Shown here piece after piece: positions 1-64,000 of a stretch of DNA of 64,000 nucleotides; the stretch's first letter is position 1, and each line of letters opens with the position of its first letter. This DNA is from Kutzneria kofuensis (GTDB taxonomy: Bacteria; Actinomycetota; Actinomycetes; Mycobacteriales; Pseudonocardiaceae): contig NZ_JACHIR010000001.1 in NCBI RefSeq assembly GCF_014203355.1, forward strand, positions 1,924,038-1,988,037, read 5' to 3'. The translations under genes were made by a program, and so were the position numbers. Under the pieces are notes generated by a model. The model searched no databases, was not told where the DNA came from, and was given only the letters and a program-made list of their open reading frames with translations.

Positions 1-968
1 CCCGCGGGCTGGCCGGCCGCGGCTGCCCGGTGACCGTGGTGCATCCCGTCGGCCATCTGATGGAACGCCAACTCGACCCGGCCGGCGGACACGTGCTGGC
101 CCGCGTGCTCCGGCCGAAGGGCATCGAGTTCCGGCTCGGCCAGCTGGCCACGAAGTACCTGCCGGGCAAGGGACTCCTGCTCGACGACGGCTCGATGGTC
201 GCCGCCGACCTGGTGGTGGTGTCCGCCGGCGCACGCCCGGAGACCGCCCTGGCCGAGGCCGCCGGGCTGGCCGTGGACCGCGGCGTCGTCGTCGACGACC
301 GGCTCCGGGCCAGCGCGCCGGACGTGTACGCGATCGGCGACTGCGCAACGCATCCCGGCACCGTCGGTGGCCTCGTGCAGCCGGCCTGGGACCAGGCCGC
401 CGTGCTGGCCCGACTGCTCACCGGCGCGGACGCCCGCTATCGGGGCACGCCGGTGGTGACCAGGCTCAAGACCCGCGACGTGGACCTGGCCTCGATGGGC
501 GAGGTGCACGTGGAGCCGCACACCTCCGACGCGGAAGTGGTCCGGCTGGAGGATCCCAGCCGCGGCCGCTACACCAAGATCGTGCTGCGTGACGACCGGG
601 TCACGGGCGCGATCGTGTTGGGGGCGCCCGATGTGGCCGCCGCCGTCACGCAGCTGCACGACCGGGGCACACCCGCCCCCGCCGACCGAATGGCGCTGCT
701 GCTGGGCCGCGCCATGCCCTCGGGCGGCGAAGTGGACCCGGCGACCCTGCCGGCGTCGACGCTGATCTGCCGCTGCAACACCGTCGACAAGGGCCGGCTG
801 GTCGGTGCGTGGCGCGCCGGCGCCCGGTCGTTCGACGCCCTGGTCAGCACCACCATGGCCGGCACCGGCTGCGGTGGCTGCCGGGACACCGTGTGCGCGC
901 TGTCCCGCTGGCTGGCCGAGCAGGACCCCGTCACCGAACCCGAGAAGTTGGGCTGCCACACGACATGA
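1..968 (+). CDS. FAD-dependent NAD(P)H oxidoreductase with C-terminal BFD-type [2Fe-2S] domain (nitrate/nitrite assimilation), 5' partial
   Basis: The frame is open from base 3, so the start lies outside the window. The first residues (RGLAGRGCPVTVVHP) are the end of a Rossmann NAD(P)-binding motif of a pyridine nucleotide-disulphide oxidoreductase. DVYAIGDCA is the second FAD-binding motif. The C-terminal part carries CRCN and GTGCGGC, the four cysteines of a BFD-like [2Fe-2S] domain. This architecture occurs in the reductase half of NADH-nitrite reductase (NirB) and in electron-transfer subunits of assimilatory nitrate reductase. The TGA overlaps the ATG of the nitrate transporter gene (ATGA), so the two are translationally coupled, which supports a role in nitrate assimilation. 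It could be a separate subunit or the tail of a larger fused reductase; the window cannot decide. Confidence 0.85.
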   Translation, partial: RGLAGRGCPVTVVHPVGHLMERQLDPAGGHVLARVLRPKGIEFRLGQLATKYLPGKGLLLDDGSMVAADLVVVSAGARPETALAEAAGLAVDRGVVVDDRLRASAPDVYAIGDCATHPGTVGGLVQPAWDQAAVLARLLTGADARYRGTPVVTRLKTRDVDLASMGEVHVEPHTSDAEVVRLEDPSRGRYTKIVLRDDRVTGAIVLGAPDVAAAVTQLHDRGTPAPADRMALLLGRAMPSGGEVDPATLPASTLICRCNTVDKGRLVGAWRAGARSFDALVSTTMAGTGCGGCRDTVCALSRWLAEQDPVTEPEKLGCHTT

Positions 969-2338
969 CGACTACCGAGGCACAGACCACGCCCACCCGC
1001 GGCGGACGTACCTGGATCCAGCAGTGGGATCCCGAGGACGAGGGATTCTGGGCGGCGACCGGCCGCCGCGTCGCCAACCGCAACCTCGTCTTCTCCATCT
1101 TCTCCGAGCACCTGGGCTTCTCGCTCTGGTCGATCTGGAGCGTGGTGGTGCTGTCGCTGCCCACCGCCGGCTTCAAGTTCGGCGTGGACCAGCTGTTCTG
1201 GCTGACCGCGCTGCCGAACCTGGTCGGCGCCGCGCTGCGGCTGCCGTACACCTTCGCGGTGCCACGCTTCGGCGGCCGCAACTGGGCCGTGGTCAGCTCG
1301 CTGATGCTGCTGATCCCGTGCGCACTGCTCACGGTGGCCGTGACCACGCACGCCGGCTTCGGGTTCTTCCTGTTCGCGGCGGCGACCGCCGGCTTCGGCG
1401 GCGGCAACTTCGCGTCGTCGATGACCAACATCTCGTTCTTCTTCCCGGAGAGCCGCAAGGGTTTCGCGCTCGGCCTGAACGCGGCCGGCGGCAATCTCGG
1501 GGCCGCGCTGGTGCAGCTGATCATCCCGTTGGTGATCGCGGCGACCACCGGCTGGAGCCTGGCGGTCGCGGGCCTGTTCTACATGCCGTTCGTGATCGCG
1601 GCGGCGATCTGTTCGGCGCTGTACATGGACAATCTCGCCACCGCGCGGTCCGACTTCCCGGCGCAGGTCGCGGCGGTCAAGCGGACCCAGACGTGGGTGA
1701 TGTCCTTCCTCTACATCGGCACCTTCGGCTCGTTCATCGGCTTCTCCGCCGCGCTGCCGCTGCTGATCAAGACGCAGTTCCCGTCCGTGCACGGCACGTG
1801 GTTCGCCTGGCTGGGGGCGTTGGTCGGGTCGGTGGCCCGGCCGGCGGGCGGGTGGCTGTCGGACAAGATCGGCGGCAGTCGGGTCACGCTGTGGAACTTC
1901 GTGCTCATGGGCGTGGCAGCCGCGTTTGTCGTGGTGGGCGAGCGATCCGGCAACTTCGGGCTGTTCTTCGGGGCGTTCCTGGTGTTGTTCGTGACGGCCG
2001 GCGTCGGCAACGGCTCCACGTACCGGATGATCCCGGCGATCTTCGTTGCCCAGGCGAAGCGGGAGACCGCCGAAGGGGTGGCCGCCGAAGAGGCCGTGCG
2101 CAAGGGCAAGCGGGAGGCGGCGGCCGCGATCGGCATCGTGTCGGCGGTCGGCGCGTTCGGCGGGTTCTTCGTCACGCGGATCATCGCCAGCTCGGTGGCC
2201 GCGACCAAGGCCGCCGACAACGCCTTCTACGGCTTCATCGTGTTCTACGTGCTGTGCTTCGCCGTCACCTGGTGGTTCTACCTGCGGCGCAGCTTCGCCG
2301 TGGCCAAGGTGCCCAGCCTGGCCGTGGCCGACGTCTAG
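965..2338 (+). CDS. narK: NarK/NasA-type nitrate/nitrite transporter (major facilitator superfamily)
   Basis: A 457-residue membrane protein with about twelve hydrophobic segments. The segment GGGNFASSMTNISFFFPES followed by KGFALGLNAAGGNLG is the nitrate-signature region of NarK/NasA transporters, which import nitrate or exchange it for nitrite. A second GVGNGSTYRMIP segment matches the second signature in the C-terminal half. The ATG at 965 overlaps the stop of the upstream oxidoreductase. An in-frame upstream ATG at 809 lies inside that gene and would add a non-hydrophobic tail, so 965 is preferred. A strong terminator follows directly. The choice between nasA and narK naming is conventional and cannot be settled here. 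Confidence 0.9.
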   Translation: MTTTEAQTTPTRGGRTWIQQWDPEDEGFWAATGRRVANRNLVFSIFSEHLGFSLWSIWSVVVLSLPTAGFKFGVDQLFWLTALPNLVGAALRLPYTFAVPRFGGRNWAVVSSLMLLIPCALLTVAVTTHAGFGFFLFAAATAGFGGGNFASSMTNISFFFPESRKGFALGLNAAGGNLGAALVQLIIPLVIAATTGWSLAVAGLFYMPFVIAAAICSALYMDNLATARSDFPAQVAAVKRTQTWVMSFLYIGTFGSFIGFSAALPLLIKTQFPSVHGTWFAWLGALVGSVARPAGGWLSDKIGGSRVTLWNFVLMGVAAAFVVVGERSGNFGLFFGAFLVLFVTAGVGNGSTYRMIPAIFVAQAKRETAEGVAAEEAVRKGKREAAAAIGIVSAVGAFGGFFVTRIIASSVAATKAADNAFYGFIVFYVLCFAVTWWFYLRRSFAVAKVPSLAVADV

Positions 2339-2378
2339 GCTTCTCACACACAGTTCCCAGCTATCGGTCCTCCGCTCA

Positions 2379-2424
2379 CAGCCTGCACTCAGTCGAGCCC
2401 GCTTGACTGAGCGCAGGCTGTTTT
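2379..2424 (+). terminator. Rho-independent terminator after the nitrate operon
   Basis: Arms 2379-2394 and 2405-2420 are complementary at 15 of 16 positions, with a 10-base loop, and TTTT follows at 2421-2424. It lies 40 bases after the transporter stop and 25 bases before the next gene, so it should insulate the two. Confidence 0.85.
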
Positions 2425-2449
2425 CGCACGAGCGGATGGGACCTCCAGC

Positions 2450-3832
2450 ATGGTTGCTCTGGCTGCCCCGGCACGCCGATCTGTTGGTTTGAAGATCGGC
2501 GTGGTGGCCGTGGTGGTGATCGCCGCCGCGGCGCTGCGGATGGCGTTCCTCGACTACGAGACCGGTGACGCGCGGATCTTCCTGTCGTGGTACTCGCATA
2601 TCGCCGCCGACGGCGGTTTCGCGGCGCTGAAGGACATCAGCTTCGCCAACTACAACGTCACCTATCTGTATCTGCTGGCCGCCTTGAGCTACCTGCCGGT
2701 GACGCCGCTGATCGGGATCAAGGTCCTGTCGGCGGCGTTCGACTTCCTGCTCGGGTACTTCGTGTACCGGCTGGTGGCGCTGCGGTATCCCGGCAAGTGG
2801 TGGCCGGTCCTGGCCGGGGCGATCACGCTGTTCCTGCCGACCGTCGTGGTGAACGCCTCGATGTGGGGGCAGGCCGACGCGATGTACGCCGCGTTTGCCG
2901 TCGGCGGCGTGTACTTCCTGCTGTGTAAGCGCCCCTGGCTCGCCTGTGCGTTCATCGGCATCGCCTTCGCGTTGAAGCTGCAGACCGTGTTCCTGTTCCC
3001 GCTATTGCTCCTGTTGGTGCTGCGGCGTGGTTTGCCGTGGAAGTCGCTCCTGGCGATTCCGCTGGTGTACGTGGTGCTGGACATTCCGGCGCTGCTCATC
3101 GGCACCAGTCCGGCGCAACTGTTTTCCGTGTATGTGGCGCAGACCGGCACGTTCGACCTGCTGACATTGAACGCCCCCAACGTGTACCAGTACCTCGGCA
3201 CGTCGGTGACGTCCTCGGCGCTGCGGATCACCGGCATCCTGGTGACGGGATTCCTGGTGCTGGCGCTGATCGTGGCCGTGTGGTGGCGACGGGTGGAGTT
3301 GTCTTCCACGCGAATCGTCTTGGCGGCAACGGTTTCCGTGCTGCTGGTGCCGTACTTCCTGCCGGCGATGCATGAGCGGTACTTCTTCCTGGCCGACGCT
3401 TTGACCGTGGTGGCGGCGTTCTACCTGCCACGCAAGCTGTGGGCGCTACCGGTGCTGGAGCAGTTCGCGTCGTTCTTCGCCTACCTGCCGTTCCTGATGG
3501 GGACCGGTGGTGGCTTCGGCGGTGGGCGTGGGCGGCGGCCCGGCGGCGGTTTCCGTGGTGGCACCGGCGGTTCCGGCTCCGGCGGCTTCCCCGGCGGCTC
3601 GGGCGGCCCTGGCTCTGGCGGCTTTGGCGGCTTTGGCGGTCGCCCACAGGGTGGCGGTGCCCTGGGTTCCGGCGGGTTCGGGGGCGGCGGCTTCGGCGGC
3701 GGCGCGGTCAATCCGTCGCTGGTGGACATGCGAATCCTGGCCACCGCCATGCTCGGCGCCCTGGCTCTGGCCCTGTGGGTGACCGTCCGGGAGTTCCGTT
3801 GCCAGCCTACTCGACCTGATGAAACAGCCTAG
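2450..3832 (+). CDS. Polytopic GT-C type glycosyltransferase (GT39/GT87-like) with glycine-rich insert
   Basis: A 460-residue protein with many hydrophobic helices. Near the N-terminus, in the first extracytoplasmic loop, is an acidic motif ([10 protein letters not shown]) of the kind used by polyprenyl-phosphate-sugar dependent GT-C glycosyltransferases. [12 protein letters not shown] and [12 protein letters not shown] are also typical of this superfamily. Roughly residues 349-420 are almost only Gly, Ser, Pro and Arg ([15 protein letters not shown] and similar), inserted before the last transmembrane helix. Such an insert is unusual for the family. No partner gene indicates the acceptor (lipomannan, cell-wall polysaccharide or protein). 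The 3' end overlaps the convergent gene by 26 bases. The family call is good; the substrate is unknown. Confidence 0.7.
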
Positions 3833-4640
3833 CCAGCAGCTCCACTCCATCGACCACCCGTGGGCCCGGCCGGTTGAAGTAGGCCGAACCGTCCACAATG
3901 TATCGCCGGTCGACGGCGTCGAAACCCTTGAGGCGGTCCAGTTCCTGCCGCGTCTTGGCCGGCGTGAACCCGCACGGCATCAGCACGAGGATGTCCGGCT
4001 CCGCATCGACCACCTGCCGCCACTCGATCGGTCTCGTGTGCTCGCCCGGTTCCGCCAGCAGCGGCGTGCCGCCGGCGTACGCGATCTGCTCCGGCACCCA
4101 ATGTCCCGCCGGCCACACCGGATCCAGCCACTCGATCGCCGCCACCCGCGGCCTCGGCTTGCCGGCAACCTTGGCCCGGACAGCTTCCAGTCGCTTGTTC
4201 AGATCGCCGATTCGTTGCCGCGCAACGTCTTCCGCGCCGAGAACCTCGCCGAGAGTGCGCAAGCAGTCCAGGACCTCGTGGAGGGTGCGGGGTTCCAGGC
4301 TCAGCACCGTGACGTCCGTGTCCAGCTTGCGCACCGCCTCCGACACCGGGCGGTACGAGAGCGCGCAGACGTCGCAGAGGTCCTGCGTCAGCACCACGTC
4401 CGGCTTCAGCTCGCGCAGGAGGTTCGTGTCCAGGGTGTAGATCGACGACCCGTGGTGCACGGTCTCCGAGATCTCCCGGCTGTCCATGCCCTCGGTGATC
4501 TCGCTGGCCGTCACCACCGGCACCGCGTCGATCTCCCCCTGCGGCCAGTCGCACTCGTGCGTGCGCCCCACCAGCTGGGGCAGCAACCCCAGCTCCGCCA
4601 CCAGATCCGTGGCCGCCGGCAACAACGAGACGATCCGCAC
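3807..4640 (-). CDS. BtuF-like cobalamin-binding / periplasmic-binding-fold protein
   Basis: About 277 residues with the helical-backbone metal/vitamin-binding fold of BtuF-type proteins. GRTHECDWP near the N-terminus and [16 protein letters not shown] match the actinobacterial cobalamin-binding protein family. The protein begins directly with [12 protein letters not shown] and has no signal peptide or lipobox, so it is probably cytoplasmic rather than an ABC-transporter receptor. No BtuC or BtuD gene lies nearby. The GTG at 4640 is preferred over the GTG at 4649 because AGGG lies about eight bases upstream and the family usually begins (M)RIVSL. Its 3' end overlaps the convergent glycosyltransferase gene. 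Confidence 0.75.
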
Positions 4641-4691
4641 GGAATACACCCTAAGCGGCAGGGCGGCCCGCAGCAGCGGACCGCCCTCCCG

Positions 4692-5986
4692 TCAGAACGG
4701 CCAGACCTCGCGCTCGCCGGCCTCGAGCAGCGGAACCATGCCGAACGCCGCGTCGCTCAGTCCGCCGAAGGTGAAGCGACCCTCGGTGTGGCCGAACTCG
4801 TAGCCGGCCAGGTTCCACGTGTAGACGGGCACGTCGCGCGGCACTGCCTTGCCCGGCAGCGTGCGGCCGCTGTGCTGCTCGTCCGTCACGATGACCACGC
4901 GGTCGTGGCGACGGTAGAACCGCCGCAGCGCGCCCACCGTGTTCGTGCCGCCGAGGTCGCCGAACCGGTCCCGCACCACCGGCAGCACCGACTCGCCCGC
5001 CCGCAGCTCGACCGGCTTGGCCGTGCTGCCGAACTGCACGAGGTCGGCGTTCTCCGCCCGCAGCGCGATCGCGGTGCCGAACAACGCGGCCGCGTCCGCC
5101 CTGGTCAGGTCGGAGTTGCCCGACACCTCGCTGTAGAACATCGACCCCGAGCGGTCGACCAGCACCAGCGTGCGGCCCGGCAGGCTCGGCACGTTCGCCA
5201 GGCTGGCGTCGAGCGCCCGCTCCAGCGCCCACGCCCAGCGCAGCGACGGCGCCGCCCGGTACGCCGACAGGAACCGCATCGGCAGCTGCCGGGACCGCGC
5301 CACCTGCTCCGGGTCCGCCAGCCGCGCCGCGACCGTGGCCGCCACCTCGTCGGACACGCCCGCCCGGTCGAAGTTGCGCAGGTTGCGCAGCAACGCCATG
5401 TAGCCCATGGTCGGGATCAGCGCCGTCCACACCTCCGCCGTCAGCGGCCCTGCAGCCAGCCGGCGACCGACTCCCATGTCATGCCGGCCCGCTTCAGCAC
5501 CGGCGTCGCGTCCCCGGCGAACAGCTCGCGGCGGCGCTCGACCGGCCAGGCCAGCAGTTCCTCGCGGGCCTGGAGCACCGAGAGGTGCGCGGGGATTTCC
5601 GCGGCGTTTCCGTAACGCCGGTCGAGGGCGTGCGTGAACAGCGCACCCTGCCAGCTCTCCGTCGGCTTCGGGTGCGTCAGATTCAGCACGTCGCCCATTC
5701 GAACGCCGCGCGCCTCGCTGTCCCACTTGAGCAGCGCACGCTCGTCGTAAAGGCGGCGAACCGCGTCACCGATTCCACGCTTGACCGGCTTCGGAATCGT
5801 ACGTCCGTGCACCGTGAGCCAATAGGACAGGAATTCACCCGGCTCGTCGGCACGCTGCAGCACCGAATTCACGACCTGTCGCGTCATCCCCGGTTCGCTG
5901 CGCGCGTAGGCGAATTCCGCGGCGCCCACGATCGACGCCGAGCGCATGTTCGCCGGGCCACGCAGCCAGCCGAGCAGGCGCGCCGT
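4692..5986 (-). pseudogene. TROVE-domain (Ro60/Rsr-like) RNA-binding protein, frameshifted and lacking its N-terminus
   Basis: Two overlapping minus-strand frames together make most of an actinobacterial TROVE protein. The first frame (from about 5986, with an internal ATG at 5947) gives TARLLGWLRGPANMRSASIV and continues to AGWLQG near 5450. The sequence then continues in another frame as PLTAEVWTALIPTMGYMALL, so one base appears lost in a G run at about 5445-5455. The second half is the vWA-like domain with the MIDAS motif DRSGSM. Full-length relatives have roughly 90-100 more N-terminal residues; here the frame is closed by a TGA just upstream and no good start exists before 5947. A Y RNA with an intact-looking fold lies just upstream on the same strand. 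Ro60 family proteins are ring-shaped Y RNA binders. It is either a decayed gene or carries a sequence error plus an N-terminal deletion. Confidence 0.75.
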
Positions 5987-6019
5987 CCTACCCCCTCTCG
6001 GCGACCGCGGACACGTCCG

Positions 6020-6130
6020 AGATCAATGTCGGTGACGGTGATGCCAATTGCTCTACCAGCTGAGCTACCGGGTCTTCCCGGGCGGGATTCGAACCCGCGA
6101 CCCATCGATCCGAAGTAACCGTCGCCTGCG
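6020..6130 (-). ncRNA. Bacterial Y RNA (YrlA-like) with a circularly permuted tRNA-like module
   Basis: Read 5'->3' on the minus strand there is: a stem strand (6126-6118); a linker; a T arm with 5-bp stem and loop TTCGAAT (6098-6082) holding T54, T55, C56, G57 and A58; a 5-bp acceptor-like stem closed by the tetraloop AAGA (81-77 and 72-68 of the 6000s); the dinucleotide TA; a D arm GCTC-AGCTGGTA-GAGC (6065-6050) with A14, G18, G19 and A21; and a second stem strand (6039-6031) that pairs with the first at 8 of 9 positions. The T arm therefore precedes the D arm and there is no anticodon loop or CCA end. This is the order known for YrlA RNAs, whose terminal stem binds Ro60. It lies immediately upstream of a TROVE gene on the same strand. 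Exact ends are estimates. Confidence 0.85.
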
Positions 6131-6275
6131 CACCGGACGCATCCGCGATCAGCACCCCCGAGTTCATGGTGTCCCACGGCGGGATTCTTCGTGACAGGAA
6201 GTAACCGCTGGACTTCGCACCGGGAGTGCTCGGCAAGCAGTAGGTCTTCCGCGGCGTTGGTCGCGACGGATTAAT

Positions 6276-6887
6276 TCAGGCGCCGACCAACAGGCCGATC
6301 CCGACCACCGCCATCGTCGCCGCCACCAGGCCGTCCAGCACACGCCAGGACGACGGCTTGGTGAACAAGGAACTCAGCAGCCGGGCGCCGAAGCCGATCG
6401 CCGTGAACCAGCACAGGCTGGCCAGCACCGCGCCGATCGCGAAGTCCCAGCGCAGCGCGCCGTAGCCGGCCGCGATCGAGCCCAGCAGCAGGACCGTGTC
6501 CAGGTAGACGTGCGGGTTCAGCCAGGTCATCGCCAGGCAGGTCAGCGCCGCCCGCTTGCGGGAGCCCGTCGTCGCTCCGTCCACCGACATGCTCGACGGT
6601 TTCCACGCCCGCTTCGCCGCCAGAAATCCGTAGCACAGCAGGAAAATCCCGCCCACCACCGCCACCGCCGTGACCGCCGCCGGCCAGGCCTGCACCAGCG
6701 CGCCCACGCCGCCCACGCCCAGCCCGATCAGCACCGCGTCCGATGCGCCGCAGATCGCCACCACCGTCAGCACCGCGTCTCGTCGGATGCCTTGACGCAG
6801 CACGAAGGCGTTCTGCGCGCCGATCGCCACGATCAGGGACAGAGAGGTGCCGAAGCCCGCCGCCACGACGAGCACCACGTTGGTCAT
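6276..6887 (-). CDS. LysE/ArgO-family amino acid exporter
   Basis: About 203 residues with five to six hydrophobic helices. GFGTSLSLIVAIGAQNAFVL at the N-terminus and TWLNPHVYLDTVLLLG in the middle are hallmark LysE/ArgO sequences; these proteins export basic amino acids such as lysine and arginine. The ATG at 6887 places the hydrophobic N-terminus directly after the start; the upstream in-frame ATG at 6917 would add ten polar residues and run into the operator. A LysR-type regulator is divergently transcribed with only 70 bases between the genes, the usual lysE-lysG (argO-argP) arrangement. Confidence 0.88.
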   Translation of the reverse strand: MTNVVLVVAAGFGTSLSLIVAIGAQNAFVLRQGIRRDAVLTVVAICGASDAVLIGLGVGGVGALVQAWPAAVTAVAVVGGIFLLCYGFLAAKRAWKPSSMSVDGATTGSRKRAALTCLAMTWLNPHVYLDTVLLLGSIAAGYGALRWDFAIGAVLASLCWFTAIGFGARLLSSLFTKPSSWRVLDGLVAATMAVVGIGLLVGA

Positions 6888-6924
6888 GGTTCTGGACGCT
6901 AAATCCGGCCTTGTCAACAGTCCA

Positions 6925-6950
6925 GCTAATGATTCTTACGTATCATTAGC
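6925..6950. promoter_or_regulatory. Perfect inverted repeat between lysE and lysR (probable LysR operator)
   Basis: Arms 6925-6933 and 6942-6950 are perfect 9-bp inverted repeats around an 8-base spacer. The site is AT-rich against a GC-rich background and lies just before the LysR start codon and 38 bases before the exporter start. LysR proteins bind interrupted dyads of this kind, so co-effector dependent control of the exporter and autoregulation are likely. Confidence 0.65.
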
Positions 6951-6957
6951 GGCCGTG

Positions 6958-7803
6958 ATGACCGACCTGCCCGCCGACCACGTGCGGACCCTGCTCGCCG
7001 TCGTCGACGCCGGCACCTTCGACGCCGCCGCCGCGGCCCTGCACGTCACCCCGTCCGCCGTCAGCCAGCGGATCAAGTCCCTCGAACAGCGGACCGGCCG
7101 GGTGCTGCTCATGCGCACCAAACCCGTCCAGCTCACCGAATCCGGCCAGGTGATCGTCCGCTTCGCCCGCCAGCTCGCCCAACTCGAACGCGACGCCCGT
7201 GCCGAACTCGGCATGACCACCGCCGGCGAGCCCACCCGGCTCTCCATCGCCGTCAACGCCGACTCGCTCGCCACCTGGTTCCTCCCCGCCCTGTCGGCGG
7301 TCCCCGGCGTCTGCTTCGAACTCCATCGGGAGGACGAGGGACACACCACCCAACTCCTTCGCGAGGGCGTTGTCATGGCCGCCGTCACCTCCACCCCCGA
7401 CCCCGTCCAGGGGTGTTCCGTCCGTTCCCTCGGCTCGCTCCGCTACCTCGCCTGCGCCTCCCCTTCGCTGGCGTTCACCACCTTCGCCGACACTCCCGTC
7501 ATCGTCTTCGACCGGTACGACCAACTCCAGGACCGCTTCGCCGGCGGCGCCAGCGCCTTCCGCCATCACATGCCGTCCTCCACCGCCTACCTCGACGCCG
7601 TCGTCACCGGCATGGGCTGGGGCCTCATCCCCGTCTCCCACGCCGTCCCCCACCTCGCCGCCGGCACCCTCGTCAACCTCGCCCCCTCGCGGCACATGGA
7701 CGTTCCCCTCTTCTGGCAGCAGTGGAAACTCGACTCCCCCGCCCTCGCCGCCGCGGCCACCGCCATTCTCGAAGCCGCGGCGACGACACTCGTGCAGAAG
7801 TGA
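6958..7803 (+). CDS. LysR-type regulator, ArgP/LysG-like
   Basis: A 281-residue protein with the N-terminal winged HTH typical of LysR regulators (TFDAAAAALHVTPSAVSQRI, then KSLEQRTGRVLLMR), followed by a periplasmic-binding-type co-effector domain. The sequence resembles ArgP/LysG, which senses lysine or arginine and activates the exporter. The ATG at 6958 starts the protein directly before the HTH; a GTG at 6955 is also possible. The divergent LysE gene and the palindromic site between them support this role. Confidence 0.87.
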   Translation: MTDLPADHVRTLLAVVDAGTFDAAAAALHVTPSAVSQRIKSLEQRTGRVLLMRTKPVQLTESGQVIVRFARQLAQLERDARAELGMTTAGEPTRLSIAVNADSLATWFLPALSAVPGVCFELHREDEGHTTQLLREGVVMAAVTSTPDPVQGCSVRSLGSLRYLACASPSLAFTTFADTPVIVFDRYDQLQDRFAGGASAFRHHMPSSTAYLDAVVTGMGWGLIPVSHAVPHLAAGTLVNLAPSRHMDVPLFWQQWKLDSPALAAAATAILEAAATTLVQK

Positions 7804-7805
7804 CG

Positions 7806-8366
7806 TCAGCGCCCCATCCTGCGCAACAACCGATCCTGCTTCGAGGCCTCCGCCCTTCCTGACGTGCCGAAGAACCGGTCCATGCCTTCCAGTCCCTGGT
7901 AAATCGCGTCCAGGTTCTCGTCGATCCAGTCCACCAGATCCGCGTTCAACGTCTCGTCCGCGCCGATCGCCCGCGCCAGATCCCAGGTGTGGATCACCGT
8001 GTCCGTCGTCCTGATCGCCAGCGCCTGGCCGCCTCCGACCTTCCCCAGCGGGTAGTCCAAAGTCCTTCGCATCGCCGCGGGGCTGCGGAACGCCGCTTCG
8101 AACTCCCGCACCGAGCGCTCGTACGCCCCGACCTGGTCGTCCCCGAGCGCATCGACTTCCCTCCACCGCAGGAATTCCGCCGCCGTCCCACCGTCGAGCA
8201 AGGCCACGTAATTCAGGTTCCCTCGCACCACATGGTTGACCAGCTGGCGCACGTCCCACTCCGTGCACGGCGTCGGCGCCGCCCAGTCCCACACGTGCCG
8301 CAGCCTCCGCTCGAACTCCGCGCTGGCCAGCACATACAGATCGATGAGCTTCTCGTCGAAATCCAC
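7806..8366 (-). CDS. TIGR03086-like / maleylpyruvate isomerase N-terminal (DinB-fold) protein
   Basis: A 186-residue protein. The N-terminal half (PTPCTEWDVRQLVNHV) matches the four-helix DinB/MDMPI fold, in which three histidines can bind a metal; mycothiol-dependent enzymes occur in this superfamily. Visible candidates are H65-like in VNHVV and the histidine in VIHTWDLARAI. The TIGR03086 subfamily has no assigned substrate. The gene faces the LysR gene with two bases between their ends. Its function beyond the fold is unknown. Confidence 0.7.
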   Translation of the reverse strand: MDFDEKLIDLYVLASAEFERRLRHVWDWAAPTPCTEWDVRQLVNHVVRGNLNYVALLDGGTAAEFLRWREVDALGDDQVGAYERSVREFEAAFRSPAAMRRTLDYPLGKVGGGQALAIRTTDTVIHTWDLARAIGADETLNADLVDWIDENLDAIYQGLEGMDRFFGTSGRAEASKQDRLLRRMGR

Positions 8367-8451
8367 CCGCCGAGTCTGTCGGCCACCGGCGCATAACTCT
8401 GGCGGGTATCGGACGCCGCGCTGCTTCGCGCCGTGACGGATCCGGTCCGGT

Positions 8452-9909
8452 TCACAGGCTCCAGGCCCAGATCGTGCCGTCCCAGTGGCCGGAGACGACG
8501 AGGGCGTGGGCGTCGAAGTTGCCGATGGCCAGCGACTCCGATCCCTTGTTCGGGCCGGTGAGGCCGTTGCCGTAGGGGTGGCCGGTGGTGAGGTCCCAGA
8601 TTCGGATGATGTTGTCGTCGCTGCCGGAGATCGCCACGGTCGTGCCCTTGATCGTGCCGGTGGCGACGGTCTTGACCGCGGTGTGCATGGTGTCGCCGAG
8701 GACGGTGCCGGCGGGTTCGTCGGCCGTCAGGTCCCAGGTCCGGACGATGCCGTCCTCGCTGCCGGACACGGCAAGGATCCTGTTCCGCGCGGCGCCGATC
8801 GCCACCGTGCCGACGGTCGTCTGATGAGCGCCGATCAGACGGCCGGTGCCGGCGGCGAGGTCCCACAGTCGGATGCTGCCGTCATCGCTTCCGGACACCG
8901 CAACGGTTTTGCCCTTCACGGAGCCCACGGCGATGCTCTTGACCTCGGTGTCGAGCCGATCGCCGAGGACCGTGCCGGTGACCGTGGGAGTGGCCAGGTC
9001 CCAGAGCCGGACGGTGCGGTCGTCCCCGGCGGAGACGGCGACCTTGCGGCCGTTGACGACCCCGAGCGCCACGCTGTTGACGCCGGCCGTCAGTTGGTCG
9101 CCCATGCGGGCGCTCGTGGGCGGGTCGGTCGTGAGGTCCCAGAGACGCAGAGTGCCGTCGACGCTGGCGGACACGGCAGTGGGGGCGTCGAGTGCGATCG
9201 AGTAGATGGGTTGGTCGTGGGCGGCGAGCGGGTGGGTGCGGGCCCGGCCGGTGATCGGGTTCCACAGCTGCACGGTGCCGTCGGCGCGGCCGACGACCGC
9301 CAGCGGCTCCCCGTTCAGCGTGCCCACGGCGACCGACCAGACCGGGTCGTCCTTGGCGATCGGGGCGCTGAGCAGCCGGCCGAGGGAGCCGTAAGTGTCG
9401 TCGTCGGGCATTTCCGTGCTGGCGGTTCTCGATCCGCGCAGCCATAACGGAACCGCCACTGCCGCAGCCGCGACGGCCAATACCGCCGGCATTGCCAGCA
9501 GCACGTTTCTCCTGGTTAGGGAAGGTTTCGACTCCTCGACCACGGGCGGCTGCTCGGGAACCGCCGACCCGCGCGGATACCGGTCCACGTGATCGCGCAG
9601 CTCGCGATAGGCCTCGTCCCATGATTCACGATTGCCCAGTTCCGGCGGTAACGAAATCCCGTTCTCGGCCGCCACCCGTAAGCACGTGTCGACAAACACC
9701 TCGAAGTTGGCCAGCTGGGGTCGGACCGGCCGCTCCCGATTGATCATTCCGGCGATGGTGCTGCGTTTCAGCCGGATCCTGTCCTCGTTGCGTCGGCGGG
9801 GCGTGCGTTCGCTCTCCACCTCGAGCCGCCGTATGGACAGGCCGGTCGCTTCCTGCAGGGCTCGCAGCCGGCGGGCGAAGTCCACCCGCGGGTCGGTCAT
9901 CTCGTCCAC
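8452..9909 (-). CDS. HTH-transmembrane-WD40 repeat protein
   Basis: A 485-residue protein. The N-terminal ~90 residues (FARRLRALQEATGLSIRRLE, KRSTIAGMINRERPVRP) look like a helix-turn-helix domain of the kind fused to actinomycete signalling proteins. One transmembrane helix follows (LLAMPAVLAVAAAAVAVPLW). Seven WD40-like blades then run to the C-terminus; most end in (R/Q)LWDL and carry an SGSDD-type turn. The GTG at 9909 is chosen because GAGGGGG lies four bases upstream; the ATG at 9900 is an alternative. The seven blades should close one propeller that scaffolds protein contacts, probably outside the membrane if the N-terminus is cytoplasmic. The target is unknown. Confidence 0.75.
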   Translation of the reverse strand: MDEMTDPRVDFARRLRALQEATGLSIRRLEVESERTPRRRNEDRIRLKRSTIAGMINRERPVRPQLANFEVFVDTCLRVAAENGISLPPELGNRESWDEAYRELRDHVDRYPRGSAVPEQPPVVEESKPSLTRRNVLLAMPAVLAVAAAAVAVPLWLRGSRTASTEMPDDDTYGSLGRLLSAPIAKDDPVWSVAVGTLNGEPLAVVGRADGTVQLWNPITGRARTHPLAAHDQPIYSIALDAPTAVSASVDGTLRLWDLTTDPPTSARMGDQLTAGVNSVALGVVNGRKVAVSAGDDRTVRLWDLATPTVTGTVLGDRLDTEVKSIAVGSVKGKTVAVSGSDDGSIRLWDLAAGTGRLIGAHQTTVGTVAIGAARNRILAVSGSEDGIVRTWDLTADEPAGTVLGDTMHTAVKTVATGTIKGTTVAISGSDDNIIRIWDLTTGHPYGNGLTGPNKGSESLAIGNFDAHALVVSGHWDGTIWAWSL

Positions 9910-10115
9910 GCTGCCCCCTCGGCGTCGGCGGAGACGGTGTCCGACGCCGCCGGACACCTGGACCAGTCTACGGCTTGATCAGCGGTTTTCGGGATTCCCT
10001 CGACGAATGCGTCCGATCGGCTGGCCGGACGGCCTGAGGGTCCGGCAGCGTTCACCGCGTCGAAACGCGCCGCATTGGCGACGCTCGACTTCGTACTCGA
10101 ACAAGGGGAACTCAC

Positions 10116-11097
10116 ATGCGCTCATTCATGCCGACGATCGGAGCCAGACGCTCCGTTCGCGGATTGTTGCTCGCCGCCGGAATTCTCGCCGCACTTGTCG
10201 TTTCAACCCCTGACCGCCCACGCTTCCGTCGAGACCAGCCACCAGTCCGCGATGGCCTGGCGGGGCACCGGGGCCGACACCACCATTTGGTGGTCCCAAT
10301 TCGACGGGACCAACTGGTCCGCCCAGCAGCCCCTCACCGACCGCCACACCGAGGCCGCTCCCGCCATGACCATCGGGCCCTCCGGGTTGCTGATGGCTTG
10401 GCGGGGTTCCGGTTCCGACACCACCATTTGGTGGTCCCAGTACGACGGCTCCTTCTGGACCGCTCCGCAGCAGCTCGCCGACCGCCGCACCGACTTGTCC
10501 CCCACGCTCGGCCACGACGCCTTCGGCCGTGTTGTCATGGCTTGGCGCGGCGCCGGCCCCGATGACCACATCTGGTGGTCCATGTTCACCGGTTCGTCCT
10601 GGTCCGCCCAGCAGCCCCTCACCGACCGCCGGACCTCCGCCGCCCCCGCGCTCACCCTCGCCGGCGGTTCCCTCGTGATGGCCTGGCGGGGCACCGGTTC
10701 CGACAGCACCATCTGGTGGTCTCGGTTCGACGGCGCCACTTGGTCCGGCCAGCTACAGCTCGCCGACCGTCGCACCGACTACGCCCCCGCCCTCGGCACC
10801 GACGACTACGGCCATGTCGTCATGGCTTGGCGCGGCACCGGGCCCGACAGCCTGATCTGGTGGTCCCAGTTCACCGGCTCCTCGTGGTCCGCCCAGCAGG
10901 CCCTCACCGACCGCCGCACCGACGCCGCTCCCGCCCTCGGCCAGAGCACCTTCTCCGGCATGCTCATGTCGTGGCGCGGCACCGGCCCCGACAACCACAT
11001 CTGGTGGTCCAAGCTGACCGGCGGCGCCTGGTCCCCGCAGCAGGGCCTCTCCGACCGCCGCACCGACGGCTCCCCCGCCCTGGGCTACGCCCCGTAA
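10116..11097 (+). pseudogene. Secreted protein of six ~47-residue MAWRG...IWWS repeats, frameshifted after the signal peptide
   Basis: The ATG at 10116, with GGGGA seven bases upstream, starts a signal peptide (RRSVRGLLLAAGILAALVVS). At about 10205-10215, in a run of four C, the reading must change frame to reach PLTAHASVETSHQSAMAWRG, which supplies an AHA signal-peptidase site. The rest is six tandem repeats of 47-48 residues, each with M(A/S)WRG(T/S/A)G, IWWS, a Trp turn and DRRT. The pattern suggests one blade per repeat of a six-bladed propeller, as in some secreted lectins or sialidase-like folds. That is inference; no catalytic residues are recognised. The frameshift may be a sequence error because the downstream frame is fully open and conserved repeat to repeat. 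Confidence 0.65.
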
Positions 11098-11113
11098 CCC
11101 GTCCACACCCACA

Positions 11114-11148
11114 TCGGCGGCGTAACCGGATCCCGGTTACGCCGCCGA
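11114..11148. terminator. Long perfect hairpin after the repeat protein
   Basis: A 16-bp perfect stem with a 3-base loop lies 17 bases after the stop at 11097. It has no T tract, as is common for actinomycete terminators. Nothing else is visible between 11149 and 11314. Confidence 0.7.
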
Positions 11149-11314
11149 CACGCGGAACCGGAAAGGGGGACTGGGTCTGCTCTGTAGGCCTAACGTGGCA
11201 CAACCCGAACTCTTTGGTCCTCGTCGAGGGCCCAGAGATCGCGATCCGGCCGGTCGGCATCCGGCGCCTTCCGTCGGAAGTTGCGCAGGTCAAGCGCCGG
11301 GGTGATGACGCCTG

Positions 11315-12106
11315 ATGGCTACCGAACTCACCACAAGGATGCAGCCGGCCGCTGACCAGCCCGTCGTCGTCCGGGCCGTGACCGTGATCATGGGCACGGT
11401 CGTCGGGTTGACCTTCATGTTCGGTTTCGGCAACGTACTCAACCTCGCCCTGCGACTCGGCGTGCCCATCTGGGTCGCGCCACTGGTTGCACCAGCGGTA
11501 GATCTGTCGATCTTCGGGCTGCTGCTCGGCACCCGGCACCTCGCCATCCATGGCGCGACACCGGAACAGCTCAGGCCAGCCCGCCGACTGCTCATCTTCG
11601 CCAGCCTCGCGACGCTCGCCCTGAACATCGCGGATCCCATTACCGCCGGGGACTACGGCAAGGCCGCCTTCGACGCCGTCGGCCCACTCCTACTCATCGG
11701 CTGGGCCGAGGTCGGCCCCGGATTGCTGCAGGCCATCACCGCCATCGGCCTTGAACGGAGCGAGACGAGGCGCGCAGATAGTCGCAGCGGCACTGCCAAC
11801 ACGGACGACGCCACCACAACGACCATCACGTCGACCGTCAAGACCGGGTACAGCGAAGTTCCCGTGTGCGGCATTGCTGACCGACCAGTGCCTGTTGTAT
11901 CCGACGGCGACTTGGTTGACCGCGCTCGGCAGGAAGACGCCCGCCATTGGGCCGCCCACCAGCGACCGATCTCAGCTGAGACCCTTCGCAGGAACCTGCA
12001 CATCGGCGCGGCACGCTCCCGGATGCTTGTGTCGATTATCAGGGCTGAACGGTTCGCCGGTCAGGACACGCCCGTGGCCATGGTTGGTCAGTCCAATTCA
12101 GGATGA
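11315..12106 (+). CDS. DUF2637 (SpdB-like) membrane protein with C-terminal HTH-like segment
   Basis: A 263-residue protein. Three or four hydrophobic segments occupy residues ~18-145 (VIMGTVVGLTFMFGFGNVLN, WVAPLVAPAVDLSIFGLLLG), the DUF2637 pattern found in actinomycete conjugative plasmids and integrative elements (SpdB relatives, implicated in intra-mycelial plasmid spreading). The C-terminal part (HQRPISAETLRRNLHIGAAR) resembles a DNA-binding helix-turn-helix. No integrase, replication or FtsK/Tra gene is present nearby, so it is probably a relic of an element. From 12107 to 12292 nothing recognisable is seen. Confidence 0.7.
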   Translation: MATELTTRMQPAADQPVVVRAVTVIMGTVVGLTFMFGFGNVLNLALRLGVPIWVAPLVAPAVDLSIFGLLLGTRHLAIHGATPEQLRPARRLLIFASLATLALNIADPITAGDYGKAAFDAVGPLLLIGWAEVGPGLLQAITAIGLERSETRRADSRSGTANTDDATTTTITSTVKTGYSEVPVCGIADRPVPVVSDGDLVDRARQEDARHWAAHQRPISAETLRRNLHIGAARSRMLVSIIRAERFAGQDTPVAMVGQSNSG

Positions 12107-12292
12107 GCAGATGTCGCGCGGTCGTTCTTGGTGTGTCCGTCTGCGGCCAGGAGCTGCGTTGGAGTTCTGGTCGATGGGCACCGTTGACGTACCGCGAGGG
12201 TGGGCGTCATTTGGGAGTGCGCTTACCTTTCGGTACGGCGGGTGTCTGTTCCGGGACTGGTATTACACCTGAACGGGAGACGATGATCACAC

Positions 12293-12466
12293 CCCCTCAC
12301 GCAACGACGCAGTTACATCTACCGAGCCGATGGTGCGGTCACGGCAATCGTCGATCAGCTGGCCGACGCCCGCCAGTTCGAACTCGATCCGCTGGGCCGC
12401 GCGACCGCCGTGACCACCGCCGACCGGCGGGAACAATACGGCTACGACGCAAGCGGCAACCTCACC
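12293..12466 (+). pseudogene. RHS/YD-repeat fragment
   Basis: The frame reads YIYRADGAVTAIVDQLADAR and DPLGRATAVTTADRREQYGY, then DASGNLT. This parallels the intact RHS protein on the other strand at 35-38.9 kb (YTYRSDGAITNVVDQLAG, DPLGRATAVTTPDHTEQYGY). Only about 58 residues survive, with no start codon, N-terminus or RHS core end. It is a remnant of a second polymorphic-toxin gene. At the DNA level it is clearly diverged from the intact copy, so it is not a recent duplicate. Confidence 0.8.
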
Positions 12467-12481
12467 GGTACCACGCCCGCA

Positions 12482-12882
12482 TCCATCGATGCACTCATCG
12501 ACAACCTAGCCTCGTCCGAATTCCGCCTCATCCGCAAGGATCAGGACGGCATGGGCGGCGCCCTGCTCGTCTACGAGGGAATTGTAGACGGCTGCCTGCC
12601 TCTGTGGAGATCACCTCGGACCGTGAACAATGGCAGGCGCTGCTGAAGTTCGGCGGCATGCGCACGTGGGTCTTGCCCGAGATCTGGACCGCCTACCTCG
12701 ACGGCACTGATGTCCAGGACATGACCGTAGACGACCAGGCCAAATTTATCCGCAACCGACTCGGAGACGCGGCAGCCACATTCCGACAGGACCAGGATGC
12801 CGCCGGAAAACTCACCGAGAGCGGACACGCCCATGCCGATCGAATACTCGCCGAGCTCAGAAAATCCTTCGAGAACCCTTAA
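12482..12882 (+). pseudogene. Orphan immunity-like small protein, frameshifted
   Basis: Directly after the RHS fragment comes SIDALIDNLASSEFRLIRKD, continuing to LLVYEGIVDGCLP. At about 12595-12605 one base is missing and the protein continues in another frame as SVEITSDREQWQALLKFGG and on to the stop at 12882. The combined product is about 134 residues, acidic and without membrane segments. Its position after an RHS tail is that of an immunity gene, and loss of the toxin domain leaves it an orphan. The family is not recognised. From 12883 to 12993 only the presumed pglW promoter region remains. Confidence 0.5.
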
Positions 12883-12993
12883 ACGCCCAATAGCATCTAT
12901 GTACGACTGGTGTCGTCGGAATCGGTAGCGCTCGGCTCGCCCGCCGCCCACAGGCACCTGACCCGGCGGCTAAGGTCTAGGATCTAGCGAGGG

Positions 12994-15900
12994 TTGGCGA
13001 CTCTCGCGACCCCGTCGATGCAGGTTGTGGAGAAGCGGGGCAGACGCATGCGGGATGGCCGGTGGGAGACGGTCACCGAGTCCGAGTTCCAGCATGAGCG
13101 TCGAGGCTTGGAGGCGATCCGGGATCGGCTGCCCGACAGCGACCCGTGGCGAGCCTGGTCGAACTTCACCTTCACCGCCGGTACAGGCCATGTCCGCGAG
13201 GTGGACCTGCTGGTCGTCGCCCCCGGTGGGGTGTACCTGGTCGAGCTCAAGGACTGGCACGGCACAGTTGAGTCTCACAACGGCGGCTGGCTGCAGACGC
13301 AGCCGGGCGGTCGCCAGATCTCGCATGGCAATCCACTCCACTTCGCCAACAAGAAGGCACGAGAGCTCGGCGACCTGCTACGACAAGCGACACCGCGCGA
13401 CGTCCTGGCGCCATGGGTGTCCGAAGCGGTCTGCTTCACCGACTCCTCGCTCCAGATCCGGCTGCCTGCCAACGAACAGCGCGGGGTGTACACGATCGGC
13501 CAGCTGGTCGACATGCTCAAGCAGCCACCACGTGATGACCGGCGCAGGTTTGACGCCGAGCGCTCCCGGCAGCTCAAGGCGTCACTTGAACGGATCGGAA
13601 TTCACCCCAGCGACGCCGAGTACAAGGTTGGCCCGTACCTGCTCGACCGCAAGGCGCTGGATTCCGGCCCAACCTGGGTGGACTACCTGGGACGCCACAG
13701 CGAATTGCGCGAGTTCACTCGAATCCGTATTTATCTGCGCGAACGCGGTTCGGACGCAAGCCTGCGAGAATCGGTGGAGCGGGCTGCCCGACGCGAGGCG
13801 GAGGTGCTGCAACGATTCCCTCACCCCGGCGTCGTTCGACTGAAGGAATATGACCGGTCCGCACACTCAGCTGGCCCCGCACTAATTTTCTACCATCACC
13901 CCCGGACGCTCCGACTCGACGAATACCTCGCCCAGCACGGTGAAAGGCTGGACATTCAGGGCAGAATGTCCCTTGTTCGTCAGCTTGCCGAGACGATGCG
14001 CAGCGCACACGGCGCCCGCATCTACCACCGCACGCTGTGCGCCCACGCTGTCCATGTCATTCCTCGCGGGCGCGGGGCTGTTGACGGGGAGGCGTGGCTC
14101 GCGCCGCGTCTACAGATCTCCGACTGGCAGGTCGCCCTCCAGCAGCTTGGGGAGCACGGGCGCCCGACGACAACCACGCCGTCGAACGTTGGCACGCACC
14201 TGGCCGATGCTGCCAATCCGTATCTCGCTCCCGAGTTGACCGCGCCGAACGCCGATCCGGTCGCGATCGACGTGTACGGACTCGGCACGCTCACCTACCT
14301 GTTGGCGACCGGGAAGGCGCCGGGCGCCAGCCAGGCGGAGCTGTCGGCACGGCTGGAGGCCGGCGAGGGCCTGCGCCCCAGCGCGGTGGTGGACGGTCTG
14401 TCCAAGTACATCGACGAGCTGGTCCAGGCCGCGACCGCTTACAACCCGCAGCAGCGACTGGCCAGTGTCGACGAGTTCCTGGAGCTACTGGCGACAGCCG
14501 AGGAGGACCTGACCGCGTCCGCACCGGAGGAGACCCCATCGGCGGAGCAGGACAAGGATCCGCTTGACGCCGTCGCGGGCAACGTCCTCGCCGGGCGCTG
14601 GGAGGTTCGCAGGCGGCTCGGCACCGGCTCCACCAGCCGCACGTTCCTGGTGCGGGACCTGACCGCCGACCAGGCACGTGGGTCGAAGGCGTTGGCCGTG
14701 CTGAAGGTGGCGTTGTCCGACGAGCGCGGCAAGGTGCTGGCACGCGAGGCCGAGATCATACGTGGACTGCGGCCCGACTCTCGGATCATCCAACTGATCG
14801 AGCCTGAGCCGCTGCGAATCGGCGGCCGTACCGTCCTGGTCACCGAGTACGTCGGCGACGAGCGTCTCGACGGCTCCGACGGCGAAGGGGCCGGCAAGCG
14901 AAGGCACCGGGAGGAGACCGTCGCACGCCAACTGCGCGACTCCGGTCGGCTCACCGTGAACCAGCTTGAGTCGTACGGCGAGTATCTCTTCGGCGCGGTG
15001 GACTTCCTGGAAGGCGAGGGCATCTGGCACCGGGACATCAAGCCCGACAACATCGCCATTCGCGTTCGGCCCAACCGCACCTACGAACTGGTGCTCATCG
15101 ACTTCTCATTGGCCGGCTACCCGGTACAGGCGGTGGATGCCGGAACGGACGGCTATCTGGATCCGTTCATCGGCGTGGCACCGCGGGACGTGTACGACGC
15201 GCACGCCGAGCGATACGCCGTTGCCGTCACCCTGCACGAGATGGCGTCGCGCGAACTGCCGGTGTGGGGCGATGGCAGGGTGTCGGCACGCCAGACCGAC
15301 GCGGAGCAGCACCCGTATCCCAGGATCGCTGTGGAGGCGTTCGACCCGGCGGTCCGGGATGGACTGGAGCGATTCTTCCGCAAGGCTCTGCACCGGGACG
15401 CGAGCAAGCGATTTCCCGAACTGAAGCCGATGCGGGATGCCTGGAAGAAAATCTTCCTGGACATGGACGAGTCGGTGCCGTCCTCCCGCCGTCCCCTGTC
15501 GCGGCACACCACGCAGCCGACTACGCGGTCAGCGGCCTCGCTCGCGGTGGGGGAAGCCGAGCCGGAGAGCGCCGAGCAGCAGCGTGACCGGATGGCTCGG
15601 CAGGCCACCCGTGAGACCTTGATCGAGATGTCCGGGCTCAGCCCCGCGGCCGTGTCATTCGTCTACGGACTCCGCGTCAACACCGTCGGCGAGTTGCTGG
15701 ATCTGAGCCAACGCCAGCTCGTCAACGCCCCCGGCCTCGGCGCTAAAACACGCCTGGAGGTGCTGGACCGCATCAAGCAGTGGCGCCAGCGGCTCGCCGA
15801 GCAGCCCGCCGCGCCGTTGACCCCGCAGGGCCGCAGAGAGGCGAAGGCGGAGCTGTCGGCCGCCGAGGCAGCGTTCACACAGAAGCTCGCCGCGGTTTCC

Positions 15901-17646
15901 GATGCGGACGTGTTGAGTGATCGGGCGCTGCGAACGGTCAGTCTGGACACGCTGGCCGCGATCTTCGTGCCGGAGCTCAAGAAGAACGGCGCCAATCGCA
16001 ACAAGGTCGAGATGGTGCGGCTGTTGCTGCGCCTGCCCGACGAGCATGGTGTCCTGCCCGATGTGGACGTTTGGCCCAAGCAGAAGGCGGTGGCCGACAA
16101 GCTCGGCCTCAGCGCCGGCCGTATTCCGCAGATGCTCAAGACGCAGCGAACTCGGTGGAAGCGCCATAATGCGGTAAAGGCGCTACGCGCAGAGGTGTTG
16201 GAACTGCTCCAGGATATGGGACGGGTCGCCGCGGCCGCGGAGATCGCCGACGCCCTCACGGTACGGCGCGGCACCCGACTCGATATCCGTGAGCAACGCC
16301 GAGCGCTCGCGCTGGCGGCAGTCCGTGTCATCGTCGAAGTCGAGCAACTCGACCCGGAGAACGAGGCGTTCCGGCACGCGCCCAATCGTGACGCGGTCGA
16401 CGAGAGCATGGGTGCCGGGCTGCTGGCACTTGAGGTTGGCCCCGACGACGCTCCTGACACCCCGTCCGGCCCCGCCCTGTTGAGCTACGCCCAGCGACTT
16501 GGCCGAGTCGCCGACCGGTTGGCCGGCTCGGAGACGCTGCCCACCTCCGCGACGGTGCTCGGCGAACTCGGCGCGATCACCCCGCCCAGCGGCGCACTGG
16601 CGTGGGACGAGCGTCGCATGGTCGAGCTGGCGGCGGCCGCGTCACGCAACGCCGCCGCTACCCCCCGACTGGAGATCTATCCGCGCAACCTGCCGCTGGT
16701 GCGGGCCTTGCGGCTCACCCAGGCTGGCCTGGTGCGCCTGGTGCCCGGAGTCAAGGACGAACACCAGCCTGGTCTGACCGTGGCGGAAGTCCACGAACGG
16801 GTTCGGGCCCGTTTCCCCGAGATCCTTGACGGGCGCGGCGGGCACACCCTGCCGGTGGGCGGCCAGCTGACGAAGGCCCTCCAGGAGGCGGGCTTCGACC
16901 TGGTGCTGAGCACACGGGAGGACACGAGGACCCAGCGGTATCTCCCCCGCCGCACCAGTGCCGAATCCAGTTACCTGTCGTCGGGTGTGCGGGGCAGGAC
17001 CATCACCGGCTATGCCACGCGATACGACGACGACCCGGATCTGGCCAGCGTGGCCCGCACCGACGAGCGGCTCAGCGCTTCGGCCCGCCGTGACGGCTTC
17101 CGGGTCCTGACCGTGCGCATCGGGCTCGTCCGGGACGCGGTCCGCAAACTGGACCAGGTCGGCGTGACTGTGGTGTCGGTGGCCGAGTTGTTCCTGGCGG
17201 CGCTGCATGAGCAGGTCGATCCGCGACCCAAGCCGACCTGGGAGACCATCCTCAAGGCGGACGCCGCCGAACCCGGTTCGCGGGCAGCAATGAAGTTCGC
17301 TGAGTATGTCCAGACCGCATGGGGGTTGGTCGAGCCTCGGATCGGCGAGCAGTTGGTTGCCGAGTTGGGGAACGGGCCCGTGGTGTTGATGAATGCCGGA
17401 GTCCTGGGCCGGTATGGCGCCATGGATGTCCTCGATCGCCTCGCCGCGCGTGCCCGGCAGGGTGGCCGGGCGCTGTGGTTGCTCTGTCCCCAGTCAGATC
17501 CTGCTCGCGGGCCACGACTTGGCAATTCCGCTGTGCCCTATCAGTCTGGTCTGGGAGAGTGGATCGCACTTCCGGACGTTTGGGTCCGCAGCCCGTCATG
17601 GACCCGGCCAACCGAAGCACCGGCTACGAAGGGACGCACGACGTGA
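12994..17646 (+). CDS. pglW: BREX-2 serine/threonine kinase PglW with NERD domain
   Basis: About 1550 residues. Residues ~20-170 form a NERD domain (REVDLLVVAPGGVYLVELKD), related to nucleases. Two kinase-like domains follow. The first (~230-500) is degenerate: the catalytic-loop position reads YHRTLCAHAVHV and lacks HRD, and ISDWQV replaces DFG. The second (~535-830) has the glycine loop GTGSTS (G543), the catalytic loop HRDIKPDN (679-686) and DFS at 703, so it should be active. The C-terminus contains helix-hairpin-helix and HTH-like segments (LSPAAVSFVYGLRVNTVGEL). PglW is the kinase of type 2 BREX/Pgl phage resistance and autophosphorylates in Streptomyces coelicolor. The TTG at 12994 has a poorly spaced Shine-Dalgarno; ATGs at 13018 and 13048 are plausible starts, and 13048 begins closest to the family. 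The stop overlaps pglX (GTGA). Confidence 0.93.
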   Translation: MATLATPSMQVVEKRGRRMRDGRWETVTESEFQHERRGLEAIRDRLPDSDPWRAWSNFTFTAGTGHVREVDLLVVAPGGVYLVELKDWHGTVESHNGGWLQTQPGGRQISHGNPLHFANKKARELGDLLRQATPRDVLAPWVSEAVCFTDSSLQIRLPANEQRGVYTIGQLVDMLKQPPRDDRRRFDAERSRQLKASLERIGIHPSDAEYKVGPYLLDRKALDSGPTWVDYLGRHSELREFTRIRIYLRERGSDASLRESVERAARREAEVLQRFPHPGVVRLKEYDRSAHSAGPALIFYHHPRTLRLDEYLAQHGERLDIQGRMSLVRQLAETMRSAHGARIYHRTLCAHAVHVIPRGRGAVDGEAWLAPRLQISDWQVALQQLGEHGRPTTTTPSNVGTHLADAANPYLAPELTAPNADPVAIDVYGLGTLTYLLATGKAPGASQAELSARLEAGEGLRPSAVVDGLSKYIDELVQAATAYNPQQRLASVDEFLELLATAEEDLTASAPEETPSAEQDKDPLDAVAGNVLAGRWEVRRRLGTGSTSRTFLVRDLTADQARGSKALAVLKVALSDERGKVLAREAEIIRGLRPDSRIIQLIEPEPLRIGGRTVLVTEYVGDERLDGSDGEGAGKRRHREETVARQLRDSGRLTVNQLESYGEYLFGAVDFLEGEGIWHRDIKPDNIAIRVRPNRTYELVLIDFSLAGYPVQAVDAGTDGYLDPFIGVAPRDVYDAHAERYAVAVTLHEMASRELPVWGDGRVSARQTDAEQHPYPRIAVEAFDPAVRDGLERFFRKALHRDASKRFPELKPMRDAWKKIFLDMDESVPSSRRPLSRHTTQPTTRSAASLAVGEAEPESAEQQRDRMARQATRETLIEMSGLSPAAVSFVYGLRVNTVGELLDLSQRQLVNAPGLGAKTRLEVLDRIKQWRQRLAEQPAAPLTPQGRREAKAELSAAEAAFTQKLAAVSDADVLSDRALRTVSLDTLAAIFVPELKKNGANRNKVEMVRLLLRLPDEHGVLPDVDVWPKQKAVADKLGLSAGRIPQMLKTQRTRWKRHNAVKALRAEVLELLQDMGRVAAAAEIADALTVRRGTRLDIREQRRALALAAVRVIVEVEQLDPENEAFRHAPNRDAVDESMGAGLLALEVGPDDAPDTPSGPALLSYAQRLGRVADRLAGSETLPTSATVLGELGAITPPSGALAWDERRMVELAAAASRNAAATPRLEIYPRNLPLVRALRLTQAGLVRLVPGVKDEHQPGLTVAEVHERVRARFPEILDGRGGHTLPVGGQLTKALQEAGFDLVLSTREDTRTQRYLPRRTSAESSYLSSGVRGRTITGYATRYDDDPDLASVARTDERLSASARRDGFRVLTVRIGLVRDAVRKLDQVGVTVVSVAELFLAALHEQVDPRPKPTWETILKADAAEPGSRAAMKFAEYVQTAWGLVEPRIGEQLVAELGNGPVVLMNAGVLGRYGAMDVLDRLAARARQGGRALWLLCPQSDPARGPRLGNSAVPYQSGLGEWIALPDVWVRSPSWTRPTEAPATKGRTT

Positions 17647-20600
17647 TCGACCGCAAGGCCCTGCTGGACGACTTGAAGCGGCAGGTCAAGGCGGTCGAGG
17701 CCGACCTCGGCAAACAGGTTCGCGCTCTTGGCGACGTCGAAGCCCGGCTGAAGAACGAACACGCTCGCGCCAAGGAACTCAAGCGCACCGGGGCAACGTG
17801 GAACTCGTGGCTGGACGAGCGCATCACGCAGGTCGCCGCCGCCTGGGTTCTGGGGTCGGTCTTCGTTCGGTTCTGTGAGGACAATCTGCTGATCGCGGAG
17901 CCTTACATCACCGGCCCGAGCACGGAGCGCCACGAACTCGCTCTGGAGCGTTACGCGGCCTATGTGGACGATGACGCCGACCCGACCTACCGGGGCTGGT
18001 TGGAGCGAGCCTTCGCCGAGTTGGGGGATGGCCACGCCGGCAAGCTTCTGTTCAATCCGGACCACAACCCACTGTTCCAGATCCCGCTCTCGCACGACGG
18101 TGCACGCGCGCTGGTCGAGTTCTGGCGCGAGCGCAACGAGACAGGCGCTCTCGTTCACGACTTCACCGACCCGTTGCGGGAGGACGGTACGAAGGGGTGG
18201 GACACGCGTTTCCTCGGCGACCTGTACCAGGACCTGTCCGAGGCGGCGCGCAAGACCTATGCGCTGCTGCAGACCCCCGAGTTCGTGGAGGAGTTCATCC
18301 TCGACCGGGCCATGGACCCGGTTGTCCGGGAGCTGGGCGGGCGGTTCGGCGAGCTGAAGATGATCGACCCGACCTGCGGTTCCGGTCACTTCGTGCTGGG
18401 CGCGTTCCGTCGGATGGTCCGGCTGTGGGCGGACAAGCGGCCGCACATCGACCGGCATGAGCGGGTCAGCGCGGCACTCAATTCAGTGCACGGCGTGGAC
18501 ATCAACCCCTTCGCTGTGGCCATCGCACGGTTTCGTCTACTGGTGGCCGCGATGGCGGCGGCCGGGATGCGGACGCTTGCGGAGGCCGGCAGGTACGACT
18601 GGCCGATCCACCTGGCGGTCGGCGACTCACTGATCAAGGCCCGACAGATGCCACTGGCACTTGAGGACGGACAGTCTGGCGACCCCCTGGCCGACTTCGC
18701 GTATTTCACCGAAGACGTGCATGAGTACCCCCGGATCCTGGAGGAGGGCCGCTACGACGTCGTCGTAGGCAATCCGCCGTACATCACGGTCAAGGACAGC
18801 AAGCTGAACGAGCTATACCGGGACCTGTACAAGTCCTGTGCCGGCACTTACGCGCTTTCCGTGCCGTTCGCCGAGCGCTTCTTCCAGCTGGCGAAAATTG
18901 GCGACGAGTTCGGACGTGACTTCGGCATGGTAGGCCAGATCACGGCGAACTCGTTCATGAAGCGCGAGTTCGGCACCAAGCTGATCGAAGAATATTTCGC
19001 GCACATGGTCGAACTAACCGAGGTGATCGACACCTCGGGCGCCTACATTCCAGGCCACGGCACGCCTACGGTGATCCTTGTCGGCCGGCGCCGCAAAGGC
19101 AGCCAGCGCTCGGCGACGATCCGCACGGTGCGAAGCGTTCAAGGTGAGCCGTCCGTGCCACCCAACGGCGAAGATGGCCTGGTCTGGCAGGCCATCGTCA
19201 AGCAGATTGACCAGCCCAAGTCGGTCAGCCAATGGGTGTCGGTCGACGACCTTGAACGGAAGCGCTACTTCGGCAAACAGCCGTGGATCCTCGCCGACGG
19301 CGGCCTGGAAATGGTCGAGAGCATCAATGACGCCGCGACGCAAGTTCTGAATTCGCTCAGCAATGCCGTTGGGCGAACCACCCACACAGGCTTGGACGAC
19401 GCGTTCTACCTAGAATCAACCGCAGCAAAGACCCGCTCCATGAGCGATTCATGCGTCCCCGTCATCCTCGGCGACGGCGTGCGAGACTTCCACATTGCGA
19501 CATCGATCTCAACATTCTTCCCATACGACTCCAACGGAAAGCCTCGCCAACTAGACGAGCACGAGGAAAAGTTTCTCTGGCCAAACCGAACAGTCCTCCA
19601 ACGGCGTGTTGATTTCGGACAAACCCCCACAGAACGAGGTTTGCGCTGGTTTGATCACAGTATGTTCTTTCCCGAGCGATACCGCACTCCACTTGCGATT
19701 ACATTTGCAGAAGTAGCTACACACAATCACTTCACACTTGATCGAGGTGGAAAGGTCTTTAAGCAGACCGCGCCCGCAATCAAACTTCAAAAAGAAGCCA
19801 CCGAGGATGCCCATCTTCAGCTCCTTGGCTTGCTAAACAGCTCAACCGCTTGCACATGGCTAAAGCTCAACTGTCACGACAAGGGCATTCGTGGCGAAGG
19901 TGGAGGGTTTACCAGCAGCGAATGGGAACGTTTTTACCAATTCAACAGCACAAATATCGCACGATTCCCTCTCCCCGCCGCCTACCCCACAGCCCTCGCC
20001 ACCGCCATTGACGGCCTTGCACAGGAGCTCACGGCGACCAGCCCCGCGGCGCTGACGGCTACCGACGCACCCACGCCGACAAACGCGAGTCTCCGCGAGG
20101 CGCGGGCGAAGTGGGAGTCGATCCGCGCCAAAATGATCGCGTTGCAGGAGGAATTGGACTGGCAGGTCTATACGCTCTACAACCTGTACACCGAGGACCT
20201 GCGCGCGCCCGAGGGGGATGTCCCTGAGCTGGCGCTCGGCGAGCGGGCCTTCGAGATCGTATTGGCGCGGAAGGTCGAAGCAGACGAAGCGTCACCGGAG
20301 TGGTTCAAGCGCCACGGTTCCACGCCCATCACCGAGATTCCCGCCCGCTGGCCGGAGACGTACAAAGCCATCGTCCAGAAGCGTATCGAAGCCATCGAGA
20401 CCCGCCGCGCGATCGGCATGATCGAACGGCCGGAGTACAAGCGGCGCTGGGCGACCGACGGGTGGGACGTACTCCAGGAGCGTGCCCTGCGGTCCTGGCT
20501 GCTGGACCGGATCGAGAACCGCGACATCTGGTACCAGGACGGCGAGCACCCCAACATCCTCACGAAAGCGCAGCTCACCGACGCGCTCTCACGCGACGAG

Positions 20601-21260
20601 GACTTCGTTGCCGTGGCAGCGATCTACGCGCCGCACCAGGACCTGCCGGGCGTAGTCACGGCCCTTCTCGCGGACGAGCACGTGCCGTTCCTCGCCGCGT
20701 TGCGTTACAAGTCGCCCACCGGCATGAAGAAGCGCGCTGACTGGGAACGCACGTGGGACCTCCAGCGGCAGGAAGACGCCGCTGAGGACGAGACAGTCAA
20801 GCGCAAGATCCGGGACTCCATTGAGGTGCCGCCGAGGTACACCTCGGCCGACTTCCTCAAACCGTCCTACTGGCGGGCGCGGGGCAAGTTGGACGTGCCC
20901 AAGGAGCGGTTTATCTCCTACTCCACCGTCACCACGGGCACACCCGACCTCTACGGCTGGGCCGGTTGGGACCACAAGGAGCAGGCCCAAGCGCTCACCA
21001 CGTACTTCACCAACCATGCGACGACCGCAGACGAGCTGACGGCCTACCTTGCCGGCCTGCTGGAACTGCAACCCTGGCTGGCCCAGTGGCACGGTGAGTT
21101 CGACGCGCTCTACGGCATGTCCCCGGCTGCCTTCTTCGCCGGCTACCGGTCGCAGATCCAGGGCGAGAACGGGCTGACCGACGACGACCTGCGAGCGTGG
21201 CGCCCCAAGGCCCCCGCCCGCGGCGCACGGCGTGCCACCAAGAAGAAGACCGAAGACTGA
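17643..21260 (+). CDS. pglX: BREX-2 adenine-specific DNA methyltransferase PglX
   Basis: The GTG start overlaps the pglW stop (GTGA) and gives 1205 residues, the usual PglX size. The SAM-binding motif DPTCGSGHFVLG is at 242 and the N6-adenine catalytic motif NPPY at 377. The C-terminal half holds the target-recognition part. In BREX, PglX methylates host DNA at one adenine of a non-palindromic site, marking self, and is also required for defence. Bases ~19350-19980 (residues ~570-780) are much less GC-rich than the rest (27 of 60 bases G+C at 19681-19740), suggesting exchange of the recognition region. The gene lies 16 bases before pglY. Confidence 0.95.
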   Translation: MIDRKALLDDLKRQVKAVEADLGKQVRALGDVEARLKNEHARAKELKRTGATWNSWLDERITQVAAAWVLGSVFVRFCEDNLLIAEPYITGPSTERHELALERYAAYVDDDADPTYRGWLERAFAELGDGHAGKLLFNPDHNPLFQIPLSHDGARALVEFWRERNETGALVHDFTDPLREDGTKGWDTRFLGDLYQDLSEAARKTYALLQTPEFVEEFILDRAMDPVVRELGGRFGELKMIDPTCGSGHFVLGAFRRMVRLWADKRPHIDRHERVSAALNSVHGVDINPFAVAIARFRLLVAAMAAAGMRTLAEAGRYDWPIHLAVGDSLIKARQMPLALEDGQSGDPLADFAYFTEDVHEYPRILEEGRYDVVVGNPPYITVKDSKLNELYRDLYKSCAGTYALSVPFAERFFQLAKIGDEFGRDFGMVGQITANSFMKREFGTKLIEEYFAHMVELTEVIDTSGAYIPGHGTPTVILVGRRRKGSQRSATIRTVRSVQGEPSVPPNGEDGLVWQAIVKQIDQPKSVSQWVSVDDLERKRYFGKQPWILADGGLEMVESINDAATQVLNSLSNAVGRTTHTGLDDAFYLESTAAKTRSMSDSCVPVILGDGVRDFHIATSISTFFPYDSNGKPRQLDEHEEKFLWPNRTVLQRRVDFGQTPTERGLRWFDHSMFFPERYRTPLAITFAEVATHNHFTLDRGGKVFKQTAPAIKLQKEATEDAHLQLLGLLNSSTACTWLKLNCHDKGIRGEGGGFTSSEWERFYQFNSTNIARFPLPAAYPTALATAIDGLAQELTATSPAALTATDAPTPTNASLREARAKWESIRAKMIALQEELDWQVYTLYNLYTEDLRAPEGDVPELALGERAFEIVLARKVEADEASPEWFKRHGSTPITEIPARWPETYKAIVQKRIEAIETRRAIGMIERPEYKRRWATDGWDVLQERALRSWLLDRIENRDIWYQDGEHPNILTKAQLTDALSRDEDFVAVAAIYAPHQDLPGVVTALLADEHVPFLAALRYKSPTGMKKRADWERTWDLQRQEDAAEDETVKRKIRDSIEVPPRYTSADFLKPSYWRARGKLDVPKERFISYSTVTTGTPDLYGWAGWDHKEQAQALTTYFTNHATTADELTAYLAGLLELQPWLAQWHGEFDALYGMSPAAFFAGYRSQIQGENGLTDDDLRAWRPKAPARGARRATKKKTED

Positions 21261-21276
21261 GGCGAAGTAGACGACC

Positions 21277-24200
21277 ATGCCACCCACACCGCCGCCGCTG
21301 CTCCGCGACGTCATCGACATCAAGCCGTCGATCTCCACCTCCGACTACGTCCTGAAGCTCGCCGAGGCGGTGACCGAGGAGGGCAGTGCCAAGGCGCTCA
21401 AGGACTACGTGATCACCGAGCGGCTGCTGGACAACTTCGACGAAGCCCTCGGACTGATCAGGTCCGCGCTGGACGGTCAGACATCCAAGGCCGCCTACCT
21501 GCATGGTTCCTTCGGTTCCGGTAAGTCGCACTTCATGGCGGTGCTGCACGCCCTGCTCCGCGGTGACCAAGCGGCCCTCGCCAGGACCGAGTTCGATTCG
21601 GTGCTGAACAAGCACCAGTGGCTCGACAACGGGAAGAAGTTCCTGTTGGTGCCCTATCACATGCTGGGCGCCAAGTCGCTGGAGCAACGCGTCCTCGGCG
21701 GATACGTGTCGCACGTCAGCGCACTGCATCCCGATGCACCGACCCCGCAGGTGTATCGGACGGACACCTTGTTCGCCGACATCCGACGGCTACGGGAGCG
21801 CATCGGCGACGAGAAGTTCATCGAGGGCCTGGACCGGCCGGACGCATCGGGATCCGATGAGGAGGACGACTGGGGCGATCGGTTCGCGTGGACCCCCGAA
21901 CTTCTTGACCGGGCCATGGCCGCCGAACAGTACGACGGCGGCGCCTACGATGATGACAGCGAAGAGGAACCGCCCAAGCCCGATCTGGTCAACCCCACCA
22001 CGGCGGCCGAGCTGCGGGCCAAGCTCGTCCACGACGCGATGAGCTGGTTCCCAGGGTTCGCCAAGAACGCGGCCGAGGACGAATACGGCTTCATCTCACT
22101 GGACGCCGGCCTGTCCGTCATCGCGGCACACGCGAAGTCGCTCGGCTATGACGGGCTGATCCTGTTCATGGACGAGCTGATCCTGTGGCTGGCCAACCGA
22201 ATCCACGACCAGAAGTTCGTCTCCCGCGAGGCGGACAAGATCACGAACTTCGTGGAGGGCGCGGACTCCCGGCGGGCCATTCCCATCGTGTCGTTCATCG
22301 CCCGGCAGCGGGACCTGCGCGATCTGGTCGGCGAGGAACTGTCCGGCGCGGCCGAGACCGCCATCCAGGACAGCCTCAACCTCGCCTCCGGCCGCTTCGA
22401 CAAGATCACGCTGGAGGACCGCAACCTGCCGCAGATCGCCAACGCTCGTCTTCTTCGCCCCAAGGACGACGAGGCGAAGGCCAAGCTGGACGCCGCGTTC
22501 GCCAAGGCCAAGCGGTCCGGTGGCCCGGCCGTCTGGGATGTGCTGCTCGGCTCGGAGGAGGGCACGACCGGAGCCGACGAGGAGTCGTTCCGGCTGACCT
22601 ATCCCTTCTCCCCTGCCTTCATGGACACCCTGGTCCACATCTCCTCGGCCTTGCAGCGCTCCCGCACCGGTCTCAAGCTGATGGGGCAACTGCTCGCCAA
22701 TCACCGTGACGACGCGCGTCTGGAACAGTTGATCCCGCTCGGCGACCTGTACGAGGTGATCGCGGACGGTGGCGACGAGCCGTTCGTGGACAAGCTGAAG
22801 GCGGAGTTCAAGGCAGCCGACAAGCTGTACCGGACCAAGCTGCGGCCGTATTTGCTCGGCATGTACGACGTCACCGAAGAGGACATCGAACGCTACCTGC
22901 ATCGGCCGGAGACCATTGAGAGTGCCCAGCTCAGGCAGCGCTGCTTCAGCTTCGTCGGCGACAACCGGCTGATCTGCACCCTGCTGCTGTCCGCGCTGGC
23001 GCCCAGCGTGCCCGCTCTGCGGGATCTGACGATCCGCCGGCTCGGCGCGCTCAACCACGGCTCGGTCGTGTCCCCGATCCCCGGGGCCGAGGTGGGGGCG
23101 ATCAAGTCGAAAGTCGGCGAGTGGGCGTCCCGCTTCCCGGAGATCAAGGAAACCGGCACCCAGGCCAACCCGGGTGTACGCCTCGAACTCGCCGGCGTGG
23201 ACGTGGACTCCGTCATCGCCAACGCCAACGTCAACAACAACCCGGGCAACCGGAAGGCACTGCTCAAGCGGCTGCTGGCCGAGGAGATCGGCTTCCAACT
23301 CAATGAGGACAAGCTCGGGTCGGGCGAGCTGACGCTGGTGTGGCGTGGCTCGAACCGGGTGTTGGAGGTGGTGGTCGGCAAGATCGCGGACCGGGACGAT
23401 CTCGGCGACCATGACCTTGAGCCCACCGACAAGTCGCTGTGGCGGCTGGTGATCAGCCTGCCCTACCACGATGGTGAGTTCGGATCCATCGAGGATGCCA
23501 ACAGGATGCTGGAGTTGCGGGGCCTGCACGGCGAGCGACCGCGCACCGTGGCGTGGATCCCGGCGCATCTGTCGGCGGCCCGGTACCAGGACTTCCAGCG
23601 GCTGGTCGTCATCAGCTACGCCTTGGCCGATCCGCGGCGCTTCGAGACGCAGTACGCCTCCCACCTCAACGCGGACAACCGAGCCCGCGCCAAAGCGTTG
23701 TTGGAGGGCCAGCTTGAGTCGCTGACCAGGACGATCAAGGCGGTGCTCAAGCAGGCGTACGGACTGGCGGAGAAGAAGCCCACCGATGTGGAGATCGGCC
23801 ACGAGGAACACTTCGTGTCGCTGCGGGACGTTCCTGCCCTGAAGCCGCCCGTTGGGCAGCCGCTGCGTGAGGCGGCGAGGCATGTCGCCGACAAGGTGCT
23901 GGCAAGTCAGTTCCCCGCCCACCCCGACCTCGATCCGGACCGTACCGGTGTCGCGGTACGCCCGGCTGACGTGCGGGCCGTCTTCACCTGCGTGCGGGCC
24001 GCCACCGAGGCCAGCGACCGTCGAGTGGAGGTGCCGGCCAAGGAGCGGGTGCTGATGCGCAACATCGCCGCTCCGCTCCGTCTGGGCACGCAGAAGGAAG
24101 CCTACTTCGAGCTGTCCCTGCACTGGCGGGACCACTTCCTGCGGCAGGCCAAGGACGCGGGTGCGACTGGTGATCTGTCCGTAACACAGCTCACCGAATG

Positions 24201-25203
24201 GCTCGACAAGCCGGAGCGGATGGGGCTGGAGCCCCACGTCGCCAACCTGGTGATCGCCTCCTACGCGGAGATGGACGACCGGGTGTGGGTTCGCTCCGGG
24301 GCACTGCTCGACCCGCCACCCGAGCTGGCTCAGATCAAGTCCTGGGACGCGCTGCGGACCCAGCCTCTGCCTGACGAGTCCGTGTGGGAGCAGGCACAGC
24401 AGCGTTACGAGGAGATCTTCGGCGAGAAGGCGCCGACGCTGCGACGCGGTCGGATCGTGAGCCAGTTCGCCCGGCAGATTCTTGGGCAGGCCCGCAACTA
24501 TCAGCCGCATGCCACCGATCTCGTGCGCGAACTGGAGAAGCACGCTGGGCTGCTCGCCCTGGACGACGTCGATGACTCCGGTCGGCTGGCACTGGCCCGG
24601 CGCTCGTTGGCACTGCTGGACGCGCTTTTGGCCACCGACAAGGGCGCGGCGAACAGCAACGCGGCGGCCAAGCAGACGGTGACGGCTCTGGCGACCTTCG
24701 ATCTGGGCAGTGCGCCAGCCGCCCGTTATGGGGTGTCCATCGTGCAGGCGCAGAAGGTCGCGGCCGCGTTGGCGGGCGCAGCCTGGGACATGCTGCGCCT
24801 GGCCTCCGGATACGGGCCGGAGGGCGAAGCTGTGCTGGACACACTGCGTGGCGTGGCCAGGGTCGACCAGCGCACCGCGAGCCTGCCTGACGCACTCGAC
24901 GCGGCTCGGAAGGCAATTGTGTCCGTGATGGAGCGCAGCCGGGCCGCAGTTCATCCCCCTGTTCCGACACCACCGAAGCCCAAGCCCGACCCTGGCTCAG
25001 TGGATTTGACGACGGAGAGCAGCCACCCGCCGGTACCTGACGCGCCTGCCAAGCCGGCCGGCCGGCGAAGCACACGCCGCTCCGGTGGCGGGCGCACCAC
25101 GGCTGCCCAAGCGGTCGCTGAACTCCATGCCGAGTTGAACGAGCTGGCGGCAACCGAACCGAACGCCACGATCGAGATCAGCTGGCGCGTGGTGGAGGAC
25201 TGA
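21277..25203 (+). CDS. pglY: BREX-2 P-loop ATPase PglY
   Basis: A 1308-residue ATPase (the BREX-2 counterpart of BrxC). Walker A is [11 protein letters not shown] at 76-86 (K83, S84). Walker B is [11 protein letters not shown] with D299/E300. The C-terminal ~60 residues are Pro/Lys/Arg-rich and low complexity before a short helical end. PglY is required for Pgl/BREX-2 defence and is thought to work with PglZ; which step it powers is not known. The stop overlaps the ATG of pglZ by one base (TGATG), so the two are translationally coupled. Confidence 0.93.
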
Positions 25204-28034
25204 TGAACGCGTTGGTCGGCACCGGTGCGATGCGGTTGAACACCGCCATCGTGACCCAGTACCTGGCATCGGAGCGCAGACTGTCCGAGGACAAGCGCCG
25301 GGTCGTCCTGCTGCGGGCGGCCCCGGTCTGGGAGGAGGCGCCAGAGCTCAGCTGGGGTGAACAGCGGGCCCGCGTCGTCCCTGCCGCTTCCCCGCTGGCG
25401 GTGTACGAGCTGGTGTTGCGGCATCTGGTCAGCACGGACGGGCCCGAGGTGCTGGTTGTGCTGACCGACAGGGAGGAGAACGAACTCGGCGCGGACGTGC
25501 TCGCCCAGGCGTACAGGCAGCGCGTCAACGCCGTCAACACCTGGGACGTGGTGCGCGAGGCATTCGGCGCGCAGCACACGGATGAACGGTTGTTCGCCGA
25601 GAACTGGGCGGCCGAAGCTCTGCTGGACGCTGCCCCGCCAAGCGGCTGGCCCCGGCTGGCGGGCGGGCCGCTGACCCGCCGCCACGCGCTGGCCTCGCTG
25701 GCGCTGCGTCGACTTGGTGCCGGACCGTACGCTCCTGACCGACCGCAGTCCACAACGACCAGTGTTGAACTGGACGCGAACACGTTGCTGCACTGGTCGC
25801 TGTCCCCCGCTGGCCCGGACCGGTTCCTGGCGCTGCGCGCGCCCGAACGCGCCGGGCTGGCCCGGTTCTTGGCGGAGGAAGACCAGGCCGGACCTGCCGG
25901 TCAAGCGCTGTTTGCCCTGGTCTCAGCCGGACACGGAGCGGACGCGGTCGCGTTCGGGCTGGTGTGTGCGGCGCTGTGGGTGCATGCGGATGAGTCCGCC
26001 GGTGCCGAGGACTACCAGGCACGAGGCCGGGCCGAGCGCTGGTTCGGCGAGAAGCCTCCCGCCCACGGTGCGGCGCTCGACGCGCTCGCCGGGGCTTTCG
26101 GGCGGGCGAGCGAGGAGTTCGTCACCGGGCTGCTGCTGATCGCGCAGTCCGCGGACGCGGACGGGGCTGCGGCCCGCCGGCTGTCCGCGATCGTGTTGGA
26201 TCGGGCGGCCTCGCTGACCCAGCAGTTCGGAGCCGAACGGGCGGCCAGCATGAGCCCGGTGCTCCCGGCCGGACTCGAGGCCGCGTTCTCGGCTGTCGGA
26301 GGAGCGCTTCTGGATGGCGACGCTGGACGTGTCGCCGAGGCGATGCGAAAGCTGGAGCGGCACAACCTGGCATCTGGCCAGGACGCGAGCATCCGTGTCG
26401 AACGCGCGAGGATGGCCCAGCGCTTGGCGCGATGGCTGACGAAGGAGCCAGCAAACGAGCCTGAGACAGTCGCCGCCAGCGTTGACCGGCATATCGCCGA
26501 CACCAGCTGGGTGGACCTGGCGCTGGAGCATGTTGAGGCAGGCGGTGATCCGCGATCTGAGCTGAAAGCCGCCTACGACCGGCTGTGCGCGGTGGTGCGC
26601 TCTCGGCGCCGAGAAGCCGACAAGCGTTTCGCGCACCAGTTGGCGGCCTGGACCTCCTCCCGTGGTGACGCTGGTTCGATGCTCACCGTCGAGTCGTTCC
26701 TTGCCAAGGTGGTCGGGCCGGTTGTCAAGGCCGGAGAGCGCCGGGTGCTGTTGGTCGTGCTGGACGGCATGAGTGCGGCGATCGCGGCCGAGCTTGGCGA
26801 GCAACTGCGTCAGGACTGGGCCGAGTTCGATCCCCTGCCCGGAGCGAAGGACGCCCCACGCCGCAGGGGCATGATGGCGGCGCTGCCCACCGTCACCGCA
26901 GTCTCGCGTACCTCCCTGTTCACTGGGAAACTGACCGCAGGCTCCCAGCGCGACGAGCGGGCTGCCTTCGGCGGCCACTCCTTCTGGGGTGACCAGGTCG
27001 TCGCGCTCTTCCACAAGGACGCCCTGCGCGCGGAAAGCGGTGGAGACGTCTTCGGGCCGGAACTGCACGACGCCATGACGAACGAGCGAACGAATGTGGC
27101 AGTCGTCCTCAACACCGTCGACGACCGACTGGCCAAGGAGCTCAAGCTCGGTGACGGAGCCTGGCGGCTCGGCGACATCGGCGGCTTGCGCGAGCTGTTG
27201 CGCCTTGCCGCGGAACAGGGTCGGGCCGTGTTGCTGACTAGCGATCACGGGCATGTCATTGACCGGCACGGGTCTCGCGTCGAGGCGCTTGGCGAGCCGC
27301 TGTCGGCCCGGCACCGCACCCCTGGCGGTCCGCTCGGCGATGCCGAGATTGCTTTGTCCGGACCTCGGGTCGTGTCGGCCGAAACCGGGAACGCGATCGT
27401 CGCGCTGTGGGATTCGGACTCCCGCTACACGGCTGCGCAGGCTGGCTATCACGGCGGTGCTTCGCCTGCCGAGGTCGTCATCCCGGTGCTGGCGTTCCTG
27501 CCGTTCGGTGCGGAGCCTCCGAAGGGTTGGCGGGAGCTGGGCAGTCAGCAGCCATCGTGGTGGTCACCCGTTGTTGACGAGGCGAAGCAGCCGGCGATTC
27601 CCCCCGCGCCGCCGAAGCGACCCGCCAAGAAGCGCAAGGAGGACTCCGATCGGGCCGCGCTGTTCGACGTGGCGCTTGTGCCTCGCGACGAGGACGCACT
27701 GCTCAGCCCGCAGCCAATCACTCCCGACGACGCGCTGGTCACCGCGCTGCTCGCCTCGGACCTGTTTCATGCCCAGGTGCAGTCGCTGGCCCGCAAGCCT
27801 GACCTGGTGAAGGTGGAAAAGGCTGTCCGAGCCCTGCTGGAGGCGGGCGGCACCCTGCCGGTGACCGCCCTCGCCCAGCGAATCGGCCTGCCTCTCACCC
27901 GCGCGGACGGCTTCTCGGCTGTACTGCGCCAGCTGCTCAACTTCGACGGGGTCCAGGCGCTGCAAACCCTGCCCGACGGACGCACCCTGCGGCTGAACAC
28001 CGGGCTGGTCAAGGACCAGTTCGAGCTCACATGA
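25203..28034 (+). CDS. pglZ: BREX-2 alkaline phosphatase-fold protein PglZ
   Basis: A 943-residue protein. The PglZ domain shows the alkaline-phosphatase superfamily metal-binding motifs VLDGMSAAI (D521) and LLTSDHGHV (D681, H682, H684). PglZ is the one component shared by all BREX types and probably acts on a phosphorylated or nucleotide substrate, consistent with the kinase PglW in type 2. The C-terminal ~150 residues after a basic linker ([10 protein letters not shown]) look like a separate winged-helix module. The last eight bases overlap the convergent CBS-HEPN gene. Confidence 0.93.
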
Positions 28035-29058
28035 GCTGCCTGAGCAGCCCGGAGAACTGCCGCAGCTCGGTGATCCGCTCCGGCGTCAACCGCTTGCTGT
28101 CGAAGTGCGCGATCATGTTGCGGGTCGACTTCACCTCCTTCAGGTGGTGGACGAACTGGGTCCGGTCCACACCGGACCAGCCGAGCGCCTGCCAGTTACC
28201 GTCGGCATTCTCCCGCAACCTCCGGTCCTGTTGGTGTGCGTCAAGAAGTTTGACGTAGTCACCGAACATCAAGTCAGCGATGTTACCCGTCTGCGTTTCT
28301 GGCCGGTTAGGCTGAACCGCTTTAATACGCTCGGGAGGCAGCTCGCCCAGACACTTCCGCAGCCGAAACTCGATCTCACCAACAAGAAAGAAAGGCAACG
28401 CGGTTTCATGAAAACGATCCGCAATATCTGCCGCTGTCACAATTCCGCAGACAACCCCACTGTTGCTGCGGACCAGCACGTAGCCATGCTCGGCCACCAG
28501 CGGCAACTGCGCGAAGAGTTCCTGGTGCACCTCGGCGACCGGGAGTGAATCCGTCACCATCGCGTTGGCGAGGGTGGGCGCCAGACCCGTTTCATACCGG
28601 GCTGCGACCGAACTCCATGTGACCACACCCCGCAGATCCGACTGACCGTCGATGACGGGAACCTGGGAATAGTTGTTGGCCCGCATGAGGTAGGTGGCCC
28701 TGGTCAGCGGATCGCTGGAGGTGACGGAGATCAGACCCGCGCTGGCCGCGGGTATGTCACCGATCTTGAACGACTGCTGAGGCAACGCACCCGGCGCGAG
28801 TTCGCCATCCCCAGCTTCATCGACCGCCTCCGCAACCCCCTCTTCTTCGCCGACGATCAGCAGGTTGGCCTTGAGACCGCAGGTCGCGAAGGACGGAACG
28901 GTGGCAAGCCCGATCTCCTGCAAAGTGTCCCTGATCAAGGACACCGTCTGGTAGGTGCGAACTCGCACATCGAACAGCGCCAAAAGCTCTGACAGCGCCA
29001 TGCTCGCGCCTCTGCGTTCGAGAAGTTGTTGCCGCAGCGACAGGTTGTTGTCGGTCAT
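28027..29058 (-). CDS. CBS-domain protein with C-terminal HEPN/Swt1-like domain, embedded in the BREX locus
   Basis: A 343-residue protein. Residues ~95-230 are a tandem CBS pair ([54 protein letters not shown]), a ligand-binding module that usually senses adenine nucleotides. The C-terminal ~110 residues are helical and end with [13 protein letters not shown], which contains R-x4-H (R313, H318), the catalytic signature of HEPN ribonucleases. The N-terminus ([20 protein letters not shown]) looks like an HTH. It is co-transcribed with the DUF262 gene two bases upstream, and both run against the BREX genes. A nucleotide-gated RNase is a reasonable inference; a non-catalytic HEPN dimerisation role is the alternative. 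Confidence 0.72.
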
Positions 29059-29060
29059 CG

Positions 29061-30869
29061 TCAGCCCGCCAGGTCACGGAAGACGGTACGCTTGCCCATC
29101 GCCTTGTGGACCAGGTCCAGCAGTTGCCTGGAGCGGTCGGCGTAGAAGCTCTCGAAGTCGTTTTCCCGCAAGGTGATCGGGTCAACCAGGTGAGTGGCGA
29201 CGACGTCGTCGAACCACTCGGGACGCATGCCCGACTCCTGCGCGAGCACAGCCAGGTATGAAGCGGGCGCCCCGTTCATGCTCGTAGCGGCACGGTAGGA
29301 CAACGGGGTCTTGTTGACGATCGAGTTGGCCCGCCGATCGTTGCCCCGCTGTCGGGTGAACCAGCCCTTGGGGAAGATCTGCCTGATGTCGACGGAGTGC
29401 TGGAGCAGCGTGCCCGAGTTGAGCGGCGCCTCGTTGAAGTACCAGTCCACCGCCCCCTGCTTGACCAGCAACGCGTAGATTCCCTTGTAGGCGGCGCTGT
29501 TTCGGGTGGTGAGGCTGTCCAGGCGGTCGGCAAGGAAGACTGCCTCGGTGACGGTGTCCGGCGCCTCTCCCTCATTCCTGGCCCACCCGATGAGCTGTTC
29601 CACGTCACGGGTGAAGCGGCTCTCCGTGGATCCGCCGTACATCTCACCGAGCACCCCGCACCAGTACCAGCGGGTGATCTTGTCTGTCAGCTCGGGCTCG
29701 TCGGTCCGATCGCCGAGAATGGCTCGCACGGCGGCCAGTGGCACGAGCTGCGTGCGATAAGGCAGGTCCGGGGCACGGACGATGCACTGCTGATTGAGGA
29801 ATTCGCCAACCCATTCGAAGGCATCCGCCAGTCGGGGCGCGAGACGCCGAAACTCCGCCAGCGGCAGGTCCAGCAGATCACGCCGCTTGCAGGAGACCGC
29901 CGCGGTGGCACGTTCCTGCTTACGCTCCCACGTGAGCACGAGTGCAATGGATTGCAGGAAGTCGCTGCTGCTCAGTCCGTCCTCGATACCACTTTCGATA
30001 CGGCCGAAAACCGGATACGAGGTGGCCAGCCTCTTCTTGATGTCCTGCCAGACGTCCGGCAGGCGGTAGTAGTCCCCGTGCTCGCGCTCGTAGTCGCGGT
30101 CTCCGGCGTAGGTGGCGGTCAGCAACTCGAAGACGTTCAGCGGGACACCGCCGGTGTTCACCCGCTCGAACACCGAGCACACGGCGTCGTTGGGTGTGGA
30201 CGCGTCGAGCTTGATCATCGGGATCTGGAACGACTTCACATGGTTCAGCACGTGCCGTTGGAACTTCGACCACAGGTCCCAGTTCGCCTCGTCCACCTGC
30301 ACGAACGCCCGCTGCCAAGCATTCACCCGGTCATCGTCGAAGACCAGATGCAACGGGAAGTGCGCGGCTTCGCACTCCAGTTCCGTGCTACTGAGGTCCA
30401 GCACGACCTTGCGCGCGAAGTCCGACTTCAGCATCTTGCCTTCCGGCCTTTCCGGCACGGACACGATCGCCTCGTCCCGGTCCGACGGTGACCCAACCGC
30501 CTTGACGATGTCGACGTAGTACCAACGTTCAAGCTCGTTGCCCCGAGCGTCGACCGTCCGGACCGGACGGTCCAGGTAGAGGGCCTGGAAGAGCGAGGTC
30601 AGGCGCTGCTGTCCGTCCAACAACAACAGATCGGGAATGACGGACCGCCTCGCCTCGGCGCCGGTGAGAGGCCGCGCTCGAAAAGGGGTTCGACCACCGG
30701 TCGACAGCGTCATCACGACACCCAACGGATAGTCGAGGGTCACCGTCGCGATCAGCTCTCGAATCCGCTGGTCGTCCCACTTCCAGTCGCGCTGGAAGTC
30801 CGGAAGCTGCAAGACCCCCTTCTCGATGTCGTCGAGTACATCCTTCAGCCTGGGACTGTCAAGGCCCAC
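29061..30869 (-). CDS. DUF262-family (GmrSD/BrxU-like) protein with degenerate HNH region
   Basis: A 602-residue protein. The N-terminal DUF262 domain (ParB-like NTPase fold) carries QLPDFQRDWKW at 21-31 and the hallmark DGQQRLTSL at 85. The C-terminal part aligns by eye with the DUF1524 His-Me nuclease domain (RQIFPKGWF at 496-504, then NSIVNKTPLSYR), but the position normally holding the catalytic His of H-I-F-P is Q497. Type IV restriction enzymes of the GmrSD/BrxU group combine DUF262 and DUF1524 and often lie inside BREX loci. This protein may cut by other residues, act as an NTPase sensor, or partner the CBS-HEPN protein. The GTG start at 30869 has GGGGGAG six bases upstream. Confidence 0.75.
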   Translation of the reverse strand: MGLDSPRLKDVLDDIEKGVLQLPDFQRDWKWDDQRIRELIATVTLDYPLGVVMTLSTGGRTPFRARPLTGAEARRSVIPDLLLLDGQQRLTSLFQALYLDRPVRTVDARGNELERWYYVDIVKAVGSPSDRDEAIVSVPERPEGKMLKSDFARKVVLDLSSTELECEAAHFPLHLVFDDDRVNAWQRAFVQVDEANWDLWSKFQRHVLNHVKSFQIPMIKLDASTPNDAVCSVFERVNTGGVPLNVFELLTATYAGDRDYEREHGDYYRLPDVWQDIKKRLATSYPVFGRIESGIEDGLSSSDFLQSIALVLTWERKQERATAAVSCKRRDLLDLPLAEFRRLAPRLADAFEWVGEFLNQQCIVRAPDLPYRTQLVPLAAVRAILGDRTDEPELTDKITRWYWCGVLGEMYGGSTESRFTRDVEQLIGWARNEGEAPDTVTEAVFLADRLDSLTTRNSAAYKGIYALLVKQGAVDWYFNEAPLNSGTLLQHSVDIRQIFPKGWFTRQRGNDRRANSIVNKTPLSYRAATSMNGAPASYLAVLAQESGMRPEWFDDVVATHLVDPITLRENDFESFYADRSRQLLDLVHKAMGKRTVFRDLAG

Positions 30870-30965
30870 TGCGCGCTCCCCCGCCCTACGGCGTATCCAG
30901 CAGATATACAGCCCTCCATTTGATCAATCGTGCGGTGACACGTCAAGGGATGTCGTGGAATCAGC

Positions 30966-30995
30966 GCCAGTGCGCGAGACGAGTGAGACACTGGC
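30966..30995. promoter_or_regulatory. Inverted repeat in the divergent DUF262-brxD intergenic region
   Basis: Arms 30966-30972 and 30989-30995 are perfect 7-bp inverted repeats with a 16-base spacer, ending four bases before the brxD GTG. The 129-base region 30870-30998 must carry both divergent promoters. brxD has no clear Shine-Dalgarno, so the dyad may be an operator or an mRNA hairpin at its start. The evidence is positional only. Confidence 0.35.
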
Positions 30996-30998
30996 ACG

Positions 30999-32324
30999 GT
31001 GAGTGGACGACAGGTCAGCGCGGCACGTCGGCGCGAGGTCATCGACGCCCTCCGGCGCGGCGCTGTGCCGGCATCTGGTCTGGACCTTCTGGCGACCGGG
31101 CTCGGGCGATTCGAGGCGGCACTCGACGCCGAACTGGACTCGGTCGTTTCCGGAGCGGCAGTCTTCAAGGCCATCCGGGGCGAGTACGGTTCCGGCAAGA
31201 CCTTCTTCAGCCGCTGGCTGGGCGAGCGGGCGCGGCGGCGGAATTTCGCCGTCGCCGAGATCCAGATCTCCGAAACCGAGACGCCACTGCACAAACTGGA
31301 AACTGTTTACCGCCGCCTCACCGAACGCCTAACCACCACGAGCTTTCCGCCCAGCGCGCTACGCCCCGTTGTCGACTCGTGGTTCTACGCATTGGAGGAA
31401 GACGCTCTCGCCAGTGGGACGCAGGAGGAGGAACTGCCAGCAGCCGTCGAACTGCTGCTGACGCGCAGACTTGCCGAGGTCTCCCGGCATGCCCCGTCCT
31501 TCGCCACCGCACTGCGCGGGTACCGGGCAGCACTGTCCGCCGGGGATGAACCAACAGCCTCGGCCATTCTGAGCTGGCTGGGCGGGCAGCCGCACGTGGC
31601 CGCCGCGGCTCGCCGGGCCGCGGGGGTGCGCGGTGACCTCGACCACTTCGGTGCTCTCGGCTTCCTGCAGGGGCTACTCACCGTGCTGCGTGACTCCGGA
31701 CACGCGGGCCTGTTCGTGGTGCTCGACGAAGTGGAGACGTTGCAACGCGTGCGCTCCGACGCCCGGGACAAGGCGCTGAACGCTCTCCGACAGCTCATCG
31801 ACGAGGTGCACTCAGGGCGGTTTCCCGGTCTGTATCTGGTGATCACCGGGACACCTGCCTTTTTCGACGGCACACAGGGCGTCCAGCGATTGACTCCGCT
31901 CGCGCAGCGACTGGCAACGGACTTCACCACTGATCCCCGTTTCGACAATCCCCGGGCGGTGCAACTGCGCCTGCCCGGGTTCACTTTGGACTCATTGACG
32001 GCCCTGGGGGGCACCATCCGCGACCTGTACACGACGGGAGCCGACAGCCCAGACCGGATCAGGAAGCTCGCAGATGACGAGTACGTGGCCGACTTGGCAC
32101 GCGCGGTCAGCGGCGCGCTGGGTGGCAAAGTGGGGATCGCGCCCCGGCTGTTCCTGAAGAAGCTTGTCGGCGATGTCCTGGATCGCATCGACCAGTTCGA
32201 CGATTTCGATCCTCGCAAGCACTACCGGCTCACGGTGTCAGGCAACGAACTCACGGACACAGAACGCAACTTCGCGGCTGCTCCAGCCACGTCCGCCGAC
32301 GACATCGACCTGGATGTGAAATGA
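30999..32324 (+). CDS. brxD: BREX-2 ATPase BrxD
   Basis: A 441-residue AAA+/STAND-like ATPase. Walker A is GEYGSGKTFF near residue 62-71 and Walker B is LFVVLDEVE near 246. VITGTPAFF after a long helix resembles sensor 1. BrxD is one of the two genes specific to type 2 BREX. The N-terminus (RRREVIDALRRGAVPASGLD) matches the family. The GTG at 30999 is the only start that keeps this N-terminus. The stop overlaps brxHI (ATGA). Confidence 0.9.
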   Translation: MSGRQVSAARRREVIDALRRGAVPASGLDLLATGLGRFEAALDAELDSVVSGAAVFKAIRGEYGSGKTFFSRWLGERARRRNFAVAEIQISETETPLHKLETVYRRLTERLTTTSFPPSALRPVVDSWFYALEEDALASGTQEEELPAAVELLLTRRLAEVSRHAPSFATALRGYRAALSAGDEPTASAILSWLGGQPHVAAAARRAAGVRGDLDHFGALGFLQGLLTVLRDSGHAGLFVVLDEVETLQRVRSDARDKALNALRQLIDEVHSGRFPGLYLVITGTPAFFDGTQGVQRLTPLAQRLATDFTTDPRFDNPRAVQLRLPGFTLDSLTALGGTIRDLYTTGADSPDRIRKLADDEYVADLARAVSGALGGKVGIAPRLFLKKLVGDVLDRIDQFDDFDPRKHYRLTVSGNELTDTERNFAAAPATSADDIDLDVK

Positions 32325-34450
32325 CCGAGGGACCGACCACACCGGGTGATCCGTCGGAGCGCCTCGATCCTGTCCTTCTGCACCACATCGTCAACACATT
32401 GGGGTGGTCCGATCTACGCCCGTTCCAGAAGGCAGCGATCGATCCGGTAATCGCAGGTGAGGACGCACTCCTGCTCGCACCGACCGCTGGCGGCAAAACC
32501 GAAGCGGCCTGCTTCCCTCTGCTGTCTGCAATGACGCAGCAACGGTGGCAGGGCGTGTCCGTGCTCTACCTCTGCCCCCTCAAGGCACTGCTGAACAATC
32601 TTGTCGCCCGCGTTGACTCGTACGCCCAGTGGCTGGGCCGACGCGCTGCGCTGTGGCATGGGGACACTAGGGAGTCGCAGCGCCAGCGCATCCGCTTGGA
32701 TCCGCCGGACATCCTGCTCACCACCCCGGAGTCGCTTGAGTCGATGCTCATCGGGCTGAAGACGGACCATGCCCAGTTGCTCAGCCGTGTGCGAGCCGTG
32801 GTCGTAGACGAGGTCCATGCGTTCGCCGGTGACGACCGGGGCTGGCATCTGCTCGCTGTGTTGGAACGCCTTCACCGTGTCGCCGGCAATCCCATTCAGC
32901 GGATTGGACTGTCGGCTACGGTGGGCAACCCCGAGCAGCTACTGACCTGGCTACAGGGATCCGGTGCCGGCAGAAGGATCGGGCGCGTTGTGTCACCCGG
33001 ACGTACGGCGACCACGCCTCCAGCGGGGGAGGTCGAACTCGACTACGTGGCGTCGCTCGACAACGCTGCCAAGCTGATCGCCTCACTGCATCGTGGCGAG
33101 AAGCGCCTCGTCTTCTGCGACTCCCGACAGCAAGTGGAGCAACTCGGCGCTGCTCTACGAGCCCGAGGGGTCGCTGTCTACCTCTCGCACGCCTCGCTGT
33201 CAGCCGATGAACGGGCACGCTCGGAGCAGGCGTTCGCCGAATCGCGCGACTGCGTGATCATTTCGACCTCAACGCTCGAACTCGGCATCGACGTCGGCGA
33301 TCTGGATCGAGTGATCCAGATCGACTCCCCGGGTACGGTCGCATCTTTTCTGCAGCGCATCGGCCGCACTGGACGGCGCGACGGCAGTGTCCGTAACTGC
33401 CTGTTCGTGACAACCCGCGAGGAAACGATGTTGCAGGCCGCTGGGCTGCTCTTGCTCTGGGGACGGGGCTGGGTCGAGACGGTGAGCGCGCCGCCGGAAC
33501 CACGGCACCTTGTCGCCCAGCAAATTCTCGCGCTTGCGTTGCAGGAACATAAGCTGGGTAACTACCTGTGGCGCGAAGGGTGGAACGAACTGGCTCCCTT
33601 CGACCGCTCGGCAGAACCAATCCTACGACACCTTGTGAGCGAAGGGTTTCTCAACGATGACGGCGGGCTCCTGTTCATCGGCCCCGAAGCGGAGAAGCGT
33701 TTTGGGCATCGGCACTTCATCGACCTGACCGCGTCCTTCACCGCACCCCCGCAGTTCACTGTCCTGTCTGGACGTTCTGAGATCGGCCGCACCGATCCGT
33801 CGGTTCTTACCGAACAGCGATCTGGGCCACGGCGGTTGCTGCTGGGCGGACGCAGTTGGCAAGTGACCTTCATCGACTGGACACGCAAACGCGCCTTCGT
33901 CGAACCTGCGGACAGCGGAGGCGTCGCCAAGTGGACAAGCGGCGGAATCGCGGGGCTGTCGTACGAGCTGACGCGAGCCATGCGCGAAGTCCTCCTTGGG
34001 GCCAACCCTCCTGTGTCACTCACCCGACGCGCAAGTGCGTGTCTTCAACGATGGCGGGAGGACGAGGCGCCTGGCATTGTGCATCCCGCGGGATCGCTGC
34101 TGGTTCGAGCAGGGGATGACGTACGGTGGTGGACTTGGGCCGGTTACCGTGCAAACGTAACGCTCGCCGCGACCTTGGACTCGGTCGCCGATCCAGTGCA
34201 ACGGCCAACGGATTGCTGGGTGAGACTGCGCGGTGATCTGACGTCTGACATGTGGCGGGTGGCCTATTCGACCGCCAAGGAAGCGCTCGTCCTGCCAGAT
34301 GTGGACCGGCGCGCAGTGCGGGGACTCAAGTTCTCCGCGGCGCTGCCGGAGAGACTCGCGGTGGCCACGGTCGCGGCCAGACTCGCAGATTACAATGGAG
34401 CATCCGCCGTGCTGGCCGAGCCTGTTCGGCTACGCATGGGGCAGCGATGA
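32321..34450 (+). CDS. brxHI: BREX-2 superfamily 2 helicase BrxHI
   Basis: A 709-residue Lhr-like SF2 helicase. The Q motif region is DLRPFQKAAI, motif I APTAGGKT (K59, T60), motif II VVDEVHAF, motif III GLSATVG, and motif VI QRIGRTGRRDG. The C-terminal ~250 residues resemble the accessory part of Lhr helicases. BrxHI is found only in type 2 BREX loci, usually beside brxD as here. The start overlaps the brxD stop. From 34451 to 34668 nothing further is recognised. Confidence 0.92.
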   Translation: MTEGPTTPGDPSERLDPVLLHHIVNTLGWSDLRPFQKAAIDPVIAGEDALLLAPTAGGKTEAACFPLLSAMTQQRWQGVSVLYLCPLKALLNNLVARVDSYAQWLGRRAALWHGDTRESQRQRIRLDPPDILLTTPESLESMLIGLKTDHAQLLSRVRAVVVDEVHAFAGDDRGWHLLAVLERLHRVAGNPIQRIGLSATVGNPEQLLTWLQGSGAGRRIGRVVSPGRTATTPPAGEVELDYVASLDNAAKLIASLHRGEKRLVFCDSRQQVEQLGAALRARGVAVYLSHASLSADERARSEQAFAESRDCVIISTSTLELGIDVGDLDRVIQIDSPGTVASFLQRIGRTGRRDGSVRNCLFVTTREETMLQAAGLLLLWGRGWVETVSAPPEPRHLVAQQILALALQEHKLGNYLWREGWNELAPFDRSAEPILRHLVSEGFLNDDGGLLFIGPEAEKRFGHRHFIDLTASFTAPPQFTVLSGRSEIGRTDPSVLTEQRSGPRRLLLGGRSWQVTFIDWTRKRAFVEPADSGGVAKWTSGGIAGLSYELTRAMREVLLGANPPVSLTRRASACLQRWREDEAPGIVHPAGSLLVRAGDDVRWWTWAGYRANVTLAATLDSVADPVQRPTDCWVRLRGDLTSDMWRVAYSTAKEALVLPDVDRRAVRGLKFSAALPERLAVATVAARLADYNGASAVLAEPVRLRMGQR

Positions 34451-34668
34451 CAGCGAGCGGAGTTTCGGTTCCTGCCGTCGTTGCACCCCATCGTCAGAAG
34501 GCCCGGATACACGGATCTGATCTCCGGGGTGCAGCCCGCGAGCGAGTAGCCTCGGGCTTCGGGTGCTGCGCACAACTGGCCGCTAGCGCGACGGCATCGC
34601 GGAGTGTCAACGTCGGCCGAATCCAGTTAGGATCTCCCCCGTCCTGAGCCTCGATCGCGACCATCGGC

Positions 34669-35046
34669 TCACGGCGTCTTCGGGGTGAACTTTTGCGGTA
34701 GGTCACCGGATTCCCACAGCCTGTCCAGGTGGTCCAGCAGCCCAAGGAGATCCGTGCGGCGCAAACGTGCCAGTTCACCGTTGACGTCGACGGGCTCGTC
34801 GAAGTCATAGTCCGAAGACAGTGGGATGCCAGTCGAGGACGTGTAACGGTGGCAGTGCGCGCACCAGCTGTACGACATGCCGATCAAGTGACCTCGACCA
34901 GAGCTGTACTGCTCGTAGTAGTACCTACGGACCGCCTGGTGACCGCAGGCCGGGCATCGCCGCTGCTCCTGACTTGTGAGCGGCACGCGGTTCGCGACCA
35001 GTTGGTCCAGTTGTTCCGGTGTGAATGGGCTCCAGCGCGGGGTCAT
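34669..35046 (-). CDS. Zinc-ribbon protein, probable immunity protein for the RHS toxin
   Basis: A 125-residue protein whose ATG overlaps the stop of the RHS gene (ATGA), the standard position for an immunity gene. It has two Cys pairs, RRCPACGHQAV and YSWCAHCHRYT, spaced as in a zinc ribbon, and an acidic C-terminal half (SDYDFDEPVDVNGELARL). The neighbouring toxin domain carries a metalloprotease-like HExxH. Direct inhibition of the toxin is inferred from position. The family is not recognised. Confidence 0.65.
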   Translation of the reverse strand: MTPRWSPFTPEQLDQLVANRVPLTSQEQRRCPACGHQAVRRYYYEQYSSGRGHLIGMSYSWCAHCHRYTSSTGIPLSSDYDFDEPVDVNGELARLRRTDLLGLLDHLDRLWESGDLPQKFTPKTP

Positions 35047-38000
35047 CGTCCTCGGGTCCTTCGTAGGAACTTGGCCAACATCTTCTGCCCGTACGCCTCG
35101 GCGGCATCCTCCGTGCCCCCGTGTCCATGCCGCTTGAACGACTCGATGTGATACGCCTCGTGGAACACCGTCGCAACCGCCTCGTTCCGAGACGCGAGGC
35201 CGAGGTCGGTGATCTCGATCAACGGGCGGCCCCGTGGGCCGAGGACGGGATTGCCGGCACCGTCGGCACGAGAACGACCGTAGATGGGACGGCCGTACTC
35301 ATCCAGGATTTCGGGGACGTGAACCAGATCGTACTTGCGCACGCTCATTCCCGCGCGGCCCAGGTCACGCTTCAGTTGCTTCACCCGGCACGGGGCAAGG
35401 CCCAGCGGGTCCAACCAACCGGTGGGGTTGGGCACATAGCCGTGTGGATTCGGTCCGCCGTCTAGACCGAGCGGGTCGGAGGTCGCGTAGGTGCCGTCGT
35501 CAGGGTTGTAGTAGCGGAAATGGTTGTAGTGCAGGCCGGTCTCGGGGTCGTAGTACTGGCCGGGAAACCTGAGTGGACAGTAACCGCGCTGGCCGATAGC
35601 CGACAGCGGAGCGCCCCACAGCGTGGTGACCTGCCGCCAGGCAAGGTCGCCGTTGGCGTCGACGAGTTCGGTGGGCGTGCCGATCGTGTCGGTGACAATC
35701 GCGTAGAAGCGCTGGTCGATCCACTCCTGCGGTGCGTCGCGCGGTCCGACGCGGTCGGACTGGGTGACCGGCGTGAACGTGCCGGGTTGGTAGTCCCACG
35801 TGGTGATGTGGCCACTGCTGTGGGACTGCTCGGCAAGAGTCAAGCCGTCCCAGGCGAACACCGTCTGCTCTGCGATGCTGCCATCCGAGGCGAGTCGCCG
35901 CTTGGCGACACGGCGGCCGATCGCGTCGTAGAGATAGCGCCACTCGGTGCCGTCGGGCGTGGTCGCGGCGATGAGCCGGTCTTCGCTGTTCCACATGTAG
36001 CGCCAGGTATGGACCTGGCCGGACAGTGTGCGGGTGTGGCGAGCGGTCACGCGGCCTTGGGCGTCGTACTCGGCGCGGGAGGCGCCTGCGATGCGCGTCA
36101 GGGTTCCGGTGTGGCTGCGGGTGGGGTCGGCGATGTTGCCGCTCAGGTCATAGCCGTACTGCTCGGTGTGATCGGGCGTGGTGACCGCGGTGGCGCGACC
36201 TAGCGGATCCAACGTGAAGGACCGAACCCCAGCGAGTTGATCGACAACATTGGTGATCGCCCCATCAGACCGGTAGGTGTAGGCGCGTCGTTGCAGTAGC
36301 CGCTGCTGTCGGCGTGTCAGGTCAGGGACGGTCAGGGCTTGGGTGTGCAGGCGGCTACTGGCATCCCAGGTTTGGATGAGGCTGACTGTCCCGAATCGTC
36401 TGCTCACCTCCCGACCGGCACGGTCGTAGCCGAACTCCAGCTCGTGGCCGTGCCACCCCAGCGCGAGCGGTTGACCGGCAGCGTCATAACTCCAGTCTGA
36501 GACAGCGCCGGACGGCGTGACGCGCCTAACCCGTCGCCCCAGCGAGTCAAAGCTGGTGGTCACGGACAAGCCGTTGCAGGTTTCGGACGTCACTCGACCA
36601 CACGAATCGCGGGCGAGGACCAGGTCGGAGTCTGGTGTGGTGGCGCGGACCAGCCGGCCGGCCGAGTCATAGCTGAACGAAGCGATACCGTCGACTGCCT
36701 GCCGTTGCAGCACTCGGCCAAGCGGGTCGTGGGTGTAGACAGTGATCTGGCCCAGGGCGTTGATGCGAGCGATAAGTCGGCCGGCAGCGTCGTGCCGGTA
36801 GGTCAGGGTGCGGCCGTTGAAGTCGGTCTCGGTGACCAGGTTGCCGGCTGGGTCGTACTCGTAGCGCCACACCAGCCCGGCCGGATTGGTCAGTGAGATC
36901 AGCCGTAGCTCGGTGTCGTAGCTGAACTCGATGCGCGCACCGGTCGGATCCGTTTCGGCGACCGGCAGGTCGAAGCCGGCGTACTCGGTGCGGGTGACCT
37001 GCCCGAGCGCATCGGTGTAGGCGATCTCGTTGCCTTCACCGTCGTAGTCCCATCGTTCGGTTGCACCGTCGGGATGGGTACGGGTGAGGAGGTTGCCATC
37101 AGTGCTCCAGTCGAGCCTGATGATCGCGCCTGCTGGGTCGATGATTGCGGTGACCTGACCGAAGTCGTTGTGTTCGTATCGGATGGTGGCGCCAATTGGG
37201 TCCGTGACGGACACGGGGAGCCCGGCGGAGTTGCACTCGATGTGGGTGGTCGCACCGAGCGGATCGGTCATGGAGACCAGTCGGTGCTGGTCGTCGTAGC
37301 CGTAGTGGGTCACCGCGCCGGCCGGGTCGGTGACAGCCACGAGGTTTCCTACGGTGTCGTACTCGCGCCGCCATACCGCGCCGTCCGCATCCACGAAGGT
37401 GAGCGGCAGGTGCATGTCGTTGTACTCAGCGACGGTCTGCGTGCCGTCGGGGCGGGTCACCCGAACCAGATCCCCGGCATCGGAATACTCGTAGCGGGTC
37501 GTGTGCCCCAGCGGGTCGGTGCGGGACAGGAGCCGGTCGTAGCGGTCCCACTCGGAGATTGTTTGCCCGCCAAGCGGATCCGCGGTCATGACGACCTGCT
37601 GAGCGTCGTTGAGGTGGTAACGCGTGACGTGCCCGAGAGAATCCGTGGCTGTCGTGATCAGGTTCTCGCGGTCGAATTCCAAGTGGGCGTTGAGTTGCCC
37701 TCCCGCGCCCTCAGTGGCGGTGCAGCGGCCCGCGTTGTCGTAGTGATAGCGGTACGACATGCCGTTGCGGTCCACCCACTCGGTGAGCCGGCCGTCGGTG
37801 TCGTAGGCGAACCGTAGCGGCAGCCCGGATGCGTTGACCACCTCGACGAGGTGGTGCTGGTCGTCGTAGCCGAACCGTGCGATGGTGGCGTCGGCCATAT
37901 GGAATGCGGTGATGACACCATCGAGGGTGTCGACGGTGAGGCGGTAGCCGCCGGAATGCGTGATCTGCGCAGGTGCCCCATTCGTGTCATGCGAGATGTC

Positions 38001-38867
38001 GATGCGGTTCCCGGCCCTGTCGGTGACCGCCACCAACACACCTGCATCCGTGAAGTGCAGACTCTGCCCTGACTCCGGCTGCGTGATCACGTATCCCCCA
38101 CCGGTGCGGTGCAACGGCCAGCGGGGTCCTTCCAAGGCCCACGTGGCCGAACCGTCCGCGGGTGGCGAGGGATAGACGAGTAGAACCCCGTCCGCGGCAA
38201 TGAACACCGCTCCCTGTTCGTCGATCTCCAGACGTTGATCCAGCGTGGACGCCCAGGTCGAGCCGAAGCAGCGGCCGACACGGTAGGACGACAGATGGGT
38301 GCGCGACAACACCAGCGGCAGGATCCCGGGTAGCTCCAGGTCGGTTTGCGTCAGCAGCACCTCGCCGGTCGCGAGGTCGACCGGGTCTTTGGTCTTGGTC
38401 CGCCCACTGTCCTGGACGGCGTGGGCACGAGGGTTGTCGCCGACATGAGCCCGCGCGGTGCGCCCGCCACGCCGACCTCCACCCGCGCCGACCCGGGTCG
38501 ACTGTCGTGCCCCGCCGCCATGCGGGTCGATGTCGCCCTTGGCACCGGGATGCAGCAGCTTCTTCAGCAGTCCGGCGCCGTTGTGGTCGGCTTCCTCATA
38601 GAGGTTCGCGGTGGTGTGTAGGCGCTTGCCGGCGCCCTCAACGACCCGGCCGCCCTCGCTGAACACCTTGCCGGTGATCTGCACGCCCCTGCCGAACAGC
38701 TTGGCCACGACCGCCCCGATGCCGGAACGGTCGCCGCTGGCGTGCGAGACCAGGCTCTGGCCGGCGGTCTCCAGCTTCTGCCCGCCCTCGGCGAGTTTGC
38801 CGCCGAACTCGCTGAGCGTCCCACCCGAGCTGCGCAGGTGGTCGGGATGAACACTGACCTTGCTCAT
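35043..38867 (-). CDS. RHS/YD-repeat polymorphic toxin with C-terminal HExxH metallopeptidase-like domain
   Basis: A 1274-residue protein. Residues 1-100 (SVHPDHLRSSGGTLSEFGGK and following) are helical and WXG100-like, a type VII secretion signal region. A basic Gly-rich linker and a DUF6531-type entry (KDPVDLATGEVLLTQTDLEL) follow, then about thirty YD repeats. The RHS core ends with RYYNPDDGTYATSDPLGLDG and DPLGLA near 1158. The last 116 residues are the variable toxin: VATVFHEAYHIES contains HEAYH (1236-1240), with candidate third ligands E1253 or E1257 downstream (GGTEDAAEAYGQ). That is the arrangement of a zincin peptidase. The RHS shell should encapsulate the toxin until delivery. Start ATG with GGGGAG upstream. 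The immunity candidate overlaps the 3' end. Confidence 0.88.
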   Translation of the reverse strand: MSKVSVHPDHLRSSGGTLSEFGGKLAEGGQKLETAGQSLVSHASGDRSGIGAVVAKLFGRGVQITGKVFSEGGRVVEGAGKRLHTTANLYEEADHNGAGLLKKLLHPGAKGDIDPHGGGARQSTRVGAGGGRRGGRTARAHVGDNPRAHAVQDSGRTKTKDPVDLATGEVLLTQTDLELPGILPLVLSRTHLSSYRVGRCFGSTWASTLDQRLEIDEQGAVFIAADGVLLVYPSPPADGSATWALEGPRWPLHRTGGGYVITQPESGQSLHFTDAGVLVAVTDRAGNRIDISHDTNGAPAQITHSGGYRLTVDTLDGVITAFHMADATIARFGYDDQHHLVEVVNASGLPLRFAYDTDGRLTEWVDRNGMSYRYHYDNAGRCTATEGAGGQLNAHLEFDRENLITTATDSLGHVTRYHLNDAQQVVMTADPLGGQTISEWDRYDRLLSRTDPLGHTTRYEYSDAGDLVRVTRPDGTQTVAEYNDMHLPLTFVDADGAVWRREYDTVGNLVAVTDPAGAVTHYGYDDQHRLVSMTDPLGATTHIECNSAGLPVSVTDPIGATIRYEHNDFGQVTAIIDPAGAIIRLDWSTDGNLLTRTHPDGATERWDYDGEGNEIAYTDALGQVTRTEYAGFDLPVAETDPTGARIEFSYDTELRLISLTNPAGLVWRYEYDPAGNLVTETDFNGRTLTYRHDAAGRLIARINALGQITVYTHDPLGRVLQRQAVDGIASFSYDSAGRLVRATTPDSDLVLARDSCGRVTSETCNGLSVTTSFDSLGRRVRRVTPSGAVSDWSYDAAGQPLALGWHGHELEFGYDRAGREVSRRFGTVSLIQTWDASSRLHTQALTVPDLTRRQQRLLQRRAYTYRSDGAITNVVDQLAGVRSFTLDPLGRATAVTTPDHTEQYGYDLSGNIADPTRSHTGTLTRIAGASRAEYDAQGRVTARHTRTLSGQVHTWRYMWNSEDRLIAATTPDGTEWRYLYDAIGRRVAKRRLASDGSIAEQTVFAWDGLTLAEQSHSSGHITTWDYQPGTFTPVTQSDRVGPRDAPQEWIDQRFYAIVTDTIGTPTELVDANGDLAWRQVTTLWGAPLSAIGQRGYCPLRFPGQYYDPETGLHYNHFRYYNPDDGTYATSDPLGLDGGPNPHGYVPNPTGWLDPLGLAPCRVKQLKRDLGRAGMSVRKYDLVHVPEILDEYGRPIYGRSRADGAGNPVLGPRGRPLIEITDLGLASRNEAVATVFHEAYHIESFKRHGHGGTEDAAEAYGQKMLAKFLRRTRGR

Positions 38868-38904
38868 GAAGACTCCCCGTCACCGCGCTTGTCGCGCCAA
38901 CGTC

Positions 38905-39297
38905 CTACGCCATCGGGTCAGGTTCGTCGCGGGCGGCGATCCGATAGTTCGCTGTCGTGGCGGCGTACCGATCCCATGCCTCACGGTGCAGCGCATATGC
39001 CTCGGCGTCACCGCGAACCGCCGACAACAGCGCCTCACCCATGAACGCGGTGGCCGTCGCCTGGTCCAGCAACGCCTGCCGAGACGCTTCATCAGGCTGC
39101 AGGCTCAGCTGGGACAACAGGGTGTCGTTGGCCTGGTTGAGGATGTCGACCGCGCAACGAGTTCGGGCCTGGAGCTGCGCCCATACCTTCTGCCGGTCGC
39201 GGAGGTAGGTGATCCATTCGCGGCGTTGGGCGGGCGGCAGCGCATCCAGTTCAGCCCGCGCGTCCTCGGGCAGGTCCAGGTCGTCAGGCTCGCTCAT
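38905..39297 (-). CDS. Small helical protein upstream of the RHS toxin (possible secretion adaptor)
   Basis: A 130-residue acidic, largely helical protein (LDLPEDARAELDALPPAQRR). The ATG at 39297 is chosen because GGAGGTG lies just upstream; a longer in-frame start at 39336 overlaps the preceding gene. It sits between the PPE-like gene and the RHS gene with short gaps on both sides, so it is co-transcribed. It has no signal peptide or membrane segment. An adaptor or chaperone for ESX export is inference from position. Confidence 0.6.
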   Translation of the reverse strand: MSEPDDLDLPEDARAELDALPPAQRREWITYLRDRQKVWAQLQARTRCAVDILNQANDTLLSQLSLQPDEASRQALLDQATATAFMGEALLSAVRGDAEAYALHREAWDRYAATTANYRIAARDEPDPMA

Positions 39298-39332
39298 CGT
39301 TGCACCTCCACCATGGCTACACCGTTTTCCGG

Positions 39333-40562
39333 TCAAGGCTGGTAGCCCGGGTCGCCGATCACCGGCGGCACGGTCTTCTCCCCTGTGCCCCAGTGCTCGT
39401 CGGTGGGCTCCATGAACTTGTTCAGGTGTTCCTGGTCCTCTTCGCCCTTGTTCTTGCCGCGACCGGCAGCGCCCGGCATGCCCTGGCCACTGTTGACGCC
39501 CGGTTTCCCGGCCGCACCGGTCGCCGAGCGAGCGCCCGGCCCGCCTTCCTCCAGCGCACCGGCACCCGCACTGCCGCCGCGCCCGAGCGCGTTGCCGCCG
39601 CTCCCCGTACTGGCACCGGTGCGTCCGCCGAACCCGGACGACGCGCCACCGCGACCACCGCCGCCGACGCCATCCCCGCCACTGCTGCCGGGCGGGCCGG
39701 GGAACGGGATCGGCTCCGGCGGCGCACCGACCGGCGGCTGTCCCGGGGGCGGTCCTGGAAAGGGCGGCAAGTGGGGCGGATTGACCGTCACCGGCGGGTA
39801 GTGCTGAATCTCCGTCGGTGGTTGCACGTCAATCGGAGGCCCACCGACCGGCGGCTGCTGTCCACCAGGCGGACCGGACGGCGGGTGGACGGCCGAGCCC
39901 GGCGGCGTGCCGACGTGCCGCGAGTAGGGGCCGCTGTAGGGCCCCGACTGGTAGTCGCCGCCCTGGTAGGGCACCGGCGTGCCAGTCTGCTGCGGTGGGG
40001 CGGCGTCGATGCCGTTGCTCTGCGGCACCGTCGGGTACGACGACATCGCCGTGCTGGCGGTGGACGTGTTGTTGCGATAGTCCGAGTAGACAGCCGCGGC
40101 CTGGTCCGAAGCCTGCAGGGCCTGCTGTTCCTGGGCCTCGGCGTCGGTCTGCCCACCGGTCAGGTGCGCCCATCCCCGGGAAAGCCAACTGTCGGTCGCG
40201 GTGACCTCCACCGGGGGCGGCATCTTGTGCTTCACGTCGGCGAAGTGGTCGGCCTGGCTCTGGGTAGACTGACCGACCGAGTGGGAGACGTCCTTGGCGT
40301 CGAGTACGAACCGCGCCATCGGCGCCACATCGCCCTGCATGGCGTCGGCGGCGGCGCCCTCCCACACGGCACTGGCCTTCGTCAGCCCGGACGTGATCAG
40401 CTGGTGGGCTTCATCGAACTGGCTCCCGATCCGCGACTGCCAGGCTGACACCGCGTCGGACAGACCGCTCGGGCCGTTCCCGTTCTGCAACTGCGCATAG
40501 ATCGTCTTGTGGTCGAACGCCGCGTGCGCATCACCCGGGACTTCCCGATCAAACGGCCACAT
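39333..40562 (-). CDS. PPE/WXG-like ESX protein with Pro/Gly-rich tail
   Basis: A 409-residue protein. Residues 1-180 are helical with W67-E-G69 in ASAVWEGAAADAMQG, the W-x-G turn of ESX substrates, and a pattern close to actinobacterial PPE-like proteins. Residues ~190-400 are Pro, Gly and Ala rich and probably disordered. The EspG gene in the same strand run supports ESX recognition, since EspG binds PPE-type substrates. It may be a secretion partner of the RHS toxin encoded downstream. Confidence 0.7.
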   Translation of the reverse strand: MWPFDREVPGDAHAAFDHKTIYAQLQNGNGPSGLSDAVSAWQSRIGSQFDEAHQLITSGLTKASAVWEGAAADAMQGDVAPMARFVLDAKDVSHSVGQSTQSQADHFADVKHKMPPPVEVTATDSWLSRGWAHLTGGQTDAEAQEQQALQASDQAAAVYSDYRNNTSTASTAMSSYPTVPQSNGIDAAPPQQTGTPVPYQGGDYQSGPYSGPYSRHVGTPPGSAVHPPSGPPGGQQPPVGGPPIDVQPPTEIQHYPPVTVNPPHLPPFPGPPPGQPPVGAPPEPIPFPGPPGSSGGDGVGGGGRGGASSGFGGRTGASTGSGGNALGRGGSAGAGALEEGGPGARSATGAAGKPGVNSGQGMPGAAGRGKNKGEEDQEHLNKFMEPTDEHWGTGEKTVPPVIGDPGYQP

Positions 40563-40586
40563 CCCCGTCCCCTCTCCCTGAAGTCC

Positions 40587-41177
40587 CTACTGTCCAGCTG
40601 GGATGTTTTTCAGCGCGGCACCGGCAACCTTCGGTGGAAAAGCACACGGGTTGCCGTAGTCCGGGTTGTCCTTCCCGGTGACCACCACCGTAAGCGACAG
40701 TTCCTGGGTGTCGGAAACACCCACGAACATGCCGCACGACAGCTTCTGTTTATCGACCAGCACCGCCGGGTAGCCGTCAACCGTGGTTGGTTGGAAGAAG
40801 CTGTAGTTGTCCTTGCTCAGATATGCCTGCTCGATCCCCTTGGTGAGGGTGGTTTGCGGGGAAAGGCCAACCGTCACGTTGTCGTTCTCCCACATGCAGG
40901 TCGCTTCACCCCATACCGACTTGTCTCGGGTCGGCTGGGATCGAGGTGTGGCGCCGAGCATCTGAAGCTGTTGGGCAGTCAGGAGTTGGCAGGGATCGAT
41001 GCCCTTGAGGTTCTTCGGGCTGGCCACCTTCGGTGCGCCGCTGGTCGACGATGTGGCCGAGCTGGTCGTGGGGGCCGGCGACGGCGAGCCGGGATCCTGC
41101 TGAGAGCACGCTGCTGCCAAGCTTACGGCCAGCCCGGCGGCAACAAACAAGCCAGCCCTGCCCAGGACAAATTTCAC
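40587..41177 (-). CDS. DUF3558 lipoprotein
   Basis: A 196-residue protein with a signal peptide and lipobox (AVSLAAACSQQ), a Ser/Thr/Pro linker, and a globular domain with KGIDPCQLLTAQQLQMLG, CMWENDN and NPCAF. This is the DUF3558 family of actinobacterial lipoproteins often found next to ESX genes. It should be anchored on the outer face of the membrane. The function of the family is not established. Confidence 0.8.
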   Translation of the reverse strand: MKFVLGRAGLFVAAGLAVSLAAACSQQDPGSPSPAPTTSSATSSTSGAPKVASPKNLKGIDPCQLLTAQQLQMLGATPRSQPTRDKSVWGEATCMWENDNVTVGLSPQTTLTKGIEQAYLSKDNYSFFQPTTVDGYPAVLVDKQKLSCGMFVGVSDTQELSLTVVVTGKDNPDYGNPCAFPPKVAGAALKNIPAGQ

Positions 41178-41197
41178 AATAGTTCCCAGTCTCGTCG

Positions 41198-41608
41198 CTA
41201 CAGCTTGAACTTGATTTCGGCGCTGGTGTCCGCAATGTTGTAGATCTGCATCGTCTGCTCTGTCTGATGAATGAGCTCATCGCAACGGGCGATGCAATCG
41301 TTGAGCGTCTTCCCGAGACACCCCTCATCGTCGCCAGCCATTCGACGGATGTTGTCGACAGCCTTCTTGCTGACCGAGTCCTCTGCCGGATAGCCAATAT
41401 GCTGGAGACCCTGGGCGTCCATCAGCATCTTGGTGAACTTTTCTTTCGTCTGTACCCAGACCGCCTTGACAGTGGGCAGCTGGTCCGGGGCGACCTTGAG
41501 CTTGCCCTGCGTGAAGCCGCCCTTGCCGTCGTTGACCCAGGTAGTCAGCGTGGCCATCTCGGCGCCGACCGCCGCGGCCCCATTAACTCTCTGGAAGTTC
41601 TCAGGCAT
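41198..41608 (-). CDS. Small helical ESX-associated protein
   Basis: About 136 residues, predicted helical, with no signal peptide or membrane segment (MPENFQRVNGAAAVGAEMAT, DNIRRMAGDDEGCLGKTLND). The ATG at 41608 is preferred because GGGGAGG lies about nine bases upstream; the ATG at 41617 is too close to it. Size and position between a DUF3558 lipoprotein and EspG suggest an ESX substrate or ESX-associated protein, but no W-x-G motif is seen. Confidence 0.55.
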   Translation of the reverse strand: MPENFQRVNGAAAVGAEMATLTTWVNDGKGGFTQGKLKVAPDQLPTVKAVWVQTKEKFTKMLMDAQGLQHIGYPAEDSVSKKAVDNIRRMAGDDEGCLGKTLNDCIARCDELIHQTEQTMQIYNIADTSAEIKFKL

Positions 41609-41713
41609 CCCCAACATCCTCCCCAGGACCGTCGACTCGACACTGCCTCACCCAACCGATCATCGTGCCACGCGCTGCACACGCCCCGGCACGATTCGCA
41701 CCCGATGGGACGG

Positions 41714-42496
41714 TCACAGCCGTCGCCGGGTTCCCGCCAGCAGCTCATCCGCGACCCGCACCAACAGGCCGAAGTCGGCTGGCGAGGCCACGGTGTACGC
41801 GGCCCGCGGGTACAGCGCGGACCGACCCCGATAGGTATCAATCACCTGCACCACCGTGGGCGCCCGGTGCCGACGGCCCCACGAGTCGCGAACCGACACG
41901 CCGATCTTGCCGAACCCCGTACGGTCACCACCCAACAGCGCGACCAGGTTCCGCGCGTCGTCCGAGCGCACACCCCGAGCCTGCAGCGCGGCGGTGAACG
42001 CCGCATCCGAATCGTCACCGCGCTCGGCGACATCCTTCACGGCGGCGTCCAACTCGACGGTCGGCAGGCTCACCACGGCACCCGCCGCCGGCGGCAGGTC
42101 CGGGAGCACGCCGATGAGCGCGGCGGTGACCTGGTAATCGGGCACGGTCTGCACCCGGACCGTGTCGTCATCGAGGACCGCGCGCACCGCATAGCCGCCG
42201 CGGGCGGCGACGCTGGCCCGGATCTCCCGCCCCACACCTGGCGCGAAACGAATATCCATCTCGAACGGGGCGTGGGCGAACAGGGCGAGCGCGCCATAGA
42301 GGTCATCGTCCAGGCCGCCGCGGCGGTCGACCATCCCGCGGGCGCGGAGCCGGTCTTCGGCCTCGTCCAGGGCCCGTTGCGGATCAGCGGGCACCGTCGC
42401 GTGGTTGCGCCAGGTGAAGATCACCGGCAACGCCGGTAGTCGCGACCGCTGCCAGGCGACCCCCAACTCGGCATAGTCCAGCTCGACAACCGCCAC
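41714..42496 (-). CDS. espG: EspG-family ESX chaperone
   Basis: A 260-residue protein with the EspG pattern: an N-terminal VVELDYAELGVAWQRSRLPA, a central repeated alpha/beta region (ARGGYAVRAVLDDDTVRVQT) and a C-terminal FGKIGVSVRD...RRHRAPTVVQVIDT segment. EspG proteins bind PPE-type substrates in the cytosol and hand them to the type VII machinery. No EccA-E or MycP gene is in the window, so the secretion core must be elsewhere. GTG start. Confidence 0.82.
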   Translation of the reverse strand: MAVVELDYAELGVAWQRSRLPALPVIFTWRNHATVPADPQRALDEAEDRLRARGMVDRRGGLDDDLYGALALFAHAPFEMDIRFAPGVGREIRASVAARGGYAVRAVLDDDTVRVQTVPDYQVTAALIGVLPDLPPAAGAVVSLPTVELDAAVKDVAERGDDSDAAFTAALQARGVRSDDARNLVALLGGDRTGFGKIGVSVRDSWGRRHRAPTVVQVIDTYRGRSALYPRAAYTVASPADFGLLVRVADELLAGTRRRL

Positions 42497-42583
42497 GAGA
42501 CCCCCGTCTCTCCTCCAGCACGTAGCCCGCCGAGAGTAGCGGACCGGTGACGCACAGGAGGCAGATCGGGCGGACGACGGTAA

Positions 42584-43015
42584 TCAATCGTGTGGCTGAA
42601 CCCGAGCGAGCAGCGTCCGCGCCGCGTCGAGCTGGCGAACAAGCTCCGACGTCTGCTCGGTGTCGAACATGACTTGGACGGTTCCCTGCTCGGGCAGCGT
42701 GAGCGACAACTCGCGCGGTCCAGGCTGTGTCCGGCCCGACGCCGACGTGCGAGGACTGACATCGGCCGGCCGAGCATTGAGCAGCACCCGCCCATACACC
42801 GTGTGCGTGCTGGATACGTAAGAAATCTCACCCTCCCGCAACGCGGTCAGCAGCTGCGCGAGGTCCGTTTCGATCAGGTTGATCGTGAACTCTGCGTGCC
42901 CGTCCAGTGCGATGATCACCTTGGTCCGCGCGGCGGGCACGACGATGGTGGTGACCGACGGTGCCCCAGTGCCCGTGCTGCCGGGCACGCGCCGCGCAAA
43001 CGTGGGCTCAGTCAT
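42584..43015 (-). CDS. Conserved hypothetical protein coupled to the downstream unknown-family gene
   Basis: A 143-residue protein from the ATG at 43015 (MTEPTFARRVPGSTGTGAPS). The reading frame is open far upstream, but only this C-terminal portion is protein-like; the upstream part is Pro/Arg/Ser-rich shadow of the next gene. It includes KVIIALDGHAEFTINLIETD and ends with LVRQLDAARTLLARVQ. Its start overlaps the stop of the preceding gene by eight bases, implying coupling. No family is recognised. Confidence 0.55.
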   Translation of the reverse strand: MTEPTFARRVPGSTGTGAPSVTTIVVPAARTKVIIALDGHAEFTINLIETDLAQLLTALREGEISYVSSTHTVYGRVLLNARPADVSPRTSASGRTQPGPRELSLTLPEQGTVQVMFDTEQTSELVRQLDAARTLLARVQPHD

Positions 43016-44120
43016 CGGTATCCCTTCCCGCGCCGGTCGTCTGGGACGGGCCGGGCACGCCGCTTGATGGGGCGGGCGAACCGGACTGGTCCGCTGGGTT
43101 GGTGGCGTTTGTTGGGTGGGTGGGGTTCGGTGCGTTGAGTACCTCGTGGAACGCCGTCCAGGCCGCGCTCGTGCTCGGGTGCGCAGGGGGCACCGCGTGC
43201 TGGCGCAGCGAGACGACTCCGCCCAGACCGGCACAGATGAGGATGATCGTGCCGTCCGGGCTGGTGCTGGCGCTGAACCGGTCGCAGGGCAGGCCGGCGA
43301 TCGGGTGGGCCAGCATCGCCGCGACGTAGGCCGGCGCGTGGCCGCCGGCCCAGTCGATCCGCAAACACGTCGCACCGACCGGCTCGATCCCGACCCAGTC
43401 GGCGCGGCGGAACAGCCCGAACCGTCGCAGCACCGCACTCGCCAGCGCGACCGGCACCGGCGTCCGGCCCAGCGTGATCGCATGCTGTTCACGCTCGGAC
43501 AACGGGCGTGGTTCCTCGTGGGGCTGCACCGAATGTCCGGTGATGGCGGTGACGAACGCCAACGCTGCCGCGCACTGCCGGTAGGAGGTGTTCGACACCG
43601 ACACGGCGACCTCCGGGCCCGCGTCGGCCAGATACAGCTCGACGTGCCGGCGCAGCAGCCGCAACCGCACCCTCGCCACCCCTGCCAGCGGCCCGCCGGC
43701 CTCGCGGGGCAGGAGTTCAACGAGCATCGCGGCCAACGCCTGCGGCGATAGGGACAGCGCGAGCTGATCGAGGGCGGGCCGCACCATGGCGCACCCTGCC
43801 CGCTGCCCGGTGCCGGAGTCGGGGCAGTGGTAGGCGTGGACGCGGCCCAGCGCCAGCAGCACGGCGGTTTCCACCTCGCGCTGATACTCGGCGGTGGCGT
43901 CGGGCAGCACGGCGGCGCGGATCTCCGGGTGGGCGACGGGACCGGAAGCGCCGAGCAGACGCGACCCGAAGTCGCTGTCGAGGATGTGCAGGACCTCCTC
44001 GCGTCGCGGGAGGGTTGCCTCCACCGCGGCGCGGGCGGCGGGCAGCAGCGCGGAGTCGGACTCCCCGGTGTAGGCGCGGCGGAGCTGGGCGATGCGTGTG
44101 TGCAGGCTGGGGCGAGGCAC
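43008..44120 (-). CDS. Unknown-family protein, paralogue of the protein at 54.3-55.4 kb
   Basis: About 370 residues from a GTG at 44120, with GGGAG about ten bases upstream. The N-terminus (LHTRIAQLRRAYTGESDSAL) aligns with the 54-kb paralogue (VRRAANLRRSYTGETDSTLL), and so do LRIDWAGG against IRVDWAGG near the C-terminus and LNAPNPTH against MEAPNPTH. The two are clearly homologous along their whole length. They lie on each side of the lanthipeptide genes. No catalytic motif or known domain is recognised; the tail after ~330 is low complexity (Thr/Asn/Pro). From 44121 to 44382 no gene is seen. Confidence 0.65.
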   Translation of the reverse strand: MPRPSLHTRIAQLRRAYTGESDSALLPAARAAVEATLPRREEVLHILDSDFGSRLLGASGPVAHPEIRAAVLPDATAEYQREVETAVLLALGRVHAYHCPDSGTGQRAGCAMVRPALDQLALSLSPQALAAMLVELLPREAGGPLAGVARVRLRLLRRHVELYLADAGPEVAVSVSNTSYRQCAAALAFVTAITGHSVQPHEEPRPLSEREQHAITLGRTPVPVALASAVLRRFGLFRRADWVGIEPVGATCLRIDWAGGHAPAYVAAMLAHPIAGLPCDRFSASTSPDGTIILICAGLGGVVSLRQHAVPPAHPSTSAAWTAFHEVLNAPNPTHPTNATNPADQSGSPAPSSGVPGPSQTTGAGRDTDD

Positions 44121-44382
44121 GAGGAAAGAACTCCCGGTGGTGTCACGGTGTCGGATTGGTGGCACGAGTGCGGCCGTGGTCAGGAGCTGGGGGGACGACG
44201 CCGAGCAGGGCCTCGGCCAGGGACGACCCTGCGGAGGATTGGGGGTGCTGGTTTCGTGAGGCGCGCCGTCGGCGCTGTCGCCGAGGCGGAGTTCGACGTG
44301 CCGGCGGTTACAGCGGACCCGTGGCCCGGGCAGCTTCAGCTCAGCGCTCATTGGCGGCACAACAAGTCCTCGATCCGATTCG

Positions 44383-46656
44383 TCAACGGAGTCGTAGCAC
44401 GGCGTCTGCCCGAGCGGCTGAGTCTTTCTCACCGCCAACCTCGCCGCTTGTCATGGTGCTCAGCGTTTCGGTCAAGACGGACTTCGCGATCTCGATGGAT
44501 GCCATGAGTTCGGCCAGCACGGGCCAGGGGATGTGTCCGGCGCCGAGGCCGGCCTGTTCAACGAGTGCGTGCAAGCCTGTTTGCTGCACTGGCATCGCCC
44601 ATGCGCGGCATTCTGCGTGCGTTAGGACTTCTCGCGCAACAAACGCATCTGCCGACCGCTCGGCGTCCTCGACGAGTTCGGTGCACAGAACCCGGGCTTG
44701 AAAACCTGCTGCGAGGGCCAGGTCGACAGCAGCCAGCCGGAGTCGAGCACGGAAGAGCGTCGTGGGACGGTCTGTGGCCTCGCAGGCTCGCCGGACGGTG
44801 TTGAGGAGGTCGATGACCTCGGTGGGGCCAAGGCTTTGGTTCTGTAGGAGCACGTAGCCGCGAAGACAGGACGCTACTGCGTGCTCCCAGTCTTCTGATG
44901 CCAGCGTGTTGTCGATCATGTCCAGCGCAGTACCGGTTTGACCGCTGGTGAGGTGCGCGATGATGCGCGTCTGGCGGGCCTCGCGGAGCTGCGTATCCGC
45001 CTCGTCGTACTTCTCTGCGTGCGTAGCAGCGTTTGCCCACTGGCCGGCTGCAGCGAGCGCGCGGGTTCCGTCGTCGCGCATGACGTCTCGCAGCCAGCGA
45101 TCCACAGTAGAAGGACAGTCCGTGATCAATCCGTTGAAGTCAATAGGCTCGCCGTGGATCATCACCTTCCCACCACCGCGGACAGCTCGGTTGATCGCTT
45201 CGAGCTCGCGGTAGGCGCCTTCGGGATCGCCAGCCCGGCGGGTCAGTCGAGCAAGATTCACCAGGGGCTGGAGCGAGGGAATCGCCGCTACACCAGAGAT
45301 TGGCGACGCTGCGCGGAAAATCTGGAACTGCTGGTGGCAGAGGTCGACCGCGAGGTCAGGCAACCCGCAGTCCGCAGCGATCAGTGCGGAGAGGTTCCAC
45401 ACCGTGCAGGCCCGGTTGATCCGCTCCTCGGCGGTGACCGGTTCACGGCAGGAGTTTGCGCACTCGCGCACGTTGCGCACGTTGGTTTCCAGGTCGGGAC
45501 AGCGAAAACGGCGTTGAGGCACGAGCGGAAACCGCGCCAAGAAGCGCTCCTGCGGGTCCTCAGCAGTCCGGCTCGCGGAGGTTGCCGCCCTTGCGGTCTC
45601 TGGAGATTGCCGCTCTGTTGGCTGGTTCGAAGCCGTACGAGCAGGAAGGTCCAGGGTTGCGGTGCGTGCGGTCCACGCGAGGATGCTCTGGGTCCGTGCG
45701 GGGAGGCCCAGGCGGTTCCAATGGAAGATCACTGCGTAACTCAGGACGTCGCGGAGACCGCGCGTCAGCGTGCCCGCGCGAGCTGCTTCACCCAGTGCAT
45801 GGCCCGCTTGCCGGAAGGCGTCGGCCCAGGCTGTCGCGGACGCCAGCGGGCCATCGGCAGACAGCAGTGGACCATCCGGCTTCGTGTCTGCCACCAGCAC
45901 CCGCTTCAGCTCGCTGGCCATGGTGGTCAGCTTGGCGAGCGGGACGTCCTCGGGCAGGGGGCGTTCCTGAGCGACCCGGTGCCAGGTATCACCTTGCTCG
46001 TACCATTCCAAGCCAGCGGCGCGCATTAGCGTGCCGCACAGCAACACCGACAGTTCGCGTCGTCCCAGCCCGACATCGCCATCGCAGATGAGGCGCATGA
46101 CGGCGCGGCTGTCCTCGCAGAACAGTCCGTGTGCGGTCGCCATGCCTTCCTCGCCACCGAATGCCGCGGTCTCCGCTTCGTAGATTCCGGGCCACCACCG
46201 GGCAATTCTGCCGTCTGCGGCGGCTTGGTCGAACGCGACCGCGAGTTGCGCCCGCATGGCTTGTCCGTCTGCACCAGGATGCAGTCGTAGTCGCCAGCAA
46301 GGGTGTTTCCTCATGAACCACCAGTTGGTGACGAGACCGTTCTCTTCAGCCTGGCTCAGCAGCGGAACGATCGTGTCGGCAGCGACCTGTTCAGAGGTGG
46401 TCCAGTCGGCGAACTGGATGTAGACCTGCCACCAACCCGACGCCTGCTGTCGTTCGAGCGCCTGCCACCCGGCTTGGCGATAGACCTCGACGGCCTCGAC
46501 GAGGTCTTCCTGTCCGACTTGCTCGGCTGCGGCTGCCTCGTTCAGCGAGGCTCCGCCCAGGACCTGGAGAATGGCGCGCTCTGTGCCCGAGTGCTCCGGC
46601 GCGTCGTCTCCTCGTGCTCCCGCCGTTCGTGGCGTTAGTCGATGAGTAGACATGCG
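44383..46656 (-). CDS. Thiopeptide-type bacteriocin biosynthesis (SpaB_C) domain protein fused to a helical-repeat domain
   Basis: About 757 residues from the ATG at 46656, which lies inside the end of lanC (22-base overlap, translational coupling). Residues ~60-330 match the SpaB_C/thiopeptide-type domain (WWQVYIQFADW, LVTNWWFMRKHPCWRLRLHP, IARWWPGIYEAETAAFGGEE), which in split LanBs eliminates glutamate from glutamylated Ser/Thr. The C-terminal half (INRACTVWNLSALIAADCGL, VMIHGEPIDFNGL) is helical and resembles the TPR-like C-termini of actinomycete regulators. LanB in the same operon already has its own C-terminal elimination domain, so this is a second copy in an unusual fusion. Confidence 0.75.
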   Translation of the reverse strand, partial: RMSTHRLTPRTAGARGDDAPEHSGTERAILQVLGGASLNEAAAAEQVGQEDLVEAVEVYRQAGWQALERQQASGWWQVYIQFADWTTSEQVAADTIVPLLSQAEENGLVTNWWFMRKHPCWRLRLHPGADGQAMRAQLAVAFDQAAADGRIARWWPGIYEAETAAFGGEEGMATAHGLFCEDSRAVMRLICDGDVGLGRRELSVLLCGTLMRAAGLEWYEQGDTWHRVAQERPLPEDVPLAKLTTMASELKRVLVADTKPDGPLLSADGPLASATAWADAFRQAGHALGEAARAGTLTRGLRDVLSYAVIFHWNRLGLPARTQSILAWTARTATLDLPARTASNQPTERQSPETARAATSASRTAEDPQERFLARFPLVPQRRFRCPDLETNVRNVRECANSCREPVTAEERINRACTVWNLSALIAADCGLPDLAVDLCHQQFQIFRAASPISGVAAIPSLQPLVNLARLTRRAGDPEGAYRELEAINRAVRGGGKVMIHGEPIDFNGLITDCPSTVDRWLRDVMRDDGTRALAAAGQWANAATHAEKYDEADTQLREARQTRIIAHLTSGQTGTALDMIDNTLASEDWEHAVASCLRGYVLLQNQSLGPTEVIDLLNTVRRACEATDRPTTLFRARLRLAAVDLALAAGFQARVLCTELVEDAERSADAFVAREVLTHAECRAWAMPVQQTGLHALVEQAGLGAGHIPWPVLAELMASIEIAKSVLTETLSTMTSGEVGGEKDSAARADAVLRLR

Positions 46657-47876
46657 TCCCATCCGGAGATTGGCGCGCTGTTGCGCACGGCGGTGTGCAG
46701 GGCAAGAGCGGTTCCCGCTGTGCCTTCGAGGAATCCGCGGATCGTCGTCGGCTTCTGACTGGCTCGGTGGCCCAGCCGCGCAGCCAGCCCTGGAAGGTGT
46801 TCGGCGAGCCCAGCGGTCTGGGCGTCTTGTGCGGATCGCCAGACGGTTTGGTACAGGCCCGCCCAGCCGTGGCACACGCTGCCGTCCGTGATGTGTCCTT
46901 GTTGGACGGGGTCGTCGAGACAGCGGGTAAGCGCCTGCTCGTACATCAGTTGCCGTTTAGCGTCACCGACTGCGATGCCGGCAAGCTGGCCAGCGCGGGC
47001 GATGCCGGGCGTGCCGTAGCACCAACTGGGGCGTGCGGGGCCTGGCTGGTTGGGATAGCCGACGCGCAACTCCGCCAGTGTGATCCATTCCGGCCACCAG
47101 GGGCCGGCGTCGCTGTCCTGCCGCCAGGAGTCGAGCCATTCACAGATCGTGGCGATGGCCTCGTACTGACCGTCTACGCAGACACCGCGCCGGATCGCCT
47201 GACTGAGCAGGGCAAGCGGCCCGGTGATTCCGTGCGCCATGCCGAAGTTGCTGTGCCCGTGCTTGAAGGGCGGGGAGTCACGACGGTGAGGGTCGTGGCC
47301 AACCCACCAGCCGGGCAGCACGTCGTCGTTGATCCGCCGAGGTTTGGCCAGAGCGACGAGGTAGCCAAGAACTCGCTCCATCGTCGTGCTGCCAGGTGAG
47401 CGACGCAAGAGCAGCGCGCCGATACCGCTCAGTCCGAAGAACACGTCGTACTCGCGGAAGCCTGGGAGTCTGCCGGCCTGGATGCGAGTCATTGCGGCTT
47501 CGACGCGTCGGTGCGCGAGTGCAACCACGTGCCTGTCGACGTCTGCGAGTGCGGCTTGGTAGCGGTCGTTGGTACCGGACGCGGCGTTGTCCAGCATGAA
47601 GGTGATAGCCGGGGCTCCCAGGTAGAGGCCCGAGGTGTCGGTTGCGCTGACGTGCCCGGCGACTGCTGCCGTGATCCAGCGGTGGGCGTGTCGCCATGTA
47701 CCGCGCCCGGCCAGTGCGCGTTCGATGTGAAGCAGGGCGATGCCGGCTGTGCCCTTGGTGAGTGATTGCGTAGCCCAGGGTTCGTCGTCGGGTGGCGGTT
47801 CGGGTAGATCTACGTCGGCCGCGTGTCGCTCGGCGATCTCGGTGAGGCCAGTCGGTTTGATCGTCGCCGTCGTCAC
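46635..47876 (-). CDS. lanC: LanC-type lanthipeptide cyclase
   Basis: About 413 residues from a GTG at 47876 that overlaps the lanB stop (GTGA). The zinc ligands of LanC cyclases are present: SWCYGTPG (C286) and SVCHGWAG (C335, H336). GHSNFGMAHGITG in the middle carries the conserved His of the (alpha/alpha) barrel, and FLEGTAGTALAL is the typical C-terminal motif. LanC adds Cys thiols to dehydrated Ser/Thr to form (methyl)lanthionine rings. An open stretch upstream of 47876 in the same frame is basic and non-homologous. Confidence 0.9.
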   Translation of the reverse strand: MTTATIKPTGLTEIAERHAADVDLPEPPPDDEPWATQSLTKGTAGIALLHIERALAGRGTWRHAHRWITAAVAGHVSATDTSGLYLGAPAITFMLDNAASGTNDRYQAALADVDRHVVALAHRRVEAAMTRIQAGRLPGFREYDVFFGLSGIGALLLRRSPGSTTMERVLGYLVALAKPRRINDDVLPGWWVGHDPHRRDSPPFKHGHSNFGMAHGITGPLALLSQAIRRGVCVDGQYEAIATICEWLDSWRQDSDAGPWWPEWITLAELRVGYPNQPGPARPSWCYGTPGIARAGQLAGIAVGDAKRQLMYEQALTRCLDDPVQQGHITDGSVCHGWAGLYQTVWRSAQDAQTAGLAEHLPGLAARLGHRASQKPTTIRGFLEGTAGTALALHTAVRNSAPISGWDACLLID

Positions 47877-50800
47877 TGGTGCTCCGCGCGGCGAGCGTTG
47901 TGCCGGAGCGCGCATGCCCGCGCGAGCCGGCCTGTGGTGCGCTCCATCGCCGGATCGACGCCGACCGAACGGTTGTGGTGCAGATGAAGCAGGGACGGCA
48001 ACACCGTCAGCGGATCGCGTTGTTCGGCAAGAGTTTCTCGGTATGCGCGGAGGGTGGCGGCGCGGTTCTGCCACGCGGTCACTACGTCGGTGCCACCGGG
48101 TAGGGATCGCAACGTCTCCAAGGTGCCATCTGGGTCGGCGAGTTCCAGGGCATGGTCACGGAGCGCTGGGTCCAGCGGCCCGTGCTCTCGACGAAGCTGG
48201 TAAGTCAACCACTGCGAGCCGGCCTGTACTGAGCCGGCGAAGTTCACCACGAGGTCGACAAAGCTGGCAGCGGCTACAGCTTGGGCGTTGGCGCCGGTCC
48301 GGACAGCCAAGTTGATCTGGGCGAGAGCAGCCGCGGAGTCGGCGGCGAAGACGTCGTACGCCCGATCCAATGCCATTCCTTCACCGAATCGCCCGGCCTG
48401 CGGCTCGTAGGTGGCCAGGGCGAAGTGCGACAACAAGTGCTCGGCGCGCAAGTCGTTCGTCCACTCGGAAAGGCGTTCGGCAGCCAGGCCGTAGGCGGAT
48501 GAGCCGCACAGGCGTAGGTACAGGACGAGGTACTGGTCTGCGTCGGGTTTGCTCATCTGTCGATGGCGGCGGAACCACCAGCTGGGGCGGTCCTCGTCGC
48601 CGAAGGCTCGGACCAGCCTCGCAAGCCGTTCGGTGAGGACCTCGTCGAACCGTCCTGGGTGTCCGTGGAGCTGTGCACACAGGATGGGCGAGTCGCACGG
48701 CAGGTGGCCGGCGTTGCCGGCGACCACCTGCCGCGGACCGCTGACCAGCGCGGGCTCGCGGCCGGCTGAGGACTGGTCAAGAAACAGCGGGATCAGAACC
48801 TCGTGGCGTCGGCCGAGCCAAGCGTTGTCTTCCGGACCGGACGCTTCGCGCAGTTCGAGCCGGCCGCCGCGGTTCAGGCGATTCCGTAGGAGAAGTCGGT
48901 GTAGCCGGTGACTCAGGTCCACCGGCTGTCGGCGGTCAAGTTCGACCATGGCAACCCAGTTGGGGACACGCCACTGTTGCCGCCAGGCGTTCAGGCCGGC
49001 CTCCCACTCGGTGAACGTGGCACCGCGACCCGGCAAGTCGGCAGCAGCCAGTAGCCAGCGCGCCGGAGACAGGATTGTCCGTCGGTAACGAACTCGGGGA
49101 AGGTACGGGAGCCTGGCTGCGGCCCCGAAGTGGAACGCCTTGTAGACCGAAGCCCGAGCAGTTGTGATGTCGCCGAGGAAGCGGGCCAGCGGCGGAGTCT
49201 GGACGCTCGCTTCCAGCGCATGGGTCACACGCGGCTCCACCCGTCGTCCGGTGGATATCTGGACGAGGTAGAAGCGGCGGTCGTCCGCGCTGACGGCAAG
49301 GTCTCGCAGCGTGATCAGGTGCTCGGCTGATTCGCGGTACTCAGCAATCGGAATCACGTGCGGCACCAACTGTTCGGAGCGGACCAGGTTCTCGTTTCGT
49401 CGCTTGCGTGGCGCAAACGACAGCTGGGCGGCGATCGCACGAGGCCCGGCGGCGGTGAAGGAAGCGGCGACTGCGTCACGGCCTTCCGCGGGCAGCAGGT
49501 GTGCATAGCGGCCTGCCATGCTGCTGCCGGGCCTGGGGGTTCCGGTAACTGCAAGCGTGAACCGGCCGCGAGACAAGGCTTCTGTGGACTGGGCGCGGAT
49601 CTCGACAGCCATTTCGACACGAGTCGGCAGGTGCAGGTCGGCCGGATCGCTTGCCGCAAGATCTTCGATCAGGTGATCGGTCAGGACGATCTCATCGCTG
49701 CCGTTCAGTGTTGCTCGCTGGATGATCGCGAGCAGCTTTCCGTCACGTTCGGTCAACTGGCTTGGTGCGCGCCCGCGTGACGAACCCAGGTAGTCGGCGG
49801 GCAAGCCGAGTCCGCTGTCGGCAACCAGGTCCAGGACGGGGACGAGCGCACCGATTCCATAGCGGGCACGGAAGCGGGAGTGGTAGTCGCGCCACGCGGG
49901 ATACCCCAACGGGTGGGGAGAAAGCCGGTGTAGGACCCGCACGGCATCGCGTACCTCCTGAACGACTTGCTCGGGAATCTCGACGTCACAATCCAGGATC
50001 GTGTCGGCGAGCACCGGCATGTCGGTGACAGAACTCAATGCGTGCATCTGGCTGGCGAGCGCCTTGTCTCTGACAACACTGCGACCATGCGCCGTAAGCT
50101 GGTGGTGAACCGCCTTGAGTTTCCGCGTGGCGGTCGCGATCTCAGGGATCGTCTCTGCTTCGACCGCATCCAGTTGTGCGCAGACGTGCCCGAGCGCGTC
50201 CGAACAGGTCATCGGCGCCACCAAGCTACTGATCAAGATCCTCTGATCGAGCAGGCCCATCAGCATGCCGTTGATCTGCTGCGCGGTCGCCGACGGGAAC
50301 TCAGCCATGAGAAGTTCGCGGAGGACACTGAACCGCACTGGCGTTCGGGTTGCTTCGACGGCTGCACGGACCGGTCGGCTGTACTTCACGGACACCTCGA
50401 CTGGCGCCAGCTCTTGGTCGGCCCGGTCTGGAGATGACCCCGGCGCCACGAATCGATCGCCGCGGACGAACGCCGCGTCGTTGACGACCACTGACAGCCT
50501 TTCCAGGAGGGGCAAGCACTGGTGCAGGCGCAAGAGAATTTCGCCGAGCCATGCCGAATCCGCACGGACGACGACGTGGTGGTCAAGGCCCCAACGCACT
50601 TTCGCGGTGGTACCGACTCGCGCCAAGCCGATGCCGGCAAACAGCCCGAAGGGTGTGGGGCGCTGCTGCCACCGAAGGATGTAGGACGCCAGAGCGATGA
50701 CGACTCGGCGAACCGTTTGTGCGTCATGGTTCCCGGAGGCGAGCATCTCGTCGAGCTGATGGTGCAGTGCGGGACTCGCGTATGCGATGGCTTCGCGAAG

Positions 50801-50965
50801 ATCGCTGCTGTGCCATTGCTTCGCCAGCCAGGCCGGGCCGTTCTTGCCGGGGTCCTCATCGAACAACTCCGACGCCTCGGATAGGTCCAACCCGCCCGAC
50901 TCGGTGCTCGCGCGGAGTACGGCCATGCCGGCATGCACGTACGTCGTCGATGACCTGGATGTCAC
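47873..50965 (-). CDS. lanB: LanB-type lanthipeptide dehydratase
   Basis: About 1030 residues from a GTG at 50965 with AGGAG seven bases upstream. The N-terminal two thirds is the tRNA-dependent glutamylation domain (RRVVIALASYILRWQQRPTP, then FGLFAGIGLARVG; HPLGYPAWRDYHSRFRARYG). The last ~290 residues are the SpaB_C elimination domain (ATFTEWEAGLNAWRQQWRVP upstream, then SWWFRRHRQMSKPDADQYLV). It should dehydrate Ser/Thr of the FxLD precursor using Glu-tRNA. It lies directly after the precursor gene. Confidence 0.9.
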   Translation of the reverse strand: MTSRSSTTYVHAGMAVLRASTESGGLDLSEASELFDEDPGKNGPAWLAKQWHSSDLREAIAYASPALHHQLDEMLASGNHDAQTVRRVVIALASYILRWQQRPTPFGLFAGIGLARVGTTAKVRWGLDHHVVVRADSAWLGEILLRLHQCLPLLERLSVVVNDAAFVRGDRFVAPGSSPDRADQELAPVEVSVKYSRPVRAAVEATRTPVRFSVLRELLMAEFPSATAQQINGMLMGLLDQRILISSLVAPMTCSDALGHVCAQLDAVEAETIPEIATATRKLKAVHHQLTAHGRSVVRDKALASQMHALSSVTDMPVLADTILDCDVEIPEQVVQEVRDAVRVLHRLSPHPLGYPAWRDYHSRFRARYGIGALVPVLDLVADSGLGLPADYLGSSRGRAPSQLTERDGKLLAIIQRATLNGSDEIVLTDHLIEDLAASDPADLHLPTRVEMAVEIRAQSTEALSRGRFTLAVTGTPRPGSSMAGRYAHLLPAEGRDAVAASFTAAGPRAIAAQLSFAPRKRRNENLVRSEQLVPHVIPIAEYRESAEHLITLRDLAVSADDRRFYLVQISTGRRVEPRVTHALEASVQTPPLARFLGDITTARASVYKAFHFGAAARLPYLPRVRYRRTILSPARWLLAAADLPGRGATFTEWEAGLNAWRQQWRVPNWVAMVELDRRQPVDLSHRLHRLLLRNRLNRGGRLELREASGPEDNAWLGRRHEVLIPLFLDQSSAGREPALVSGPRQVVAGNAGHLPCDSPILCAQLHGHPGRFDEVLTERLARLVRAFGDEDRPSWWFRRHRQMSKPDADQYLVLYLRLCGSSAYGLAAERLSEWTNDLRAEHLLSHFALATYEPQAGRFGEGMALDRAYDVFAADSAAALAQINLAVRTGANAQAVAAASFVDLVVNFAGSVQAGSQWLTYQLRREHGPLDPALRDHALELADPDGTLETLRSLPGGTDVVTAWQNRAATLRAYRETLAEQRDPLTVLPSLLHLHHNRSVGVDPAMERTTGRLARACALRHNARRAEHQ

Positions 50966-51050
50966 GTCTTGGCTCCTGGGACTCTGCGGCGGGCGGAATC
51001 GCTGCCGGGTGCTGCTGGTGCGCAGCAGCGCACCAGCAGCACCCAGAGGA

Positions 51051-51254
51051 TCAGGAAGGGTCGTCTGCGAACGAGTTGCAGGAACTGTCGCTGCCGGCGC
51101 AGGTGTTGCCGCATCCGTCGTCCGTCGGACAGTCCCCCATGACTGGGCCATAGGCCACGACCACCCGGACGTCGAGCGCGAACTCATCCTCACTCGCAGC
51201 GGCAGGTCGCTCTGCCAACGCTGTGGCGCCACCCGAAGGCAGGACCTCCAACAT
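51051..51254 (-). CDS. lanA: FxLD-family class I lanthipeptide precursor
   Basis: A 67-residue peptide. The leader holds EDEFALDVRVV, the F-x-L-D box recognised by class I LanB/LanC enzymes. The core (from about VMGDCPTDDGCGNTC onward) has four Cys plus Thr and Ser residues, enough for up to four lanthionine rings, and Asp residues next to them (PTDDG, GSDSS) that could be methylated by the neighbouring PIMT-like enzyme. The ATG at 51254 has GGAG ten bases upstream; the GTG at 51263 is closer to the ribosome site and adds three residues. It lies 15 bases after the methyltransferase gene. Confidence 0.88.
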   Translation of the reverse strand: MLEVLPSGGATALAERPAAASEDEFALDVRVVVAYGPVMGDCPTDDGCGNTCAGSDSSCNSFADDPS

Positions 51255-51269
51255 GTGGGTCACTCTCCT

Positions 51270-52565
51270 TTACTTGTTGTGTTGGTGCAGGGCTACCTGG
51301 CCAGCCGCAGCGTCTGCCGCATTCGGCCAGGAGATCGTGATCCGACTGTGCTTCTTGTCGACCACACGGCCGTCGGGAATCTGGTCGTCCGCCGTGCCGA
51401 TCGGGTAGACACGGAACTGCGGGCCGGGCCCGTCGCGGTGCTCGCGCTCCCAGATCCGGAGCTGCTCTGCTACTTCCTCGGCGAGCTTCTCCGCGTCCGG
51501 GCCGAAGGCGTGGGCACCGAACTCCACGTCGTTCTCGTTCGCCGTGCTGCGTGTCGTGACATACGCCAGGTTTCCGCCAGCAACCACGGCCATCGCGGCA
51601 GAGTGGCTTCCGGGTGGGGAGATCAGGCCAGTACTCAGCTTCTTGTCCACGACCACCCGGCAGAAGCCGGGCAGGGCGGTCGCGAGCCACATCTGGGTGT
51701 CGGCCCACGGCTCGAATCGCCCGATAGTCGCCCCGCTCCAGACTTCCACCCGCGGCATGTCGAACACGCCTTCCAGCGCAGCCGGGTCGGCGGGAATCTC
51801 ATCGTCCATCCGCACGGTGACTTCACCCCCGCGCATCACAAGGAGCTTGTCCTGGTGTGCTCCGGCGCCCTGCATCTGTACGAAGCCGAACAGTCGAGCC
51901 GACCGGCTGACCAGGTACCCGTCCGCCTTCTCGAACGCGATCGTTCGCGAGAGGCCCCTGATCTGCAGAGGAACGATGAGACGCCCAGACTCAGACAGCT
52001 GGTCCACCCAGGCCGGAGGGATGTCCCACGAGCCGACTGTGACGAGGATGCGGTCGTAGGGGCGGTGTTCGGGAACACCGAACTCGGCGTCGGCCAGCAC
52101 GACGTTGACGTCTGAGTAGCCGGCTTCCCCCAGAAAGCGGCTGGCCCGATCCGTGATGTCCGCGTCGATGTCGACCGTGGTCACCCGTCCGGAGGGGCCG
52201 ACGAGCTCCTTGATCAGCGCGGCGTTGTATCCGCCGGAGCCGATCTCCAGCACGTTCATGCCCTCGGTGATCTCCGCCTGCTCCAGCATGTGCGCCTGCA
52301 CCTGTGGTGCGGATACCGAGCTGACCGAGGTCCCCGCCTCGTCGCGCTTGGTGACCACGCCGTTGTAGAGCTGGTAGACCTCATCCAGGTCGACCCCGGG
52401 AGCGAACAGCTCGCGGGGCACCTTGCGCATCGCTGCCTCGACCTGGGCCGACACGATGGTGCCCTCGGTGATGAGGGCGTCGACCATCTGCTTGCGCAGC
52501 TCAGCGGCGCGGTCCTGCCCGGCAGCGTCGCTGTTCGCTCCTGGGGGTACAGCTATGTCGTTCAC
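51270..52565 (-). CDS. PIMT-like O-methyltransferase of the FxLD lanthipeptide system
   Basis: A 431-residue protein. The N-terminal ~230 residues are a protein-L-isoaspartate methyltransferase fold: SVSAPQVQAHMLEQAEITEG and the SAM motif VLEIGSGGYNAALI, followed by VTTVDIDADITDRA. The C-terminal ~200 residues are the extension seen in the methyltransferases of FxLD clusters. Characterised relatives of lanthipeptide PIMTs (OlvSA type) methylate an Asp in the ringed peptide, which collapses to an aspartimide or isoaspartate. GTG start at 52565 with GAGGAA five bases upstream. It is the first gene of the core lan operon. Confidence 0.88.
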   Translation of the reverse strand: MNDIAVPPGANSDAAGQDRAAELRKQMVDALITEGTIVSAQVEAAMRKVPRELFAPGVDLDEVYQLYNGVVTKRDEAGTSVSSVSAPQVQAHMLEQAEITEGMNVLEIGSGGYNAALIKELVGPSGRVTTVDIDADITDRASRFLGEAGYSDVNVVLADAEFGVPEHRPYDRILVTVGSWDIPPAWVDQLSESGRLIVPLQIRGLSRTIAFEKADGYLVSRSARLFGFVQMQGAGAHQDKLLVMRGGEVTVRMDDEIPADPAALEGVFDMPRVEVWSGATIGRFEPWADTQMWLATALPGFCRVVVDKKLSTGLISPPGSHSAAMAVVAGGNLAYVTTRSTANENDVEFGAHAFGPDAEKLAEEVAEQLRIWEREHRDGPGPQFRVYPIGTADDQIPDGRVVDKKHSRITISWPNAADAAAGQVALHQHNK

Positions 52566-52610
52566 AGGTCTTCCTCGTCATTTTCGTTGCGGTTGAAGGT
52601 GAAACTTCTT

Positions 52611-52632
52611 CCCTGACCCGTGCAGGTCAGGG
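52611..52632. promoter_or_regulatory. Inverted repeat upstream of the lanthipeptide operon
   Basis: Arms 52611-52618 and 52625-52632 are perfect 8-bp inverted repeats around six bases, 46 bases upstream of the methyltransferase GTG. It could be an operator for the lan operon or a transcript hairpin from the gene upstream. The region 52566-52751 contains no other obvious feature. Confidence 0.4.
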
Positions 52633-52751
52633 TGCCGTACCGTATCGGTCAGGTCACGATGAGCAACCTTCTGCGTCCTCGTGTTACTGACTGTCACAGC
52701 CTCCGTCTCTTGGGTGCCGCCTGCGCACGACTACGCGGCGACTCGTCGTTG

Positions 52752-53072
52752 TCATCGATCCTGCTCCTCCTGGCCGAACCAACCACCCGGGTTCTGGGTA
52801 GATGCCGGTGGCGTTCGCGCCCTCTTCGGCGGCCACAGGCGTTCGTGCAAGTCGAGTGGAACCAGATCGCTGAGTCGTAAGCCGGCTGCCAGCACTCGGT
52901 GCGCGGCATCATCGAATCGTTCGCAGGGCCAGGATCGATCCGAGCACAACGGGCACGCCTGCGGCTCCTCCGGCGTCGGCAGATGTGCCGCCAGGTCGTC
53001 GACCACTCGGCTCACTCGGCCAAGTGGGCTGTCTGCCGCAACGATCACGGCACGAACCTCGCGGACGTCCAC
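52752..53072 (-). CDS. Small Cys-containing conserved hypothetical protein
   Basis: A 106-residue protein from a GTG at 53072. The middle reads QACPLCSDRSWPCERFDDAA, with three cysteines, followed by LRLSDLVPLDLHERLWPP, a pattern that recurs in actinomycete hypothetical proteins. It starts three bases after the stop of the inositol monophosphatase-like gene and so is probably in the same operon. A metal-binding role for the Cys motif is possible. No function is known. Confidence 0.6.
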   Translation of the reverse strand: MDVREVRAVIVAADSPLGRVSRVVDDLAAHLPTPEEPQACPLCSDRSWPCERFDDAAHRVLAAGLRLSDLVPLDLHERLWPPKRARTPPASTQNPGGWFGQEEQDR

Positions 53073-53075
53073 CTG

Positions 53076-54295
53076 TCACACCGCCATGCCTTGAGCATCG
53101 CGCCATCGCACCTGCCCTTCGACCAGGTACGCCTCCACGTCATCCGCCGAGCCTTCTTCTGCCTGCCACACAACGCAGCCACAAGCCTCCGGCTCATAAC
53201 GCCCGCGCTGGACCGCGCCGAACAGGAACGCCCCCGCCGCACCCCGCGGGCGTTGAACCACCCAAGTGGGGAACTCGGCCACGGGCAGTTCCTGTTCAAT
53301 CCAGGTCTGCGCATCGCGCGACGAGGAGAACTCCTTCTCGGCAACCGTGTCCGCGGTGTCGTCATCACCGATGCCCACCCCGATCGTTGCCAAGAACGCG
53401 GTGGCGCCGGCAACCCGTTCTGCTGCAGGCTGAGCGGTCAAGGTCGCCTCGCCTTCGGTCACGGAGATCGGCCAGTAACGAGTTCCGCGAACGATGCGCA
53501 GAAGTGGTAGCAGAGTTTCCCGTAGGCCGGGTGCTATCGCGATGGCGCAGCGTGAACTCGTGCTGTGCTGGCTGCCGTCTGCATCAACGACGAGCGCGCC
53601 CGCCTCGCGAGCAATGATCGCTCCGGCCGCTGTGTCCCAGCTGCGGTTGCCCAGCGTGAGGCTGGCATCGAGCGTGCCATCGGCAACCCAGGCCAACTCG
53701 ACCGCCGATGATCCGATTCGCCGAACCCGTTGCGCGCGTTGTGAAAGCGCTTGGTCCAGCCTGGCGGCGACTCTGGTGCGAACTGTACCTCCTCTCCTGC
53801 GCCGTAGTCACTGAACGAGATCACTGAGTCCTCCAAGGCTCTCGCGCGTGACACGGCTATAGGGTCGCCGTCTCGGAATGCCCCGTGCCCTCGCGTTGCC
53901 CAGTACCGGTGGCGGAGGAAGGGCGTGTCAATGACGCCGAGAAGGGGTTGATCAGCGTGGACAAGTCCGAGAGCCACCGCGCACAACGGAATCCCGTGGA
54001 CGAAGTTGACAGTCCCGTCAACAGGATCGAGGACCCAATACACGTCCAGGTTGCCGGTTGCCCCGGTTTCCTCACCGATGAAGCCGACGTCCGGCGTGTG
54101 CTCCCGGAGGTGATCTCGTACGAGGCGTTCGATGGCCAACTCGACCTCGGTCACCAGATCGCGATCACCCTTGGCCTGAACCTCGCCGGTTTGTTTGCGC
54201 ATCAGGAGGTTGATTGCCTTGTCCATAGCGCCGTGCGCAACGGCAAGCAGGCGTGCTGTGTCGAACGTGCTCATCGAGATCCCGATCGCGGTCAT
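53076..54295 (-). pseudogene. Inositol monophosphatase-family protein, frameshifted
   Basis: The ATG at 54295 overlaps the upstream stop (ATGA). The first frame gives FIGEETG, then WVLDPVDGTVNFVHGIP, the metal and substrate motifs of the family. Near 53730-53742, in a GCGCGC run, the frame must change: the continuation RIGSSAVELAWVADGTLDAS and the second motif SWDTAAGAIIAREAGA lie in another frame. A two-base expansion of the repeat explains it. After the phosphatase domain (~250 residues) there are ~140 extra residues (TRYWPISVTEGEATLTAQP and on) of unknown type. If intact it would hydrolyse a sugar- or inositol-phosphate. A sequence error is as likely as true decay. Confidence 0.72.
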
Positions 54296-55362
54296 CGCGT
54301 CGCCAGCACCCTGTCGAGATGCGTGGGGTTGGGTGCCTCCATGACGCGTCTGAACTCGGCCCACGCGGTAGATACATCAACTCGGGTGAAGGGCGGTGTC
54401 GCGGTCAGCGGTGACTGGTGCAGCGCGAGCTTCGCTGTCGGCTCGCCGGATGTGCCGGTCACGATGATCGTGACGGAACCGTCGGCCACCCGGGTCACGT
54501 AGAACCGCTCCCCGGCAAGACCGGTCAAGGGATGCACGAGCGCGGCGGCGACCTGCGCCGCGGAACTTCCACCGGCCCAGTCCACGCGTATGCCGTCGGG
54601 GCCGTCGGTGCGGACGGTCAGCCAGAATGTGTCGCCCAGGACGCGCAGACGGCGCAGCAGCGCGCTGGCCAGCGCTACGGGGCCGGGTACCCGGCCGGCG
54701 CGGATCACGTCCAGCTCCGCTGTGGTCAGACGGCCGTCGAGTACGGGCGGCTGCTCGGGACCGATCACCTGCTCGGCGAAGGCGAGCGCGGCCGCCCATT
54801 GGCGAAAACTCTTGCCCGACAGCGCCACCGTCGAGGTCGAACCCCCGTCGGCAAGGTGGAGTTGGACGTGGCGACGATGCAACGTCGCGCGAAGGCCAGC
54901 GAGCCCATGCACCTGGCCGTTCACGACGCGGGGAACCAGGACGGCCATCATCGGCGCCAGTATCCCCGCGTTCAGGTGCAGAATCGTCTCCCCGGCACCC
55001 CGGACGGGGCGAACGATCCGACAGACCGGCATCGGCGCCACCACCTCCGTCTCCGGCCAGTGGTAGGGCGCGATCTGACCCAGCGCGAACAGGATCCCGG
55101 CCTCCAACTGCTGCTGCACGGCGTCGGTGGCGTCGGCCAACAGCACGTCACGGAACCGCTGATCCACTGCGGGGAAGGGGTTCTCGCCGAGCAACCTGGT
55201 CTCATAGCCGTGATCAAGCACCTCGGCGATGCTTCCCCGCTCGTCCGCGGTGAGCCTCCCGAGTCCCTGCGTGATGATCGGCAACAGGGTCGAATCGGTT
55301 TCACCGGTGTAGCTGCGGCGCAGGTTGGCAGCGCGGCGGACCAGCGAAAGACGGTGGGGCAT
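54292..55362 (-). CDS. Unknown-family protein, paralogue of the protein at 43.0-44.1 kb
   Basis: A 356-residue protein, ATG at 55362. It aligns by eye over its length with the 43-kb protein: RRSYTGETDST, a central LAGLRATLHRRHVQLHLADG (RVRLRLLRRHVELYLADA in the other), IRVDWAGGSSA and MEAPNPTH. No signal peptide or membrane helix. Its stop overlaps the start of the inositol monophosphatase-like gene. The protein may be a regulator or tailoring partner of the lanthipeptide locus. No domain is recognised. Confidence 0.65.
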   Translation of the reverse strand: MPHRLSLVRRAANLRRSYTGETDSTLLPIITQGLGRLTADERGSIAEVLDHGYETRLLGENPFPAVDQRFRDVLLADATDAVQQQLEAGILFALGQIAPYHWPETEVVAPMPVCRIVRPVRGAGETILHLNAGILAPMMAVLVPRVVNGQVHGLAGLRATLHRRHVQLHLADGGSTSTVALSGKSFRQWAAALAFAEQVIGPEQPPVLDGRLTTAELDVIRAGRVPGPVALASALLRRLRVLGDTFWLTVRTDGPDGIRVDWAGGSSAAQVAAALVHPLTGLAGERFYVTRVADGSVTIIVTGTSGEPTAKLALHQSPLTATPPFTRVDVSTAWAEFRRVMEAPNPTHLDRVLATR

Positions 55363-55384
55363 GACGTCGTGCTCCTAGCAGTGA

Positions 55385-56227
55385 TCAGGGATGGTGAGCG
55401 AGCGCGGCGAAGGCGAGCGACTTGGCGGGATCGCCGACGTCGGCCCAGTGCTCGGGCCGCCACTGCGGGGTGTAGACGACGCCGGGCCAGACCAGGTGTT
55501 CGAAGCTGGCGACCATGGCGGTGATCTCTGCGCGCGAGCGCAGGTGAGCCTGGTTCTGGGTGTGCTGGTAGATCCCGACGACGTCGGCCAGTCGGTCGGG
55601 GTAGTCGCTGGCGGTGGCGTGGGACAGCGCGAGGTAGCTGCCCGAGGCCAAGGCGCCGGAGTAGGCCTCCACGATGCGCGCGGGCTGCTGGTCGTCAGGC
55701 ACGAAGTGCAGCACGGCGCACAGCAGCACCATCATCGGCTGGGAGAAGTTCAGCAGCCGCTGCGACTCGGGATGGTGCAACACTCGGTCGGGGTCGGTGA
55801 TGTCTTCCTGGATGCAGGTCGCGTACGGGTTGCCTGTGAGGATGTCAAGGCTGTGGGCGACGGCGACGGGTTCGTTATCGACATAGACGACGTGGGCGTC
55901 GGGTACGAGGGCTTGGGCGATCTCGTGCACGTTGCCCACTGTCGGGAGGCCGGAGCCGAGGTCGAGAAACTGGCGGATGCCGTGCTCGACGCCGTACTGG
56001 ACGACCCGCCGGAGGAAGGCGCGGTTGTTTCGGGCGAAAGTGCGGGCCTCGGGCAGGACGGCGAGGACTTCCTTGGCCTTTTCCCGGTCGACCTCGAAGT
56101 TGTGGAACCCGCCGAGGTAGTAGTCGTACATCCGCGCGGCACTGGCCCGCTCCGTGTCCACATCGGAGGGACGCCAGTCGGAGTTACGGGTCCAGTCGTC
56201 GTTGTCGTGGCCGTCGGCGATGCCCAC
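55385..56227 (-). CDS. SAM-dependent methyltransferase, DUF574/Methyltransf_19 family
   Basis: A 280-residue protein. SAARMYDYYLGGFHNFEVDR at ~30-50 is the family hallmark; FLDLGSGLPTVGNVHEIAQ is the SAM-binding loop, followed by VVYVDNEPVAVAH. This family is very common in actinomycetes and its substrates are unknown. It lies 23 bases upstream of the paralogue gene at 55362 and is probably co-transcribed. A link to the lanthipeptide is only positional. Confidence 0.85.
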   Translation of the reverse strand: MGIADGHDNDDWTRNSDWRPSDVDTERASAARMYDYYLGGFHNFEVDREKAKEVLAVLPEARTFARNNRAFLRRVVQYGVEHGIRQFLDLGSGLPTVGNVHEIAQALVPDAHVVYVDNEPVAVAHSLDILTGNPYATCIQEDITDPDRVLHHPESQRLLNFSQPMMVLLCAVLHFVPDDQQPARIVEAYSGALASGSYLALSHATASDYPDRLADVVGIYQHTQNQAHLRSRAEITAMVASFEHLVWPGVVYTPQWRPEHWADVGDPAKSLAFAALAHHP

Positions 56228-56259
56228 GGTGGAACTCCTTGTCGGAAACGGATCTGTGG

Positions 56260-56784
56260 TCAGGCAGTCAGGACGTGCCGCCCGGAAGGAGATTCCGGGC
56301 CCCGCATAGGGATCGTGGGTACCGGCTCAGTCAGACAGGGGAGCGCCTCTTCGTCGACCGCCGGCCAGATCGGTTCGGGCGCGGCGGTGGCGGAGCGGTT
56401 TGCAAGCCAGGCACGGATTTCATGAAGCTCGCGATTGGTCCCGATGTGAGCCAGGAGTTGGAGCCACACGTGCTCGATCGGGACCGTCGAGTAGAACGAG
56501 GCAACGCTGAGGACCAGACAGGGCGCCTTCCGGGTCGGCCAACGCAACCATCGGCGACAGCCAGAACGGTTCCGTCGGCATTGACGGCATCGGCCACTGT
56601 CATCGACGGGGTGGCGTCGGACGAGTTCGAAAACGACGCCGACAAGTCGGAGTACGAGGCCATGCGCGTCATTAGCGCCAAACGCAAACAGCTCTGGGTC
56701 TTCGGCGTCTTGGAGTTGACGAACCAAGCCTGTGAGCTCGTCGAGCAAGGCATGCCGGCGCTCCGGCGGTGCGTAGCGTGACAT
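56260..56784 (-). CDS. Conserved actinomycete hypothetical protein with CxxC motif
   Basis: A 174-residue protein, ATG at 56784. DDSGRCRQCRRNRSGCRRWL followed by RWPTRKAPCLVLS is a recurring pattern in actinomycete hypothetical proteins next to methyltransferase and regulator genes. The CxxC plus further Cys may bind zinc. The rest is helical with a Pro-rich C-terminus. Function unknown. Confidence 0.6.
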   Translation of the reverse strand: MSRYAPPERRHALLDELTGLVRQLQDAEDPELFAFGANDAHGLVLRLVGVVFELVRRHPVDDSGRCRQCRRNRSGCRRWLRWPTRKAPCLVLSVASFYSTVPIEHVWLQLLAHIGTNRELHEIRAWLANRSATAAPEPIWPAVDEEALPCLTEPVPTIPMRGPESPSGRHVLTA

Positions 56785-57224
56785 TAGTCCGCACCGCCTG
56801 TAGGCGGCCTTGTATGCATCCGCACTCCGGCCGGCCGTTTGGTCGTAGAGGGAGAGGTCCTCGGGTGGGTGGTCATGTCACCGCCTGGTGCCGCTCGGAA
56901 ATGGGGCGCACCAGGCATCGGGATGGCAGCGCCCTGTTCTCCGCGGCCGGGCCGAGGGACGGAACGAGACCTTCACGTAAGGAGACATCCCAGGTGCTGG
57001 TGCATGTGGTCTCGACTCTGGTGGCCAGCGAGCGTCGAGAGGGCGTCTACGTTGGTGTGGGCGCTATCCGCAATTCGTATATCTATGGCCTTTGCCCTGG
57101 TCAGCAGTGCGTGAGCATCGGTGCGCATCACCCGGACGGGCTACTCCGTTGTGGTGCGATCGGCGATACCGGTGGCGGGCGGGTTTAGGCTGGTCACTGG
57201 CGTTGCGCGCAACTTGGGGGCGGC
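56785..57224. other. Intergenic region upstream of the HTH/TPR regulator
   Basis: About 440 bases between divergent genes. No convincing coding frame, tRNA or long repeat is seen. It should hold the promoters of the minus-strand gene at 56784 and of the regulator at 57225; GGGGG lies about four bases before the regulator ATG. Confidence 0.5.
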
Positions 57225-58721
57225 ATGGACGAGGACGCACACACCAGGCCCTGTGGGCCGCAGGTACGAGTGCGGCTGTGCGCCGATTGCGCCGCCATCC
57301 TCGCGACTGACAACACCGCCCAAGTGTGTGGGCCGTGTGCGCGAGTGCGTCGGGAGCGGCTGATGGCTCCTCCGGTGCTGCCCCCAGAGTGGTGGGTGCT
57401 GGAGCGCTACGGGGAGGCGTTCGCCAGCCGTCATATCGGCGTCGTGATTCGCGCCTACCGGACTGATCCACGATGGCGTGGCGTCTACGGCTCAGCCGGC
57501 ATTAGTCAGTCACTGGTGGCGCGGTGGGCGTGTATGGCCCAAGCGCATGTGTCCCGCACCGAGGCTGGACCGCCAGAACAGCATTTGGATCGGCTGATCG
57601 CGTGGGCTGAGCTTCTGCACATGCCTCAAGAGCTGCTGTGGTTTGATCTGCCGGAGCGGACGCGCCGCGTTCATCGGAGCCCTGCGGGACCAGGCTCCCC
57701 GCTGCCGTTCTCTGCGGCGCCGGCAGTCCCCGGCGCCTCGCCCGGATTCGGATGGTTCGCCGGGGAGTCCGCAGGGACCGTTGTGGCATCGGTGCCGGAT
57801 CGGGTGGGCCTTGTCGAAGTAGAGATCATCCGGGAGATGACCGAGACGTATCGGGCGATCGACAACCGACATGGTGGCGGCCGAATGCGCTCCCTGGTGG
57901 TGGACTTCCTCGCCTCCTCGGTCGGCGGATGGCTGCGGGCTGATTGTCCACAACGGGGCGTCAAGGATCAGCTCTTCGTTGCGGCTGCGGGACTATCACA
58001 CCTGGCTGGCTGGTCCTCGTACGACGTGGGCGATCGCGATTCGGGGGGACGCCATTTGCGACAAGCGCACAAGCTCGCCATGGCGGCAGGTGACGTGGCC
58101 TTGTCGGCGGAGATGCTTGCCGGCATGGCTCATCAGGCAGCGCACGCCTGGTCGGGGGCGCTCGCGATCGACCTGGCCGTCTCCGCACGTGACAGCGCAC
58201 GCCGCTCCGGAGTCGGCGTGCTGGTAGCGGAAGCCTCAGCGATGGCGGCGCACGCCTACGCGGTCAACCGCGACCGGCCGGCGAGCCTGGCGGCGCTAAC
58301 GGACGCAGAAACCACGTTCAGCGCTAGCGAAGATGCTGAGCGACCAAGCTGGCTCGCATACTTCGACCGCGCTTATCTGGCGGCCAAGACTGGGCATGTG
58401 CTTGCAGTGCTGGGAGACTTCGAGCAGGCCGAGCGAGCTGCACGAGACTCCCTTGCCATGGCCGACGGCTACGACCGTGGAAAAATGTTCAACTTGTCGT
58501 TGCTTGCGAATATTCTTGCAGCACAAGGAAAGATCGATGAAGCCGCTGACTTGGCGGTCAAGGCTGTGGGGTTGGCGGCAGACCTGGCGTCGGCCCGCTC
58601 CGTGTCCTATCTGACTAGCGTGGCTGCGCGTCTTGCCCCGCACCGTGCGCATCCGGGGGCGGCGATGGCGTTGGACCGGATGCGCACGGCGGGAATCTCC
58701 GTCAACCCACAACAGAGCTAG
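57225..58721 (+). CDS. HTH (XRE-like) regulator with N-terminal zinc-ribbon-like segment and TPR-like C-terminus
   Basis: A 498-residue protein. Residues ~17-45 have CADCAAIL and CGPCARVR, a possible zinc ribbon. Residues ~65-135 are HTH-like (VVIRAYRTDPRWRGVYGSAG, SQSLVARWACMAQAHVSRTE). The C-terminal ~300 residues are TPR-like helical repeats (SAEMLAGMAHQAAHAWSGAL, VLAVLGDFEQAERAARDSLA). This architecture is typical of actinomycete regulators with a peptide- or protein-sensing helical domain. It may control the neighbouring lanthipeptide cluster. Its 3' end overlaps the Nudix gene by four bases. Confidence 0.75.
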   Translation: MDEDAHTRPCGPQVRVRLCADCAAILATDNTAQVCGPCARVRRERLMAPPVLPPEWWVLERYGEAFASRHIGVVIRAYRTDPRWRGVYGSAGISQSLVARWACMAQAHVSRTEAGPPEQHLDRLIAWAELLHMPQELLWFDLPERTRRVHRSPAGPGSPLPFSAAPAVPGASPGFGWFAGESAGTVVASVPDRVGLVEVEIIREMTETYRAIDNRHGGGRMRSLVVDFLASSVGGWLRADCPQRGVKDQLFVAAAGLSHLAGWSSYDVGDRDSGGRHLRQAHKLAMAAGDVALSAEMLAGMAHQAAHAWSGALAIDLAVSARDSARRSGVGVLVAEASAMAAHAYAVNRDRPASLAALTDAETTFSASEDAERPSWLAYFDRAYLAAKTGHVLAVLGDFEQAERAARDSLAMADGYDRGKMFNLSLLANILAAQGKIDEAADLAVKAVGLAADLASARSVSYLTSVAARLAPHRAHPGAAMALDRMRTAGISVNPQQS

Positions 58722-59344
58722 CGACTGACACGAGTCGCAAGGACCTGCCAGAGTGCGACCTGAGCGGCCGCACCGATGATCTTGTTGTCAGCGATCAAGC
58801 GGGGCACCTCTGCGAGCGGGACCCACTCGACGCGAGCGGCTTCGTTGATGTCGGCGCTCGCACCGGTGTCCTCGGCCCCCTCGCTGATGTACAAGAGGTT
58901 CTCAAAGTCGGCGCTGCCGGTGAGCGGCTGGAAACGCGACAGGTACGTGATGCTGCGGGGACGCCACCCCGTCTCTTCCTCGACTTCGCGCGCAGCGGCC
59001 TGCTCGGTGTCTTCAGCGGGGTCGACATAGCCGCCGGGCAGCTCGTAGGTCCACTGATTCATGATCCAGCGATGACGCCAGATCATCAGGACATGGTCGC
59101 CGGCATCGTTGAGGACCACTGTCATGGCGGCCTTGGGCATCCTGAGTACCCACTGCTCGAACTTGACCCCGTCGGGCAGTTCGACGCTGGCGACACTCAG
59201 CCTGAGCTTGCGAGTGTCGTCGACCAGCCGCTCCTCGTGGATGGTCCAAAGCGTTGCGTCTTCACCGTGGTCGGGGGTGGTGTGCTTGGGTGGGACGCTG
59301 GCCGTTGTGGGGGTGGTCTTCGGCTGGTCGCTGGAAGTCGGCAC
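58718..59344 (-). CDS. Nudix hydrolase
   Basis: A 208-residue protein with an exact Nudix box, G-x5-E-x7-R-E-V-E-E-E-T-G-W (GGYVDPAEDTEQAAAREVEE region), so Mg2+-dependent cleavage of a nucleoside diphosphate-linked substrate is expected. The N-terminal domain (TIHEERLVDDTRKLRLSVAS) is like that of ADP-ribose-pyrophosphatase-type Nudix enzymes. It is convergent with the regulator gene. From 59345 to 59557 no gene is seen. Confidence 0.9.
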   Translation of the reverse strand: MPTSSDQPKTTPTTASVPPKHTTPDHGEDATLWTIHEERLVDDTRKLRLSVASVELPDGVKFEQWVLRMPKAAMTVVLNDAGDHVLMIWRHRWIMNQWTYELPGGYVDPAEDTEQAAAREVEEETGWRPRSITYLSRFQPLTGSADFENLLYISEGAEDTGASADINEAARVEWVPLAEVPRLIADNKIIGAAAQVALWQVLATRVSR

Positions 59345-59557
59345 GCCCGAAAGTTACCTCAGGCGGCAGCCTCTGGGTACAGATAGAGCCACGCACTGCG
59401 TCGAAGACGTCTTGCGGGAACAGGATCGGCGCGTGTCCGAGGTGATGCGGTCAACGCCTGGCACATCGGCCACCATTAGCCATGCCGGGATCGTCCGCTG
59501 ACGACCTTCTGTGCGGACGTCGCACGGGCGGCCGGAGGCGACTTTTTCAGCATGGGC

Positions 59558-60202
59558 TCAACTGGTGGGGTGGACCAGAACCATTACAAGTGCGCCAGCG
59601 ATGAGAAACGGACCCAATCGAACGCGCTGGCCGACCTGGTGTCGTCCGCTCAGGCGGAGTACGGCAAGCGCCAGGGCTGCGACAAGCCAGCCGCCCAGCG
59701 TTCCGCCCAGAAGCGTTGGCCAACCAGACCAGCTGAGGGCGAAGCCCAGTAGTGTGCCCAGTCGAAGGTCGCCGCCGCCGAGTTGACCTGGCAGGAGGAC
59801 GTAGAGCGCCCCGTAAAAGGCAAGCGCGACGAGTGTGCCGAGAACAGCGCGAACGAGCGGCCACATCGTAAACCCGACGATGGCGGAGAGGCCCAAGAGG
59901 GTGACAAGAACGATGCCGCTTGACCAGACCAGCCTGGTAGGTAGTTCGCCGGCAACGCAATCGATCGTGGCGAGCACTACGCCGGCCGCTGCCAGCCAGG
60001 AGTAGGCGACCAGCACGAACTCGGCACCGATGCGCAAAGCCAGAGCTGCGAACAGGACCGCGGTGACGACTTCAAGGATGGCAGGCGGCGCGAGCCGCGA
60101 CATCCCTGCGGGAAGCAGCGCAAACCGCTGGATGACCAATCGAAGGCAACCGGCAGCGGCGATCCCCATCAAACTCCAGCACGCGATCCAGGTCGTGTTC
60201 AT
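59558..60202 (-). CDS. Prepilin peptidase (A24 family), TadV/CpaA-like
   Basis: About 214 residues with six or more hydrophobic helices. The two aspartates of A24 peptidases are present: ATIDCVAGELP and GGGDLRLGTLLG. It should cleave the leader of Flp-type prepilins at the membrane. The ATG at 60202 is chosen because it begins directly before the first helix; the frame extends upstream with a polar tail. It is divergent from the pilus genes downstream. From 60203 to 60488 lies the divergent promoter region. Confidence 0.8.
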   Translation of the reverse strand: MNTTWIACWSLMGIAAAGCLRLVIQRFALLPAGMSRLAPPAILEVVTAVLFAALALRIGAEFVLVAYSWLAAAGVVLATIDCVAGELPTRLVWSSGIVLVTLLGLSAIVGFTMWPLVRAVLGTLVALAFYGALYVLLPGQLGGGDLRLGTLLGFALSWSGWPTLLGGTLGGWLVAALALAVLRLSGRHQVGQRVRLGPFLIAGALVMVLVHPTS

Positions 60203-60488
60203 GGCGGTGCTTGTCCGTTTACCGCGAAGTTCGGGAGAACGACAGCGCTCTTTGTTGCATACACCCTGTAGCCCCCGGTTGCAGCTGTCCGGAGCACCGA
60301 AGCTACTACACGCTGACATTTGGACACGCCACGGTTCACCCGTTCAGGTGAACATTTGAGCGTTTTCGCTGTTCCGACACTTGTGTCCCCGCATAGGGAC
60401 GTTGCAGTCCCCAGGGGGCCGCCAGGTAGACGTGAGTTGTAGGACAGTAGATCGAAAGGACTATTTCGTTGGGTTTCAGGGGGTGTAT

Positions 60489-61070
60489 GTGATCAGGGGG
60501 AACCTACACGGGGGCAATGGTCGACGCCGGGCGAGCCTGGTCCTCATCGGGCTCACGATGCTGACCGCTGCGGCGTGCAGCCCGACTACTTCGTCGGAGC
60601 CTGGGCTTGCGACGGGTACGACGAAGCCGACAAGCACGACCCCCTCGCCGCTCTCGCCCGCGGACAGCGCCCGCCAGCAGGCGACGGCTGCGTATACGGG
60701 AATGTGGCGGCAGATGGCCAAAGCCGGCGAGACGTCGGACTGGCAGTCGCCCGAGCTCGCGAAGTACGCGACAGGTGACGCGCTCGGGGTGATCAACCGC
60801 AGCCTGTACACCGATCACCTCAACGGTGTCGTGTCCAAAGGCGCGCCGACGAACAATCCCCGGGTGTCCCAAGCGGACCCTGCTGATAACCCGACCACAA
60901 TCATGATCTCGGACTGCAGCGATAGCTCGAACTGGCTGAAGTACAAGAACGGCCAGTTGCTCAACGACACACCGGGCGGACGGCGCTCGATCACCGCGGA
61001 AGTCAAAAAGCAGCAGGACGGCACGTGGAGGGTCACCCGCTTCGCCGTGGAGGGGGTTGGCTCGTGTTGA
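60489..61070 (+). CDS. Lipoprotein of unknown function at the head of the Tad pilus operon
   Basis: About 193 residues from a GTG at 60489 with AGGGGG five bases upstream. A signal peptide with lipobox (LIGLTMLTAAACSPTT) is followed by a Thr/Pro/Ser linker and a domain (RQQATAAYTGMWRQMAKAGE; ISDCSDSSNWLKYKNGQ; GTWRVTRFAVEGVG) resembling the NTF2-like or secreted domains of actinobacterial Tad loci. Its stop lies inside the start of the next gene (7-base overlap). Confidence 0.65.
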   Translation: MIRGNLHGGNGRRRASLVLIGLTMLTAAACSPTTSSEPGLATGTTKPTSTTPSPLSPADSARQQATAAYTGMWRQMAKAGETSDWQSPELAKYATGDALGVINRSLYTDHLNGVVSKGAPTNNPRVSQADPADNPTTIMISDCSDSSNWLKYKNGQLLNDTPGGRRSITAEVKKQQDGTWRVTRFAVEGVGSC

Positions 61071-62107
61071 AGCGTTTGGGAGTCGTGGTCGGCCTGTCCG
61101 CGGCCGTCTTGATCGTGAACGCGTTGCCCGCGTTCGCGGACGACGGATACGGGTTCACCGACTGCAGCCAGTACCCCAACCCTGGTTGCGAACTCGGTGC
61201 AGGCACCAACCCTCAGCCGGGGAACGGTAACCAGGGCAACGGAAACACCAAGCCAGGCACCCATGGCAACGGAAATCTCGGTACGGGGCAATCCAACGCC
61301 AACGGCGACACGATCATCGGTGGCAACACCAATCTGGCCCAGTGTGCGTACGAGCTCAGTGACTACCAGGGGCCTCCGCCGGGAGGCGCGCAGCCGGCGG
61401 CGTTCCATGTTCCGCCGAAGACTGGTGCGGTTACGGCGATGCCCGCGATGTACCGGCCGCAGAGCGGGCCGGCCACGGTGCAGTTCGCCATTGCGCAGCC
61501 GCGGCTCGCGCAGGCTCAGCCGCCGTCCGGCGCCTGGTACGTCTACAAGTGCACTGGGCCTGGGTTCCACGACGCGTTGTACCGGCCGCCGGTCTGGATC
61601 GCGGACGGCCAGCCTGGTCCGGCACCCTTGCCGTCACCTGCCGAGCTCGCGGCGCAGGCGCGGAACCAGCTGCGCCTGCCGGTGCCGAAGATCAGGGCGA
61701 ACCCGGCCGGTGATCAGCTGGTGACCCTCCCGACGTGGCTGTGGCTGGATCGCGGCAGCTGGGGCGATGTGTCGGCCACTGCGTCGGTGCCGGGCGTCTC
61801 GGTGACCGCGGTAGCGAAGCCGACCTCGGTGACCTGGTCGATGGGTGACGGTGGCTCCGTGACCTGCACCGGCCCTGGCTCACCGTTCCCTGCCGGTGGT
61901 GATCCGAAGAGCGCGTCGCCGGACTGCGGCTACACCTACAAGACCTCCTCGGCCGGCCAGCGTGCCGACGCCTTCCCGGTGACCGCCACGGTGAACTGGA
62001 CCGTGACCTGGGCGGGTGCCGGCCAGGGCGGCACGTTCCCGAACATGACGACCTCGTCCACGGCGGCGTTCCGTGTGGCGGAGAGCCAGGGAATCGCGAC
62101 CGGCTGA
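61064..62107 (+). CDS. Secreted Asn/Gly-rich protein of the Tad locus
   Basis: About 347 residues from a GTG at 61064. Signal peptide (GVVVGLSAAVLIVNALPAFA, cut before DDGYGF), then an Asn/Gly-rich repeat region (GNGNQGNGNTKPGTHGNGN), and a C-terminal domain with Trp-rich beta segments (PTWLWLDRGSWGDVSATASV, VTWSMGDGGSVTC) that looks like an Ig-type or PKD-type fold. Overlaps the lipoprotein gene, so the two are coupled. No catalytic residues are recognised. Confidence 0.65.
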   Translation: MLKRLGVVVGLSAAVLIVNALPAFADDGYGFTDCSQYPNPGCELGAGTNPQPGNGNQGNGNTKPGTHGNGNLGTGQSNANGDTIIGGNTNLAQCAYELSDYQGPPPGGAQPAAFHVPPKTGAVTAMPAMYRPQSGPATVQFAIAQPRLAQAQPPSGAWYVYKCTGPGFHDALYRPPVWIADGQPGPAPLPSPAELAAQARNQLRLPVPKIRANPAGDQLVTLPTWLWLDRGSWGDVSATASVPGVSVTAVAKPTSVTWSMGDGGSVTCTGPGSPFPAGGDPKSASPDCGYTYKTSSAGQRADAFPVTATVNWTVTWAGAGQGGTFPNMTTSSTAAFRVAESQGIATG

Positions 62108-62116
62108 ACCGAGCCT

Positions 62117-62135
62117 CCCGCCTCACGAGGGCGGG
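62117..62135. terminator. Short GC-rich hairpin between the secreted protein and cpaB
   Basis: Arms 62117-62122 and 62130-62135 pair perfectly with a 7-base loop, ten bases after the stop at 62107. No T tract follows. It may attenuate transcription into the pilus assembly genes. Confidence 0.4.
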
Positions 62136-62229
62136 TGTGCATAACGCAAAACGACTCCGTTGTGACCAAGGCACGTCGAACATCCGAATCGACGCGTCGC
62201 GATGGCGTCATGCCTGAAGGAGGTCGGTG

Positions 62230-62940
62230 GTGACCACTACCGCAGGTTCGACCAGCACGGGCCCGACGACGCAGAAGCCCGCGTCGCCGAACGCGTGGGC
62301 CGGCCGTGACGGCAAGACACCGTCGCGTTTGAGCGGCGGCGGCCGGCGTCGCAGCGTGCCTTATCTGCTGCTCGGCGTCTTGCTGGTCGTCGTCTGCGCA
62401 GCCGGCGGTGTGTTCGCTGGAATGCAACTCGGTGACCGCGAGAGCGTCATTGCGCTGGCGCGTCCCGTTGCCGTTGGCCAAGTTCTGACGGCGCAGGACT
62501 TGAAGCAGGTCAGCATGGCGGCGGACTCCGGGATGGACGTGTTGCCCGCATCGGCTGCGTCGACGGTGGTGGGACAGCCGGTCGCGTTCAGTCTTCCCGC
62601 CGGCGCGCTGGTGACCCGTTCGGTGCTGGGCACACCTCAGATTCCCGCACAGGGCAAGGCAATCGCTGCGGTGGGGCTCAAGCCCGGACAGTTCCCGCCC
62701 GACTTGTCACCCGGCACCACCGTCGCGGTCCTTACCACGCCGGGGCAGGGCACGACGACCGGAACGACGACGGGCTCCGGGCAGACGTCGTCGTGGACCG
62801 CGGTGGTGACGGGCGTTGCCACACGCGAGACCGAGCAGATCACCGTGGTGTCCTTGCAATTGTCCGAATCGGACGCTCGCGCGTTGGCCTCTGCCCCGGC
62901 AGGGCAGCTGAGTCTGGTCGCGATCGCGGGAGGCCGCTGA
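62230..62940 (+). CDS. cpaB: CpaB/RcpC-like Flp pilus assembly protein (SAF domain)
   Basis: About 236 residues. A polar N-terminus, one transmembrane helix (VPYLLLGVLLVVVCAAGGVF) and a SAF domain (VIALARPVAVGQVLTAQDLK, VAFSLPAGALVTRSVLG) as in CpaB/RcpC. The second of two adjacent GTGs (62230) lies six bases after AAGGAGG and is preferred over 62227. It is coupled to the next gene by TGATG. Confidence 0.8.
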   Translation: MTTTAGSTSTGPTTQKPASPNAWAGRDGKTPSRLSGGGRRRSVPYLLLGVLLVVVCAAGGVFAGMQLGDRESVIALARPVAVGQVLTAQDLKQVSMAADSGMDVLPASAASTVVGQPVAFSLPAGALVTRSVLGTPQIPAQGKAIAAVGLKPGQFPPDLSPGTTVAVLTTPGQGTTTGTTTGSGQTSSWTAVVTGVATRETEQITVVSLQLSESDARALASAPAGQLSLVAIAGGR

Positions 62941-63782
62941 TGCTCATCGCGGTCTGCTCGCTGAAGGGGTCGCCGGGCGTGACGACCTTGGCGACTGCTC
63001 TCGGGGCGCGCTGGCCGGGTCAGCAGAGCCCGATTGTGGTTGAGGTCGACCCGGCTGGCGGTGACCTGATGGCCCGCTTCCGGCTGCCCGACACGCCGGG
63101 TGTGGTCAGCTTGGCCGCAGCGGCCCGTGGCCGCGGCGGAACCGACCCGAGTCTGCTGGCTCAGCACACGCAGCTGCTGCCTGGCGGTCTGCGGGTAGTG
63201 CTCGGCCCGGTCGGTGCCGAACAGGCTCGCGCCGCGCTTGCGGTGCTGGCCTCGGGCCTGTCGTCGCCGCTGCGGCGGGCGGCCGACCAGCCGGACACCA
63301 CGGTCATCGCCGACTGCGGTCGGGTCGATCCCGACTCGCCCGCGCTGCCGATCATCCGCAGCGCGGACGCGATGCTGCTGCTGGCCCGCCCGCATGATGA
63401 CGAACTCGCGCACGTGGCACTCAAGCTGCAGGCGGCCCAGCAATGGTCGCGCCGCCCGTGCTTCGTGCTGGTCGGCGACGGCTATTCGACCGCAGAGGTT
63501 TCCCAGGCGCTGCGTATCCCCGTGATGGGCCGGGTGCCACGCGACGCTAAGGGAGCCGCCGTGTTGTGCGGCCAGGGCACCAGCCGGCGCGGGCCGGACA
63601 AGTCCGCGCTCGGCCGGGCCGCCGCCACGATCGCGCTGAACTTCGCCGCGCACGGGCTCCAACCGGCCACTACCAGCGGTTCCCAGGCCCCGCACCTGCG
63701 GCTGGCGGTTCCCGGCGGGCCGGTCTCGGGCGCGAGCCTGCAACCGCTCGGTCCGCACACCCGAAACGGGGTGACGCGATGA
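62940..63782 (+). CDS. cpaE: CpaE/ParA-like ATPase of the Tad pilus
   Basis: About 280 residues from the ATG at 62940 that overlaps the cpaB stop. The N-terminus has a deviant Walker A (LKGSPGVTTLATAL), as in MinD/ParA-type ATPases, and PIVVEVDPAGGD as the switch region. CpaE-type proteins place Tad pili at the cell pole. The K of the signature is present (KGSPGVTT). Followed by an ATGA overlap with the next gene. Confidence 0.78.
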   Translation: MLIAVCSLKGSPGVTTLATALGARWPGQQSPIVVEVDPAGGDLMARFRLPDTPGVVSLAAAARGRGGTDPSLLAQHTQLLPGGLRVVLGPVGAEQARAALAVLASGLSSPLRRAADQPDTTVIADCGRVDPDSPALPIIRSADAMLLLARPHDDELAHVALKLQAAQQWSRRPCFVLVGDGYSTAEVSQALRIPVMGRVPRDAKGAAVLCGQGTSRRGPDKSALGRAAATIALNFAAHGLQPATTSGSQAPHLRLAVPGGPVSGASLQPLGPHTRNGVTR

Positions 63783-64000
63783 CCCGCCCCGGCCCCGGTT
63801 CCCTGACCACGTCGGCCAACGGCTCCGGCCCGCACCCGCTTCCTGTTGCGCAGCTACCGGGCCCGGCAGAGCTTCCGCACCGGCCAGCCGGTGAAATCGC
63901 GGCCGTGGAACGGCTGCGGACTCACCTGCGCACCGAGTTGTCCACCCAGCTCAGCCAGCGCATCCGAGCCGACGAGGCCGCCGGTCGCCCGCCGATGGAC
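63779..64000 (+). CDS. CpaF/TadA-like pilus ATPase, 3' truncated by the window
   Basis: The ATG at 63779 overlaps the cpaE stop (ATGA) and the frame is open to the end of the window (74 residues). ERLRTHLRTELSTQLSQRIR is the helical N-terminal region that precedes the ATPase core of CpaF/TadA. The Walker motifs lie outside the window, so the identification rests mainly on gene order. Confidence 0.65.
   Translation, partial: MTRPGPGSLTTSANGSGPHPLPVAQLPGPAELPHRPAGEIAAVERLRTHLRTELSTQLSQRIRADEAAGRPPMD

Follow-up and report, generated by a model that had tools for sequence, protein, structure and literature searches.

The window, that is, the whole 64,000-nucleotide stretch of DNA from the soil actinomycete Kutzneria kofuensis that was analysed, carries on its minus strand a bacterial Y RNA of the YrlA type, a new representative of a known class, together with a broken TROVE/Rsr gene that adjoins it on the same strand. 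An initial annotation had placed a Y RNA at 6020-6130 next to a TROVE gene. The tRNA-mimic module that it described is correctly located, while the RNA itself is larger (6152-5998) and its basal stem much longer; the neighbouring gene is indeed TROVE, but its disruption had escaped notice. The elements of the locus are the following.

5998..6152, minus strand: full-length YrlA-type Y RNA (tRNA-mimic module plus basal stem), by the full-length match of covariance model R3, with RF02553 at 6026-6122 (48.7 bits)
6112..6144, minus strand: basal stem, 5′ strand, family motif CCGGUGCGCAGGCGACGGUUACUUC, pairing with 6009-6039
6009..6039, minus strand: basal stem, 3′ strand, family motif GAUCUCGGAC, by the family alignment and the R3 match
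6144-6135 with 6018-6009, minus strand: outer helix GGAUGCGUCC/GGACGUGUCC, a part of the Y RNA outside 6020-6130
6123-6118 with 6039-6034, minus strand: outer stem GACGGU/ACCGUC
6098-6082, minus strand: T arm GCGGG-TTCGAAT-CCCGC, loop TTCGAAT (equivalents of T54, T55, C56 and A58), its stem pairs formed in 100% of cells in 75 homologues
6081-6068, minus strand: acceptor-like stem CCGGG-AAGA-CCCGG, 5 bp, closed by AAGA; 7/7 family pairs change on both sides
6067-6066, minus strand: UA (positions 8-9), between the acceptor-like stem and the D arm
6065-6050, minus strand: D arm GCTC-AGCTGGTA-GAGC, loop AGCTGGTA, its 4 stem pairs invariant in 75 homologues
6151..6230, minus strand: probable second Y RNA, YrlB-like, without a tRNA module and with a long terminal helix, by motifs and position and the G000-G003 alignment
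5450..5986, minus strand: 5′ remnant of TROVE/Rsr, beginning at residue 67 of the relatives’ protein, with the start codon and the first 66 residues gone (tblastn with three intact relatives, 88-89% identity)
4692..5450, minus strand: 3′ remnant of TROVE/Rsr in a different frame, with a base lost within GGGCCC near 5449 (Pfam TROVE, 66.5 bits)

Positions 6276-7803 hold an ordinary export pair, a LysE-type transporter (minus strand) and a divergent LysR regulator (plus strand).

How is the Y RNA built? Between 6098 and 6050 on the minus strand, the T arm, the acceptor-like stem, the UA dinucleotide and the D arm follow one another in permuted order, and this module lies inside the longer RNA 6152-5998, whose 5′ and 3′ ends together form the basal stem (helices 1-4, an interrupted stem of 22 pairs in the family consensus). 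The T-before-D order on one strand, proposed initially from the letters, is borne out by the Rfam YrlA, motif-scanner and R3 matches. The proposed junction, an acceptor-like stem with an AAGA tetraloop followed by UA, is present at 6081-6066, and the T and D loops of the window RNA hold the complete set of tRNA invariants, with G18, G19, T54, T55, C56 and A58 all retained, as had been stated. Across the 75 aligned sequences, the TTC-A columns of the T loop are invariant and one G column of the D loop is nearly so, while the second G column is blurred by variation in loop length. The single-sequence folding energy is ordinary (z of -1.1 for 96 nt and -1.0 for 149 nt), and the case for a Y RNA is therefore based on covariation rather than on stability.

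To assemble homologues, 390 genomes of the actinomycete family were searched for TROVE, which occurs in 97 of them, and the DNA upstream of 80 matches was fetched. The motif scanner detected the permuted module in 135 of 170 sequences (a set that includes DUF7873 loci and repeats). The alignment comprises 75 distinct TROVE-linked RNAs from 79 scanner hits, with L033 (twice), L038 and one of the two L118 copies omitted. Across these homologues 38 pairs are supported, 26 of which change on both sides, and 95.3% of the cells are paired. The covariation is 0.464, as compared to 0.165 in shuffled alignments (0/500 reached 0.464) and at most 0.097 with slid partners. The covarying pairs include all 7 pairs of the acceptor-like stem and most of the outer pairs; the latter fall beyond the stretch matched by Rfam, so the basal stem reaches well past 6020-6130.

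The Rfam covariance search, which had been set beforehand as a check, matched YrlA (RF02553) at 6122-6026 on the minus strand over model positions 1-114, with an E-value of 4.7e-10, scoring 48.7 bits where the gathering score is 69. At the gathering threshold, Rfam accordingly gives no match in the window, and it reports YrlA in 0 of 20 related loci that hold such RNAs. The Rfam YrlA threshold thus overlooks loci of this family. Since the window is among the training rows of the covariance model R1, which was trained on TROVE-linked loci and used for co-occurrence, R3 was built without the genus as an independent test, from 40 of the 75 rows, none of them from Kutzneria. The whole length of R3 aligns to 6152-5998 (132.6 bits, E 2.9e-28), its one site in the window genome at E≤0.01. 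The YrlA architecture proposed at the outset is supported both in the window and in its relatives.

The linkage to TROVE holds across the family. At E≤1e-18, R1 matched 86 of the 390 genomes, and 83 of these 86 also carry TROVE; at E≤1e-10, 95 genomes matched, 92 with TROVE. TROVE genomes lacking an R1 match number 14/97 and 5/97 at the two thresholds, counts from a scan that used Infernal’s stricter filters, by which weak matches are lost. Among seven Kutzneria genomes (that of the window spans 10.4 Mb), four have TROVE and five have a YrlA match at E≤0.001. Of the named loci, those of Kutzneria sp. 744 and K. buriramensis are the closest.

Could the element instead be a decayed tRNA gene, or a junction of tandem tRNAs that merely appears permuted? 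Weak YrlA matches do behave in this way elsewhere in the window genome, where L003, L004 and L005 are tandem tRNA genes and L007 and L009 fall on single tRNA genes. At the window locus, however, ARAGORN finds no tRNA, and the tRNA model RF00005, which was examined for an ordinary, unpermuted order, covers the T arm only (15.2 bits, E 2.4). Moreover, across the 75 homologues the two strands of the acceptor-like stem pair with each other and covary inside this RNA, and we give an explanation by ordinary tRNA genes practically no chance beside that of a Y RNA. A CCA-bearing permuted tRNA in the window was also considered and rejected, the RNA having no CCA and a stem of only 5 bp. The expectation that tRNA finders would miss or mis-annotate such an RNA proved right on both counts: ARAGORN is silent at two of the four Kutzneria loci (the window and L020) and calls a tRNA over the Y RNA at the other two, tRNA-Arg at L019:7691-7759 and tRNA-Thr at L021:9759-9849. 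These two calls are likely false tRNA annotations in related genomes, and a tRNA finder can thus turn Y RNAs into false tRNAs.

Circularly permuted tRNA genes occur in red algae and archaea. In such genes (PMC3978253), the 3′ half precedes the 5′ half, as it does in the window RNA; unlike them, the window RNA has no anticodon loop and no encoded CCA, and a tRNA product is not expected. The closer likeness is to YrlA (RF02553), which, as described in PMC8394870 and PMC7790460, shares the permuted T-acceptor-D module, the basal stem made from two ends and the Rsr/TROVE neighbour. The T-loop invariants and most of the D-loop invariants are likewise common to YrlA and the window family. The window RNA differs from YrlA in its sub-threshold Rfam score, a property of all 20 related loci, in its acceptor-like stem of 5 bp (7 bp in 63 of the 79 scanner hits) and in its broken Rsr gene.

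Directly upstream of the Y RNA, a long inverted repeat with the basal motifs CCGGUGCG and GGUUACUUC is common to four Kutzneria loci. YrlB lacks a tRNA module. The second RNA of the window resembles it in being tandem, stem-rich and free of a tRNA module, and in sharing basal motifs; in Salmonella, YrlB is the second RNA of the operon rsr-yrlBA-rtcBA (PMC7790460). The segment 6230-6151, which the initial annotation had passed over, is thus a probable YrlB-like second Y RNA, assigned by motif and position only. Its motifs were hit in the window, L020 and L021, with fold z-scores of -1.2, -3.4 and -2.8, respectively. At many loci of the family, extra RNAs precede YrlA, some with a T arm only; L048, L051, L054, L118 and other family loci have up to three tandem RNAs before TROVE, namely T-arm-only, module-free and YrlA forms.

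The TROVE gene of the window bears two lesions. The relatives G001-G003 have open TROVE frames of 499-525 aa. Measured against L020, the window has lost about 200 bp in the 5′ lesion, and a GGA microhomology marks the junction (about 5986-5988). At residue 245-246 the frame changes. The NCBIfam Rsr model gives the 3′ piece 39.9 bits against a cut-off of 900, a score obtained for the window’s piece alone, which we do not weigh as evidence. Might the gene nevertheless be functional, its breaks being assembly artefacts or bypassed by programmed frameshifting? One of the lesions is a single base in the GGGCCC run, and the TROVE gene of G120 is also one base short at the same codon; for the frameshift lesion alone, this leaves room for a sequencing error or a mutational hot spot. 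Neither a base-calling error nor frameshifting explains the deletion of the start codon and 66 residues with GGA microhomology, and a functional gene is therefore quite improbable. Programmed frameshifting was rejected as a full account, as it fails on the missing start; it could fit the one-base lesion.

The wider TROVE comparison covered 120 stretches, some of them the same gene twice, of which 117 matched and 101 were without a flag; the diverged genes L032-L036, L038, L154 and L155 were flagged for partial alignment only. G239 has a frameshift in TROVE, a case similar to the window. At L021 (G003), about 1.4 kb of extra DNA lies between the Y RNA and TROVE, whereas the two almost adjoin each other in G001 and G002. 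The TROVE genes of L204 (G228) and L205 (G240) contain an in-frame insertion of about 390 codons at residue 266, possibly an intein.

What becomes of the Y RNA when its partner gene is broken? More than 250 species have been reported to carry Y RNAs close to Ro60. In other bacteria, according to PMC8394870 and PMC7790460, Rsr is bound by the basal stem of the Y RNA, and its tRNA-like end acts with PNPase, steering it toward structured RNA. By analogy, the basal stem formed from both ends would be the part that binds the ring of Rsr (Ro60/TROVE) in relatives, and the permuted T-acceptor-D module, a partial tRNA mimic, would be the effector end that meets PNPase; modification of the window RNA by tRNA enzymes, raised initially, may likewise be inferred from work on other species. 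PNPase and RtcB domains are present in the window genome. Because the Rsr gene is disrupted by the 5′ deletion and the frameshift and a genome search found no second TROVE in the window genome, the Rsr-Y RNA-PNPase complex can probably not assemble, and the window Y RNA has probably lost its Ro60 partner. We hold with considerable confidence this reading of the locus, a YrlA-type Y RNA whose complex is probably blocked by the disruption of the adjacent Rsr gene. Since the Y RNA is structurally intact and keeps its basal motifs, the loss of Rsr appears recent. An intact RNA beside a broken partner is, we infer, what would be expected of a Y RNA recently stripped of Rsr, either as a relic or as a tRNA mimic that acts Rsr-free.

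The latter possibility, in which the Y RNA still works without Rsr, either through direct contact with PNPase or tRNA enzymes or as a decoy that occupies nucleases cutting tRNAs, is favoured by the intactness of the RNA beside the broken TROVE and by several other loci. L202 (G161) and L201 (G170) retain the Y RNA next to what is left of a TROVE gene after a large internal deletion, L200 (G233) retains two matching RNAs with no TROVE match, and another protein, DUF7873, has a related module at its side, in most cases lacking a basal stem of the Rsr type. However, basal motifs of the Rsr type, superfluous in a role without Rsr, are retained in the window copy. The R1 scores of G161 and G170 are 101-102 bits, against at least 112 in the strong matches of the same genus, which are mostly training rows, and this fits slow decay. 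In addition, strong R1 matches without TROVE are confined to 3/86, plus the window with its broken TROVE. We thus regard continued Rsr-free function as doubtful, though a real possibility. The window offers a natural example of a Y RNA that has outlived the breakage of its Ro60 gene, in which Rsr-independent function becomes testable.

The DUF7873-linked RNA lies outside the window. Weak YrlA matches in three Kutzneria genomes were traced to an RNA downstream of a gene for DUF7873 (PF25283, of unknown function); on the three loci, the Rfam YrlA model gives weak matches of 30.8-38.5 bits, and further hits at E 0.096-0.96 are chance-like. Over about 300-330 nt after DUF7873, the RNA consists of two units in tandem, both made of a basal stem and a permuted T-acceptor-D module, and a terminator-like hairpin comes after them, as in L062:2228-2650, L214:3732-4060 and L266:2732-3142, where the region is unannotated. 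The RNA shares with the window Y RNA the permuted module inside a basal stem, and differs in its two tandem units and in having DUF7873 instead of TROVE as its neighbour. An alignment of 27 of the 30 loci L060-L089 (L084, L087 and L088 omitted) contains 89 predicted pairs, 41 of which change on both sides. R3 mostly matched the tRNA module alone in these RNAs, with weak alignments over the full model in L022 (44.5 bits) and L060 (33.5 bits); hence, the Rsr-type basal stem is seemingly not shared by them.

DUF7873 occurs in 32 of the 390 family genomes, in 6 genomes, all from a single genus, of a phylum-wide sample of 396, in 4 plasmid-collection records (Streptomyces, Nonomuraea), and in 73 phage records and 52 viral-contig loci; no match was found in the window’s own genome. 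The covariance model R2, trained on family sequences only (21 of the 27), matches all 6 DUF7873 loci of the phylum-wide sample at E≤1.2e-8. In viral DNA the test covered 47 of the 52 loci (L218 and L226 are too short; L262, L264 and L265 are partial), and R2 matched 43 of the 47 at full length or nearly so at E≤1.2e-8, the second unit being found; six pairs of viral loci tie exactly in score, each pair probably representing one phage entered twice. The misses are L231, L233, L250 and L251, and in L235, one of the 43, the match is on the opposite strand, about 1.2 kb off. The regex scanner finds modules in 33/47 viral loci, as compared to the 43/47 of the covariance model, and gave 0 hits in 980 shuffled stretches, the shuffling being by two-base blocks and weaker as a control than a dinucleotide-preserving one. 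In the viral matches (39 distinct rows), changes occur on both sides in 36 of the 37 pairs and the covariation is 0.873, against 0.214 in shuffles, in an alignment fitted to R2, which favours covariation. The phage records with DUF7873 include Vibrio, Rhizobium, Serratia and cyanobacterial ones, and the RNA search covered four of the 73: R2 matches three of these four named phages (Mimi, Ziko and Phendrix), and its match in Klebsiella phage KpLz-2_45 is weak and partial. DUF7873 with its twin-module RNA is thus found in actinomycete chromosomes, in actinophages and in many viral contigs whose host is unknown.

As far as our searches of the open-licence literature reach, with no paper found on DUF7873/PF25283 and with phage-borne permuted tRNAs and Y RNAs also covered, this system is undescribed. 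It is a more novel lead than the window RNA, the interest of which is the broken partner gene. On balance, we lean towards the view that at least two RNP systems share the permuted tRNA-mimic module as a portable part, one with Ro60 and the other with DUF7873 and its twin-module RNA; the basal stem would set the partner and the mimic would provide the shared activity, and a Y RNA could thereby outlast its Ro60. RNAs with twin permuted tRNA mimics whose neighbouring protein has no assigned function, in phages among others, would widen Y RNA biology beyond Ro60. The DUF7873 sequence has no PDB match at E≤1, and its predicted structure resembles none of the known folds of PDB or BFVD at E≤0.001; the five predicted models have pLDDT values of 61.9-91.8, and the best of them combines a pLDDT of 91.8 with a pTM of 0.68. 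In the DUF7873 RNAs, CCA follows position 73 in 31 of the 46 modules hit by the scanner.
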